Shown here: in pieces, positions 1 to 64,000 of the stretch | How the letters are laid out: each line of letters opens with the position of its first letter | Numbering within the stretch: the stretch's first letter is position 1 | Assembly (NCBI GenBank): GCA_019914995.1 | Contig: CM034140.1 | Coordinates: 6,742,026-6,806,025, forward strand | Direction: 5' to 3' | Origin: Acanthochlamys bracteata | Taxonomy: Eukaryota; Streptophyta; Magnoliopsida; Pandanales; Velloziaceae | Length of the DNA stretch: 64,000 nt | The notes under the pieces: generated by a model | The model's database searches: none | What the model was told of the DNA's origin: nothing | Seen by the model: only the letters and a program-made list of their open reading frames with translations | Translations under genes and position numbers: made by a program

Positions 1-386
1 TGGCAATGCCAGGTTCTAAAGAAAACAGTTCTAATGCGGACTAACCGCTCCTCCGGGTTGTGTAAAGAATAAGCCTTTGCCTGAGGAATCATTTTCCTCT
101 ATACAAACTAGTCCCAAATAAATGAGTTCTTGCAAAAAAAAATTTGAGTGCCACTTTTCTATGAAGATATTGTGTTAAGTAGAACATACAATTTGGGTAG
201 GATATAGGTCGAAATTAAGACAGAAAAGTAAAGCTTAACAAGATATATTCACATAGCAAAATTAAATTGCGAGCTGATTTACATTTCACATCTATGAAAT
301 ACCATTGAAAATTCTAAAGCTAAAAACTACCAGAACAATCGCATACAATACTACATGATACAGTGGTACAAGTGAAAAAAACCAAC
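1..386. other. Kinesin-14 intron sequence, no exon seen
   Basis: This stretch follows a clean donor (AAG|GTTGGT read on the minus strand) after the exon ending at 387. Neither strand shows the expected P-loop exon. Positions 1-115 are less AT-rich than the rest, but I could not match them to anything. Confidence 0.5.
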
Positions 387-2442
387 CTTATAACCATCCA
401 GACTACTCTGTATAAACTCTGAAATTTCCTCAAAAACTTCTTCTTGTGAAGCTTTAGGATTGAATACCTTGTTGAATATGAAAGAATACTTTTGAGCTGT
501 TGACAAAGAAAGAGGTTTCAATGAATCAAAATCTCTATATATCCTTAATGAAGGTAAACAAAACTAAAGAATTATTAAGTAAGAACAGGACGTGTTAGAT
601 AATCACCATTGTGCATCAATTCAATTCCTTCCTCAAGAGATTCAACGGGTGTTGGGTATGAAAAAATTGATCCATCTGCAGCACTTCGATCAAGACCTGG
701 TAAAATAGGCCGAACTCGGCAAAAGACTCGAATATTTCCTTTCAAATCCTAAACAAATAAAATGAACAATTTCATTATAAGAATGATCATGAGATATAGC
801 AATTTGTCCAGGCGATATGTAAACATTACCATTATGAAATTGTGTTGTTTCTTACGCAAATCATCTAACTTCCTGATCTGTAATAGCAAGTCTTCCATAG
901 AATCTTCCAATTCATTCACCTTTTTCTTTTGCTCTTCATATTCCTAAAAACATTTATGCTTATAGAAGTCTGATCAGATAATACAAATTTATACTCGCAT
1001 ACAAGAAGAACACGTAACAAAAGATAAACCCATTTATTAGGAACAGAATATAAGTGACAAAATTCCATGAACTATAATTTTAAATGCTTAAAGTTGTAAA
1101 TAATAGGCCACATGTGCTAAGTAATTCACACCAATTCCTACTTAATTTTTATTAGATATGACACAGCTATATAAGATTCATACCCACAAGACCATATGTA
1201 TATGCTACTCAAACCTTCATTGATTCTTCCTTATACCTTCAACTTTTTCTGAGCAAATTTAAGCTCTTGTTGGAGTGATTGTACTTCTGATTTTTGTGAG
1301 GAGCAAGCCTTCTGCAGTGATCGAATAAGGTCAACACATTTGGAAAAACACAACATACATATTAGTTCATTTCCCGGAACAAAGATAACATACCTCGAGA
1401 GTGCAAATTTTTGGCAGTAAGCTATCCAACTCCGTCGAAGACTTCTCAATAAGTTTTTTCAAACTAACATTTTCAACTTTTAAATTATGGATTTCCTCTA
1501 GCTGATCACCTCTATCATCTATTAACTTTTGTAATTCACTTCTCAGGCGCCCTACTTCCCTTTTTAAATCCTCATTCTCTCTCTCTGTGTCCTTCTGAAT
1601 GAAGGGCAATAAGTGAGTTAATACACAATTGAGCAAAAATGAGAATAAAGTGAATGTGTAAGGGAAATGTTAGAACTGCTATTGCTTGAAGTATTTCAAA
1701 AAACGCAACTAAGGAGTCATGGAAGTTACTGTAATCTATGGGGCAATCAAAACGAACTACAGACTTGTCTAAAAAACAAAAGTAAACATAGGAGACTTAT
1801 AAGAAAGTTTAATAAAAGAATTCCCATGAACAATGAAAAGTATCAAGGTACCAAAAGGTCCAAAACACGATCCTGTATTGCTTGAACCTATAGAAGCAAC
1901 AGTGCCCTTTTAGATAAGGTTGCTTTGCAGAAGGCAGCCAAATGTACACAATCAACATTCACAGCCAGAGAGAGGAACATTGACTTCAAACAACCCTCTA
2001 ACCAAAAAAACGCTATAGTCACAGGAGCAAAATTGACGGATTGTGCAAATAACAATCAGAACAACAGCAGAGCTCATGATTTGGTCAAATCCCAAGTGAC
2101 CCTCTTGTATTGTGCTTCAATGACGACCTGTAATAAAATTCCAACAACTCCTTTCCATGATCAATCATTTCAGTTACCAAGTATGAATGGTTTTCCTCAA
2201 TTCTTCTTTCTCAGATTCTCCCAAGAACTTAATTTTTTTCTTCATAGAACAAGAAAATTTGCAAGTCTAATTCCATATAGTTCTATACACACACCCTATA
2301 TCTCCATGAACTGAAATCTAATGAGTAAAAGAAGCAGAGAAAGCAAGTTGGTATATTTAACAAAAAAAAGGCGAACCTTGGGACTGTTACCGGAGGTTTT
2401 GATCATCAATGGTAGCCGGTTCTCCTTCCGTGGCGTCTCCAT
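387..2442 (-). CDS. Kinesin-14 (C-terminal motor kinesin), 5' part, truncated by window edge
   Basis: Minus-end-directed microtubule motor of the ATK1/KATA-KATB type, acting on spindle and cortical microtubules. Exons by conserved junctions: 2442-2377 (start ATG), 1594-1394, 1311-1237, 943-830, 748-607, 496-387. The first 152 residues are a short basic head and a coiled coil rich in E, K and L. The motor then opens with the neck and first strand typical of KIN-14, [11 protein letters not shown] (exon 748-607), followed by a stretch matching [21 protein letters not shown] at the end of exon 496-387. The next exon, which should hold the P-loop GQTGSGKT, is not in positions 1-386, so the gene continues off the left edge. 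The head before the motor is much shorter than the several hundred residues usual in ATK1. I looked for further coiled-coil exons in the 780-base first intron and saw none. Subclass within KIN-14 is not certain. Confidence 0.9.
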
Positions 2443-2689
2443 CTCTCTCTCTCACTCTTTCAATCTTCTTGAGAGTAAAAACAACGAACGTTTGTTTTGT
2501 TTCTTTTTGATGGATTCGAGTTAGAGATCTGGAAAACTTCCTTAAGAAGAAGGAGAAAAGAAATTGAGCCGTTGGAAAACGCAGCGCTCCTGTTGCTTTT
2601 TTATCTGAATTTCAAATTTTGTTTTGCAGGCTCGGCCCCCTAATATTTTCAATAATTGTAGATGACGTACATTAGATTGTTCGGCAATA

Positions 2690-3115
2690 AGGTATATCAA
2701 GCCTATATAATAATATGTTAAAATTATTTAAACCTGATCTAATCATATATTTATATAAATCAAAACTATCAATTTTAATTTAATTTATTTAATTAATAAT
2801 TAGATTAAGTTTGGATCAATTTAACATAATATATAAAAATTATTAGATAATCAAATATTAGAAAAATATTAATTTTGATAAATTTATAAATTAAGTAAGA
2901 TTTTAATCAAATATGATAAGTTAATAATATATAATAGATAAATTAACTTATAATTTAAATATTGTTCTAAATATTTTCTATAATATATATTACAAATTAT
3001 TATATAGATTAAAATTATCAATTTTGAGAATTCGAATCGACTCATACTAATTTAAAAATTTGGGTCAATCTTTTATTGACCCAAAATTGTTCAAAGAAGA
3101 CTAAAATTAAACTCA
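2690..3115 (+). mobile_element. Decayed copy of the hAT-type MITE found at 30561
   Basis: This segment between the kinesin and the PPR relic aligns by eye, in the same orientation, with the better preserved element at 30561-31119. Shared words include a block around ATCAAAACTATCAATTTTAA, a central AATATTAATTTTGA, and a right part with GAATCGACTCATACTAA and TTTGGGTCAA. The ends have decayed, so no inverted repeat or target duplication can be fixed. The remainder of 2443-3683 is AT-rich spacer; positions 3500-3683 are CT-rich and look like the old leader of the PPR relic. Confidence 0.5.
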
Positions 3116-3683
3116 AAATTAATTTAAATGGAATTTTTTTGTCAGATTTACATGTCAGATCATTTATTATCATATTTAATTAACGAAGCCATCTTAGAGA
3201 ATATTTGAGAATATTTTGAAAAAAAGTGTTTCTGAAATAAAAAATATTTTAAATTTTTTTGAAAAATAAGTTATACTTTTGTATATTAAAATTTAAAAAG
3301 TAATAAGAAGTAATACAAAAATTTACTACATATCTAAATATTTTTTTAAAATTATAATTTATCTTTCGTGATTGTTGTGTTAAGTCAGTAACCGGGCCTG
3401 GCCCATCTACCCAAAATCCAGAGCTGGTATTTGATAAGAGCTACTACTAGCCCGTTTATTAACTAACCCGGCCCGCTGATATCGTACTTATATCTAACCA
3501 AAACACAGAGGTTTCTATCATTCAACTTTCCGCGCTCATAACTTCCTCAACTGTTTTCTCTCCCTCTTTCAATCCGCCCAAAGATTCGTTCTTTCTTCAT
3601 TTTTTCTTTTCTTTTTCTTTTCTCTTTTTTGGAGTTCTGTTCAACGCCCTCAACGAAAACGAGAACGAATCTTTCAATCCATA

Positions 3684-5424
3684 ATGGATTTAACTCTCAA
3701 TTACTTCTTTTCTCCAACAGTATCATCATCATCTGATCACAGATCTCATTCCTCGTCTACCTTTCTCGCCATTTGCAATCTCTCTAATCACGGAAAGTTC
3801 AAATCTTTCAGCAACGGAGTTAGAAATTCGACTCGGTTTTCAGTGACCAAGTGGTGTTCTGTACTGAAGCATGGGTTGAAGCCAAGACCCAGAGTGGAAT
3901 CAGCTTCTGTTGTTGAAACCCGGCAGGAGCTTGAAATCGGAACGACGATGACGAATATTGAGTGGTTGGTTTTGCATAAAAGCTATATGGAAGCCGTTGA
4001 ATTTTTTGAGATCCTGCAGGCGAGGGGTTTTGTGTGGCCCTGCTACGTATGAACTACTCGTTGAGGCGTGCGTTGACTTTGTGGTCTGCGGTTGCGGCGA
4101 AATTGGTGTACCGCAACATGGTTGAGACCCAGGTGAATTATACTCGTACATGAGGTTGCTTTACATGTTAGTGAAGTGTGGGTTGGAAGATCATGCTAGG
4201 AGTTCGTTTGACAAAATGCCTGAAAGAAATGTTGCATTGTGGACTACGATGATGTCAGGTTTTGTGGTGTATGTCGGTGTGAAGAAGCCATTGAGATTTT
4301 TTTGGAGTATCAAGGGATGTCACAGATGTGGATGCGCATAAGTTTGTTGCTGTCATTCGGATGTCGACTGGTACCGGGTTGCTAAAACTTTGGAGTCAAA
4401 GTTAAGAATTCCAAGACAAGAGTTTATATCTTGTGCCCTTATTGATATGTATAGTAAATGTGAGTGCATAGAGGAGGCTTTGTGGGTCTCTAGGGAGATG
4501 CCCGATAAGACCGTAGTTGGATGGAACTCAATTACATATGGCTATATGCTCTAAATGGACACAGCGAAGATGCTTTAGAGATGTATTACAAGATGTATAG
4601 ATCTGGCATTAAGATGGATAACTTATTCCTTGTATTTAGAGTCTGCATGCAGTTGTGCTCCATGGACCATGCAGAGCAAGTTCATCCGTGTATAGTTAGA
4701 AATGGGATTGAATCAGCAGTCACTAATACTGCTGTACTGGATTTTTGTTGCAAGTGGAGCAGAATGGAGGATGCTAGGCGTGTTTTTGATAGGATGCCTT
4801 ATAAGAATTAGAAGTCATGGAATGATCTGATCGGAGCATGACATGGGCGAGGACGCTGTCAAGTTGTTTAGGAGGATGGGAAAGAGAAGATAGTTCCAAA
4901 CCACGTAACTTATCTTTCTCTCCTAAGAGCTTGTAGTTCTTCTGAATTGTTTGACGAAGGTGGACAACTGTTTGAGTTTATGGTTGGAGATGCTAAGATA
5001 AAAACTCGGCAGTGCACTATTCATGTATGATAGTTTTGTTAGGCCGCAAAGGGCTTCATGATGAATGTTTTTAATTTCTCCAATACGTCCTAAGACGAAC
5101 ATGTGGGTGGCCTTACTTACTGCTTGTAGGATCAATAAAAATATAGAGATAGTAAAGTTAGCAGAAGAGAGGCTTAATAGAATGGATCCGAGAAACTATG
5201 CAATTATATAACACTTTATATAACTGCACTGGTAGAATGGAGGATGCTTCAAGAGTTTTCAACAAACTAAACAAGAGTTGTTCAAGATTTGCTTCCTGTG
5301 TCGTTGGATTGAGGTCAAAAATCAATCTTACAAGTTTGTCTTTGGAGATAGGAGCAACCCAAGGCATCCATATATATAAGTTAGATGAGCTGATGGAGGG
5401 GGCGGAGTTAGAACTATTGTGTTG
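3684..5424 (+). pseudogene. Decayed PPR gene, At5g50390 (EMB3141)-like
   Basis: Remains of a PLS/DYW-class pentatricopeptide-repeat protein, normally a chloroplast RNA-binding factor. The first 123 codons (3684-4052) are open and include a Ser-rich transit-peptide-like start and a segment close to the At5g50390 N-terminus (HGLKPRPRVESA; EAVEFFEILQARGF). The reading frame then shifts: 4035-4130 reads ATYELLVEACVDFV in another frame, 4150-4260 carries YMLVKCGLEDHA and KMPERNVALWTTMMSGF, 4436-4800 carries LIDMYSKCECIEEA, MPDKTVVGWNS and a 96-residue open piece with two PPR units, and 5310-5420 carries QSYKFVFGDRSNPRHPYI followed by LDELMEG in a further frame. Several frameshifts and stops separate these blocks, and the C-terminal DYW domain is missing. 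No intact product is possible. The identification rests on recalled protein sequence. Confidence 0.85.
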
Positions 5425-6202
5425 ATCGTGTTTATATTTCAATAATTTTTAAAAATATATTAAAAATTGAAAATATAATTATATTAAAAAATATATAAAT
5501 AATAAAATTAAAATTAAAATTTTATAAAAAAAATTTTTTAAATTTTTATGTAATTAAAATATATAAATTATTTAAAATTTAAAATTTGAGATAAAAAATT
5601 AAAATTATAGATATTTAAAACACACTCTAAAAAATGCAAGCCGGAATTGTTCAATTGAACTAAACTTTTATTAAAGAGATAGGTTCATAGTTCTTAAATT
5701 GAATGTTGAGCATTATAAGCGAAGAGTGCTCCAAAAGTGTAGGGAGTCCCATATGATACACAGCCCATCTATTGCACATATCACAACTTGATGATATCAG
5801 TTTAAGTCCTCAGAAACCGATTGCGGGTTCTATAAATAAATATAATTTTTTTAAATTTAATTTTTTTTATATTAATCCTATAAATAAATATAATTTTTAA
5901 ATATTTACTTATGACTTAATTTTAAATCCACTTAAAAAATGAGTTTATTAAGATCACGAAACCACTGAGTAAGAAAAATAGCAATATACCTACCTGTCCA
6001 TTTGGATTCCAAACAAATTATAAATAATATAATAATTGCATGATTATGAAGAAATTCCAACAAATTACGAAAAAATTACAGACATTTCTAGATAGATCTT
6101 AGACATATAGACATCCACATCATCACCGTTAACTCATTCATCAACTAGTAAGATCTAACGCTAACCCTACTCGTGAGACAACATGCTGTTACATTGATTA
6201 AT
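5425..6202. other. AT-rich spacer with a decayed MITE and the H2A 3' flank
   Basis: Positions 5412-5640 look like a diverged copy of MITE family A: the right end reads ATAGATATTTAAAACACAC, like the ends at 52695 and 58216. Positions 5640-6202 have no gene I can support; the last part should hold the 3' untranslated region of the H2A gene. Confidence 0.35.
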
Positions 6203-7024
6203 TTAACTTTCATCGTCGGCGGCGGAAGACTTGGACCCTCCAGTCTTCTTAGGAAGCAAGCTGCTGTTGATGTTGGGAAGAACACCTCCGCTAGCGATGG
6301 TGACTGATCCGAGAAGCTTTGTTAGCTCCTCATCGTTGCGGACTGCTAATTGAATGTGCCGAGGAACGATTCTGTTTTTCTTGTTGTCTCTTGCCGCATT
6401 TCCTGCCAGCTCCAGTACCTGGTTTGATTGATTCGAAGCGAATAAGATCCATGTTTTTATCGATTAATTCTACCTGATACAAATCAATTACTGGTAGATC
6501 CAGAAAAGAAACAAGAAATCTTAATAGAATCCACTGGTCTAACTATATAGAACAGATTCATAGGAAAATAAGGAATCCAAAATTGAAACAAGAACCAGTG
6601 GAATTGAATAACCGAATCGAAAAATCAGGAGACGAATTCCTCCAATAACTATTACAGTAAAACAAAAGGTTAGGGCAAAATCTAAAAGCAATAAAATCAA
6701 CACCAAACAACAATTTTCAACTACAACAAACGTTGAAAGCAACCACACAATCAAATCTAAGAATCAAACCCTAAACTGAAAGCAAAATAGACCAAATAGA
6801 AATGAACTCAATAGCCCTAAAATTCAACATACCTCAGCAGCAAGGTACTCAAGAACAGCAGCAAGGTAAACCGGAGCTCCAGCACCAACACGTTCAGCAT
6901 ACTTGCCAGCTTTCAAAAACCTAGCAATTCTACCGACCGGAAACTGCAATCCGGCTTTGCTGCTTCTCGATTGCGCCTTCTTCGCCGCCGCACCTGCTCC
7001 AATCGCCTTCCCTCTTCCCGCCAT
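6203..7024 (-). CDS. Histone H2A (canonical), two exons
   Basis: Core nucleosome histone that dimerises with H2B. Exon 1 is 7024-6833 (64 codons), exon 2 is 6418-6203, joined in phase 0 by a 414-base GT-AG intron; the protein is 135 residues. The histone fold is complete: [19 protein letters not shown], then [19 protein letters not shown] across the junction, then [17 protein letters not shown] and the acidic-patch residues. The C-terminus ends in SSAADDES. It has neither the SQEF phosphorylation motif of H2A.X nor the features of H2A.Z, and no SPKK tail as in H2A.W, so it is canonical H2A. An intron inside the coding region is normal for plant H2A, unlike animal replication-dependent H2A. 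Arabidopsis HTA1 (RAT5, At5g54640) is a plausible positional counterpart. Confidence 0.97.
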
Positions 7025-7172
7025 CGAATCCCTAAATCAACGACTTGTTTCTTTTCCGGTTTCTCTTCTTGGGGAAACAAAATCGAAACAAGAACAAATC
7101 GAACCAGATAGAGAAGAACAAGAACAAAATTTGCTGCAACTTTTTTGTTAGAAGAGAGAAGGGTAGCGTGGT

Positions 7173-7180
7173 TATTTATA
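7173..7180 (-). promoter_or_regulatory. TATA box of the H2A gene
   Basis: On the minus strand TATAAATA sits about 150 bases upstream of the H2A start codon, leaving room for a leader of roughly 115 bases. Further upstream at 7246-7275 the motif TCAACGGT occurs in both orientations; AACGG is the core of M-phase/cell-cycle MYB sites, which would suit a histone promoter but is too short to prove it. Confidence 0.55.
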
Positions 7181-7493
7181 GGTGTTAGATTAAAGAGTTG
7201 GGTTTGCGAGATCCAATAGAGATCAAGCACACGGATGGCCATCATTACCGTTGATGAGTAAAACATTCAACGGTGCAGATTATATTCTGGAGAATAATGC
7301 TTGCGTAGTCGGTGAAACGGTGAACAAGTAATTACACAATAGTACTGCAAGTACTGCGTAAATTAGTTTGCAACATAGGCCTACAAAGTAGTAGTTTGAG
7401 AAACAATTGAGTCTTAAATATTGAATTAGATTTTCAACGTCCCACCATTAAATTCAAATTGGAAATTTCAGTATAAATGGCGAACCGCCTGCA

Positions 7494-8375
7494 ATGGCAA
7501 TTTCCTGCTTCAATCACTTTCTCTATTACCATTCTTCCAAATCCATTAATCCTTCTTTTCCAACTTCTCCTTCTCTTCTCAAGATTGTTAGCAATCACTG
7601 CACTTGCAGATTTCTTTTTTACTCAAATTATTTACATAAATTTTTGGATCATAATACTGTTGTTCGAATTTACGCACAACTCTGTTAATTCTATTTATGT
7701 ACTTAAAAGTATGTGTAAATATGAAAAATAACAGCATTCTAGCTGATAATCATATCTATTCATTTTTCGTAGTAGCTTTTAGATTGCTTCTTGATCTCAA
7801 AAATGGTTTTGCATGCATAGAGAGGTATTGAGAAAAAGGAATTTCATAATAATCCATTTGTCATAAATGGGTTGATTAGGTTTCTGCAAATAAAAGAATA
7901 AAGAAAAAGCATTGATTGTGCTACCAATATATTTGATGAATCTGCGTCTATACGATTTTATGGATTCGTTGAATGGGGACGGATGGCTGAAATGCAGAAC
8001 TGTTCGATGAAATGCCTGACAGAGATGGTTTCATTACACAATTTTGAATACATAGGTTTGGGAAAAGATGTGAGATGTATCTCGTGCTCATGAATTGTTC
8101 GATGGAATGCATTTCTGGGATGTAGTCTACTGCAACTCGTTGATAGATGGATATGCGATAGTAAAGGAAGATGGAACTGTGTTGGAACTGTCATAGAGAA
8201 TGCCAGAGAGGAGCATCATTGGAGCATCAAGATTGATGGTTATAGTATTGGGATCCAAAGAAAGCATTAGATTTGTTCCAACAAATGCTTCGATGCAATG
8301 TCAAGCCTGATAAGATCTCCGTAGCTGGCACGGCTCATGCTGGTGGACAGTGTTATCGTAGGTGGCTCAAGGAAC
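7494..8375 (+). pseudogene. Second decayed PPR gene
   Basis: A badly broken PPR gene. Positions 7494-7688 give an open start (MAISCFNHFLYYHSS...) resembling an organelle-targeted N-terminus. Between about 7960 and 8375, PPR blocks appear in different frames: ELFDEMPDRDGF near 8003, then AHELFDGMHFWDVVYCNSL near 8090, then KKALDLFQQMLRCNVKPDK near 8256-8310. Multiple stops and frameshifts lie between them, and the region 7700-7950 is unrecognisable. The spacing and the order 'ELFD-MP-RD', 'DVV-NSLIDGY', 'KALDLFQQM' are typical of the E-type PLS subgroup. I cannot tell which intact family member it derives from. It is unlikely to be a fragment of the relic at 3684, since its start is different. 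Confidence 0.75.
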
Positions 8376-8391
8376 ATTTTCTTGCAGTGAA

Positions 8392-8475
8392 GTCAGGATG
8401 GCCGAGTGGTCTAAGGCGCCAGACTCAAGTTCTGGTCCTCTAACGAGGGCGTGGGTTCAAATCCCACTTCTGACA
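8392..8475 (+). tRNA. tRNA-Leu (CAA)
   Basis: A complete type II tRNA of 84 bases without intron. The acceptor stem GTCAGGA pairs with TTCTGAC (one G-T pair), A is the discriminator base, the D-arm contains the A box GGCCGAGTGGTCTAAGG, the anticodon stem CCAGA/TCTGG encloses loop CTCAAGT with anticodon CAA, a long variable arm follows, and the T-arm holds the B box GGTTCAAATCC. A run of five T at 8482-8486 can end Pol III transcription. It lies directly after the PPR relic. Confidence 0.97.
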
Positions 8476-10037
8476 TTTAGGTTTTTCTTTTTTATTTTCT
8501 TAGAAATTTGTTTCGAATTATTTATGTAGATGTAGGGCTTGTTTCGAAGTTCCAATACGATATCATTTTTTTTGGTTACATCTAGAGTACTGAAAAGTTC
8601 ACTGTGTTTCAATTATTTATTCTATATTATTATTTAGAAATTTATCATCTTAATTTTTATATTTTTATTTTCAATCTATTTCTAAGTTAAGTTATTATTT
8701 AAAAATTATATGCACTTTTAATTTATTTTAAAAAAAAATTTATTTTATAAAATTTATTTTTAGGAAACTATTTTCACACATTCAAAATACGCTCTTAATA
8801 AGTAGCTTCAGCAATAATAACATGTAACATTTATTCATAAGTGAAAGTTCTGCACAAATAAATTGAAATTCTTCGTAAGCACTGAAAGTTCTACCCCAGC
8901 TTGATCTGGCTTATAATGGAACTGAATAGAGAAAACACAGATTCATGTAGCCGACTCCACGCTAGTGAGATAAAGGTTCAGTTTGTTGTTATACCAAAAG
9001 TTCTGCCCATGATATTAGCTCCGCAACACCAAGATAACTCTGCTTGTTAATATTGCCAGATCAAGAGCTGCTGATCATCAACCAAAGAATCAATCAAACG
9101 AAAATACGAAAGAAAAAAAGAAAATGCTCTTCACTTATGATCAACTTGCAAGAAGAGTAACTAAGAACAGGATAGTAATATAACAGAACTGAATTGATTA
9201 ACAAGTAGTTCACTTAGCAGTATCAACATGTTTGTATAGCTTCACCAGAAGCGAAACGAAGCTACGCCGCTGGCGAGCACAATCTATCAACTAACAACAG
9301 ACACCAGATGAAAAGCATGGGAACATAGTCGAACAGTTAGTATCAATACAACCTCTGGAACAAAAGAAAGAACAAGAGACAAAAATGTTTGTTTTCTCCA
9401 TTATATACACTGCTAACTCATTTGAAGAGGTGAACACATTGCCAGACACTGTACTAGTTACTCTAAAAGCTAGGAGAATACATTTTTCTTGTAATTGATT
9501 CTAGTATTAGAAAGGCAAAAGTTGACCAAAAAACAAAAAAACAAAAAACATCATTCGTACACCCATGCGTAATAAACCCAACCCAACTAGCTGAAGAAAC
9601 AATTTTCCTTGCAACCGGGGTCTCTGTAACCTTCACCTGAACACTAATGCCACTGCCCTTCAACCAGGGTTCATTTGTCTTCTGTAATACTAACATCTGA
9701 GCATTTAAAAACTTGAAGGGCTATTGTCTGAGTTAGTCAATAAAGAATCACTCTTTGGTGTTAGTATCTCTACAACAAAATGCTGAAATGGTTGACGCAT
9801 GTGCCCCTACCCTTGAATGCCACCGGTGAATTATGGAGCACAAAGATGGAAATTCTCAATGTTCAAAATGTATGCCTGAGCTTTCCGCCTCCTCAAATAT
9901 GCATCAAGATTATCTATGTCATCTTAATAACGACATGTGGATGAAGCCAACCAAAACATAACCTCAGACAAACTGAAGCTACTCACTGTTCCTAAGAAAA
10001 CATGGCTACGTTCCCTCATCATCAGAACTCGAACTAT
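8476..10037. other. Spacer and formin 3' flank
   Basis: Positions 8580-8820 are AT-rich with a diverged MITE-like end (ATTCAAAATACGCTCTTAA near 8798). Positions 8820-10037 are of more balanced composition and probably hold the 3' untranslated region of the formin gene; the open stretch at 9463-9696 (minus) has no recognisable domain and I do not call it a gene. Confidence 0.35.
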
Positions 10038-13000
10038 CTATCCGCCTATCCTTGATAGCAGGAAAATACGTTCTCGAGGATCAGGTTTAGGTGGTGCTTT
10101 GGCAATATCCTGATGTCTTGATGCTTTTTGTAATTTGTTCTTTGCTTCTCTTACTTCATTGCACGCTCTATCTAACATTCCTAGAAAATCCCGCACAATA
10201 ACAAACAACCGCAAGCCCTCATCCTTCGATGAATTTCCATGGAAGTAGTCAATCGTTGCTTTTACCAATGCTCTTATTGCATTTTCTTCTTCTAGTAAAG
10301 CAGTGACCTCACTCTCAGCATGTTCTACAAAAGAGTTTAGTGAGCCGTGGAAGCCACTTTCTTCTTCCTGACTCCTCATATCTTTGTTAAGGAATTCCTT
10401 GGTTTTAACCAATCTATGGCTTAGATTCGCAACCATGCTTCTTAAAACGTCAGAGTCCAGAGTAGCTGCCTTCTTCACATTCTCAAGCTCATAACCTAAG
10501 CCAGAAACCACTTTAAGACCCAAGCTGCAGTAATATTCTTCGGATTCCTCAGTGACATCATCACCAATGTCAGAATTCAGGCTTGAAGTTGTCAAGCTTG
10601 AGATACTTCTATGTTCTCTAGCCACACGTGCTGCACGAATTCCTTCAGACCTGATGATTTCTTGAACTACAAAGTGCAACAATGTTGTCTTCCCATCAGT
10701 ACCTTTCACATCTGCCAACTTCAAAAGTGTGTCAAGCTTGAAAGCCTGTGCACCTCCACGGAAGGTGCCATCATTCATCCGATTGCCAGTTTTAAGGACA
10801 GCTTCTAATAACTTCAAGAATAGACGACTGTGTTTCAGTTCGTCACAAGCAACCTGCTTACAAGTGAAGATTACATCAGACTAAACAAGAACACACAGAC
10901 TAAACAACATGTATGCACATGCTTACAAGTCTCCTTTAATATTTTAAGAAAAAAGACACGAGGGATTTTATAGCTTTAAACCATGAAATATTCATACAAA
11001 AGGAGCAGAATGGACATCATTTATCATGAAACTAGCCTCGTGGATTGGTAGCCAATATAAAGGAGCATTTTCACATCCTTCAGTTCCTGGTCAGTAACAT
11101 CCAGCGAAGCCTCATATCCTTAAAACCATTACAAGTGCTCAAATTGCGTCTGGCATTGCTTGCCGAAGTTACTTTGTTAGGTATCCTTAAACTATTCGAA
11201 GCACTGAAACATATTTATTTATACAAAGATGCATTACAAAGATCACATACCCTGAAATAAATATCCAACAACAAAGGTGAAGAGCAGGGTAGAAGGTCAT
11301 TGAAAAAGACATAAAGACTTAAGGACTGTAGTCATAGGTTTCCTAGTGAGTCATAAGAATAATCAGTTTCACAGCTTCTTCTGCTTACCAAGTTCATAGT
11401 CTCTAAAATGTAGCAATCAGAAAGACAGAAGAATAGGAAAACAGTATATGACAGACATTGGAATTAGGAATAAGAGGAATAACTTGCCTTCAAAGTTGCA
11501 AATGACTCCTTAACTTCAGAGACATCCTCCTCAAGAGTTTGCATGAATAGCAATGCTTCCATCCTCTTATAAGCAAAAGGAATATCTACAATTGATTTGA
11601 GGAACTGCTCTGCAGGGCCAAGCTGGGCCAACTCACCACAGTATAGCCGTAGTTTTAGCTCCTCGTCTGGAGTTGGAGACATTCTCAACAATGTTTGGAG
11701 GAGCGCATTGGGAAGCTCATTTCCTAATGGCAAAGTGGATAGCATATTAATGAACTTAGCAAGGTAAAATGAAGCCAACAACATCAGTTTAAAACTAGGT
11801 ACAAACTACAAAACAATATGCAAGTAACCAAAAGTTACAAGGGCATGGTTTACAAATACAAAATAGCCATCACAATAACTAGATATAGAGCAGTAACCTT
11901 TGGTTGCTATACTTGTAGTTAAGAACTAAGAAAGTTGCATGTAACTCAATACATGCAGAGGTTTTCTTTGACTTTATGGCAAACCATAATCAATTTAGAC
12001 TTTCATAAATATTATTTCAATCCAAATGCAACTACTTACCTTCTGTAAGTGCTTCACAGACTTCTTCTATTTTCACATTAAGTGCTTTGATAGAGATTGC
12101 CAGATTCTGTGCCTTCTTGTTATCAAGAAGATGGATGAATTGACTAGAAGTATCACTCGACAAAGATTCCTTCTTTGCATCAGTCTTCTTTTTTTCAGCA
12201 CTATAACCAAATAGACTTTCTATCATCTCCTCATTGAACCTGTTACACAATCTATCAGCTTCATGGGAAAAACAGAATGCTACAAGCTGATAAAAGATTA
12301 AGAACTATGTCAAAAAACATACTGGAAGGAACCTGCTTTTAACTGATTCCAAACCATAGACTCATCAGGATTAGCAAGTACTTTATCCCAAAATAATGGC
12401 TTCAGCTTTGTTTTTAAACCACCTGCATCATTAGTTGGATCTCCTTTCTGACCTGGTCCAAAAGGTGATCGGACAGCTCTCAAGCCCATAGGCGGTGGAC
12501 GAGGAGGAACAGCACCTTTTGGTGGTGGTGGTGGAGGTGTAGAATTGATGCTTATACGGGGTGCAACTGACGGTGGCTGAGCTGGCGGAGCAGGTGGAGG
12601 AGCATTCTTCTTGGCTTGAGCAGGCGGAGGAGGAGGTGCCAGTGGTGGAGTTGCAGGAGAACTGCTAGGCATATTAGGCTGAGTTGAAGCTATATCAGCT
12701 GGTGCAGATTCATTTTGCCCTGAGCTCATCTCAATAGATACAACACCAGCTTTTGGAGATGTACTGTTTTTCAATGACAGGGATCCAAGTTTATCCATAG
12801 TAATGGAATTGGTATATCCAAAAGACTTTGTCAATGAACCTGAAAAGTTAGACAGTTCAAACAATTAGGAGGTTGAAAGTGGTCTCACATTCTAAAGAAA
12901 CAAGTACAATCTATACCAGAAGCATTGCTTAAGCTCAAAAGGGGTCTGTCATCTCTTTGCCAATTTTCTGAGTAATTCTTCCTTCTACAGCACTTATAAT

Positions 13001-15057
13001 AGCAAAAAAAGACAGATGCGACTAAAAGAGATGTCGTCATTGCTGTGACAACCACTGCAATGACAATTGACTTATTGCTCTCATTTCGCTTGGTTGATGG
13101 TCGAACTGGAGCTTCATCTGGACTTGAATTATCTGTTTCTGGAAGGTCACTGATAGGAGTTGGGTTCCAAACAAAGGGATTAGGAGACGGTGAGCTAAAA
13201 ACTGTAGGTTCAGAAGATAATGCAGCATCATGAGGTGGTTGAACTCCTGATTCTGGATATTCAGTTAATCCTAGTGGTGCTGGAGCATCAGTAAGAGCTA
13301 CACCAGGGGATTGGACTGGTGAAGGACCAGTGAATGCTTTCGGTGACGACACTCTTGTGTGAAGCACTGGAGCAGGAGCAGGGGACATAAGTCTACCAGG
13401 TTGCCCAGCAAGGTGCCGTCTTCTTACAGTATTCCTCTCAAAAAATGACTTCACATGCTCAGCATAATAAGTATACTTCTTTTTCCCACAAATTATTACC
13501 CTTCCAATTGAATATAAGTGAGAACCTATTGTGTACATGCCATCTAAATCTGCATACTCGGGAGAAACTACATCTGAACTTTCAGCACCTTCTTTCAGAT
13601 TTAGTGGATCCAGTCTATACTGTATCAAAATTGGCTCCTTCTGGAAAAAATCATATGAGAAACCAAAGATTAAAACCGTAGAACAGAAGGATAACATGTT
13701 AAAAGTATCTGCTTCTGCTTCAACCAGATCTTTCTAATGCTTAATTCAGTACTCTAAAGTGGAACTCAGCAAAGTAGTTTCTTCGAAGAAAAGAAAATTA
13801 GTTAATGCTAATAGCAAAGGAAGTTGTGAGACTAGAGAAAATTATCTGTAGCATACACAGTAGATTGTTAGAGGATTATAAAGACGACAAGAGTTTGAGA
13901 AACTTATAATAAGAGGAAACAAAATCACAGAAGTAGAGCAACTTAACATACTGAGTTGCCTTTCTGCTTGCACATTCCTCCTGAAGCAGACAGAATTTGG
14001 TAGTCATTCTCATTTCCGATTTTTGAAACATAGCTTGATATGCTTCCTATCTTGACTTTTTACCACCCTAACTTTATTAAGATTGGCTAGATACACTTAT
14101 TCTTACATTGTGTCTGTTAAAGAACATAGGAAGATGGATGCAAACAGTGACAGCTAACCTCACAACCAGGAAACTCTCAAACTCAGTAATCAGGCATTTA
14201 GCGTCACTTGTGTTGGATGATAAACACAGAATGATAATACAAGTTAACAACCAGCCATCAGAACCATGCTGGCAAGTAAACTACCAAGTACATGAACATA
14301 CAATTTAATTTGCAACGATGCATGCATACTCAGAAGATTGTTACGGTAAAGACATCAAGTGAGCTTTACTTTCTAACTGGCCGAAATATTGTTAAATGGA
14401 ATGGAGCAGCTATCCAGTGCAACAATACCTAAGGTTGTTAGGTGGGGTCGGAAAAATACCTATTCCATACTATCAGTAAGTCTCTTTTTTATGTTTGCAC
14501 AATGTTTTCACATTCACTGGTTACTCTTTCTGCCCTCCACATCTTCTGACCGCAACAAGAAACTGCTCTCAGCATTTTAAACTCATTGCTGATGTTCCAT
14601 CTAATTCAAGGACGAATTTCGTTACACTCATTGCCATCATGCAGATCTAACCAGGATACAATTCCTACCAAATATCCCATATAATAAATCTCAAAATGAG
14701 GCTATAATACTAATCATGGACGACGAGGAAAATAAAAGTATATCTTGAAACCACCCTGTCTTCAAGGTCAAATAATGCTTAAGAAATTTAGTCCACGTAT
14801 CCAAATGGATAGCAATTCACCTATACAACATTGCCCCTTAAAGAGTACCGAAAGTGTGACTTGCGAGCATGAAATAAAATCAAATTTACCTCATTCTCAT
14901 TGCTATCCGAAGAAGCTGGTGCCGTAGAATCCCCAGTACCCAAGAACAAAACCCCTGTTCTATGCCGTCCGCCGGAGCCTCTTGGCATTATAATGAGTGT
15001 GATAATGCAGATAATTACAAAACAACCTCTTCTAAAATTCATCTTTCTTCTCACCAT
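10038..15057 (-). CDS. Group I formin (signal peptide, TM, FH1, FH2), six exons
   Basis: Membrane-anchored formin that nucleates and elongates actin filaments next to the plasma membrane. Exons: 15057-14890, 13640-12917, 12839-12323, 12239-12040, 11723-11488, 10853-10038; all phases agree and give about 886 residues. Order: signal peptide (res 10-30), extracellular region rich in Pro and Ser, transmembrane helix about res 248-271 followed by CCRRK, FH1 with runs of 5-6 prolines (about 361-417), then FH2 from LKPLFWDKV (about 440) through NALLQTLLRMSPTPDEE, FLKLLEAVLKTGNRMN and SKDEGLRLFVIVRDFL. Two oddities: the intron after 11488 begins with GC (AAG|GCAAGT), and the last codons appear shifted by one base (see findings). 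A missed small exon in the 1.2-kb first intron cannot be excluded. In Arabidopsis FH5 (At5g54650) is the positional candidate, but the extracellular part does not look like FH5 to me, so I name no member. Confidence 0.93.
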
Positions 15058-16847
15058 GTTGGATAAAGAGAAGAGGGGAAGAAAAGCTCCTATTCCTTCG
15101 ATCTCATTGGAATATTACTCTATGTTCCAAAAATTCACTCTCCAATATAATCATGAATTCCCAAAGTAATTCCAAAATCAACCGCGTGGATCGCACTCAA
15201 TTGTAATTCGAAACCGAAATCAAAGACCAAAAAACGGTTGCAAAATTTTGTCGGCAATAAAAGCTCGATCGAGAATTGATTCACATTGTCAAAAGACCTT
15301 CCGCTGACCTAAAGGAGATCTCAAATATCTTTCCATTCGTTTAAATTTTTCCTCAAATAAACTCAAAAAATTTCTTGATATTGAACCAGTTTCAGCTATA
15401 AACCATCTACAATCAATCAACAGATTGATAAATGGAAACAAAAACTGAAATCCTCACAAAATGATCTTTTTATTGAGCTAGATTCAGCTAAAGAATCTGG
15501 AACCAAGAGATTGATCAAAATCTCGAGTTGAATTTCGATTTCTGTTCCTTTATTTCCTGGGAAACAAAAGAATTTTTTTCTTTCAATTAGAAGGCGTAAA
15601 AATGGTGAAGACGCGGGAGAATAGAAACGCGTGGGGGACGAGATTAGACCCACCACCGGACGGCATGATTCGCTACTCAAAAACATTCGCAGATTGAAAA
15701 TTCATCGAATTAAAAATGAGATTTCCAATGGATAGACGACACGTATACATTTTAATAAAGTCTGATTACGGAAATGGATATGGTTGGGTAATTAAGGTGT
15801 TGGGTGTTATAATTTATACACTGATATAATCGAGATAGGTACCGGAATCCGACGTGAGCACAGACAACGATCCGAGATAATTGGCCGAAATATTAGTCCG
15901 ATTGTCCTGATTACTTAAACTATAAATTTTGTTATAAAATGTTAATTAGTGAGTACACTATCGGACAACACGTTCGCTTCCAACAATTCGGTCTGATAAA
16001 CTGGTCGGTTGACTTTTTGGAGTCAAATCTTTTAGTAGTCTCTTCCTAATCCTGTGTATTATTTTTCGAAACTGATGTATGTTGTCAACAGGCAACAGCT
16101 ACGAAACATATCCAACTCAGCACTATCTTCCCTGAAAGAAAAAAAAACTTATTAAATAGAGAGTTAACTATATAATTTGTTTTTAATCTGAAATTATTAT
16201 CAAGCAAATTTCACTTAGTTCAATTTACATGTGAAGAAGTGATTCTAAATTGATTTCTAAAACATGTGTTCTTAAAAAAATATTAACTAGAAAATAAATT
16301 TTTAAAATTAAATATAAAAATTTATTCAAATTAAAATGTTTTTTGAAAAGTTATATTCGGAATCATTTTTTCACACAAATAAACAAACTCTTACCCTTAC
16401 ACATTAATAGGCTCTAATTTTCTCTTTGAGTTTATATATATGTATGTATATATTTATTTGAGTAGATGTTGATAAAAATTTAGGCACTCTCTCCCTATTG
16501 CTCAGAGTTTTAATATCCAGACCTATGGAGCGTTGGGAGTGCTTATAAAAAAATTTTCTAAAAAAAATATTTTTATTATACTTTAAAATAAATAATTTTT
16601 TTATTTCAAAAAATAATAATAAATAATAATAAATTTTACGAAATAAACTTTTTTTATATTTTTAAAAGTTTAACTAAATTTTATAAAATATTATAAAAAA
16701 ATTATTAAAAAATATGAAGTTTAAAAATTGAAAAGTACTTTTGAAAAATACTCTCTCAAACTCAACCTAATAGTTATATAAAAGTGTAGCTCATATAAAA
16801 ATTCTAACCCCATAAGAATTTGTGAAGTCGATTGTATGTCCAGTGTA
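15058..16847. other. Formin upstream region and AT-rich repeats
   Basis: Positions 15058-15690 are the likely 5' leader and promoter of the formin gene; an open stretch at 15417-15686 (minus) has no recognisable domain. From 15780 to 16440 there is unmatched spacer. Positions 16500-16770 look like another AT-rich inverted-repeat element of the same general sort as the one at 16848, but its ends are not sharp. Confidence 0.35.
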
Positions 16848-17088
16848 GAGCCCGTTTGGTATTGCCTTCGAAAAAAGCAATTGTTTAATTTTTTATTTCA
16901 CATTTAATATATTTTATAAATATATTTATTTAAAATTTTAAAAAGTGTAAAAAATTTCTATATAGTGAAATTTTTTACATATTATTATTTTTTTTAGAAA
17001 TAAAATAAATAAAAACTTATTTTATAAAAAGATAAAAGTATCTTTTATTATAAAAAAATTCTATTTAATAAACACTTCTAAACGACTC
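16848..17088. repeat. AT-rich MITE-like element (family C)
   Basis: About 241 bases, very AT-rich inside, with GC-richer imperfect inverted ends: left GAGCCCGTTTGGTATTG, right (reverse complement) GAGTCGTTTAGAAGTG. The same kind of end pair (CGTTTGGAGTG...) recurs near 33812-34035 and 40724-40973. No target duplication could be fixed, so the superfamily is open. Confidence 0.4.
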
Positions 17089-17434
17089 CTGCATCTGCAT
17101 GCTACCTGCGAGGAGGGTACTGTTTAGTCCACATTACTTGCCAAACTACCAGCATGCATGAGAAATATTTACTATATAGCTTGCAAATAATTAAGTTTGG
17201 AACAAATCTGCAATATTTCCAAAAACTAAGAAAAGAAATCTGATAAATTATAAAATGGAAAGTAAGGATTCCATGGAAGATATTTTAGGTTATAATAGAT
17301 TCAGTAAACAATGAAACCAATTTCATCTATAAATATTACATTCCAGATATGTGCAGATTGACGATTGCAAACTACTCTAGCAGGTTCCAAACAATGTTTA
17401 TGTTTAGAGTTTGGAGCATCTGAGAAGAACGTGA

Positions 17435-17710
17435 ATGGATCAAATTATATACACATCAGTACAACCATGGGAACTACATAGAACGACCGAGGATCTAAGA
17501 CATCAGTTCAAAAAGTTAAAAGAAATCAACGAAGAACAATTGAAGCTGCAAGCAGCTCGTGAATTCTTCCATGAAGCAGATCGCATTGCTCGTTTTGGAA
17601 CAAATCCTGTCTATGTTGGAAAAACGGTTCTGTTTGTTGATAGGATAGCAATCTTTGAACAGTCAGGAAGCGAGAAAGAAATGACTGTAGATACAGTTAT
17701 TCGCTTCTAG
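17435..17710 (+). other. Unrecognised 91-codon open frame
   Basis: A Glu/Lys/Gln-rich, mainly helical 91-residue frame, with ...EINEEQLKLQAAREFFHEAD and ...RFGTNPVYVGKTVLFVDRIAIFE as its most protein-like parts. It ends 46 bases from the convergent stop of the reductase. Composition is more gene-like than the flanks, but I do not recognise the family. It could be an exon of a decayed gene, a short orphan gene, or chance. Confidence 0.2.
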
Positions 17711-17756
17711 GAACTATGCAACACCAAACCGTTTTGCTCAGTGACTTCTTCAAGCT

Positions 17757-20700
17757 TCAATTCGGTTGCAGAGGCTGGAGAAAGCTGCACTGGATGCACT
17801 TTTCAATAGTCTCGTTCACAATGTTGCTTATATCATGCTTGAACTCGAACCCCAAGTCAATTAACTTTTTAGAAGAGATCTGTGGATACTTGGGATCAGC
17901 ATCATTCATGTCTTCTGTAAACCTGTGCAACCTCAAAAGAAGCAAAATCATAAACCGACTCGAAACCTTTCTTACATGAAACAGCTGAAGAAATAGGTTT
18001 GGTTCATATGAGCATGAGCTTAATTACCTTGTTGAATCAAAAGGAGGGTACTCTTTTGATAAATATTCGAAGAGTTGAACAGCAGAGCAACTACCGGTTG
18101 CACAAATATATTTGCCCTCTGCTTCTGCATGCTCCATGAGGAATATGTGTGAATCGCATATATCTTCAATGTGCACTAATGGGAATGACCCCAATCTAGA
18201 GTGCACTGACTTCAGTACATTGTAGTATATAGAATCGCCTGAATAAGGGTAATTCAATGTTCCTCACAAACTTAATAGCGTACTGACAATAACCAACTGC
18301 ACTCAACATCGGCAACTAAAGACACTGGCCCTGTGGACTCTTTCCTCTAAAGCGTGATGGACCAAAATCAACTGTAGTAATACTGTTGGTAAATTTTCTC
18401 TTATCTGCCAACTTACAATCACATGTTGTTAGCCCTCACCACTAATAATTGTCTACAATTATCCTACTTCAAAATAAGATTCCTCTTTATTATTATACTT
18501 GGCTACTAGACTTGGTCGGCCAGCCGGTCACTAGCTAGTTTGAATTTTACCTGGAATACCACTGTGTTTCCTATGTATATATAACCTAAATCTATTATGT
18601 ACTAGTTTAAGAACAAAATGGTAATCTTATATCTCTAAGTTCAATAATTTACATTTTGGAAGAAATATGACATAATAGTAAAACATCTCCAAAGGTTTAA
18701 GCTAGCATTGTAAGATGTACAACAGTAAATAAAATAAAGGTTCAGACTTACAGTATCTACACGTAACCAGAACAAGCACAAAGCTCTGATACAAACTAGC
18801 AAAGATGCAAAGAAAGAACTAGAGAAGACCAGACATAATATTATAAGAAAAAAGTTAGATGTTTTATGCTTCGATCCCTCTCACCACAAAGGTTACAAGC
18901 ATATATATATATATATAAATATATTAGGAAACCCAGTGACGTTCCAAATAAGATCCAAACTAGCTAATACCCAACCAAACCTAAAGGACAGGTACAATAA
19001 AGAAAAAATCTTATCTTAAAGTACATTATTTAAACAAGTATTAATGGTGAGGGTCTATTACATGTGAGTGTGAGTTGGCAGCAAAAAATTGGATCTAACA
19101 ACAATATTGCTGCAGTTGGCTCTGATCCCATCACATGCTAAATATTCCATATTACTTCATCAAAGTTCAATCATAATAGTTAAACCGAGTTATTACTAGC
19201 TTTAGTAGCATTAAAAATAACTTGTAGCATTTTCATGTTACTTTTATCATAGAAGCTCTCACATTATACCCATTATAGTTCAAAACTGCGACTTATCAAA
19301 ACATGAGAGACTGATTTTTTCGTTCCAACTATTTGTAGGTGAATATCACCTCCAACTAAAATCATTTGCATGTCAAACTTAAATCCCAACTAGCACCACA
19401 GAGTACAACTTTAAAAGTGAACTTGTCTAAAATTATGTGTTGATTAAAAGCTGCATCTTGATTCGGTTCAACTTTAAGCATGCTTGCTTAAAGTTAAACT
19501 TTGGGAGCATGAATCCGTACTTAGATTAGCATGCCAACATTATTGCTACTTAATAAGTATCATGAAATAACGTTTACACATCTCAACCATAATAACGGTT
19601 CAAGTTCTGGAAATTCAACTTTAGGTAGGAATGGTACAATCTTAGCTAGACAGACTTGGATTAAGTTGTACTACTGATGCAAAAAGTTCTCCCAAGTGTT
19701 TGCGAAAGAAAGTACAACTTTAGGCACAATAGCTCAACACAACACTTATCTAAATTGGATTCAAGACTCTATTCAAGATTCAAATCCAAGAGGCTGTCAC
19801 CACTCTTGAGGGACTAATATTTTTGGTATCCACCAGAATAACGTGCCACATATTTAACAATATGGATCCTACACAAATCTAGTGCTAATTCCTAGAAGGA
19901 GAATCTCAATTACAACCTTGTTGTGCCATGTGGAGCAAGTAACCTTCTGCTGCTCTAGGAAATATAATGAAGTAAAGATCAGTAGCTAAGATGTTGGCAA
20001 TAGGCCAGCAGCCATTTTTACTATCCTATCGGCAAGATGAACACTCGTAGAAAGAATAAGGTGTTTTTATGGGCAAAAATGGAAAGGAGAAGTGTAAAGA
20101 AATTCAATTGATAGAACCTGTAATTGGTGATAGCAGAACTCGAACACTTGAAGGCACAGTTCGTGTAAGAAATGCACCAGCAACTGTTGGTGGGATGATT
20201 GATACCAGATTAATGCCCTTCTCCCTTGCAAATTCAAAGGCCTTTTGTTCCGTCATTAGTTTCAAGAGGATATATACCTATATACATAGTATAGAATCAA
20301 TACAACAAAAAGAAGTTCGAGCATTATCTTCTACAAAATTAAGAAAAACAAAAAGTTCTTGCATTCTTCTCGAACATGGCAATGATCAATAAAAATTGCT
20401 TTCGCATTGCTCAAATATGTTAATTATGAGAATATTAAACTTACCCAACCTGCAGGCTTTCTTTTCCAAACATCACCAGCTGATATAAGAGATGTCTCAT
20501 CAATAACCAATTTCTGTTGTCCTTTCTCATCTTTGCCAGTTATAGTACTGATTGAAGACGTAAAAACAACTCTCTTCACAGATCCAACTTTGCAGCAAGA
20601 TTGCAGAAGATTAGTGGTTCCTCTTATTGCTGGTTGCAGTATATTGGAATGGACATAGTCATCTTCAATCACATGATTGGCCTTTATTAGTGCAACAAAG

Positions 20701-23700
20701 ATCATAAGTGTTTTAAGAATTTCTTCTTTAAAGCACTACAAGTCACAAACAAATAGCCACTACAAGTTTAACGACCACTAGCATACTACATTATACTATG
20801 CTAGGCCATGTTTGGATTGACTTGGCATGGGAGAATTACAGAAGCTTAAATTCCAAATATGTATCCTGAGAAAGTAGACTAAATATGTTGCAGAAAAAGC
20901 GCCATAACTCACTTCACTGCTTGGGCATCCAAACATGACCTTATATAGTTAAACAACAACAACAACAAACCAAAAAAAAAGGAAGAAGATGAAGTATAAT
21001 TGCTTAGAAAAGAAATTTTAACAAAACATTCAAATACCTAAGCTTTCTTCAGGCAATGGGTTAATCATCATTGATGCTGCCACATGGAAAACTCCAACAC
21101 AACCCTTCACTGCCTCATCAAAGCTACCTTCCTTGTCCAAGTCAGCCTGGAAGACCTTCAGATGATCACAGGTATCCAAAGAGTAGAAAATACATGCAGC
21201 CTTTCCTAATTGCAAAGACACAAGATTATGGCCAGACAAAATTCACAGATTACTAGCAGAAAAAGAGTTGCTACACACCTCATGAATGCTTTAAGATGAG
21301 CAGTAACTTTCCCACTTGCTGTATGCAAGTTTGAAAAATAAGTAAATACATAGTGGTGTATATTGCTATAAAGGATCACAAGCTTTTTGTCAAAGACTCA
21401 ACTCAATCTACTCATAATACTGGCAAACTTTTAAGATTTACAAAAGAAAGGCTTGATCAAGCTTGTAGCTAACATCTAATTAGAATCTTAACAAGCTGCT
21501 CTTGAGGTTGTCATTTTCTAATTAATTATGCTATCGACTTCTGCTTACAACACCTAATCAAGTTTATTCATCGTAAAACAAAATAATTAAATTCTAGACG
21601 ATCTTATTGAAGAGCTGCTTAGCATGTAGGCACTTTCATTTACATCTTAGAGAAATTATTACATAGACCTGCTCTATAAACCAAACCAGTAGACAGTTAT
21701 ATTAAAACCAGCACTTCTTTAACGTAATGCGCACTTCAAAAAAGTGGACATTATAATTAAAGACTTTTCTAGCTAGTGGCTATACATCTTTACACTATTA
21801 CATTTATTGCTTCAAACCGATGCGTCTCGTCGTGGCAGATAAGGTCACCGGTCACGTGATATCTATGTGGGTGCTATGTGACGACAAAGACTTGGCAGAT
21901 AAGAACGAATCTGCCAACAGTTATTGATGTATTGGGTGGACAGGTGCATGTGACAGCCCCTGTGAGTGTTGATTTATGGTCCCACCATGCTTCGTTGCAA
22001 GAAAGTTTCGTGGGCAACATACATAATGACCAAAGTCTTTGCCATCATATGACACCCGCATAGACATCAAATGGCCTTTCCTGCCATGACGATCGTCTTT
22101 GAAGCTATAAATGTAATCATGCAAAGATAAAATTCTCTTAATTATTGTACATAAGTTTTATGTATGTCAGCCACTAGCTAGAAGAGTCTCTATCTGGACT
22201 ACAGAGACACATACATTCTATCTTTTATCCTAGAGCTCATCACTTGAAGCAATACTTCAAGCAATAGTTTATGGTCATAAGAACTACTTAGCCTGTAGAT
22301 TCATATAAAACTTCAGATTCAATTCTCCTACTTAAGTGTTACCACTTTGACCCTCCTACTTTCACATACTTTACTAATTTCAACAAATAAAATGGATCCT
22401 AGCAACTATTAGTGTCATACTAAATGCACTTATCATATCCCATTGTGTTCAATCAATTTTATATTCGCTTAAATATATTCTTGCCAATTGACGCCAACAC
22501 TCAAAATTGGACCATGCCTAATCCGAACATTAATACTCTCCATGTACAAAAGTATTAATGCAACAATGACAAGAAATTCTAGAATGAAGAACTTCAGAGT
22601 ACTCCTAATGCATGTTTGAAGCACGTATAGGTTTTCAGCAGTTCTTACATATGAGAGACCAAATTTATTGTACTACAACTATTCTTAAGAAGAAATTAAT
22701 TTGTCACTGAGGTCTAAAACCCTAATGCATCATGAACTTCATGTTCAACGAACATTTAATATAAAAGCAACCAAGCCAAGTCCTAATTCATGTCTAGAGT
22801 GAACTAGACATTCACGCGAATATCTAATTCTATTCACATGTAGCTCAGAACATTTAGCTGAAAACTAGATATTCATATGAACATCTAGTTATTCGACGCA
22901 TAAGTTACATCTTAGATAGGTTGTCATTCGACATGTAAGTCCCATCTTAGCTAAGTTGTCCAAAATTAACTGTCTGAAAGTTCCTCCAGAGAAACCGACC
23001 CTGTGATTATTGAAGATATGAAGTATAAGTGACACACCAATTAGAACAAGACTCCTGTAGATAAACGCATCTTAACTAATTACCACTAATTTCTTGTATT
23101 GCATTCCTCTACCGTGCACATGGTATTCCCTCCCAGTTCAGACTATTGAAGTTATCAACTGGATCAACAAGAACATGGGCCTTAGCTTGCTTATGTACCA
23201 GTGAAATTCTGGATATTGCCATCTCATCAAGAAAGACAAATTCTTCAGATTTCTTGTTGTCTATAAAGTTCATGTTGGATTAGACTTCCATTCAGAATTG
23301 AGAATGTCAAAAAATTTTGAATCACAGCAAGTATGACTTTCCAGGCTACATATGCTACTAAGAACAAAATGTATCCAAAATAAAAAAATGTTGACAAGAA
23401 AGTTACTAAATAGGAAGTTACTCAAAAGAGGATCACAAGCTCAGTCTCATCCTATTTTCCTCTCTATTAAAGTTACCTATACCACTTAAGGAAAAGGTAT
23501 GAACCAATGTTAAACTAATCTTGCGGAAAACGAAATATTTCTCAATCGAAGCAAAATGTTAACTATACCCAGGTCTCTAGCAGTGGCGTGAACAACATAT
23601 CCCTTCTTCAGCAGTGACTGCACAAGCCATGAACCGATGTATCCAGTAGCACCAGTTACACAGACCGCCGCACCGTTCTCCGGCTTCACCAGCAAATCAT

Positions 23701-23764
23701 CATCTTCACTAGCTGCAGTAGTAACCTTGAGGCTATTAGATCTCAACTTAGCTGCACTGGCCAT
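17757..23764 (-). CDS. NADPH-dependent reductase, DFR/BAN/CCR-like extended SDR (At4g27250-like), six exons
   Basis: Rossmann-fold reductase of the dihydroflavonol reductase/anthocyanidin reductase/cinnamoyl-CoA reductase superfamily; the substrate is unknown. Exons: 23764-23569, 21205-21038, 20725-20445, 20277-20118, 18238-18028, 17922-17757, giving 393 residues. Cofactor motif VTGATGYIG at res 36-44, [15 protein letters not shown] in exon 3, active-site YxxxK as Y217-ILL-K221 (YVLSK in most relatives), and C-terminal [15 protein letters not shown]. The closest recalled relative is Arabidopsis At4g27250 (shared [21 protein letters not shown]). I chose ATG 23764 for its GCCATGG context; 23788 is an in-frame alternative. 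Junction 2-3 is the weak point: the frame holds only if exon 3 begins at 20725, adding about 15 residues compared with relatives. Introns are long (2.4 and 1.9 kb). Confidence 0.88.
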
Positions 23765-23788
23765 GGCTGGGAGCATTAGAAGTAACAA

Positions 23789-24732
23789 ACAGTTTATACT
23801 TCGGGAATTGATTGAAGAAACAACAAATTTCTAGGACTAGAAACACTTGAAAAGAAATTCAAAAGAATCTAGATTCCAGAAACAATAAAGAGAAATAAAA
23901 AAAGCTTTCTACTTCTCTCAGCTAAAGACAACACCTTTATAAATAATAAATAAACTTACATTTTATTATTTGTATAATTTTATAAATAAATAACAAAATA
24001 ATTTTAATTTTTTATTATTCTTATTATATTTTAATTCAACCACACCGTAACTAAGACGAAGAATGAGGACACATGATTCTTTGGATTTTGCAAAATAGGC
24101 CTACCAATATCAACCTTATCACTCAAAGGTCCACTTATCTCTTTTGGTTTTAGCGACCAAAAAAAAGAAACTTTGGAAACCATTTATCACTAAATAAATG
24201 TAGTAAGCTTTTCTTAATGACAAGTTACTGTAGAAAGAAAAAGTAAACTATGGAATAAATGTTAATTTAGTAGTTAATGATTCATGTGTGAAAACAAAAA
24301 CATATACATGAAGAGAAAGTTTGAAAATAATTATGAAATAAAATTTTTCTAGAATAAAAAATATTTTATTTTTTTTAAAACGAATTTTATTTTTTTTATC
24401 TCTAAAAAACTAATTAAATATATGTAATAAAAAATTTCACTATATAAAATTTTTTTATATTTTTTAATTTTTAAATAATTTTTTTAAATATTCATAAAAT
24501 ACGTATTAAAAAATATAAAATTAAAAATTAAAAGCTGCTTTTTTGGTAAGCTGAACCAAAAGCATCAGAGCTCCTTGTTCCATTAAACTTTGAAAAGCTG
24601 CATTATATTACAATTGGGGCTACAACTACAAGATGTATCACCTTACATAATTCACAACATCTCTAGAAACAAATGTAGTTTCCCAAAACTGAAGTAAAGA
24701 AGATGAAAAAAGGGCAGACGACGAGCGCGTTT
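23789..24732. other. Reductase promoter side and AT-rich repeat before CRLK1
   Basis: The first 150 bases should hold the reductase leader and promoter; a TATAAATAAT-like run occurs on both strands near 23938-23950. Positions 24340-24550 are an AT-rich family C-like repeat. Positions 24590-24732 are probably the 3' untranslated region of the CRLK1-type gene. Confidence 0.35.
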
Positions 24733-27700
24733 TTAAACATCAGGCAAATCCGATAAGCTGCCCATAGATATTTCCCTTTGATGGTCTGAAGCATTTGACT
24801 GGATATCCGAAGGTTCGACTTCAGAACCATCTTCGACTGGAACTTCAGAAGGGAGTCTGTTTTGGTACCTTTTGTTGCGCCTCGAAGTAGTGATTCTTGT
24901 TAACGCCTGAACGACATCCCGCATAGATGGTCGTTTCCTGGACATACGATTGACACATTTGTATGCAAGTGATGCCATGTCATTGAGATCTTGGATATCA
25001 TATGCACCCTCCAAGCAGGAATCCACAATTTCCTCCCAACCAGGTTTACCATTGCCATTTATAGCAGCCTATATGTTCGTGCGAGTATAAGAACTATTAC
25101 TCTCCAAAGAATACTAATTACTTTCTCATGCCAACAGGTAATGTAATAAGAATCAAATACTCAAAGTGAGAGTAATGGAATAGAAACTATACTATGCTCG
25201 ACTGTTTCTTTATCAAGATAGTACATAACCGTCACTGCACAAAGACGTCAATTTTCACCTAATATCAACACTAAATCTTAGTACCAAGCTTCATGGAAAC
25301 TAACAGGTTCAACAACCTACAGATACAAAGTCACTACAAAATTGATGTGCATCCATATCTTCTCTAACAGTTTGTACAATATGAGCTAGTCGTTTCTCTT
25401 GAGTTGCTTGTACATAGCAACATCACTACTTCATGCAGAAGTTGTCAGTATACCTTCAAGACTTTAAATACATTAAATCATATAGTGATTTCTGATAACC
25501 TAGACATACTGTTGCAATACAAGGCTAAGTCCTACTTGTGATAGATAGGGGTCTAAGTCACCACAAACCATGGCTCTTACAGCACAGGAAAAATTAAAGC
25601 TTCAGCTTCAGGAAAAATATGTAGGTGGAAGATAACTTACAAGGTCGACATATTCCATAAGACCCTGTTGGGGGTTTCTGCCAGTAATCAACTCAAATAT
25701 CACAACGCCGAAGCTGTACACGTCACTCTTCTTTGTAAATGACCTCGAAGAAACATACTCTGGGTCAAGATATCCATATGTTCCACTAACATTAGATGCA
25801 TGTGGGCCAAGCATTTCTTCCCTTGAAAGCCCAAAATCAGCAACCTGCACATAGAAAACATGCCTGATTTGAATCATAATGACGTACTTGAAACAAAAAA
25901 GTAGTGGACCCTAGCTTGAGATCAAGACTACGATAGAGAAGGAAAAGAGGTACTCTAACGTATAAATTATATGAGATATGACAATACTGTCCTACAAATT
26001 GAAGGCATGTAAGGACAACGCACTCTTGCTCGCATAGACTGATCCAGCAAAATGTTTGACGATTTGATGTCCCTATGCACCACAGGTGGACTAGCCTGCA
26101 TTGAAATGAATGGACTATGGAATACATCAAATTTCAGGTAAAGAGACCCAAAACGGTTGCCTGCAGTAAGACTCTTAAGATTATGCAAACACTTACGCCA
26201 TCATGAAGATATTCCAAACCCCTAGCAATATCAAGAGCAATATTAACTCTCAGCTCCCAGCTCAGAGGATAACGCTTTTCACCTAAGAATTGTTTGCAAA
26301 ATTTAACAATAATCCAATAAGGGAAAATTTCGAAGCCAATATATGAAAAGATATGTAGTTGACAAACGTTCACTCAACTGGGTACCTCTGCGTATCAGTA
26401 GAAACCCAAGTAAACTTACATGCTCTATACCATTTTACCAAGTAAACAGAGTATAGCAACCTAAATATAAGTTACAAGGACGAACACAAACGACTAATTC
26501 TTATATAAAAACATAGCACTCAAAGAACAATTCTCTAACATAAGTCTCCATGATACTTGAGCTTAATCATCACCATTGAGAATCACTTATTCTAGCTACC
26601 CATATTTCAGAGATGTGCATTCTCTCATTCAGACTCAAGAATATTTGGTAAAGCTAAGAAAAGTTACAGAAACTAAAGTATAAAAGTGACACTGCTAGTT
26701 AAACATTATGCTGAACGACCTACATGATGTGGCATGTAATAATTTCTCAGTAGCCTTATGACAATGACAGGAACAGAGATGAAAGATTGTTAAAGTCAAC
26801 ATGTTTGTACTATTGGAACAGACTATGTGTCAGTTTAACAACGTCAATGAAAATTTTCTTTAAAACTAAATCATAAAACAGAATACAAACATCAAAACAA
26901 GGAAAAGGTAACTTCTTCCCCTGATAGCTACAAAAAATAGAACAAGGTAAAAATAAATCCAGTTAAATCTTAAAACTCTTCCACTTACCATACAAGTGAG
27001 ATGCAAGGCTTCCATTAGGCATGTAGACATATATTAGCATATGTTGACCTTTTTCTGAACAGTATCCTACCAAATTGACAAGATTCCTGTGATGCAATCT
27101 TCCAAGAAGTAACACCTGCAGGCAAAGAACATGAAGATAAAAAGAAAGCAGTAAGTTTCTCATCTATGGTCAAATGAGAATCTTGAGTGCAAGCAACAAA
27201 ATTTCAACCGACAGCATACATTTGAAAAGTCAATACAACTGATAAAAAAAACCACATCTCAAACTTAAAGAGGCCATATCACTCATCAACTACATGTACG
27301 ATATCTATGCTTGGATGCACTCAACCGCATAACTATAGAAATTAGCAAGTAAAATGGAACTGCAGAACACAAAAGTTTTCAGTTAAAAGGCAGTAAAATG
27401 AATGCAGATTGATTTTAGTTGTAGATAAAAATTTATGGAAAGTGCTTCACTGTGAAAGAAGACAAAAATTCTGCGAGGGTTGAAAAGAAATAGTAGAAGA
27501 TATCGTCGACACATGACTTTAGCTAAATGAGAAATGCTTGCTGGAGCTAAAAGTGTGAATGATGAATTATTACCGATTTTTGTAAAAGTCATGCATTTAT
27601 TGAATTTAAGAAACAAAAAAAAAAAAAAAAAAGAAATATATTTTCTATTAATTTATTCAGTAAGCAAACACTTTCAGGTGTTCTTGTCACACTGCACCAA

Positions 27701-28764
27701 CTGCCACTAAGCATGATTGGAGTGTGAAGTAGTTTGTTAGAGTTGCCAAAGCTTCAACCTTACAGGTATACATGAAAAGAAAAAGGGTTACGCTGAACTT
27801 TCCAGTTCTAACATATAAACCAGATTATGTTATGCATCATAATAAGAATTTGATTAAAGATAAAGAATCAGATTGACTGTACATTCAGATACACTTGGTC
27901 ATTACCTCTGCTTGAAACTCCTTTTCTCCATGTTTTGAATTACTTGCAAGCACTTTAACTGCGACAGTCTCACCAGTGCACATATGAGCTTTGTAAACAG
28001 GACCAAAAGCCCCTTGACCTATAACTGTTGTAAAATTACTAGTTGCTTTCTGGAGATCCCTGCAAGTTTGTTGCAAAAGTATTCTCTCAGATACAGTTTA
28101 CAAGAATCTGCATATTTTAAAATTCACAAAATATTTCAAATGAAGCATTAAAGAGGATATGCAGTAATATACCTCACAAACACAAATGTTAAAGAGCTTA
28201 TTCACATATACTTGAGTTTCAATTAACTGAGCTGTTAGTTGTCAAACTACTCTTCAAGTTGAAGTTGCTTAAACAAGAAGATCATCAATCAAGGCACTTA
28301 AAAAAGTGCAGAATAGATGTAGTGTTACTATTGCATCAGCACTTGTCCTGGGATAAAAAGGAAGTTTGATGGCAAGCTCAAGTAATTGTCTCTTTGTTGG
28401 TCAGCTTTTTCTTGAGTTTAAAGGGGAGGTAACAACATTCATGAACTTACTTGTAAGAATACTTGGGAATTCCCGATACTGAGACTACAGTCTTCCTCTT
28501 TATTCCGTCCAACCACAGTGACATGCCATTAGTTTCCAGACGCCCAGGAGACTCTTGACCAGCAGTAGAATCTGAGAGAATAATAGATGTATCAACACCA
28601 TTAGTTCTGATTGGAATGGTGGATGCCCTCCTTGAACTGGTGGTCCCGATTTGTGCACGCCTCTTTCGATACCTGATACAAAACAAGGCTGCTACCGCCA
28701 GAAGAATGCCGATCACAACACCAATTGTTACCCCAACTATCAAACCCCAAGACAAGCCTTTCAT
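24733..28764 (-). CDS. CRLK1: Calcium/calmodulin-regulated receptor-like kinase, CRLK1 type
   Basis: Membrane-anchored Ser/Thr kinase; in Arabidopsis CRLK1 (At5g54590) binds calmodulin and acts upstream of MEKK1 in cold signalling. Exons: 28764-28451, 28059-27906, 27115-26989, 26282-26197, 26095-26024, 25844-25641, 25068-24733; phases agree and give 430 residues (Arabidopsis about 440). There is no large ectodomain: the transmembrane helix is res 7-30, then a basic stretch and [11 protein letters not shown]. Kinase landmarks: GQGAFGPV (119-126), Lys140, HRDIKSSN with Asp236, DFG at 254-256, TYGYLDPEY in the activation loop, KSDVYSFGV and [10 protein letters not shown]. All catalytic residues are present. 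A probable 5'-untranslated intron ends at an acceptor just before the ATG (CAATAG|TCAAAAAATG), with the leader exon near 29930-30110. Confidence 0.96.
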
Positions 28765-29686
28765 TTTTTGACTATTGAAAGATTGCCTGCTGGTTCCAGA
28801 AAGGAGAAAAAACATCCTCCGTGGTAATTCAGAATTCCTCAGAAAAGCTTGTCTAGATCAAAATGATGGCTGCATCAGGCCAAATTTCCTCCGTGAGCAG
28901 ACTGCAACTTCCTGTCTTGTCTATTGATCTGGGCCTACATCACTTCGTTATATACAAGACTCCCTTCTCAATCAGATACCTTAAACTTTTGTGTCAACAT
29001 CAATTGTTAAAAACAACCTTAGTGGTAAATCCAATACAATTCTAACTTCACAACACCATAGAATACATCACCACTTGTTCATGCTACCATAGAATAATGG
29101 TTTAATTAATGTTGCTGGTCAACAAATTTGGTGTATTCTTATAAAGTGAACAATTAAACAAACAACTATTAATATCACAAGAATGATATAAGAATCTTAA
29201 TACAATGATAGGCTGCAAAGAATGTGAGTGCTCAATTTTGCAGTTTAATCAGCTTTGAAGCAGCATTGTTCAATTTTCTTTCATTGTATTCAGTTCAGTT
29301 GAATACCCTGTTGCAGAATTATAACATATTTTCCTTAAAATAAAAGTAACATAAAATTTTGATACACCGGATGCTTGCTTCATATCCAAGGCAAGAAAAG
29401 GTGATTACGAGAAAATCAAACGATAAAAAATTTCTTAATTTCAATCCACGGAAAAAAAAGCACCGAGACAAAGAAATTACCTAGACAGAGAGTTCAAGTA
29501 GTGTACCAACTTCATAACAAATTCAAGATTGAAAAAGAAATGAATTACAAAAACCTTGAGTTAAGCAAGAGAAATTCCGAAACCAAGCTAAAGAGTTGAA
29601 TCAATCCCAGAACAAATTACAGAAAAATAGAAAAATTAATCCCCAGAAATTGCCAGCAAAAAAAGAAAGGCAAATAGTCATTAACA

Positions 29687-29717
29687 AAATAAATAAATAA
29701 ATAAATAAATAAATAAA
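29687..29717 (+). repeat. (AAAT)n microsatellite
   Basis: About seven to eight perfect AAAT units in the presumed 5'-untranslated intron of the CRLK1-type gene. An 18-base A run at 27615-27632 and a (TA)n tract at 18901-18918 are similar simple repeats inside introns of the neighbouring genes. Confidence 0.9.
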
Positions 29718-30560
29718 CTGGAGAATAGAATTCCAACACAATCAGAACTAAGAACGAAAAACTAAGAGCTACCCTCATTTCAACAAGAACAGAACTCTCG
29801 ATTCAGGTAAAGGAATTCCCAAAACAAGAAACTGCTACAGCTACAAAAAAACGAAAACTGCAAGCGTTCATCAAGAAAGAAATACTAACAACAATCAGAA
29901 CAAAAACTGAAAGAAAATATACCCACATTTGAACACGAAGAGAGCTTTTGATTTTAGTTTTAAAATCTCTGCTTTGATTCTGGATCCCGAAGAGAGAATG
30001 TAGAAGAAGAAGAATAAAGGAAGCTTCTTTGAAATCAAGCAAGCTAATGGCTTCTTCTAGGAAACAGAGAGAAGAAGAAATAAGAAGAAAAAAAACCATT
30101 TATTACAATTGTTTTCTTCGGAAACAGTCCGATAACAGGCCGACAGGTGTAGACTATAGAGCCCATTATATTAATGTTCGCATTTTGTTATAATAAGTTC
30201 AATAAATATTGATTAATAGTAAAACAAAAATATATCAAAAGAAGTTTTATAATTTTAATTTATTTAAATAATAAGTATTGGAGTAGTTTATGGGGTGTTT
30301 TAATATCCTCGTATTCTACTTATTCCTTTCAGTTTTTAAGTTCAAATTATTTTATATTTTTTAATTATTAATTCGAACGATATTTTTAAAATTCTACTCT
30401 AATTTTATGATATATTTTAATTATTATTTTGAATTTTATTATAATAAATTTTAATTTTTACTGAATTTTATATAAAATTTATTTTTTCGATACTCACTTT
30501 AACTTAATTAAAATATGTTGTTATTTTTTGGTTACAAAGTACGTATTGTTCCAATAACGA

Positions 30561-31119
30561 ATAGGGATGGCAATATGGGTTAATAGGTCGGTTCCGGATC
30601 GTTCATATAATAATCGGATCAAAATTGTTCAACCTTAACCCGATCTATTTATTTATATAGGTCAAAATTATCAACCCTAATTCAACCTATTTATAATTAG
30701 ATCAAATTCGGGTCAACCTATTTAATAATTAAATTTAAATAATTATAAAAATTAATTTTTTAATAATAATATATCTAAATTATTAATTATAATATATTTT
30801 AAAATAAAAATATTAATTTTGACAAAATTATAAATTAAATAAAAATTAGTTTAAATTAAGATAAATTAAAAATATATATATAAATTAAATTCAAATTTTT
30901 TGCTATTTTTTTCTAATTATTAAGTAATATATACTATATAAATAATTATATAAATTAAACGGATCAATTTCGAATCAACCCGAATTCGACCCGAACCCGT
31001 TTAAATTTTTTGGGTCATTTTCGGGTCGACCCGAAATCGATCCAAACCCGAATAAGGCTTGACTCGAACCCGATTTTTTCGAATCGAATTTTCGGATCGG
31101 GTCAAAATTTGCCACCCCT
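30561..31119. mobile_element. hAT-type MITE with 8-bp target duplication
   Basis: A 559-base non-autonomous element. It is flanked by the perfect 8-base direct repeat AATAACGA (30553-30560 and 31120-31127), the size made by hAT transposases. The ends are inverted: left ATAGGGATGGCAA, right (reverse complement) AGGGGTGGCAAATTTTGAC. The subterminal parts are rich in GGGTCGACCCGAA-like words; the centre is AT-rich and has no open frame. It lies about 450 bases upstream of the CRLK1-type leader. The intact target duplication suggests it is not very old. Confidence 0.85.
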
Positions 31120-31429
31120 AATAACGAGTAATCTTGTAGTTGTACTGATATTTTTTAAAATATCTAACTCTTGAAATCTTATTTTAAATTATATATTTAT
31201 AGATATTTGAACAAATAAGATAGCCTGATTTTTTTACTTAGCTTTTATAAAAATGTGCACAAATTTGTTTAATTTTGTTTGGCCAAAATTTATTTTTAAA
31301 TTTAGTTTTAATACAACCAAATACAAAAGTTACTTTTAAATCAATTTTAAAGAAAAAAACAATCGAACATAAAATTTTCACTCATTTTTCAAGCTCACAT
31401 CTTAAAGAGATCACTATTTTGAAAACTCG

Positions 31430-33345
31430 CTCCACTAAAAAACACTTTTTCACTACACAGCCAAGTAGCTAACACTTTTGCAGTCAAACTGTAGTACACT
31501 GATTGTTAATTTGTTACATGATGTTCAAATTCAATGAAGTAAGACAACACATATGTGTAACATATTACACTGAATTTTCAAGTCTAAGCAAGCGAGCTTC
31601 TTACTTGCAACACATTACATATACCAGCCATCTCACTGCAAGTATTACACATCATTTACCATTCATCTTGCTGCCCAGCATTCCTACACAAACACTTGCT
31701 CACTTATAGACTATCAGGTACTCTTTTTTTCTTTTTTTTTTTCACTATATAAAGCATTGGAGATATAACAACATTACTATCAAGTTCTAACAATATTCAA
31801 AGCTTTGCAGTTTTCCTATAAGATATAAATTATTCTTCAAAGCTTCAGCTGTGCATGAGGGTAAAAGAAATACCTTCAATTCAAAGTTTCAACTATGTCA
31901 GGCAGTCAGCAATTCCCCACTGCTACTTGTACAATGTTATAACATGTAAGAAACATTAATCAGTCAGCAAGACAGCAAGCTGTAGTAATCTAATTTGTAA
32001 AGGAAAAATTAATTATGTTATAACATGCAGAACACAAAAGAATAAAGGATTTGTTTATCACTTCTGTTCTGTAAAGAAACCTATACTGTGTCTGGCAGGT
32101 AGAAAAAAGCATCCAAGTGCTATACTAGTGCAAGAAATTTTTACATTCCGATTTCTATTTCTGTGTTCTGTTTGGAAGTAAGAAAAAATATTCCACATAC
32201 AAGTGTCATACTAAATAAAAAATAATACAAAAAATTTTATACTGGGCCAGACAGAAAGAAAAAATATTCCACATACAAAAATGACATATTAGTGCTATGT
32301 TGGTAAGCCAATAAGGCTATAAGCCACTGCCTAGAAAACTAGTAATTCCACAAACTAGTAAGCCACTATCCAGCAAGAAAAAAACTCTATGCTGGCAGCA
32401 AGAAAAAAATTTCAGTCTGCCAAACTAGTGCTATATAGCTTATGCTATGCTGTATACAACTATACAAGACTGCTATGCTACTACACCAGATCAAAAAAAT
32501 CATAGAAACCTTATGCTGATAGCAAGAAAAAAATATAAAATTACCTGTCAAGCCTTAGTAGGTACATATCACATACAGAAACAGAACTCTATGTCTCTAT
32601 TAAAATCACTCGCTCTACTCTCTACACTTAAGTCGTTAAGTGCTGTAAATAACTAAATATTATGCTCCCAAATCTACTTTAGCAGCAAGCTAGTAAAAAG
32701 AAAAATCTATAATAAACCAGTAAGACATAGTGGCCAGCAACAAAAAAAATCAAACAACTAGCAAACCAGTAAGCCATACTGCCAAGAAAATACACAACAA
32801 ACTAGTAAGCTACTGCATAGCAAGAAAAAAACCCTATGCAGAGCGGACAGAAAAACGAATCAGCTGTCAGATAATGAGAGAGAGGTGAAAGCAGACAGCC
32901 TAAAGTAGGAAAGCGTAGAGCCGAAGCACAGGGGAGAGTGTTGGACAGCAGTGAGCAGAAACAGAGAGCATGGTGTGCAGCAGCGAGCAGAGGTGGAGAG
33001 CAGAGAGTATAATAGAGAGCCGGAGAGGGGAGCTCATCGAAGAGCGGCAGCGAATTCGTTAGAGATGGGAGAGCGAAAAGAATGAAATAGATTTAGGGAT
33101 TTAGGATCGAGCAGCTGCAGCTCGACTCGACCAGTCGAGAGTAAATGAGTAGATATTAAAATTAGAAATAATATTAGAGTTATTATTTATATTAGATTAT
33201 TAGACTGATTACTTGATTAGTTAGAACGGTCACAGCGGATCAAAGCGGGTTATATACATGAACGGGTCCGAACGGATCATAACGGGTTATATATATGAAC
33301 GGTTTATTTACAGACCCGAACCGATTTACCGTCCGGATCTATCAA
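31430..33345 (-). mobile_element. Probable non-autonomous hAT-like element remnant (left end not found)
   Basis: The right end at about 33230-33345 carries subterminal repeats (AACGGGTCCGAACGGATCATA and similar) and ends ...CCGGATCTATCAACTATA, shared with the end near 57010. Read on the minus strand, GA-rich and CAG-rich sequence at 32860-33130 resembles a transposon leader, and 31500-32850 is a patchwork of short degenerate repeats such as 'agtaagccact' and 'gcaagaaaaaaactctatg'. No transposase frame is present. The left boundary and target duplication could not be fixed. Confidence 0.4.
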
Positions 33346-33811
33346 CTATATTTTGAAATAAACACATTTTTTAAAGTAAATTTAAAAAATAAATTAAAAA
33401 TTAAAAATATTTAATATAAATTTATATATTAAGTTTGTACTAATAAATATTTAAAAAAATTATTTGAATATTTTATTTATATTAAAAATAAAATTTAAAA
33501 ACTAAACTTTATTTAGTAGATAAATACTTCCAAAGATTATAGATAGTTGCACAGTGACTGTTTTCTTTAATTGGACAAATATTAAGATGGTTTAGCTTGT
33601 CAAGTTGTAGTTTCTAAACCTTAACACAAAATCATAAACTTCGAAAAGATAAAACAATTTTTTGATTATTTTGTGAAATACAAGCCAAGTTGGATTAAGA
33701 AAGTTTAGTAGATGTGGTTGTTGAGAAAAAGATATCATCAAATTATGTTGTTGGAAAAGAGAAGGAGAAAGTTTTTGATTAGATTTTCAAGCAAGTTAGA
33801 GCGCGTTTGTT

Positions 33812-34035
33812 GGAGCGTCTCAAACGTTACTTTTTATTTATTTTTTTATTTTATATTTTTTTAATATATATTTTATAAATATATAAAAATTTTATTTAAA
33901 AATTTAAAAAGTATTAAAAAATTCTACGAAATAAAATTTTTTTATTACATATTTTTATTATTTTTTTAAAAATTTAAAAAAATAAAAATTTTTTTTATTT
34001 AAAAAAATTTTATTTTATAAGTAATTCTAAACGTC
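33812..34035. repeat. AT-rich MITE-like element (family C)
   Basis: About 224 bases with imperfect inverted ends, left GGAGCGTCTCAAACGTTACTT and right (reverse complement) GGACGTTTAGAATTACTT. The interior is almost only A and T. It is related in style to 16848-17088 and 40724-40973. Confidence 0.4.
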
Positions 34036-34385
34036 CGTTTATTCATGTTTGGTGACAAATTGAGTCGAAGAGGAGTTGAATTGGATTAGAAACAGCTCAG
34101 CTGTGATGGTGAAATTGAGAGAAATTATTTTTTTCTATTTTGGCTTCATCTGAGATAATTAATTCCCGTTCTAGAAGTTAAAAAGAATGTTTAAAAATCT
34201 CTAATTTCTCAAAATAATAAATAACTTTTTAGTTAAAAATTTTATTTCAAATTTTTTTAAGCTCTAAAAATATTCTTATTATTATCGTGCTCAAGCGTTA
34301 TATTTTTTATAGAAATAAATGAATTTCAAATGATGTTCGTGTTAAGACGGTTAAAATAAATTGAAATTGATTTTTTAGTAAAAGA

Positions 34386-34677
34386 TTGAATTATAGCGAT
34401 AAAAAAAAACAGCTACAGCGGTGGCGGCGAAGAAAATCTTCGATCACCTCTGTTGCTCAACGGCGGTGGAGAAATTTTCAACGGCTGCAGCGATCGAACG
34501 GGAATCGACGTGATGTTGCGAAAGCATGCCGGAGAGGCGGTGGCAGCCACGGCAGTTCGTGTGATGGCGGATCTATTCAGCTTTACACACCATGGTCATG
34601 ATCTTCGCGGAGAAAACACGTGTGATGGCGGATCTATTAGTTCAAAACTTCGAGTGCCAGTTTGCGGCACTTCATAG
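34386..34677. other. GC-rich island with a 20-bp direct repeat
   Basis: A GC-rich stretch inside AT-rich DNA, about 400 bases beyond the stop of the ORRM2-type gene. CGTGTGATGGCGGATCTATT occurs twice, at 34558-34577 and 34619-34638. Two overlapping open frames (34386-34601 and 34453-34677) have no recognisable domain. I see a composition anomaly but cannot name it. Confidence 0.3.
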
Positions 34678-35090
34678 TTGTGATGAAATTTCTTTTCAGA
34701 AAACAATCTGTTTGTGCAACTATTGAAAGTTCAAACAAGTAATATCACGAGATTATACATACGAAATTCAATATATGAACAAGATTGGAATCCGTCCTGA
34801 AACTTAAAGATATAAATAGTTAAAGAAGATCCCAGCAGAAACAGAAAGCATCAGGCAAGTTTTAGACCGTAAACAGAAATATATGAGAGTGCTGGACAAG
34901 TTTAATGTAGCATGAATAGAAGTTAAAAGCTCATAGTAATAGTTCTACATATTAATACTAGATCCTCAATTAGAGATTTTAATGCTTAAGAAGTTTGTTT
35001 TATCTTTAATATTCCGTCTACCATCAAAGTCCGAGACCAAAAAATCTTGTTGACATTCTTGCGCTGCTGCTGTTGACTTGGCATTGATGA

Positions 35091-38000
35091 TCAACCAGAT
35101 GCGGCCTCAAATGCTTGATACCCAGATGCTTGCTGATGACTTACTGAAGCCTCAGAAGGAGGGCTGGAGTCCTGAAGCGTTTTGATAATTGATGCAGCAG
35201 ATGTCTCGAATCCTGAGGGGTTCTGATAACTAGATGCAGCACTGGAAGTCCGGAATCCGGATGGGTTTTGATAGCCAGATGAAGTATCCGAAGTCGGAAA
35301 ACCTGATGGATTCTGGTAATTAGTTGCATGATCGGATGTCTGGAATGACGATGGGTTCTGATAACCAGCTTGCTTCTGAGATGTTTGATATGGCTGGTAG
35401 CCAGATGATGGCTGAGATGTTTGGTAACCTGGAGACTGAGATTGATGATCTACTGGTGAAGTATTTGAAGTAGGAATACCTGATGGACTCTGGTAATCAG
35501 TCGCAGGCTCGGATGTCTGGAATGTCGATGGGTTCTGATAACCAGCTTGGTTCTGAGATGTTTGATATGAATGGTAGCCAGATGATGGCTGAGATGTTTG
35601 GTAACCTGGAGACTGAGAGTGATGATCAACAGGTAAAGTATCCGAAGTCGGAAAACTTGATGGATTCTGGTAATTAGTTGCAGGCTCGGATGTCTGGAAT
35701 GATGATGTGTTCTGATAACCAGCTCGGTTCTGAAATGTTTGATATGGCTGGTAGCCGGATGATGGCTGAGAGGTTTGGTAACCTGGAGACTGAGATTGAT
35801 GATCTACAGGTGAAGCATCAGAAGTCGGAGAACCTGATGGATTCTGGTAGTTAGTTGCAGGCTCAGGTGTCTGGAATGATGATGGGTTCTGATAACCAGC
35901 TGGGTTCTGAGATGTTTGATATGGCTGGTAGCTGGATGATAGCTGAGACATTTGGTAACCTGGAGACTGAGATTGATGATCTAAAGGCGGCTGAGAAGCT
36001 TGGTATCCTGTTGGAGTATAAGAGTTTGACGACGGCTGAGAGTTTGGATAAGCTGATGGGGGCTGATAACCAAGGCTGTCGGATGTCTGGTACGTTGATG
36101 CAGACTGAAAACCTGTTTGCGAGGTGTCATATCCAGAAGATGACGGATAAGTTGATGCGGATTGAGAAGTCTGATAACCAGTTGAGGTTTGAGAATATCC
36201 AGATGAATAATATCCAGAGGAGGTCTGAGATGGTTGGTATCCTGATGAAGGTTGGTATCCAGATTGAGGCTCGAATGAAGACTGAGATGTCTGATAGCCT
36301 GGTGAGGACTGTGATGCTTGATATCCTTGATGGTAACCAGGGGAGGTCTCAGGTGTTTGAGAATGTGGTGGAGATGGAGGTGGTCTTGGTCTAGCATACT
36401 CGGCAAAAATAACCCATCCATCAAGAAACTGAACCAATCAGTAGTTAATTTCTTACAATAGGATGCAAAATGGGAGGCACTCACAACAACAAAATTAGTG
36501 CTGCTTAGCCATTTAAAAACTAAAGGACCTACGCACTTGGAAGCAACACATCATTGCCTATAGGAATTTATCTTATGAACTTTCTCTTACTCCAAATCAA
36601 CCTACATGCAGTACTTGCCCACCAGCCTATGTTTCATCGTGCCATGTCAAATTCAAAGAGAAATGACAAGAAGACTTAGGTCTAACCAGAATGCAACATG
36701 CTTTTGCAACCACAAAGCAACACCTTTACCGGTTCTAATCAAAAAATTAAGATCAGTTTAATCAAGTTTGACACTGAAGGTCATGCACTAGCTTTATGGA
36801 GTAATCTAGTAAAATATAAAGCTACATAATCTTTTAATACATCGCAGAAATGTAAACCAAGCAGGAGTTGCACTCCGACACCAATATCTAAACTATTGAA
36901 GAATCCACAAGAAAACAACAAGCCATCCGGTGCATGTTTCGTGAGCTGTAGTACCAAAACTATCATGACAAAAGAGCTCCTCACTACTTATAACAGCTTG
37001 CTAATTGAAGATTATCAAAAAACGTCCAGTGAATTTTACAAATTACACACAGAAAGGTGACTAGTATAACTTAAATGGTATAGCAAGATAAATTTAGTTG
37101 CACCGATCACTTACCTTGCCATCCATTCCCTTGATGCCTTCCTCCGCTTCTTCTAATGAAGCATATCTCACAAAGCCAAAGCCTTTTGAATATCCTGAAA
37201 CTCGATCGGTGACAACTCTAGCTGCAGATAGAAAAAGAATAGCATCATTAGTAATTAATTCACATGAAATCCTAAATGACTAACTAAAAAAGAAAGAGGC
37301 TTTACCATGAACAACTTGACCAAACTTCTCAAAAGCCTGCCGAAGACCCTCTGTTGTAGTGCGCTTACTTAACCCTGTAATAAGCAACAAACCACTGATT
37401 AACCAGATTTTAAATAAAGGGTTTGATGACTCAAAGAAGCATATCATTACCATCTATTTACAGAGTTACAGAAAGCATAGTTAAAGGCACAATTGAAACA
37501 TTCACAGGCTAGTTTAATCAACCGACCTCCGACACAGCTAGCAAAAATCGTTTGTCTTGGTGTTAACATAAAAATGACTTAAAAAAACCTTTTCATTCAC
37601 CTTGATTGCCCTGTAGTCGTCTTGAATGAGCTCAAGAAAACATCAAGCCACAAACGCCAGAAGATACAAAGTAAAATTAACAGGAGCAGGGTTTTAAGTA
37701 TCAACATCAGCACCAACAAGCCAAAGAAAATGATCGAGCTCAAATCTTTGTTTCCACTTAATAAAGCTTTAAATCTAGTTTTATCTTTCAACACAGGCAA
37801 AAAATAACCAGCAACAAAAAAATATCAGCAGCAATCATGAAATCAACAGCATGAGCAACACTAGCATAGCAAACAAACATAAATTTGAAACTTTTCTCCA
37901 AATCAACAAAATTCAAAATCCTAAAAAAGGAGAAGAGACACAAAGAAAGATTTGAGCTTTTTACCAGAGCCAACTAGGATAAACCAACAAGAACCAAAAA

Positions 38001-38603
38001 CCATAGGCAACAATCCCCAAAGTCTACCGCGGGAGCAACACCGACATCGGAAAGAAATGCTATAAAACGAAAGTTTATTTCCAAATCAACGAAAATTATA
38101 CCATAAAGAAAGAAAGAAGGAAACACAAGGAAAGATTTTATCGTTCTACCAAAGTAGAAGAAGTTAATCATCAAACTAATAAAATATCGACAAAAATCAA
38201 GAAATCAACAGCAGGTGCAAACCCAGCTCTCAAAGAATGCTTAAAAATAAATCCAAATCAATAAATTCCTTAAAGATTCATAAGGAAATATGCAATTATT
38301 TCACCTAAGTCGAAGATGTTAATCATCAAGAACCAAAGTAACCTTAACAATCAAGAAATCAACAAGCAGAATAACACCAGCATAGCAAAATAAAAATGAT
38401 TAATTAGAAAAGTCTAACTTTTGTTTTCAGAGTCAATGAAATCATTAAAGATTGACAAAGAAAGATTTGATCTTTTTACCTGAGACGAAGAGATTGCAAT
38501 TGGGTTCAGCTTTTGGAAGAGGTGCGGCGGGCTGCGGAGGAGAGAAGGCGGATATAGAGAATAGCCGCCGGAAACTTGCTCGCGCCGCCGCAATCGACCT
38601 CAT
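35091..38603 (-). CDS. ORRM2: Mitochondrial RRM protein, ORRM2 type, with long Tyr/Gln-rich repeat tail
   Basis: Single-RRM RNA-binding protein; Arabidopsis ORRM2 (At5g54580 from memory) is a mitochondrial RNA-editing factor. Exons: 38603-38480, 37374-37306, 37221-37115, 36428-35091; 545 residues. Res 1-35 form an Arg/Ala/Ser-rich mitochondrial presequence. The RRM spans about 36-115, with RNP2 LFVSGL (38-43) and RNP1 KGFGFVRY (77-84). GLSKRTT and FLDGWVIFAEYARPR match ORRM2 almost exactly. Arabidopsis ORRM2 stops soon after the RRM (about 150 residues), whereas this protein continues for about 430 residues rich in Tyr, Gln, Ser, Pro, with around 30 'YQ' pairs. Part of the tail is a tandem repeat (35277-35984). 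The tail is in the same exon as the end of the RRM, so it is not an artefact of joining exons. Confidence 0.93.
35277..35984 (-). repeat. Four 177-bp (59-codon) tandem repeats in the ORRM2 tail
   Basis: Four head-to-tail units at 35984-35808, 35807-35631, 35630-35454 and 35453-35277, each exactly 177 bases, so the frame is kept. Each begins with (V/L)DH(Q/H)SQSPGYQ and contains PYQTSQN-AGYQNPSSFQ. The units differ at a modest number of positions, mostly keeping Tyr, Gln and Ser. Shorter, more diverged copies flank the array. Confidence 0.95.
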
Positions 38604-38850
38604 AGTTTCTCTCTCTATCTCTCTAAATTCTCTCTCCTCTGTGTTTGATCAAGAGAGTTATCAAGGGTTTTATCTTAGAAGTTTACAATACCAGCCGCTA
38701 AAATATTTACTTCAGCCAAATAAGGCCGTTATAATTTCCTTTTGCGTGATGTACTTGTATTTCTAAAGAATAAATTACAGTGTTACAAATACTCACTCCA
38801 AACTATGCATATACTACTTTTTGTTATAAGTACAAATTAGCTTTTTGTAA

Positions 38851-39076
38851 GGGCGTGTTTTGCCTTGATCAAAAAATTAGGTAAAGTGAATTTTTTAAAA
38901 GTTAATTTAAAATTAAATTAAAAATATTTAATAAAAAATAAAATTATATATTAATATAATATTTATAGTAAGTTATAAAAATAAAATTTTAAGAAATTTT
39001 ATTTTAAATTTTTATGTATTTTATATTAAAAATAAATTTAAAAAAAGTGAGTTTGAAATGTTGATAAATATGCCTC
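38851..39076. mobile_element. Tourist-like MITE, family B, copy 1
   Basis: 226 bases flanked by TAA on both sides (38848-38850, 39077-39079), as made by PIF/Harbinger transposases. Left end GGGCGTGTTTTGCCTTGAT; right end (reverse complement) GAGGCATATTTATCAACAT. The interior, with ...AAAAATATTTAATAAAAAATAAAA... and ...AAATTTAAAAAAAGTGAGTTT, aligns along its length with the copy at 52075. Confidence 0.75.
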
Positions 39077-40723
39077 TAAATCTACTTGTAATTGCTATCT
39101 ATTTTTTCTTACGAGTCACTTATATATCATTAGTGCATTACAAGTTCTCAACTTTTTGATCACCATCTATCTTTTAGATTTTTGGTAATAATTTTAAATT
39201 TACTTTCACTTTTATTAGGTAACTTTTATGTATCAATAGTTATACTTACGATACTTTTTGAGTCACCATTCATATTAAAAAATATAAATTTATGAAAAAT
39301 TTTTATTTGTCTTATTTGGTGTAAATTAATTAACTAAATAATAGAATTAATTAATTTTGATTATTATTATTTGATAAAAAAGTATTTTATTTTGACTATA
39401 ATTCTATCTTAAATATAAACTTTTTTAATTATGTATTATTAATTTCCGAAGTTTCATTCGAATATGACTTTGATTTTTAATAATAAATTTATTTTAATTT
39501 TGTAAATAATTAAATTTTGTTAAAATTATTTATTTTATTACTACTATAATATTTTTTATTTCATTCTAATGATATATACCAAACGGATATAAAAATAAAA
39601 TAAAATATTGAAAAAATATTATTAAAAGTAATTATTTATTATTAATATAATCAAAAATATTGTTCATAATATAACATAATAACGATGAAAATTTTATATA
39701 TCCGACCTTACTTAGTCAAATAATATATAAATGTTATATTATGTATATTTTTTATTAAATTATGATGAACTTGTGACAAACAAATGAAGTTTTATTAAAG
39801 TTTAGGATGTCTAGAGTTGCCAGTTTTAATCGTTGTATCCAGTATCCGCATAAATTCATCTGCCAAAAGACCAATAACTTTCTTGGACCGAGTGGGCCAG
39901 AAAGGCCCATTTTAGATCTTTTTAAATTTGTTAAACAACGTAGTTTTTATATTGATAAGTATTCTACATCAAAAGAAAACTCTCCGAATTTTTTTTTTCT
40001 CCCGTCTAAGAATCGCACTCACATAACAGAAATATAATTTTTTAATTTTTAATATATATTTTATAATATTTAAAAATTTTATTTAAAAAAATAAAAAAAT
40101 TTATCTAATAAAATTTTTTATTATATTTTTATTATATATTTTAAAATAAAAAAATTTATTTTTCAAAAAAAATAAATATTTTTTATTCTAAAAAAATTTT
40201 CTTTATTTTAAAATCACTCCCAATCGCTTCCTCAGTTATTAACTCAACGATAAGATATAAGTTTCCGTCTTCAAGAACTATAACAAGTTAGAACATGTTT
40301 GATTTTATATATTCTTAGTAAATTTTATGTAGTATTTATATAATTTAATTAAAAATTTAGAAAATATATAAAAATTTGTACCGCAAAATTTTACTAATAG
40401 TTATTTTATTTTTTAAAGTTAAAATTAGAAATTATTTTTAAAAAATGTATTTTTAGGTGATTTTTTATTAAGCTTTTCAAATTTTTTATTTCAATTTTAT
40501 GTTTTCTAATAAAATTTTTATTATATTTTACAGAATTTTTATAAATTTAAAAAATATAAACAAAATTTTAAAATTTTAGCTTATTTATTTTTATTATTTT
40601 TGCAGCTAAAAAAATACTTTGTTTTCCAAAACTTCTAAAAATATTTTTATAACTCTTTTTTTTCAAATGCACTCTCAAACATTCACCTAATTTAAAAAAA
40701 AAATTTTAAAAGCAATAGAAAGC

Positions 40724-40973
40724 TGGCGTTTCGCCGAGTGTTTCACCAACACTTTGTTTCAATTTTTTATTTCACATTCTTAATATATATTTTATAAATA
40801 TTTAGAAATTTTATTTAAAAATTTAAAATATATAAACAAATTTTACGTAATAAAATTTTTTATTATATATTATAATTATTTTTTAAATAAAAAAATATAA
40901 TTCATCTTTAGAAAATGTAAAAATAATTTTTATTTTAAAAAATTTTAATTTCGTAATCACTCCAAACGCACCC
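40724..40973. repeat. AT-rich MITE-like element (family C)
   Basis: About 250 bases with ends GGCGTTTCGCCGAGTG (left) and, reverse complemented, GTGCGTTTGGAGTGATTACG (right). No target duplication was found. Confidence 0.4.
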
Positions 40974-42692
40974 CAGCATCTTCAAACTGTGGTGAATTGG
41001 TGGTACTCTCTCAGTTGAAAGCACTGTTGAAGAACTGCCCAATCGAGTTGATTGACTTGATTAAATTTTGGGTTCACCAGTTTGTCCCAATTTTGCAAAA
41101 CGTTTTTGAGTTTACACCTAATCGCTTACTTAATAATTAGAGTGCTTGCACACATAAAAATTACTTTTTATTATTAAAAAGTTATTTTTAATTTATTGTT
41201 TATTAAAAAAATATATAAAATTATTTCTAACTTATTTTTTATTATAAAAAACACATATCAATTTTAATAATATTATTTTAAATAATTTATTTTAAAAAAA
41301 ATTAATTTGAAAACTAAAAGAACGAAAACACTTCCCAAGGCAATTCCGCATTATTAAGTTGCGGAATTCTGTTTTGCGTAGCATAGTTACATTTAAAAAT
41401 TTAGTATTGTTTATAAAATAAAATTTTTTTAGTATAAAATAGAATTTTTTTAGAATAAAAAATATTTTTATTTTTTTAAAATGAGTTTTAATTTTTTATT
41501 TTAAAAAAATAAAATATATTTAATAAAAAATCTCACAACGTAATTATAAATATATATTAAAAAAATAAAAAAGAATATTTGAAAATGTAATCCTAAACCG
41601 CCCCTTACTACTTCGAGTTTGTAGATTATAGAACTAGAGTTCCGGCTTAATATTTTTAACGTAAAAAGTTATTCATATAAAAGTTTTAAAATACTTATTT
41701 AAATGATACATTTTTAAAACTTAATACCAGACGTTATCTCAAAAACTATACCAAAAGTTTGAACTGAAGGAGTGATAATACCGAACCTCCGCAGTCTCAA
41801 AGCGATAAGGTATTGTTTGGATTATGATAAATAATGATAATATTTGTTTTTTAATCATTTTCTAATTTTTTAACTATTTATTATTTATTTTAATTAATAT
41901 GTATTAATTTATATTATAATAATTTATAATTTATATATTTATTTTATTTTAATTGATTTAATTTTTAGAGAAAATAATAAAATTATATGATTAAATCTAT
42001 TAATTAAAAATTTTATGTAATTATGTTTAATTATATCAAACCATAATAAAAATTAAATTAATATAAAAAATTAATTTAAAAATTATATTAATAAAGTTAT
42101 TTAAGTTACATTAATTGAATATAAATAAAAATTAAATTAATATAAATAACAAAATACTTAGATTTTTATAATTAATTATTTATTTATCTATATATTTAAA
42201 CATAATTAATTTTATTATCTTTATTATATATATTTAAATATTATAAAATTTAATAATTATTTTTCTAACAGTCTCTTTTAGTTTTAAAAAATTTATTCTC
42301 TTATTTTTATTTGTTAACTATGTACCGTAAATCGGCAAATTATCCTGTTATCCGATGCCTTCAATTGTTAAAATCGTCGACATAGAGAGAACACAAGTCT
42401 TCTTGTTACTATTATTAATGCACTGATCTTTTGCCAAAACAAGGTATGTTAGCCTGCTGTTGCAAAAACAATTGCCTAAATGTTAGATTCTGGAGATATA
42501 AACGTTCGCAAAACGGGCCATGCAAATTGCAAAATAAATCTAGCATTTCAACGACTAGGAAACAGAACCTACAACGTAAACGAAGTAACATAATAATAAA
42601 AGATAATAATAAAAGAAAGAACAAGTAGTTCAGTTCAGTTCACAGTTCACCTTTCCCACATTTACAAAACAGTCCCACATCTTCTTTCACCA

Positions 42693-44187
42693 TTATCGAC
42701 GCTTGCACTCCAGCGGCTGCACCGGGAACCGAGCCGAATCCGCACAATAGTCATAAATCAAATGGTTAGCCCGGACCCAGATCAACTGATGACTCTGGTG
42801 CAAGCTCAGCTCCTCCATCCCCGTCACCGAATCACCGCCGTCGATCCTCAACTCCCGGTATGTCGCAAAAAATGGCGCGTGAGTCCAGTCCGTCTTGACC
42901 CGGCCGCCTTGCGTTGCCCAATCATCGGCGTTCCATATGGAGCTATAAACACCCATTGGTTGGTCTTTCGGAAATGGAATGGACTTCTTTTCTTGGTTAG
43001 GGTAAACCCGGACCGGTGTCTCATCTACGGCGAACACAACATGGTTTGGCGTCCATAAAATCGAGTATGCGTGGAAATCGGTCGTCGGATCGAACCAGAG
43101 GTCGAATCTTTGCTCCCGGTTTCCGACACCGTTTATGTACAAGTTGGTCTGCACTAAATATGGCTCGCCGGAAGTGTTGCCGAGGAATTCGAAGTCGAAT
43201 TCATTGTGGCTCGGTCCGTCCGACGACATCTGTCATTGCAACAAAATTTTTTTACCAACGGTGGAGAAGTTCATGATGGTGACAAAAAAAGATGCATACA
43301 TCTTCTAATAAAAAGGACACAAGGTACAGTGGAAGAAAACATTTTACAGCTAAGCAAAAGACATGAAATGAAAGCGAAGCACCAGAAGGTACTACTACTA
43401 CTACTACTAAACTACAAGTCTACAACTACTACCGGCTGGTTTTGCTTTTAACCTTTCAGTGCAATGATGGTAAAATCCAAAACAAAAAAGTATTATTGGG
43501 AATTTAGTAATTTCTAGTTGAAGAAATGCTAGCTTACATAGAAGGCGGTGACGGTACCGGCGGAGTCGCCGGGAACAAGTTTGATCTCGAAGGTTGCACG
43601 GCCGTAAACGTACTTGTTCTTCGAAGCGAAACCAGAACCTGAATGAACGAAAACAGAGGGAAAAATCAGGGAAATTCTCTGATGAAAGTTTTATCATTTA
43701 GAGAATGCAAACTACGCAAGTTGCAGAATGTAAACTTCTTTCAGTGCAACAGCAAAAGCAGAAAAAACTCAAACAGAAGTTTCTAAAAAAAAACAGCCAC
43801 AATTTTCTGAATCGTAAAAACAGATAGGAAAATACAGCAACAACAAAAATGCAGGAAAGAAACATGAAAGTAAATAAATCTACAATGCAAAATTTTTAAT
43901 AGAAAAAATCAGAACCAATAGAAATGTAATACTCATTTCCGTCGCACATAATAAGAGACTAAGAAAATTTGTGAACGCGTTGATTCTTTGATTGATTGAT
44001 TATTACCGGAGAAGTTGTCGAGCTTGAGCTTGAGTAGCTCTCCGTCGAAACTCAAGTGATCCCCTGCCCAGCTCGTCTGGAACAGTTCATCAAACTTCGC
44101 TGCTTCCACCATTACTACCGCTGAGAAGATTGCAGCAGAGATCAATAGACCACCGATGATCAGAACCCGATCAGAAAATCTCTCCAT
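42693..44187 (-). CDS. XTH: Xyloglucan endotransglucosylase/hydrolase (XTH), GH16
   Basis: Secreted wall enzyme that cuts xyloglucan and rejoins or hydrolyses it. Exons: 44187-44007, 43638-43538, 43229-42693; 272 residues, slightly short of the usual 280-295. A signal peptide/hydrophobic segment spans res 8-29. The catalytic motif reads [11 protein letters not shown]: nucleophile Glu104, Asp106 and acid/base Glu108 are present, with Phe where most XTHs have Ile, followed at once by the conserved N-glycosylation site N112-T-S. Other landmarks are [40 protein letters not shown] and the C-terminal [11 protein letters not shown] and PLEC of the XET_C domain. The usual first Cys pair between the catalytic domain and this C-terminal motif is not visible. 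The NEFDFEF form suggests the group I/II XTHs rather than the XEH-type III-A clade. Confidence 0.95.
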
Positions 44188-44307
44188 TGATCGATCGATT
44201 GATCAAATTGCGAGAAGAATTTCAAATAAAAATAACAATTTCTAATATGTGACTTGATTTGAAATGAAATCAAAGCGATGAAGTGAAGTGGAATGAGTTC
44301 TTCGAGT

Positions 44308-44317
44308 CTTATTTATA
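44308..44317 (-). promoter_or_regulatory. TATA box of the XTH gene
   Basis: TATAAATAAG on the minus strand lies about 120 bases upstream of the XTH start codon. A bZIP-type TGACACGTCA occurs a little further upstream at about 44360-44370. Confidence 0.6.
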
Positions 44318-44370
44318 GAAGGAAGAAGGCGAGCGATTGGCTTCAGCGATACGCTAAAATGACACGTCAG

Positions 44371-47300
44371 TAATTTTAAATTGATTAAAATGAAAACAAA
44401 AATAAACAAATAAATAGATTGTTCCTTTATCCCTGGCAAGTGGCAACCGAGGCTGCTGTTCTCTAATTAATTAACAGTAATCATTATAATTTGTTTAGAT
44501 ATTATCACTTAATTACTTAGATTATTATTGAAATAATTCATGATAAATTGATAATAATGGTAATTTGGAGTTTATGAATTTGTTTGTATTAATTTATTGA
44601 ATCACTACTTATTTACTGAACGGAGAAAGGACAATTATTATGGTACCTTTATGAGTGTTAGCGTGCTTTCATTTTTTTTTCTTTCTTTCTTCTGGGTCGC
44701 GCAGTTCACGATAACGTCCATTCGGTACAGGATAAGGACTAGCTTCTTGCTTCTTTTAACTGTACCCTTATTCAATTTGTAGAGTATCCGAAATTTGTTT
44801 TGGATATGCTTTATTTTTATGGCAATTTGAAGTGATTTAAAATTAGTTTGGTGAAAACTAGTCCTTTTTTTATCTTCTATAAATGCATATATTTTGCGTT
44901 GAAATATGAAAGAAGTATTTACCATTTAGTAAAGTTATCAAGAAGTTAAAATAAAAAGATACATCTGAATCAAGAATGGATAAGGACTGAATTTAGGAAT
45001 ACTTCTGCAGGTGTCCCTTGTTTGCAAAACAGGAATTTTTCGAAATGAAACGTCCAAGATATGATTGCGTGGATGCTTTACCTTTCGCACGTGGGAATAC
45101 TACGTTGGTTTCTCAAGTAGCCGTTGCACCATTTTGCCTTTTCTTAGCTGGCTATCACAATCGGTCCCGCAGCAAATTTATAAAATCCAATGATAAAATG
45201 ACACGTGTTTGAATCCAGCTGTTGCGATCTCTGCGCAGGAATATCTGGACCATTCAATTAAAAGCTAACAGGTCCCACTACCGCTCCGCTTTTGTATTTC
45301 TCCAGCTGGCTTGTGACCCAATAATGTTCTCTAGCAGATTTTGAAAAAGTCGATGCTGCTACGGTAGGAAGAATTTATAGCCGTCGATTTTTCGTTGTGA
45401 GGTTTTTAATTAGATACAGTAGCGTGCGGGCGTTTGTTTGGAGGACATTGACGGGTGAGATTGCATCCGGAATTGTTCCCGTGATGGTTGGTAAAGTCTC
45501 GGTGTGGGGACCACGTGTTTATTCGGACTTCGTTCTCTTGCTTCTCCCGTGGTCGTGAGATAAAAGAATAGAAACGGGCGAAACATGGAGACGCGTTCCA
45601 ATTCTTTTTTTTTATATATACATTTTTTCTTGCAAAAAACAAATATTTTAAATGAAAACAACGTATAAAAATAGAATAAAAAAATATGCATTAATAAAGT
45701 GTCGTAGAAAATAAATAGAAATAATTATATCAAATGTGATAATTTTTATTCGGCGAGTAAAGAATGAGTGTTTTTCGCACAAATTTCAAAGCAAATTATT
45801 GCTGGTCTTTTCACTTCTGTGGTGTCTAGTCTTCACTCACTCCTTCGCATTTTTATGAATATCACCATCAAAATTCCCAACGTTTATTTTACTTTTTTCT
45901 TAAACCACCCTTGCAGAATACAAATCACAAACAGATCCATCTCTTTTGCTATTTAGGGGAAACGCGAATTATTAGAAAATATAGAAACACGCATCTCTGT
46001 GATTTAATCAATCGTACTGTAGCCGTACGTGAGCAACAGCTGACGTCTCGTGTTTTCTCCTGTCCGCATTTGAATACGGCGTCAGATGACTTCATGATTT
46101 TGTCGTTTTCTTCTGTGAGATAATACAGGTTAGACTGCCGTGGGGTCCATCTAATTCTATTTAAAAAATAATCTATTTAGTTGTTTACCACTAACCAAAT
46201 TTATATTTTACAAAATTTCTTTTTAATGTAAAATAAATGTAAAAAATTATTTTTTACAAATTTTTAAAATTAACATTTATTTTTTTAAATGAATTTATTT
46301 TAAATAAACACATCTTAAGAATACGTTCGATATTACTTTTTAAAAATATTGTTTTAATTCTTTATTTCATATTTTTGATAAATTTTTTATAATATTTTAT
46401 AAAATTATTTAAAATATTTTAATCATAAAATTTTATTATTATTTTTTAATCAAACTAACAAAATTCATTTCTCAAAATTAATAAATTTTTTTTTATTTTA
46501 TAAAAGTATTTTTTATAAGTATTTTTAAAGATCACTATAATTTAATAAATGATTCTCCACACAATAGTATATAATTATTCATTCGAATTTGAATGTGAAT
46601 CACATTTTTTTAGTTAATCACCAGAAAAGAGAGCTAACAACCTGTAAAAACAGTAACAAAGATTGTTAACAAAAAGTTATTTTAAATAAAAGGAAGCCAT
46701 AATGCTTTACAGTTCATGCATAGATGTTTATAAATAATACAACAGTCAGAGATTGGGAGCTTGCCAAAAGCAATGAAGCATCTTTTCCTTGATTCTCTCA
46801 TGCAAAATGACAACAAACCAAAATGAATGCAACAGTTTGCAAAACTATGCAAGAAAAGTTTAGAATGTATTTGTTTGATTTTAAAAATGAGTTCTTAAAA
46901 ATAAATTATTAGAAATAATATTGTTGGAATTGATATGTTCTTTTTATATTAAAAGATAAGTTGAAAGTAAATTTTTATATTTTTTTAGTAAAAAAGTGAC
47001 TTCTTAGTAAATATTGAAGTGATTTTAAAAATAAGTTTATTTTATAACGAATAATATTTTAAAAATTTTATAAAATAAGTTATGTATTTCTAATTTAAAA
47101 TAAAAACTAGAATAAAAAAAAGACACTACTTTAGAGAAAGTTTAGGAGTATTTAGAAAATAGAAATTTTCTAAAATAAAGTTATTTTAAAATATTTTAAA
47201 TATAATTTTTTCTACTCAAAAAATAAAATAATTATTAATATAAAAGTTTTCTGATAAAAAATTTTGTGATTTTAAATTACAAAAATTTCTGTAAAATAAT

Positions 47301-47850
47301 ATAAAATTGAAAAATATGAAATATTTATTTGAATAATAAGTATTAAAGAGCAATGTCAAAACTGTCTTAATCTAAGGTTGTCTATTAAATTTGGGTAAGT
47401 GATTTCCTTACAGAATTAGTAAAAACTAATTTATTAGGAAGCTAATAAAGCTTTCGATTTTTATAATTTAGGATAAAATTTCAGATAATTATGTAATACT
47501 GAGACGAATTTCTAAGCTTATTTCAGAAACCTCTTGAAAGCTCAACAAAACAATTAAAAGAAATACATAATACTCGTTCAATATTGTTAATAACTCAGAA
47601 CAAATTATAGAAGAGTTATTAGTATGCAGAGTTGCTATTGCGACTATTTTATGATGAATAATGTATTTGTATAATTTAAATAAAACATTTTTAATTTCAA
47701 ACTCACAGTTTGTAACAATAAATACTTAGTTCCAAATTTGAACTCACTTTTCAGTGTTATTTTTTAAGTAATTTATTTTGAAAATTCAGCTCTACAATTT
47801 CAATTCTGTACAAAGAAACCCAACATAGAAAAATACCAACTGTTGGGTTC
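44371..47850. other. XTH upstream region and AT-rich spacer
   Basis: Positions 45018-46130 are less AT-rich and contain several ACGTG cores (GCACGTGG near 45088, ACACGTGT near 45201, CCACGTGT near 45513, GTACGTGA near 46025); they could be regulatory. Positions 46310-46560 and 46850-47340 are AT-rich repeat pieces like family C. No gene is supported; short open frames here have no domain. Confidence 0.4.
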
Positions 47851-47855
47851 TTTGT

Positions 47856-47972
47856 GGCCCATAATGGGCCTTAAGTTAGAGCCCAGACGAAATAACCACG
47901 ACCATTTTGCATAGTGTAAAGCTATAAAATCTTAGTACATTCTTCATATTTCCAGGCCGCCACAAACCCTAA
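47856..47972 (+). promoter_or_regulatory. Promoter with site II pair, TATA and telo-box
   Basis: A palindromic pair of site II elements, GGCCCATAATGGGCC (47856-47870), is followed by TATA-like CTATAAAAT (47922-47930) and a telo-box AAACCCTAA (47964-47972). Site II plus telo-box is the known combination in plant promoters of ribosomal-protein and snoRNA genes, which fits the snoRNA copies that follow. Confidence 0.75.
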
Positions 47973-48365
47973 TTAAATTTGTAGAGATTCTACCAAAAAT
48001 TTCAGCGATAAAGTTCATCGATCTCTTGGTTATTTTTTTTCTGTATGTTGTTTTCTTCAGAGTAAGATTGGGTTGAGTGTTGTTGATTGTATGGTTTATT
48101 GGTTGTAATTTTTGTTGAATTTGCGTCGGAGAACTGATTACCGTTGAGTGAAATTCTTTTCATTGGTCTATGTGTATGAATACGGCGCTAGATCAATTAT
48201 CCTCCGCTATCTGCAGAGTTTGAATGGTTTTTGGGGTTTTTCAGAAACCCCAATTGTAGATGTGGAGAAATTTTCAGAAACACCAAATGTTGTGTTTATT
48301 TTTAAAAAACATTTTTGGTGAAATTACGTGCAATGATTGTTTTGTTGAATCTTTGAAAGGAAAAT

Positions 48366-48466
48366 GAATTGATGAGACTTTCCCCACATGATAGACGCTT
48401 GATTATAAAGTGCGTTTGTTAACATTTTCTCCCATGGAGAGATACCAAGCCTGTGGATCTGATCTG
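48366..48466 (+). ncRNA. Box C/D-like snoRNA, copy 1
   Basis: Box C TGATGAG at 48370-48376 and box D CTGA at 48459-48462. Between them lie ACTTTCCCCACATGAT, a D'-like CTTGATTATA, a small stem TCTCC-CAT-GGAGA and ATACCAAGCC, followed by a variable segment directly upstream of box D that would be the guide. The order is shared with copies 2 and 3. I do not recognise a named plant snoRNA. The target cannot be given without an rRNA/snRNA comparison. Confidence 0.7.
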
Positions 48467-49110
48467 TTCTTCTCGAAAAAAGAATGTTCAAAATTTTCGG
48501 CGATGGGTAATGTGCTTTGCAACTCTGACTAAGATTTAGTTGTTTTATAATTCATTAAGTCGTGGTTATTCAGGTGGATAATATTTCTTTAGTAGTGAAG
48601 CAATAAGTTTGTTGCACTAGGTTGGTGTTAATTATATATTAGTTCCGAGAGCAAGTTTTCTTTTGGGAATTTGATTGATACTTGGAATTTTAACATAGTT
48701 ATTATGCTATTAATTTTGATATTTTCTTTGGAGTTTTGATGCCATGCTCTTACAGTGAAAGTATTACTAACACCTATATTTGTTGAATTTGAATTAGAGA
48801 TACCAAGTCAGAGTTTGTTCCTTTCTTAGGGTAAGATGTTCATTCCTGACAATGTTATCTATTTTAGCATTTTGTTTTCGAATAAAATACCTCAATCTTC
48901 ATGTTCAAATATGATAGTTAGTGAAGTTGCTAATTCTTTTGCAACCGAGTAATAAATGATTCATCTGCTTACAGTGAGGTTATATTATTGTTTAGCAAGA
49001 TATCTTGTTGGAGTTTAGGGTAATGATATATATCAATACTGGTTTCGTGTTGATGTATGATAAACAATGGTTTTTCTTTGATTTTGAAACAAGTGGGCTT
49101 TTATGAGATG

Positions 49111-49208
49111 GAGTTGATGAGCCTTTCCCCAAATGATCGACGCTGATTATAATGCGCGCTAATTTACATCTCTCTTCGGGAGATATACCAAGCCATATCT
49201 CTGATCCT
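49111..49208 (+). ncRNA. Box C/D-like snoRNA, copy 2
   Basis: Box C TGATGAG at 49115-49121, box D CTGA at 49201-49204, internal CTGA (D') at 49143-49146 after CCTTTCCCCAAATGATCG. The internal stem is ATCTC/GAGAT around a TTCG-containing loop, at the same place as TCTCC/GGAGA in copy 1. ATACCAAGCC follows. GGAG/TCC flanking bases could form a short terminal stem. Confidence 0.75.
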
Positions 49209-49916
49209 TTCTCATAGAAAATGCCCATTTTTGCCATTATTATTTGTTTGGTTTACATAAATTCGCAATAAGTCGTAGGTCGAGTCCTTACTTATTCTTA
49301 CAAACAAGATGCTGAAAGCTGTTTTTTTCATGGCCTTTTTTGTTATTAATTGTATCTGGATGGATGCCCCAAATCAAGGTCGATTTCTATAAATCTACAA
49401 TGATATCATTCAGGGTCAGAGCGATAATGAAGAATAACGATACTGTTACATATTTGGCTGGATATCTAGGTTGATTTTTGTGCATTTAAGCACTTGTTTG
49501 TTACCAATTGATTTCCCTCAGTTGTATGCTTCAGTGATTTACTATTAACAAGTTACTTGGTATATATAGGCAATAGTACAGTGTCAACTTGCTTAGTTCT
49601 ACCTCTTAAACTTGTAGGTTTTAAAGATTTTCCGCTATAGATAACTCTTAGACTTGGAGCACAGCAGCATTACAAACTCCTAATTTGAAGCTTGCTCGTA
49701 TGGTTTAAATTGTTGTGTCTTCCTCGAAAGTGATTTAAACATCCTATTCCAAATGGTAAGCATGATCAGGTGCAACTAAAAGAATGCTGTGCTGTATATG
49801 TGGTTATGGTTCATGGTTTGTGTTTCTAATTGTTTGTCAATGAATATGATTCTTGATCCATTAAGTTGTAAACACACAATTTTTTCTTGTCATGTTCTTG
49901 TAGCTATTCTATAGTG

Positions 49917-50015
49917 AAGTTGGCTATGAGCCTTTATCCGCATGATTTACCTTGATTATAGAGTGCAGTTGAAGTGTAATTCTTTTAAGAATTATAGCCA
50001 GTGAACTCTGATCTA
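49917..50015 (+). ncRNA. Box C/D-like snoRNA, copy 3 (diverged)
   Basis: Box C is CTATGAG (49924-49930), one base away from the consensus UGAUGA, and box D is CTGA at 50008-50011. CCTTTATCCGCATGAT and CTTGATTATAGAGTGC align with copies 1 and 2. The internal stem is TAATTC/GAATTA, fully different in sequence but again paired, and is followed by ATAGCC. The weaker C box suggests it may be decaying or have a different guide. Confidence 0.6.
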
Positions 50016-50060
50016 TTTCATTTGAAATTCTCTCTGGGTTAATGATTCTATCATATTCTT

Positions 50061-50112
50061 GTACAGTATGATTAGATCTCTACTTTGCGGTCCGGACCAT
50101 GGTATACTGTAC
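50061..50112 (+). other. Inverted repeat (hairpin) downstream of the snoRNAs
   Basis: GTACAGTAT (50061-50069) pairs perfectly with ATACTGTAC (50104-50112); the loop contains the palindrome GGTCCGGACC. Just after it TGGAT...ATCCA (50117-50137) can form a second small hairpin. Function unknown. Confidence 0.45.
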
Positions 50113-52074
50113 TAGATGGATTATACTGTAGATCCATGCGATTATTTTTTTTGTTCATCCAATTTGTTTCTTTATTGTTGTTAATAGTGTTCTTTTTGTT
50201 TTTTCCGAAGAGGATTCTTTTATGATCGCTACTAATTTTTACGTGATATTTATGTTGGCCACTGCTGATCCTGTTTTTGCTGATGCTTCTTACTGAAATT
50301 CTGGTTTTTACATGAACGTCATAATGTTGTCTTCCATTTATCTTTATTCTTGATTAAGTGCTTGTACTTCCAGCATGTTATATGTGTTATATGTCAGATT
50401 AAAACAATATGGAACTTATTTTTTATGTCAGATTTTGAATTCCAACTTATTTCAGTACTTATAAGATTTATTTTAAATTATTTTTGCTGAGCCTAGTTAC
50501 TCAATTTACACTATGAGTATATATTAATTGCAAAAATTCTACTTATTCTTTCAAATTTTAAATTTTTTCATGTTTCAATTATTATTTTAAACTTTTTTTA
50601 TATTAAAATTTACTTCCGTTAAATTAAAGTTTAGTTTCATATTTTATTTTACTTCCATCAAGCTTTACTTTTTATTAAGATTTATTTTCACGAAATTTAG
50701 AAAATGTTTTTGAATACTTATAAAAAACAGTTTTTCTTGATAAAAAAATATTTTGAAAAATTTTTAAATAATTTTTTATTTTAAAAGAATATATAATAAT
50801 ATAGTATGATATAAAATTTTTATATTTTCTAATTTTAAAAAATATTTAATTATATAAAATTAATTTTGAGAAAAATAAAATAAAATCTTGAAATATTTAA
50901 AAGCACTCTCCAACGTTATCTTATTTTTGAAAAATTAATTTCATACAATTTAAAAGTTGCCCTAATTAATACAGTCTAATCTGTTATGTATATCTGCAAT
51001 TGTAGGATAAAAAATTGTGCGACATTTTATGAGGATGTTTAAATGCTTCCTGCAAAAAGCTGAAACTTTGTAGCATTTCGAAAGTAAGCAGCCTTTTCGG
51101 AAAAGTTAAATAGATTCCCTGAGGAGGCCCGGAAGAGGGAATCTTTTTGCCTCATGTATCATGATCTTTGACCCATTCTTATGAAAATATCTATTAACTT
51201 TAATGGACGTTATCTTCAAATAGTGACACCATTGAATAAATAAACGGTCTATGTTCTGGGAAATAACACTTTTTCTTATTGGTGAAGATTCCTGTTTTCG
51301 AGTGAGAAATCTCTTGTGCGTTTGCTGGCTGATGATGCCTGCTGTATCTAGAAGATATATGGAAGTAACATTGGATCTACTATAAGCTTAACAAAATCTA
51401 ATTTCATATTTTTACTTCCCATTTTTAGATTAATATTTTAATTTTATTTTTCGAATTTTATTTTTCATTAAATTTTATTTTATACAATTTTATCAAATGT
51501 TTACTTCACATGTTTAGAAAATGCAAAATGAATCCCAAACGCTCATGAGTTTGGACCATGTTTAAAATATTTTAGAGATAAAATGATAAAATGAATCCCA
51601 TCTTGTAGATAATATTTTAGACCATGTTTCAATTTTAATGAACTTCACTCTCTATCCAGATCTTTAAATTCATCTTTTTTAAATATTTTAGTTATCATTT
51701 CGGACTTTATTTTCGCATTCATATCAATTTCTTTTTTTATCAAAACCTAATTTCAAATTTTTACTTCACATGTTTAGATAATATTTTAATTTTATTTTTT
51801 CAAAATGTTTAAATTTCACTTTCACATTTCACAAAATACATTTTTGTGAAACTCATTTTTATGTAATTGAAATGTTTTTAGAAACTAAAAGAGGCTCTAT
51901 TTATCATTGCCGCTTTTTAAATAGGATGTCACAGGTTATGGACGGCATCAGGGTTACTGTTGGTACTGAGCATTCTCCATCTTTGATTCACTATACAAAT
52001 GGAATACTATCGCAAGAAGTAAATTGTTTCACACAGGTCACTATAAGTCTATAAATATTTGATATTTTCACTAA

Positions 52075-52301
52075 TGGCGTGTTTACCTTGATAAAAAAGT
52101 GATGAATTTAAAAAATCAAATTAAAATTTAAAAATATTTAATAAAAAATAAAAATATATATTAATGTAATATTTATAAAAAGTTTTAAAAATAAATTTTT
52201 AAAAATTTTTATTAATAAAAATTTTATTTTAATTTATATATATATTTTATATTGAAAGTGAATTTAAAAAAAGAGAATTTGGAGTGTTGATAAACACACC
52301 C
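52075..52301. mobile_element. Tourist-like MITE, family B, copy 2
   Basis: 227 bases between TAA repeats (52072-52074, 52302-52304). Left end TGGCGTGTTTACCTTGAT, right end (reverse complement) GGGTGTGTTTATCAACACTC. It is nearly the same length as the copy at 38851 and aligns with it throughout. Confidence 0.75.
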
Positions 52302-52399
52302 TAACACAGTCAAGAGAGTTTCAATCTACCGGAGTTGTAATGGACGACCACAAATCACGGATATTATGCTAATGTTGTTTTTTTTTTGGGTTGTGTTAA

Positions 52400-52695
52400 G
52401 GGCATATTTCAAATGACCGTAACTTTATTTTCTCCAGTCAAATTTTGAATTCTAAATAATTTATATATTTTAATTACACAACAAATTCAGAACTTTAATT
52501 TCATATACGAAATTCTAATTTCAATTTTTTTATTTGCACCTTTCTCAATACAATAATATTTTTTAATTTTTAATACACCTTCAAAATCTATTGAAACACA
52601 AATACTGAACTTTATTTTCACTTTATTTTTTAAAAAATTCTAATTCTTACTTTTTATTTTGACGAAATTCAATTACAGATATTTGAAACAAGACC
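52400..52695. mobile_element. Tourist-like MITE, family A, copy 1
   Basis: 296 bases between TAA repeats (52397-52399, 52696-52698). Left end GGGCATATTTCAAATGACCGTAA, right end (reverse complement) GGTCTTGTTTCAAATATCTGTAA: a clear inverted repeat with core TTTCAAAT. No coding capacity. It stands only about 100 bases from the family B copy. Confidence 0.78.
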
Positions 52696-53712
52696 TAACA
52701 AGCAAGGCCTCGAAACAAACAGAATTTAGCACCAAATGCATGATCAAATGATAAACTATAATAATACTTATTTTACTAACTTAAACCGTTGTATGAACTG
52801 ATTTATTAGCATAGTATCCGGGTCAAAAGTCTTGAATTTGAATGACACATAATAAATTTGGCATTATTTTTCAACTACTTATTATTTCATATTTTTCAAT
52901 AAATATTCTATAATATTTGCTAAAATTTATTTAAAATTTTAAATCATAAAAAAATTTTATATTATCGTAAAATTTTATTATTATTTTATTTTTATATTTT
53001 TGAAGTAAAAAATAAAATTTATTTTTTGAAATATTTTTGTTTTAAAAAACTCATTAAAATTAATTTTTATCATGAGAAAAAAACACTTACGGCTCCACTT
53101 ATCAAGCCAAAAAACTTGTGCATGCTGAAACATATTAAAATTTAATATAATACTATAATAATAAACTCTCGTTCATAACTCCTAAAAATTTTTTTTCATT
53201 TTCTCCCCCTCTTTTGATGAAAAACCAACAACTACTCCATCCTAGTTACATGGCCCTTGGTAACAGCTAGAAATATGACTCCAAATAAAAGTAGGAACAC
53301 CATTCTCATTGAAGCTGCCGATGCCAATTTTGGTCAGTCCACCTATTGTAGACCAAATGCAACACGCAATACACGCATAGTTATTGAAACCCTACAAGAT
53401 GGCAGTGGAAAATTTGGACCTATGAACTTGAACACGAGACTGTCAAAGTTTTCTATATACTGAAAAACTAGACCGGTAAGAAATTTTGGGACGAACATTA
53501 TATACACACTAACCCTCATTTCAACATTTTACAACATTTTTATATGAACATAACTATTGCTTATTCTGATTATACAATTCTACAACTATCTGAATAGGAG
53601 AAGCAAAAACTAATGGATATGAAGAAGCGCTTACCTTAACCAGGCATCCATTCGGTAATGCATTGACATTGACGGAAACTGATGCGAAACAAAACCTGAG
53701 CAAGCATCGATC

Positions 53713-54825
53713 TTACTCCAATTCCTCGAGTATCTTCACCAACTCGAATGCATACTTTCCGATCTTACTACCTTCTTCTTCTTCAATCAATTGATAACAA
53801 ATTTCAAGCAGACCTTCTTCCTTGGCAATTAAACACATTTTCGAGTTATTCCCACATATCATTTTAAGTACGAAAAGCGCTTGTTCAGTGCTTCTCGAGC
53901 TCCCCTTCCTAATAACATCAGCCAATGTTCCAACAAACTCAACCACTTTGTCCATTGCTCTTCTTCCCTCATCACACTTGGCAAGCAATCCAAGCACTTC
54001 AACTGCCCTCTCCGATCCCTCAGAAGCAAACTGTGTCAGTATAGGCACTGCACCAGCCCGCACTGTCCGCTTTCTATTCTCAGGGAAAGCGGCAAGTGCA
54101 TACAGCGCAGTAGCAGCTTCCTTCCTCTCCCTCTCCTTGCCGTGGTCCGTCAACCGGACGAGTACGTTGATTGCACGAGGGTGCGCCCCAATTGTAGCCT
54201 TATTGACTTCTACCACAGCTAAACTAGTAATTAATGTAGCAGCTAAAGCCGCAGCCGGCCCTCGATCGCTGAGGGCCGCAACAAGAGGCTCAACAGCACC
54301 TTCGGCGACTAATCCAACTCTAGCATCATCACCATCAAGACTTAACTTAAGCAACAACCTCAAAGCAAGTTCTCGACATGAACCCCCATCCGCCACATGG
54401 CGCAACAGAATAGAAGATACCCCAGAATCAAGCAATCTCCGGCGAGCACCGGCTCCGCCGCTCTTCGCCAAATTATAAGCAGATAACAAAAATTCTTCGG
54501 AAACCGGGTACGATAACTGCGTAATCAATTCATTCAAACTCGAACCAGAAGTTGAAGAAGAATCGTTGTAGAGCTGCGAAGAAACAGGCGAATTTGAAGG
54601 AGTACTAGAAAAGGCAGAAATCAGAGACCGAAGCGCGTGATTAGGAATCAAGGAAGGAGAAGGTGGTAATGGCAGATTTGTAACAGGACAAGTTCTGTTG
54701 CCGGAATCTAACCAACGTTGAATGGAAGAACGATCGAATGTGTGGCCGGATGAAAGGATGACAGGATCAGTCATCACTTCTAATGAGATCGGGCACCGGA
54801 AATCGTCCGGGTACCCAATCTCCAT
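53713..54825 (-). CDS. PUB8: U-box E3 ubiquitin ligase with ARM repeats, PUB8 type
   Basis: Single-exon gene, 370 residues from the ATG at 54825, which I prefer over the upstream in-frame ATG at 54852 because the family starts a few residues before the U-box. The U-box (about res 7-75) has the hallmark DDFRCPISLEVMTDPVIL, SGHTFDR, IQRWL and CP-TNLPLP...LIPNHALRSLI, and binds E2 enzymes. Armadillo-type repeats follow (about res 120-365), with LAVVEVNKATIG and RERKEAATALYALAAFPENRKR closely matching recalled Arabidopsis PUB8 (At4g21350). It likely ubiquitinates a protein bound by the ARM region; the substrate is unknown. The leader region 54826-55060 is GA-rich. The gene is more GC-rich than its surroundings, as is usual for intronless PUB genes. 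Confidence 0.95.
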   Translation of the reverse strand: MEIGYPDDFRCPISLEVMTDPVILSSGHTFDRSSIQRWLDSGNRTCPVTNLPLPPSPSLIPNHALRSLISAFSSTPSNSPVSSQLYNDSSSTSGSSLNELITQLSYPVSEEFLLSAYNLAKSGGAGARRRLLDSGVSSILLRHVADGGSCRELALRLLLKLSLDGDDARVGLVAEGAVEPLVAALSDRGPAAALAATLITSLAVVEVNKATIGAHPRAINVLVRLTDHGKERERKEAATALYALAAFPENRKRTVRAGAVPILTQFASEGSERAVEVLGLLAKCDEGRRAMDKVVEFVGTLADVIRKGSSRSTEQALFVLKMICGNNSKMCLIAKEEGLLEICYQLIEEEEGSKIGKYAFELVKILEELE

Positions 54826-54852
54826 TAAAATTAATCTTCTAAGCTCCTGCAA

Positions 54853-57800
54853 CGGGCCTCTAGCTGTCGATCAACAGAACTATTACAAGCTTAATAAAAG
54901 AGCGAATAGAGAGAGAAGAGTTTGGAGAAATTTGTTTCCGGAAAATGACCCTGAAATGTTGATGTCTGCTGAAGAGAGAGGAGAAAGGAGGAGGCGAAGA
55001 AGAAAGAGAGAAGGTTTGGGTTTTGATTGTTTTCTGTGGAGGGGGACTGGAGTATTGTATTTGGATTCACCCCGGTGAGAATAAGATAATATTGACCCTT
55101 GATTTCTTCTATTGAATATTAAAGTTTGATTTAAATGATAAACTTTTATTACACTAATTATTTTGGTTTGACTAGAGATTGCTTTTCTGTGTTTTTTTCT
55201 TTAAGTTGTTTGTTTGAACAAAAACTTTTGAAAAATTGTATTAACTTAAAATTAAACAATAACAACTTTCAGATTAGGAGATCCTCTGACAAAATTTTTA
55301 TTTTATTATATATAACTTTATTTAAATTAAATTTGTTTTGCAAAATAATTTAAAAATAAATAATCTTAAAAAACTCTACACTTTTTTTAAATTATTAGCG
55401 AATATATTTCTTGCTAAAACTTTATATCAAATAAATGATAAAATTTCTATGAGAAACAATGATTAAAACTTGACAATGACCAAACAAACATACTCATAAT
55501 CGTCACGGCAACCATGTCTCCCCCTTTTTTCTGTGGTCACCATTTGCTCAATTAGTTCCCTTAATTAACTTTATTCCAAACTTTTAGGGTTTTCTGAAAT
55601 TGCTTAAAACATAAATTATTTGGAGATAACAATTTTTTTTTATGTTTGAAAAACAAACTTATATATAATATTTACAATGTATAAATTTATATTTTTAATT
55701 TGTTTCAAACACATAAATATGTGCAAAGTTTTGTGAAACGTAAATTACAAAATAAACTCAAGATAAACGAACAACCGAACAATCCCTAATGTCTAACACT
55801 TATTTCGAATAGATAAATATATATAATGTTCTTGACATTATTAAGATTGTCTATAGTTTAGAATTTAGTTGCAATTTAAAAACATAATTAGTAGAATCGG
55901 ATCGAATAGAACAACGAGTCGTGATTTGACTTGACGGATCAACGGATTAACACGTCGGTCAATATTATTGTTTTCAAATTCGTCACCTCGTTCTGAGTCA
56001 ACAATTAAATCCAGAGTCATCTTGTCCATCAACATTATTGATTCCATTTTTCAAACTTATTCAAGTATTATTCTGCTTCTCGCCACTCTCCGTCTTCCAT
56101 AAGCTTTGAGCTCTTTCAAAAAAATCTGGCACTACTGATGTTCTTTGAGTTATATTAAATCCGGCATCGGGCAGACTTCAAGAAATTCGGCACCACTAGT
56201 GGTTTGTCAAGTCCGATTAAATCCGGTGTCAAGTAAACAACCCGTCATCGGCTTCCTTCACCTAAATCCATCGGCATCCTTCGATTTCTGGTTGGATCGA
56301 ATTTATCGTGAAAATTTAGATCAGGGATGAGCTCTGCATCGAAGCCGAGAGTAGCGATAGTGAAGTGTCCCTCCGCGAAGAAATTCCAATCTTGTGCTAA
56401 TGATTACTATATATGGGGACGCTAGACGATAACGGTCGCGAAGAACAAGGGTTTATGGATTCATAAGTAGTAGAGAAAGCGGAGATTGTAGTGCAGGAAA
56501 GGAATGCAAGAGCAGAGAAGGGATCGGATGGGACTAGATATGGAGAGAAATTTTTCGGTGAGATGTCTGCAGTGATGGATGGGATCAGGAATGAATGAGA
56601 TCGACTATCCATTCGAGTAGGTACTTTATTGTTGTTGTCTTTGAAATCGAGCCGTCTCGGGAAAGACCGTAGTGGTAAATGTGCGGCTTTCTATGATCTT
56701 GTTAATCTCACCGTAACCTTCTTATTCTTTCTTTTTTTGCTGTGATTGCTCAATTAGAATTGGATTTTTGTCTTGAAAGTTGAAAGAGTAGCGGTAAAGA
56801 ACAGTCACCGTAACAATCAAGTCATCGCAGTAACCGACCGTCGGAAGCAATTTTTGTAATCGACTGGACGGGCAGGTTGCTGGATCAATCTGGTAACCCA
56901 ACTGGGTCGATTCGGATATTGCCGAATTTTTTGCATATTCATTTTTTTGCAAATTTCGACCGATTTACGTTCGGGTTGATAAATTCGAGCAGTCCGGTCC
57001 GAATTTGTCAACTATATTAGTAATATTTTTAATTTTATTTATTCTAATTTTTTATTTTATATTTTAAATAAATTTCTTATAATATTTTATAAAAAATTTG
57101 ATTTTTTTAAAATATATAAAAATTCTATATGATAAAACTTGTTATTATTTATCATTATTATTTTTTACATAAAAACTAAACTTATTGTCTTAAATTAAAA
57201 AAAATTAATTAAAATTTTTTTTTATGAAAAGCACTTTCGAACATTTTTTAGTCAATACATGTAAACAAATGCTTCATTTGGTAACAAAATTCTGCACATG
57301 AATCAATAATTAATAAATGGTTAAGTTAGGTGATTACTTATGTTACCTACACAATTGAAAATTAAATTAATCTAAGACGTTATCTAAGACGTTACGTAAT
57401 GAAGATTTTGTTGTAGAAAATAAGACTAATTAACTCGATTAATAAATAGCTAATCTTTTTTCTTAACTATTACAATATTATTCAAACTAAACAGTTGAAG
57501 CCATCCTTACAACCGGACACGAAGAAAGTTAAGTCGCTTTTCTGACAGAATATATCAATATATATTTTTTTTAAATTGAGACTTACAAATTTTTACATTG
57601 TTAAAAATTCTATTATTACTTATTTATTTTTTAAAATTAAAAAATAAAAAAATATTTTAAAACTTAAAATAATTTTATTTTAAATGCATCTTTAATATGA
57701 GAGAGACTAAAGAGGTATTTTTTTATGCTTATAGTTTACTTATTTCAACTAAAGAATTATTTTATATATTTTTAGTTATATTTTTATAAAAAAGTAAACA

Positions 57801-57923
57801 AGGTTACTTTTTTATTTATTTCTTTTTCTAAATATAGAAACTAAAATTTATTTTAATGTATTATTTACAGTAATTTATTTTTATGAATTTATAATAATTT
57901 ACTTTAGCTAAAAAATACACTAA
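54853..57923. other. PUB8 upstream region and a composition island
   Basis: After the GA-rich leader the region to 55870 is AT-rich spacer. Positions 55880-57010 are much less AT-rich, with direct words such as 'aaatccggcatcgg' and 'aaatccggtgtc', and end in ...AGTCCGGTCCGAATTTGTCAACTATA, similar to the end at 33345; this may be a decayed hAT-like element or a fragment of captured gene sequence. No intact frame above 71 codons is seen. From 57010 on it is AT-rich again. Confidence 0.35.
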
Positions 57924-58216
57924 CGGCGTGTTTCAAATATCTATAACTGAGTTTCGTGAAAGTAAAAATTAAAAAGTAAAATTTTTTTAAAATAAAATAG
58001 ATGTAAAGTTCAGTTTTTATATTTTAATAGTTTTTAAAAATATGTTGAAAATTAGAAAATATAATTGTATTAAAAGTGTGTAAATAAGAAAATTAGAACT
58101 GAAATTTTATATATAAAAATAAAATTCTAAATTTTTTATGTAATTAAATTATATAAACTATTAAAAATTTAAAATTTATCAAAAAAAATATAATTATGAA
58201 TATTTGAAATACGTCG
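57924..58216. mobile_element. Tourist-like MITE, family A, copy 2
   Basis: 293 bases between TAA repeats (57921-57923, 58217-58219). Left end CGGCGTGTTTCAAATATCTA, right end (reverse complement) CGACGTATTTCAAATATTCA. Same family as 52400-52695, judged by the TTTCAAAT core, equal length and a shared ...TTATATATT...AAATTAGAACTGAAATTT... interior. Confidence 0.78.
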
Positions 58217-59005
58217 TAATTGCTATATTTTGTAACGTTCCATGAAAGCCTGGAAGGTTATTTATTTTGACGAATTTTGGCAAATGGCACGAAACCAATG
58301 AAACAAGTTAGAATATTTCAACCAAACGAAAGTGACTTGACAATCAGTGTCCTCAATTGGTGGTGGTTGTCAAAAGAGCTCCGCAACATACAGCTTTCTA
58401 ACTTTCTTGGTCACAAACTTTTCATTCTTGGTCAAAAATTTCATAGCATGTATCATAATAATTTTATATTTAAATTAGAATATAAATAAATCATAATAAT
58501 TTTATTTTATTTAAAAAATTATATTTGTTTTCTGAAAAATTTTAATATAAATTTTATTTACTTTTTTATTTTAAATGCTTTTAAATGTCTCCAAATAGAA
58601 GGATTGTTTGGCAGAGGTTCGGTTCTATTTCATTTCATTCACATTTTAAAATCTTATATAGTATTTTTATGACGAATTTGAAAAAGTATAAAAAATAGTT
58701 ATATTATAAAATTTTATTATTAATTATTCTTATTAATTTTTAAGTAATAAAAGTATAATTTACTTTTAAAAATAAGATAAAATTAGTTTTTCAAAAAAGT
58801 TTTATTTATAAGAACTTCTAATCAGCTGCAAAATAGTAAAAGTTAATATAATAAAAACGTATTTCAAATACTCGTAATTCTATTTCTCCTGCTAGAATTA
58901 AAATTTTAATCAGTTCATATATTGTAATATGTTATAGGAGCTCATAACTCTACTTCAACATCACTACATAAAGAATTCTGAATAGAATTAAAACACACAA
59001 GCTAA

Positions 59006-59219
59006 GGGCTCGTCTATGAACCCCTCCAAACACACTTTTAATACAAAATAAATTTAAATTTTAAAATAAATTATTTTTACTCAAACATTTATTTTTTAAA
59101 AGTTTAATTTAAAATTCACTTATAATATAACATTTATTTTATTAAATATTTTTAATTTTTAATTTTATTTTTTAAATTCACTTTTGAAAAAGTGAGTTTA
59201 TTCTAACATAAATACGCCC
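59006..59219. mobile_element. Tourist-like MITE, family B, copy 3, inserted in family A sequence
   Basis: 214 bases between TAA repeats (59003-59005, 59220-59222), in the opposite orientation to the other copies: its right end reads AAAGTGAGTTTATTC...AAATACGCCC. It is flanked on both sides by family A-like sequence, left 58850-58985 (ACGTATTTCAAATACTCGTAA) and right 59223-59365 (CTATTTGAAACACG), so it probably inserted into a family A element. Confidence 0.6.
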
Positions 59220-62200
59220 TAAATTTTATTTCCAACTCATTTCTACAAATAATTAAAATATAAAAATTGAACTTAAATTTCAATCTATTTTTCAAAAAAT
59301 TTTATTTTTCACTTTTCAATTTCGTAAAACTCAGTTATATCTATTTGAAACACGTTTTAAACTAAACATTAGAAAGTGAGTCAATATAAATGAGTTTAGT
59401 AAAAAGTAGAGTAAAAATAATGGCTTGTTTCAAATACATTGAATTTTATTTTTTTCTTTAAATTTTGAGTTCGGCTATTTTATATATTTTAATTTCATAC
59501 CGAATTCAACTTCTATTAAATTTAATTTCAAACTTCAATTAATTTGTTTTAATTGTCATTCTGAAATCTACTTTTACCGAAGTCACTTCTTATCGAATTC
59601 TACTTCTATCAAATTTATAACTGTCACTCTAAATTCTATTTTTACCTAACTCATTTTCATCAAATTCAATTTCTATAAAATTCTGTTTCGTGAAACTTAG
59701 TAACATGCATTTTAGAAATATAAAATTAAACATTGAAATGTATGTTTTGCAAAAGCACAGCCGAAAGCACTATCATTATTATCAGTAACAAACTTGTCAT
59801 TGGTTTTCCATCTCAACACCATTATTATTATTATTTATTTTGTTTAAAGACATTTCTTCTAATAAAAAATTCTTTATAAACTTTAAGAAATACAAATAAA
59901 TTAGACGCCATAAAAAGTTATATATATATATATATATATATACATAATTTTAATTATTTACTAAATAAAAATAATATTGATTTTAATAAATAATTTTTTA
60001 AAAATACTTTGTTTTAAACAATTTCAAACCACCACAAGATATATAATATTCAGCTCAATATTGACATGTTGATAAAGAAAAATATTTCAGCTTTATGTTT
60101 TTCATTAATTCTGTTTATTTTGTTACTTTATACAAAAAAGTGGAATTTAACAGTTCAAACCTTATATCTGAATTTCAAATCCAGCTTATGTGATGGATAA
60201 AAGATTTTTCGAAATCTTCAAGATCAAATCTTAGAAGATATTTAGAATTACTTATAAATAAATTTATAAATAAAAATTTACTATACAAAAAAGAACCTAT
60301 TTTTCTTAATACAAAAGTTTAAAGTTAAGTAATACAAAAAAATTTATAATTTCTAAAATTTAAACAAATATACGAAATGCAGAGATAAATCGGTGCCTTA
60401 TATTAGGTATGTTTATTTTGGTATAAACTCAATTTTCTATAAATAAATATGAAAAAAATAAAATAAAAAATATTTAATAAATTATAAATTTGTATATTTA
60501 TTTGGTATAAAAATTAATTTTAAAATTAAGTTTTTGTAAAAATTCAAAATTTGTAAAATAAATTTGGTTGTTTGATAAACAAGCAAGCGCATTATTTCAG
60601 TAACTGTATAGTTGTTACTGCAAAAATCAGCTGCGAATCCACTCCAATAAAACAACTGCTTCGGGAATATAGCTTTTCTTTTGTCTTTTTCCAGGATCAC
60701 GTTTTCTTAGAGGGCGGCGGTGGACACGTTTTTGTGGACCCACCAAATCAATTCAAAATGAAACGATCCAAATTTTTTTGGTTTTTCTCCGTCAAAATCT
60801 AGACATGTTTATTAATTGATTTGGAAAAACCAATACCAAAATAAAATTTTTTATCAAAATATAAAAAATCTATATTTAAAATTTTTTAATTATAATATAA
60901 AATAGTAAATATAGAATTAATATAAATTACTATAAACGTAAGAAAGTAATTGAGAAAAAATTCTGACACAATCTCTATTTTGTGTTGTCTGCTACCAAAA
61001 AAATACGTAGATTTTTTCAAATGCTTATTTTATTTTTTAAATATATTTTTAATATAATTTTTTATAAATATATAAAAAAAAATTTAAAATTTTTTAAATA
61101 TAAAAAATTTTATATAGTAAGATTTTTTTTATTTTTTTGAAATAAGAAATAGATCTTATTTTTTAAAAAAATAAAATATATTTTATTTTATAAAAATTCT
61201 ATTTTATAAGCCCTCTCAAATTATATTTTAAACTTTTTTAAAAAAATTAGACTTTAAAAATATTATTTTATTTTTAGACTCATCTTTAATAACAAATAAA
61301 TATAAAAGCTGAATGCTTTTTCAAATTCACTTTGATTTATTTTTGAAAATCAGTTTCATAAAAACTTTGTTTTAGAAGAAAAAAAACACCCGAAGCTATT
61401 CTCCACCACCATTTAACTCTTTTTCAGTCAATTTCATAATTTAGTTAAAACAAAAGAAAAATTAGTGGTTCATACGGTTTGATTTTGGTAGAAAAAGGTC
61501 AGTGGAAATAAAATTTTAAGTGATTATGAAATAAAATTTTAAAAATATTAAAGTATTTTTATTTTATTTAAAAATAAATTTTAGTTTTTATTTAAAAAAT
61601 AATGATAATAAATTACAACATAAAATATTTTTTATTTAAATAAATTCTGTATAATACTATAATAATTTATTAAAAATATAAAATAAAATTGAAGAATGAA
61701 AATAAATTGACAACCAATGCCAAAATACATCCATAGACATTTTCATGTTATAAAAAAAGTACAATGTACAATTGAAACTTAAATATAGTATTATTTAAAT
61801 ATAAGAATTAGTTATGTTTAATAATATATGTTATTATTTAAATATACTTTACAAAATTGTAGAAAATTTTTATACTTTATATAATTTTATATAACTTAGT
61901 TTTTAAATTAAAAAATTATACTTATCTTTCAAAAAAATCTTAAAATATTACTTTTGTTAAACAATTATTTAGTTTAAGCAATTTCAAATTACAGGAACCC
62001 TAGCGTTGGACTCGTTCAAATTGGTTGAATTTCAATTGCTTGTTTTCAGCAAACCATACCGATGAATTTATATAAGTCAGTCAATGTATTGAGTTTGTTT
62101 ATTGGTTGAGAAATAGCTATGCAATTTCGTTACCCCTCATTCAAATTTATGTTTCTTGCTATGCTTGTAAACGTTGAATTTCACATTATAATTAATTCAA

Positions 62201-63304
62201 ACACATCTCGAACGAAACCATTTAATTCTCAATTTTTACTTTTATGTGTCGACAGTTTTGATAAAAATTAATTAATATTTCTGAAATTATATATATATTT
62301 TATATTTATAATTTTTTATATTTAATAGATAGAAATTAAATTTAGATATTTTATCGACCAATTTTAATATGTGCTTCTGAAATAGTATGTACTTATATCA
62401 TATATGGGACGTTGGAATGCCAAAAGCATTACACTTGGCCCGTGTGGCATTCCGTTTTAAAAAAATAATTTTGAATTTCTAATTATATATTTTTAAATAT
62501 ATTTTTTATAAAATTTAAAAATTTATTTAAAATTTAGAAAATTATAAAAAAATTATTTAATAAAATCATTTAATTATTTGTTTTTATTATTTTTTAAGTA
62601 AAAAATAAAATTTATTTTAAATTGCAAAAACATTTGAATTTCAAACATCAAGGTAATTTCAATTCTAGAACTTATATGAACTACAAAGCCCACAAGTCCT
62701 TGCTCTTCTACTCTTTTGTGAGGCCCACAAACTTGTCACATCTTACATTTTTATTTAGATCATGTTCTAGTTATAATGAATTTACTTTTTTCTATTTTTA
62801 TAAATTTCAATTACCATTTTTAATTTTATTTTATTTCACACCAAAATTTACTTTATTTAAATTTAATTTCAAAGTTAAGTTTAAATATTTTAATTATGAA
62901 GTTCTAATTTTCTTTTTTATAAATTTATTTTCATAATTCATCGAACTCGCTTTTATTATAACTAAAAAAATATTTGAAAGTATTTTTTTAAATTTAAAAT
63001 TTATAAAAAATATTCTTTTTTTTATATAAAAAATGATAATTATAATTAAAAGTTACGATGTAAACTTTTTTTATATTTTAAATAAAAAATTAAAAATAAC
63101 TTAAAAAATATTATAAAATATGAATGAAAAATTAGAAAATTAGCACCGTACTCTATCAGCTCACCCTTTGACCAGGGTCGCCATCGTGAATTCCCACTTC
63201 GATTTCACCATTGACAGACTATAGACAAGGGGGATGTTTTGGGAGTGGTTATTGTTCAGTCAATTCATAGTGGTTCTCTCATACTCGGTGAAGAAGAGCC
63301 TTAA

Positions 63305-63310
63305 TATAAA
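63305..63310 (+). promoter_or_regulatory. Possible TATA box of the S-domain kinase gene
   Basis: TATAAA lies 43 bases before the start codon and is followed by a CT-rich initiator-like TTCATCTCTCTC. The leader would be very short, so a start site further upstream is possible. Confidence 0.35.
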
Positions 63311-63352
63311 TTCATCTCTCTCTACGCAAAACAAACTCATGCAACAAGGAAA

Positions 63353-64000
63353 ATGTCCATCTTCTTCTTCTTCCTTCTTGTGCTTCTTCCAACTTGTCAT
63401 TCAACTACTAGTACCATTACTCCGTCGACACCGATAACGGACGGCGAAACACTTGTATCGCCGGACGGAGAATTCGAGTTAGGCTTCTTTAGTCCGACCA
63501 ACTCTAGCTTCAGATACTTAGCAATTTGGTTCAAGAACATACCTGTTGAACCTGTTGTCTGGGTTGCAAACAGAGCTCTACCTCTCACTGACCGGTCCGG
63601 CGTTCTACTCCTCGATAGCAACGGAAGTTTAATTCTTCGTGATCGTTCTTTGAAACCCTACTGGTCATCGAATTCACCCGGTATTCCAAATAATAGTCAT
63701 CCAACTGCTCAGCTCCTTGATTCAGGAAACTTTGTTGTGACAGAATCTGAAAATCTTTCCGGCCGTGAGAGCATCATCTGGCAGAGTTTCGATTACCCGA
63801 CGGACACGATGCTCTCCGGAATGAAGCTAGGGTGGACTACGAAACCACGAATCAACCGTTACTTAACAGCATGGAACAGCCCAAACGATCCTTCCCCAGG
63901 TTCCTATACATTCGGAATCGAACAAGACTGGCCGCCGCAGCTCCTCATCCGTCACGGCGACAACATAACGTCTCGTAACGGTCCGTATAACGGAATCGAG
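63353..64000 (+). CDS. S-domain (G-type lectin) receptor-like kinase, 5' part, cut by window end
   Basis: The first 216 codons of a plasma-membrane receptor kinase of the S-locus/ARK family; the frame is open to the last base of the window. A signal peptide (MSIFFFFLLVLLPTCHS) is followed by the B-lectin domain, with ITDGETLVSPDGEFELGFFSP, VVWVANR, LLDSGNFVV and WQSFDYPTDTMLSGMKLGW, and then the start of the S-locus glycoprotein domain (RYLTAWNSPNDPSPGSYTF, NGPYNGIE). The EGF/PAN, transmembrane and kinase parts would lie beyond the window. The ATG at 63353 is chosen because the hydrophobic signal begins there. Members act in self-recognition, immunity or development; ligand unknown. Arabidopsis S-domain kinases (At4g21380, At4g21390) lie near PUB8, which agrees with the order here. 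Confidence 0.95.
   Translation, partial: MSIFFFFLLVLLPTCHSTTSTITPSTPITDGETLVSPDGEFELGFFSPTNSSFRYLAIWFKNIPVEPVVWVANRALPLTDRSGVLLLDSNGSLILRDRSLKPYWSSNSPGIPNNSHPTAQLLDSGNFVVTESENLSGRESIIWQSFDYPTDTMLSGMKLGWTTKPRINRYLTAWNSPNDPSPGSYTFGIEQDWPPQLLIRHGDNITSRNGPYNGIE

Follow-up and report, generated by a model that had tools for sequence, protein, structure and literature searches.

A tandem snoZ103 box C/D snoRNA cluster in Acanthochlamys bracteata and its putative target in 25S rRNA

The question raised by this locus is what kind of RNA is encoded by three related copies standing in tandem in Acanthochlamys bracteata, which nucleotide they may guide, and whether the short stem drawn in each of them has been shaped by selection. 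The window, that is the whole stretch of DNA that was analysed, comprises 64,000 nucleotides. Scanning it with cmscan at curated cut-offs returned three matches, two to snoZ103 (RF00149, gathering cut-off 44 bits) and one to a tRNA. Weak matches were additionally shown for 4.5 kb (47000-51500) against 4227 Rfam families. The three copies score as follows:

48363-48467, + strand: snoZ103 copy 1 (RF00149, 54.1 bits, above the cut-off of 44; E 3.7e-9)
49108-49209, + strand: snoZ103 copy 2, the most complete in the window (RF00149, 81.1 bits; E 3.6e-16)
49919-50016, + strand: snoZ103 copy 3, diverged and probably decaying (RF00149, 32.7 bits, below the cut-off; E 0.0014)

According to the cmscan E values of all three, the likeness of the copies exceeds chance. 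Copies 1 and 2 agree with RF00149 over the full length, in all boxes, the guide block, the linker and the ASE2 core, while copy 3 stays under the cut-off and is a distant member of snoZ103. A preliminary description of this DNA had proposed box C/D RNAs born of duplication, and this has been borne out. Its further suggestion that the family may be unlisted was overturned by the Rfam search: RF00149 is an already listed plant family and the cluster is ordinary in kind. Judging from their sequence, copies 1 and 2 are probably functional.

In copies 1 and 2 the elements follow one another in the order box C UGAUGA, guide core CUUUCCCC, two bases, box D' AUGA, linker, box C' UGAUUA, stem-loop, second element CCAAGCC (the ASE2 core) and box D CUGA. 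Box C, box D', box C' and box D of these two copies were read from the sequence:

48370-48375, + strand: copy 1 box C TGATGA
48378-48385, + strand: copy 1 D' guide core CTTTCCCC (8 contiguous Watson-Crick pairs, D'+3 to D'+10, with GGGGAAAG of 25S, plus D'+1)
48388-48391, + strand: copy 1 box D' ATGA
48400-48405, + strand: copy 1 box C' TGATTA
48426-48442, + strand: copy 1 stem-loop TTTCTCC-CAT-GGAGAGA (shuffle p 0.34; in the minimum-energy fold)
48445-48451, + strand: copy 1 ASE2 core CCAAGCC (GGCTTGG upstream of the target gives 7 pairs; shuffle p 0.0075)
48459-48462, + strand: copy 1 box D CTGA
49115-49120, + strand: copy 2 box C TGATGA
49123-49130, + strand: copy 2 D' guide core CTTTCCCC (8 contiguous pairs, D'+3 to D'+10)
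49133-49136, + strand: copy 2 box D' ATGA (faces CAGA of the SNORD12 consensus in our reading of the alignment)
49137-49142, + strand: copy 2 linker TCGACG from D' to C', the k-loop (GAUCGAC common with the SNORD12 model)
49144-49149, + strand: copy 2 box C' TGATTA
49168-49184, + strand: copy 2 stem-loop ATCTCTC-TTC-GGGAGAT (shuffle p 0.15; in the minimum-energy fold)
49188-49194, + strand: copy 2 ASE2 core CCAAGCC (shuffle p 0.0075)
49201-49204, + strand: copy 2 box D CTGA

Both copies thus have UGAUGA and CUGA near their ends, as is characteristic of box C/D RNAs, while copy 3 has box D but CUAUGA in place of box C. It had been stated that all three copies share box C, a conserved block, a D'-like element and box D; D' (AUGA) and box D are indeed present in all three, together with C' (UGAUUA), but box C and the block CUUUCCCC are common to copies 1 and 2 only. 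If the D'-like element of that statement was the shared CTGATTATA/TTGATTATA, it has to be re-read as C', and D' is the AUGA lying 11-12 bases earlier. The linker reads UCGACG in copy 2 and UAGACG in copy 1, whose k-loop is changed. In our reading of the folds, a closing stem outside C/D (ATGAGA..TCTCAT) is seen in copy 2, is less clear in copy 1 and is not visible in copy 3.

Relatives of the cluster were searched for in the genome (195.5 Mb, 557 contigs), where 52 of 15,643 candidates were scored, so that the counts are lower bounds. At least eight snoZ103 matches were found, all above the cut-off, and closer scans added a third copy at the window locus (C15) and a third copy at C10. This brings the family to at least ten copies at four places, namely three at C15, three at C10, two at C2 and two at C1. 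Across these ten, UGAUGA and CUGA are each present in eight, D' AUGA in nine and UUUCCCC in six; by our count all four elements occur together in six copies (C15_1, C15_2, C10_1, C10_2, C2_a and C2_b). No C1 copy has all four intact, and in C10_3 (L010:5364-5464) boxes C, D' and D are broken. An alignment of the C15 and C10 surroundings takes in the promoter, the leader and the copies (70% over 812 columns, E 5.6e-93). C1 and C2 likewise stand in homologous surroundings, with the longer common stretch, among the matches listed, lying downstream (71% over 1151 columns); both alignments are as expected if larger segments had been duplicated. In the alignment of C15 with C10, the intact copy 2 faces the third C10 copy, which is broken, and a remnant at about 48794-48821 faces the second C10 copy, which is intact; a local match over 48796-49247 agrees with this. 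By sequence, it is this intact C10 copy that comes nearest to copy 2 (84.6% over 123), and the pairing of copies between the two places therefore rests on position. Copies have presumably been lost on different sides.

The elements of copy 3 and the remnant are located as follows:

49924-49929, + strand: copy 3, CTATGA for box C
49932-49939, + strand: copy 3, CTTTATCC
49942-49945, + strand: copy 3 box D'
49953-49958, + strand: copy 3 box C'
49975-49996, + strand: copy 3 stem-loop TGTAATTCT-TTTA-AGAATTATA (shuffle p 0.08 with GU, 0.03 with Watson-Crick pairs only; in the minimum-energy fold)
50008-50011, + strand: copy 3 box D
about 48794-48821, + strand: remnant of a further snoZ103 copy, truncated to its 3' end (opposite the 3' end of the second C10 copy in the C15-C10 alignment)

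Part of the remnant was also recovered as one of the repeats. Copy 3 retains D', C' and D, while UGAUGA is replaced by CUAUGA and CTTTCCCC by CTTTATCC, its guide reading CUUUAUCC, and it differs from copies 1 and 2 in both guides. By the change to CUAUGA the C/D kink-turn loses a base of its paired G-A core. Because of this box C, decay is likelier than the acquisition of a new target despite the difference in both guides, and copy 3 is most likely decaying.

Upstream of copy 1 two further features are placed:

47856-47971, + strand: putative promoter (Site II at 47856, 47865 and 47880; TATA-like CTATAAAAT at 47922; telo-box AAACCCTA at 47964)
48110-48215, + strand: conserved block in the presumed precursor, before copy 1 (86% identical to C10:7541742-7541847)

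The combination of Site II and telo-box has been described for promoters of plant snoRNA clusters, according to PMC4660826. Seven telo-boxes occur in the window, and the one at 47964 is the only one with three Site II elements within 300 bases, another having one and the remaining five none. Site II, telo-box and a TATA-like match are likewise present at the C10 cluster; at C2 and C1 no Site II was found in the 700 bases before the first copy, and an inverted telo-box is present. The C10 match of the conserved block is its only other match in the genome, and in the C15-C10 alignment the block reaches 81% against 57-64% with gaps counted (67-73% without) for promoter, leader and block surroundings. 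No Rfam match to the block was found at E up to 5. Between 43229 and 53713 no open reading frame of at least 100 amino acids was found; in 47500-50800 there are six of at least 45 amino acids, the longest (81 amino acids) being antisense. The region is adjoined by coding stretches on the - strand for a U-box/ARM protein (53713-54852) and for a GH16 xyloglucan endotransglycosylase-type protein (42693-43229). A tRNA-Leu (anticodon CAA) of 84 bases lies at 8392-8475.

As the preliminary description had noticed, each of the three window copies allows a short internal stem; it lies after C' and before the second element, and a helix at this place is possible in all ten copies. When the six copies of C15 and C10 were folded with flanks and without constraints, every minimum-energy fold contained it. 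The Rfam structure line of RF00149 holds a closing stem only, without a stem after C'. Taken singly, the stems of the window copies are not unusual. Their arms are TTTCTCC/GGAGAGA in copy 1, ATCTCTC/GGGAGAT in copy 2 and TGTAATTCT/AGAATTATA in copy 3, and shuffling each interval yields an equally long stem at rates of 34%, 15% and 8%, respectively, when GU is allowed, and of 35%, 8% and 3% when pairs are restricted to Watson-Crick. With GU allowed, the shuffle p of the ten copies lies between 0.0000 and 0.43. Under the Watson-Crick restriction copy 2 forms a different best stem, AGATAT/ATATCT around ACCAAGCC, and no stem of C1_a exceeds 3. The longest stem, a perfect one of 12 bp, sits in C10_3 with its broken boxes C, D' and D and therefore gives no argument for selection through snoRNA function. 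When the ten copies were pooled, the position-constrained score was 177.6 against 84.6 +- 8.3 for shuffled sequences (largest of 2000 shuffles 117.2), and native arms scored 177.6 against 129.9 +- 11.1 for arms swapped among copies (p 5e-5, 20,000 permutations); both comparisons are too favourable, given the kinship of the copies and a choice of arms that was based on the native stem.

Within the window the preliminary description had seen compensating changes in all three copies, which would argue for selection on RNA structure. The shuffles, the arm swaps and RNAalifold do not bear this out for all three. An exchange of arms between copies 1 and 2 leaves the score nearly unchanged (47.8 vs 49.4): their stems are shifted versions of one CT-rich/GA-rich helix, and clearly replaced pairs occur only in copy 3. 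RNAalifold on a plain MAFFT alignment predicted no base pair, which we ascribe in part to the register shifts. The stem is probably real and loosely constrained. A stem-loop is predicted at the corresponding place of Schizosaccharomyces pombe snR107, and its deletion is described as affecting methylation only marginally, with polysome profiles like those of the wild type (PMC11971394).

The 3' half of the plant's own 25S rRNA was looked for in the genome and not found. Contig C457 (58500-66500) carries 5.8S and rRNA pieces which seem to be of fungal and not of plant type, and the contig may therefore be assembly contamination. Five records with bacterial-genome titles (L031-L035) hold a eukaryotic-type 25S stretch. 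Pairing was run on these five as surrogates, picked by a pattern containing GGGGAAAGAAGACCC; this pattern contains the presumed target, and the D' target is therefore present in the surrogates by construction. Eukaryotic LSU rRNA was confirmed by Rfam in the three of the five that were scanned (L031, L033 and L035). The register test was run on L034, one of the two outside that scan, with AUGA taken as D'.

On this target-selected surrogate the third G of the GGGG in GGGGAAAG stands at D'+5. Copies 1 and 2 and four others, six of the ten, form an uninterrupted duplex through it, from D'+3 up to D'+9 or beyond. Eight Watson-Crick pairs from D'+3 to D'+10 are formed by CUUUCCCC in C15_1, C15_2, C10_1, C10_2 and C2_b; C2_a forms seven, then GU at D'+10 and then one more, and the pairing is interrupted in C15_3, C10_3, C1_a and C1_b. 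The second element, CCAAGCC, lies outside the surrogate search pattern. With GGCUUGG directly upstream it forms seven pairs in C15_1, C15_2 and C10_2 (shuffle p 0.0075-0.0085), six in C2_a, C2_b and C1_b (0.04-0.052) and four to five in C10_1, C1_a, C15_3 and C10_3 (0.12-0.62). The main duplex is short, 8 bp, and in an open scan of rRNA in the same register other places pair equally long or longer in several copies (among the best eight places per copy), as in copy 2 with 12 Watson-Crick pairs in L033 at -910. With such rivals, complementarity alone would not choose the target.

The site itself is known from other organisms. G2396 of Arabidopsis 25S is methylated, and PMC8053127 gives the guide assigned to it, SnoR28, a main pairing of 7 bp and an extra one of 8 bp. 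Table 2 of that paper numbers Arabidopsis positions one above those of yeast (2620/2619, 2922/2921, 2923/2922), and Arabidopsis G2396 is therefore taken as yeast G2395. For S. pombe, PMC11971394 describes ASE1 as complementary to 25S 2480-2493, with the methyl group set at G2483; if this is placed on C-GGGG-AAAG-AAGAC, the third G would be the methylated one. By published equivalence the human counterpart is 28S G3878, methylated with SNORD12.

Family membership, box anatomy, pairing and register on the surrogate 25S sequences and the relatives in the genome were observed, while expression, methylation, the precursor and the use of the second element are inferred. Taken together, we consider it likely that the snoZ103 cluster of the window arose by tandem duplication and that in it a precursor under Site II/telo-box control carries copies 1 and 2 as guides of G2396 methylation, with CCAAGCC pairing upstream and copy 3 in decay. 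One precursor would be expressed from the promoter and cut into separate snoRNAs, each of which would associate with the core C/D proteins. Through CUUUCCCC, which stands two bases before the AUGA, the D' guide would then pair with GGGGAAAG in domain V of 25S, near the catalytic centre of the ribosome. Under the D'+5 rule the nucleotide that fibrillarin would methylate is the third G, G2396 in Arabidopsis and G2395 in yeast. CCAAGCC before box D may pair with GGCUUGG 11-17 bases upstream and steady the complex, while the short stem would close the part of the RNA from C' to the second element.

It is also possible, if rather doubtful, that snoZ103 acts mainly as a pre-60S folding chaperone, as snR190 does, keeping the domain V root open but not methylating it. 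PMC8536666 describes yeast snR190, whose predicted target is this nucleotide too, as giving no methylation and as a placeholder that needs Dbp7 for its release, and S. pombe ASE2 is, according to PMC11971394, needed in pre-rRNA processing independently of methylation. The plant D' AUGA, which departs from CUGA, and a main duplex of only 8 bp would suit such a role. The Arabidopsis site is methylated, however, so that some plant guide works there (PMC8053127), and the plant ASE2 core is short, with 6-7 pairs in six of the ten copies.

That all three window copies are non-functional leftovers and the copies at C10 and C2 do the work is unlikely. Damage is certainly seen around them, in the boxes of copy 3 and C10_3, in the want of a fully intact copy at C1, in the remnant and in the changed k-loop (UAGACG) and less clear closing stem of copy 1; but copy 2, at 81.1 bits, has every box intact while the C10 copy facing it is broken, and copy 1 has kept its boxes and promoter motifs. 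The view first put forward, an unlisted family whose copies took different targets, is very improbable: the sequence between CCAAGCC and box D does vary between copies outside that common core, as had been pointed out, and copy 3 departs from the others in both guides and retains a hairpin with replaced pairs, but the family is listed, copy 3 carries CUAUGA, and the CTTTCCCC guides of copies 1 and 2 are identical and share one register, so that the same main target is to be expected.

The likely guides of G2396 in the window invite comparison with several known RNAs. One is the Arabidopsis SnoR28 of Wu et al. (2021): it is like the window copies in G2396 and in its 7-bp main and 8-bp extra pair, the comparison being one of descriptions only (PMC8053127). 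The name is ambiguous, for the Arabidopsis G2396 guide is called SnoR28 and Rfam snoR28 (RF00355) is a different RNA, whose sole genomic match above 45 bits lies on C5 and lacks CUUUCCCC. RF00355 was rejected for the window copies, not being listed in 47000-51500 at E up to 5 nor in the window at curated cut-offs. A plant survey assigns its snoR28 an 18S cytosine target (PMC5122169). Loss of Arabidopsis SnoR28.1 affects methylation at the predicted site, and pre-rRNA processing less so, as summarised in a review (PMC11542601).

Three of the ten copies (C15_2, C2_a and C2_b) were scanned in short stretches against Rfam. Beside the family's own model, C15_2 matched SNORD12 best (E 0.024), C2_a gave DdR2 at E 0.058 and SNORD12 at E 0.081, and C2_b gave neither of the two at E up to 2 and the archaeal sRNA sR35 at 0.11. 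In the 4.5-kb scan SNORD12 was listed for copy 2 alone (E 0.75) and not for copies 1 and 3. With 21.5 and 21.0 bits the matches to SNORD12 are weak and lie far under its cut-off of 43, and the snoZ103 copies are therefore not filed as its members; over the genome the SNORD12 model gave no match at E 0.001. The two non-archaeal models, SNORD12 and DdR2, nevertheless fall on one functional layout. SNORD12/SNORD106 (RF00581), the human guide of 28S G3878, has UGAUGA and UG.U.AU at C' like copy 2, can be aligned with it without gaps from UUUCCCC through GAUCGAC, and has the same target nucleotide by published equivalence; it differs in a 6-base gap before the guide and in belonging to clan CL00044, while none is given for snoZ103. 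Dictyostelium DdR2 (RF01569) shares with C2_a UGAUGA, UCCCC of the guide block, the CGAC linker and the AAGCCA.AAACUCUGAU end, but at 27.1 bits against a cut-off of 80 (E 0.058) it is listed for one of the three copies scanned, and no text on its target was found in the literature searched.

The fungal RNAs are compared by their described layout, not by sequence. S. pombe snR107 and Saccharomyces cerevisiae snR190 are reported to carry, as snoZ103 does, a D' guide to the same 25S element and a conserved 6-nt D'-C' motif, and further a second antisense element before D, to which CCAAGCC may correspond (PMC11971394, PMC8536666), and snR107 also has the stem-loop predicted after C' (PMC11971394). 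They differ in that ASE1 of snR107 spans 14 bases in S. pombe (PMC11971394), and in that snR190 does not methylate, according to PMC8536666. A Neurospora survey names yeast snR190 and human HBII-99 as homologues at a 26S Gm site, and what appears to be its plant column shows a dash (PMC2780460). No text linking snoZ103 to SNORD12, snR190 or snR107 was found in the literature searched. Site, layout and the weak matches to SNORD12 and DdR2, which are not obtained for every copy, suggest that snoZ103 is the plant counterpart of these RNAs, some of which also help to fold pre-60S particles (PMC8536666, PMC11971394). We hold the chances about even that it is their orthologue, so that one RNA for methylation guiding and for the earliest pre-60S folding would predate the split of plants, amoebae, fungi and animals, and its clustered copies here would be losing either function, some tandem copies keeping the methylation guide and others the second element. 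The useful part of this work is the proposed, not proven, link of snoZ103 to the guide and chaperone RNAs SNORD12, snR190 and snR107; if it is true, plant clusters would offer natural variants in which one or the other element is damaged.
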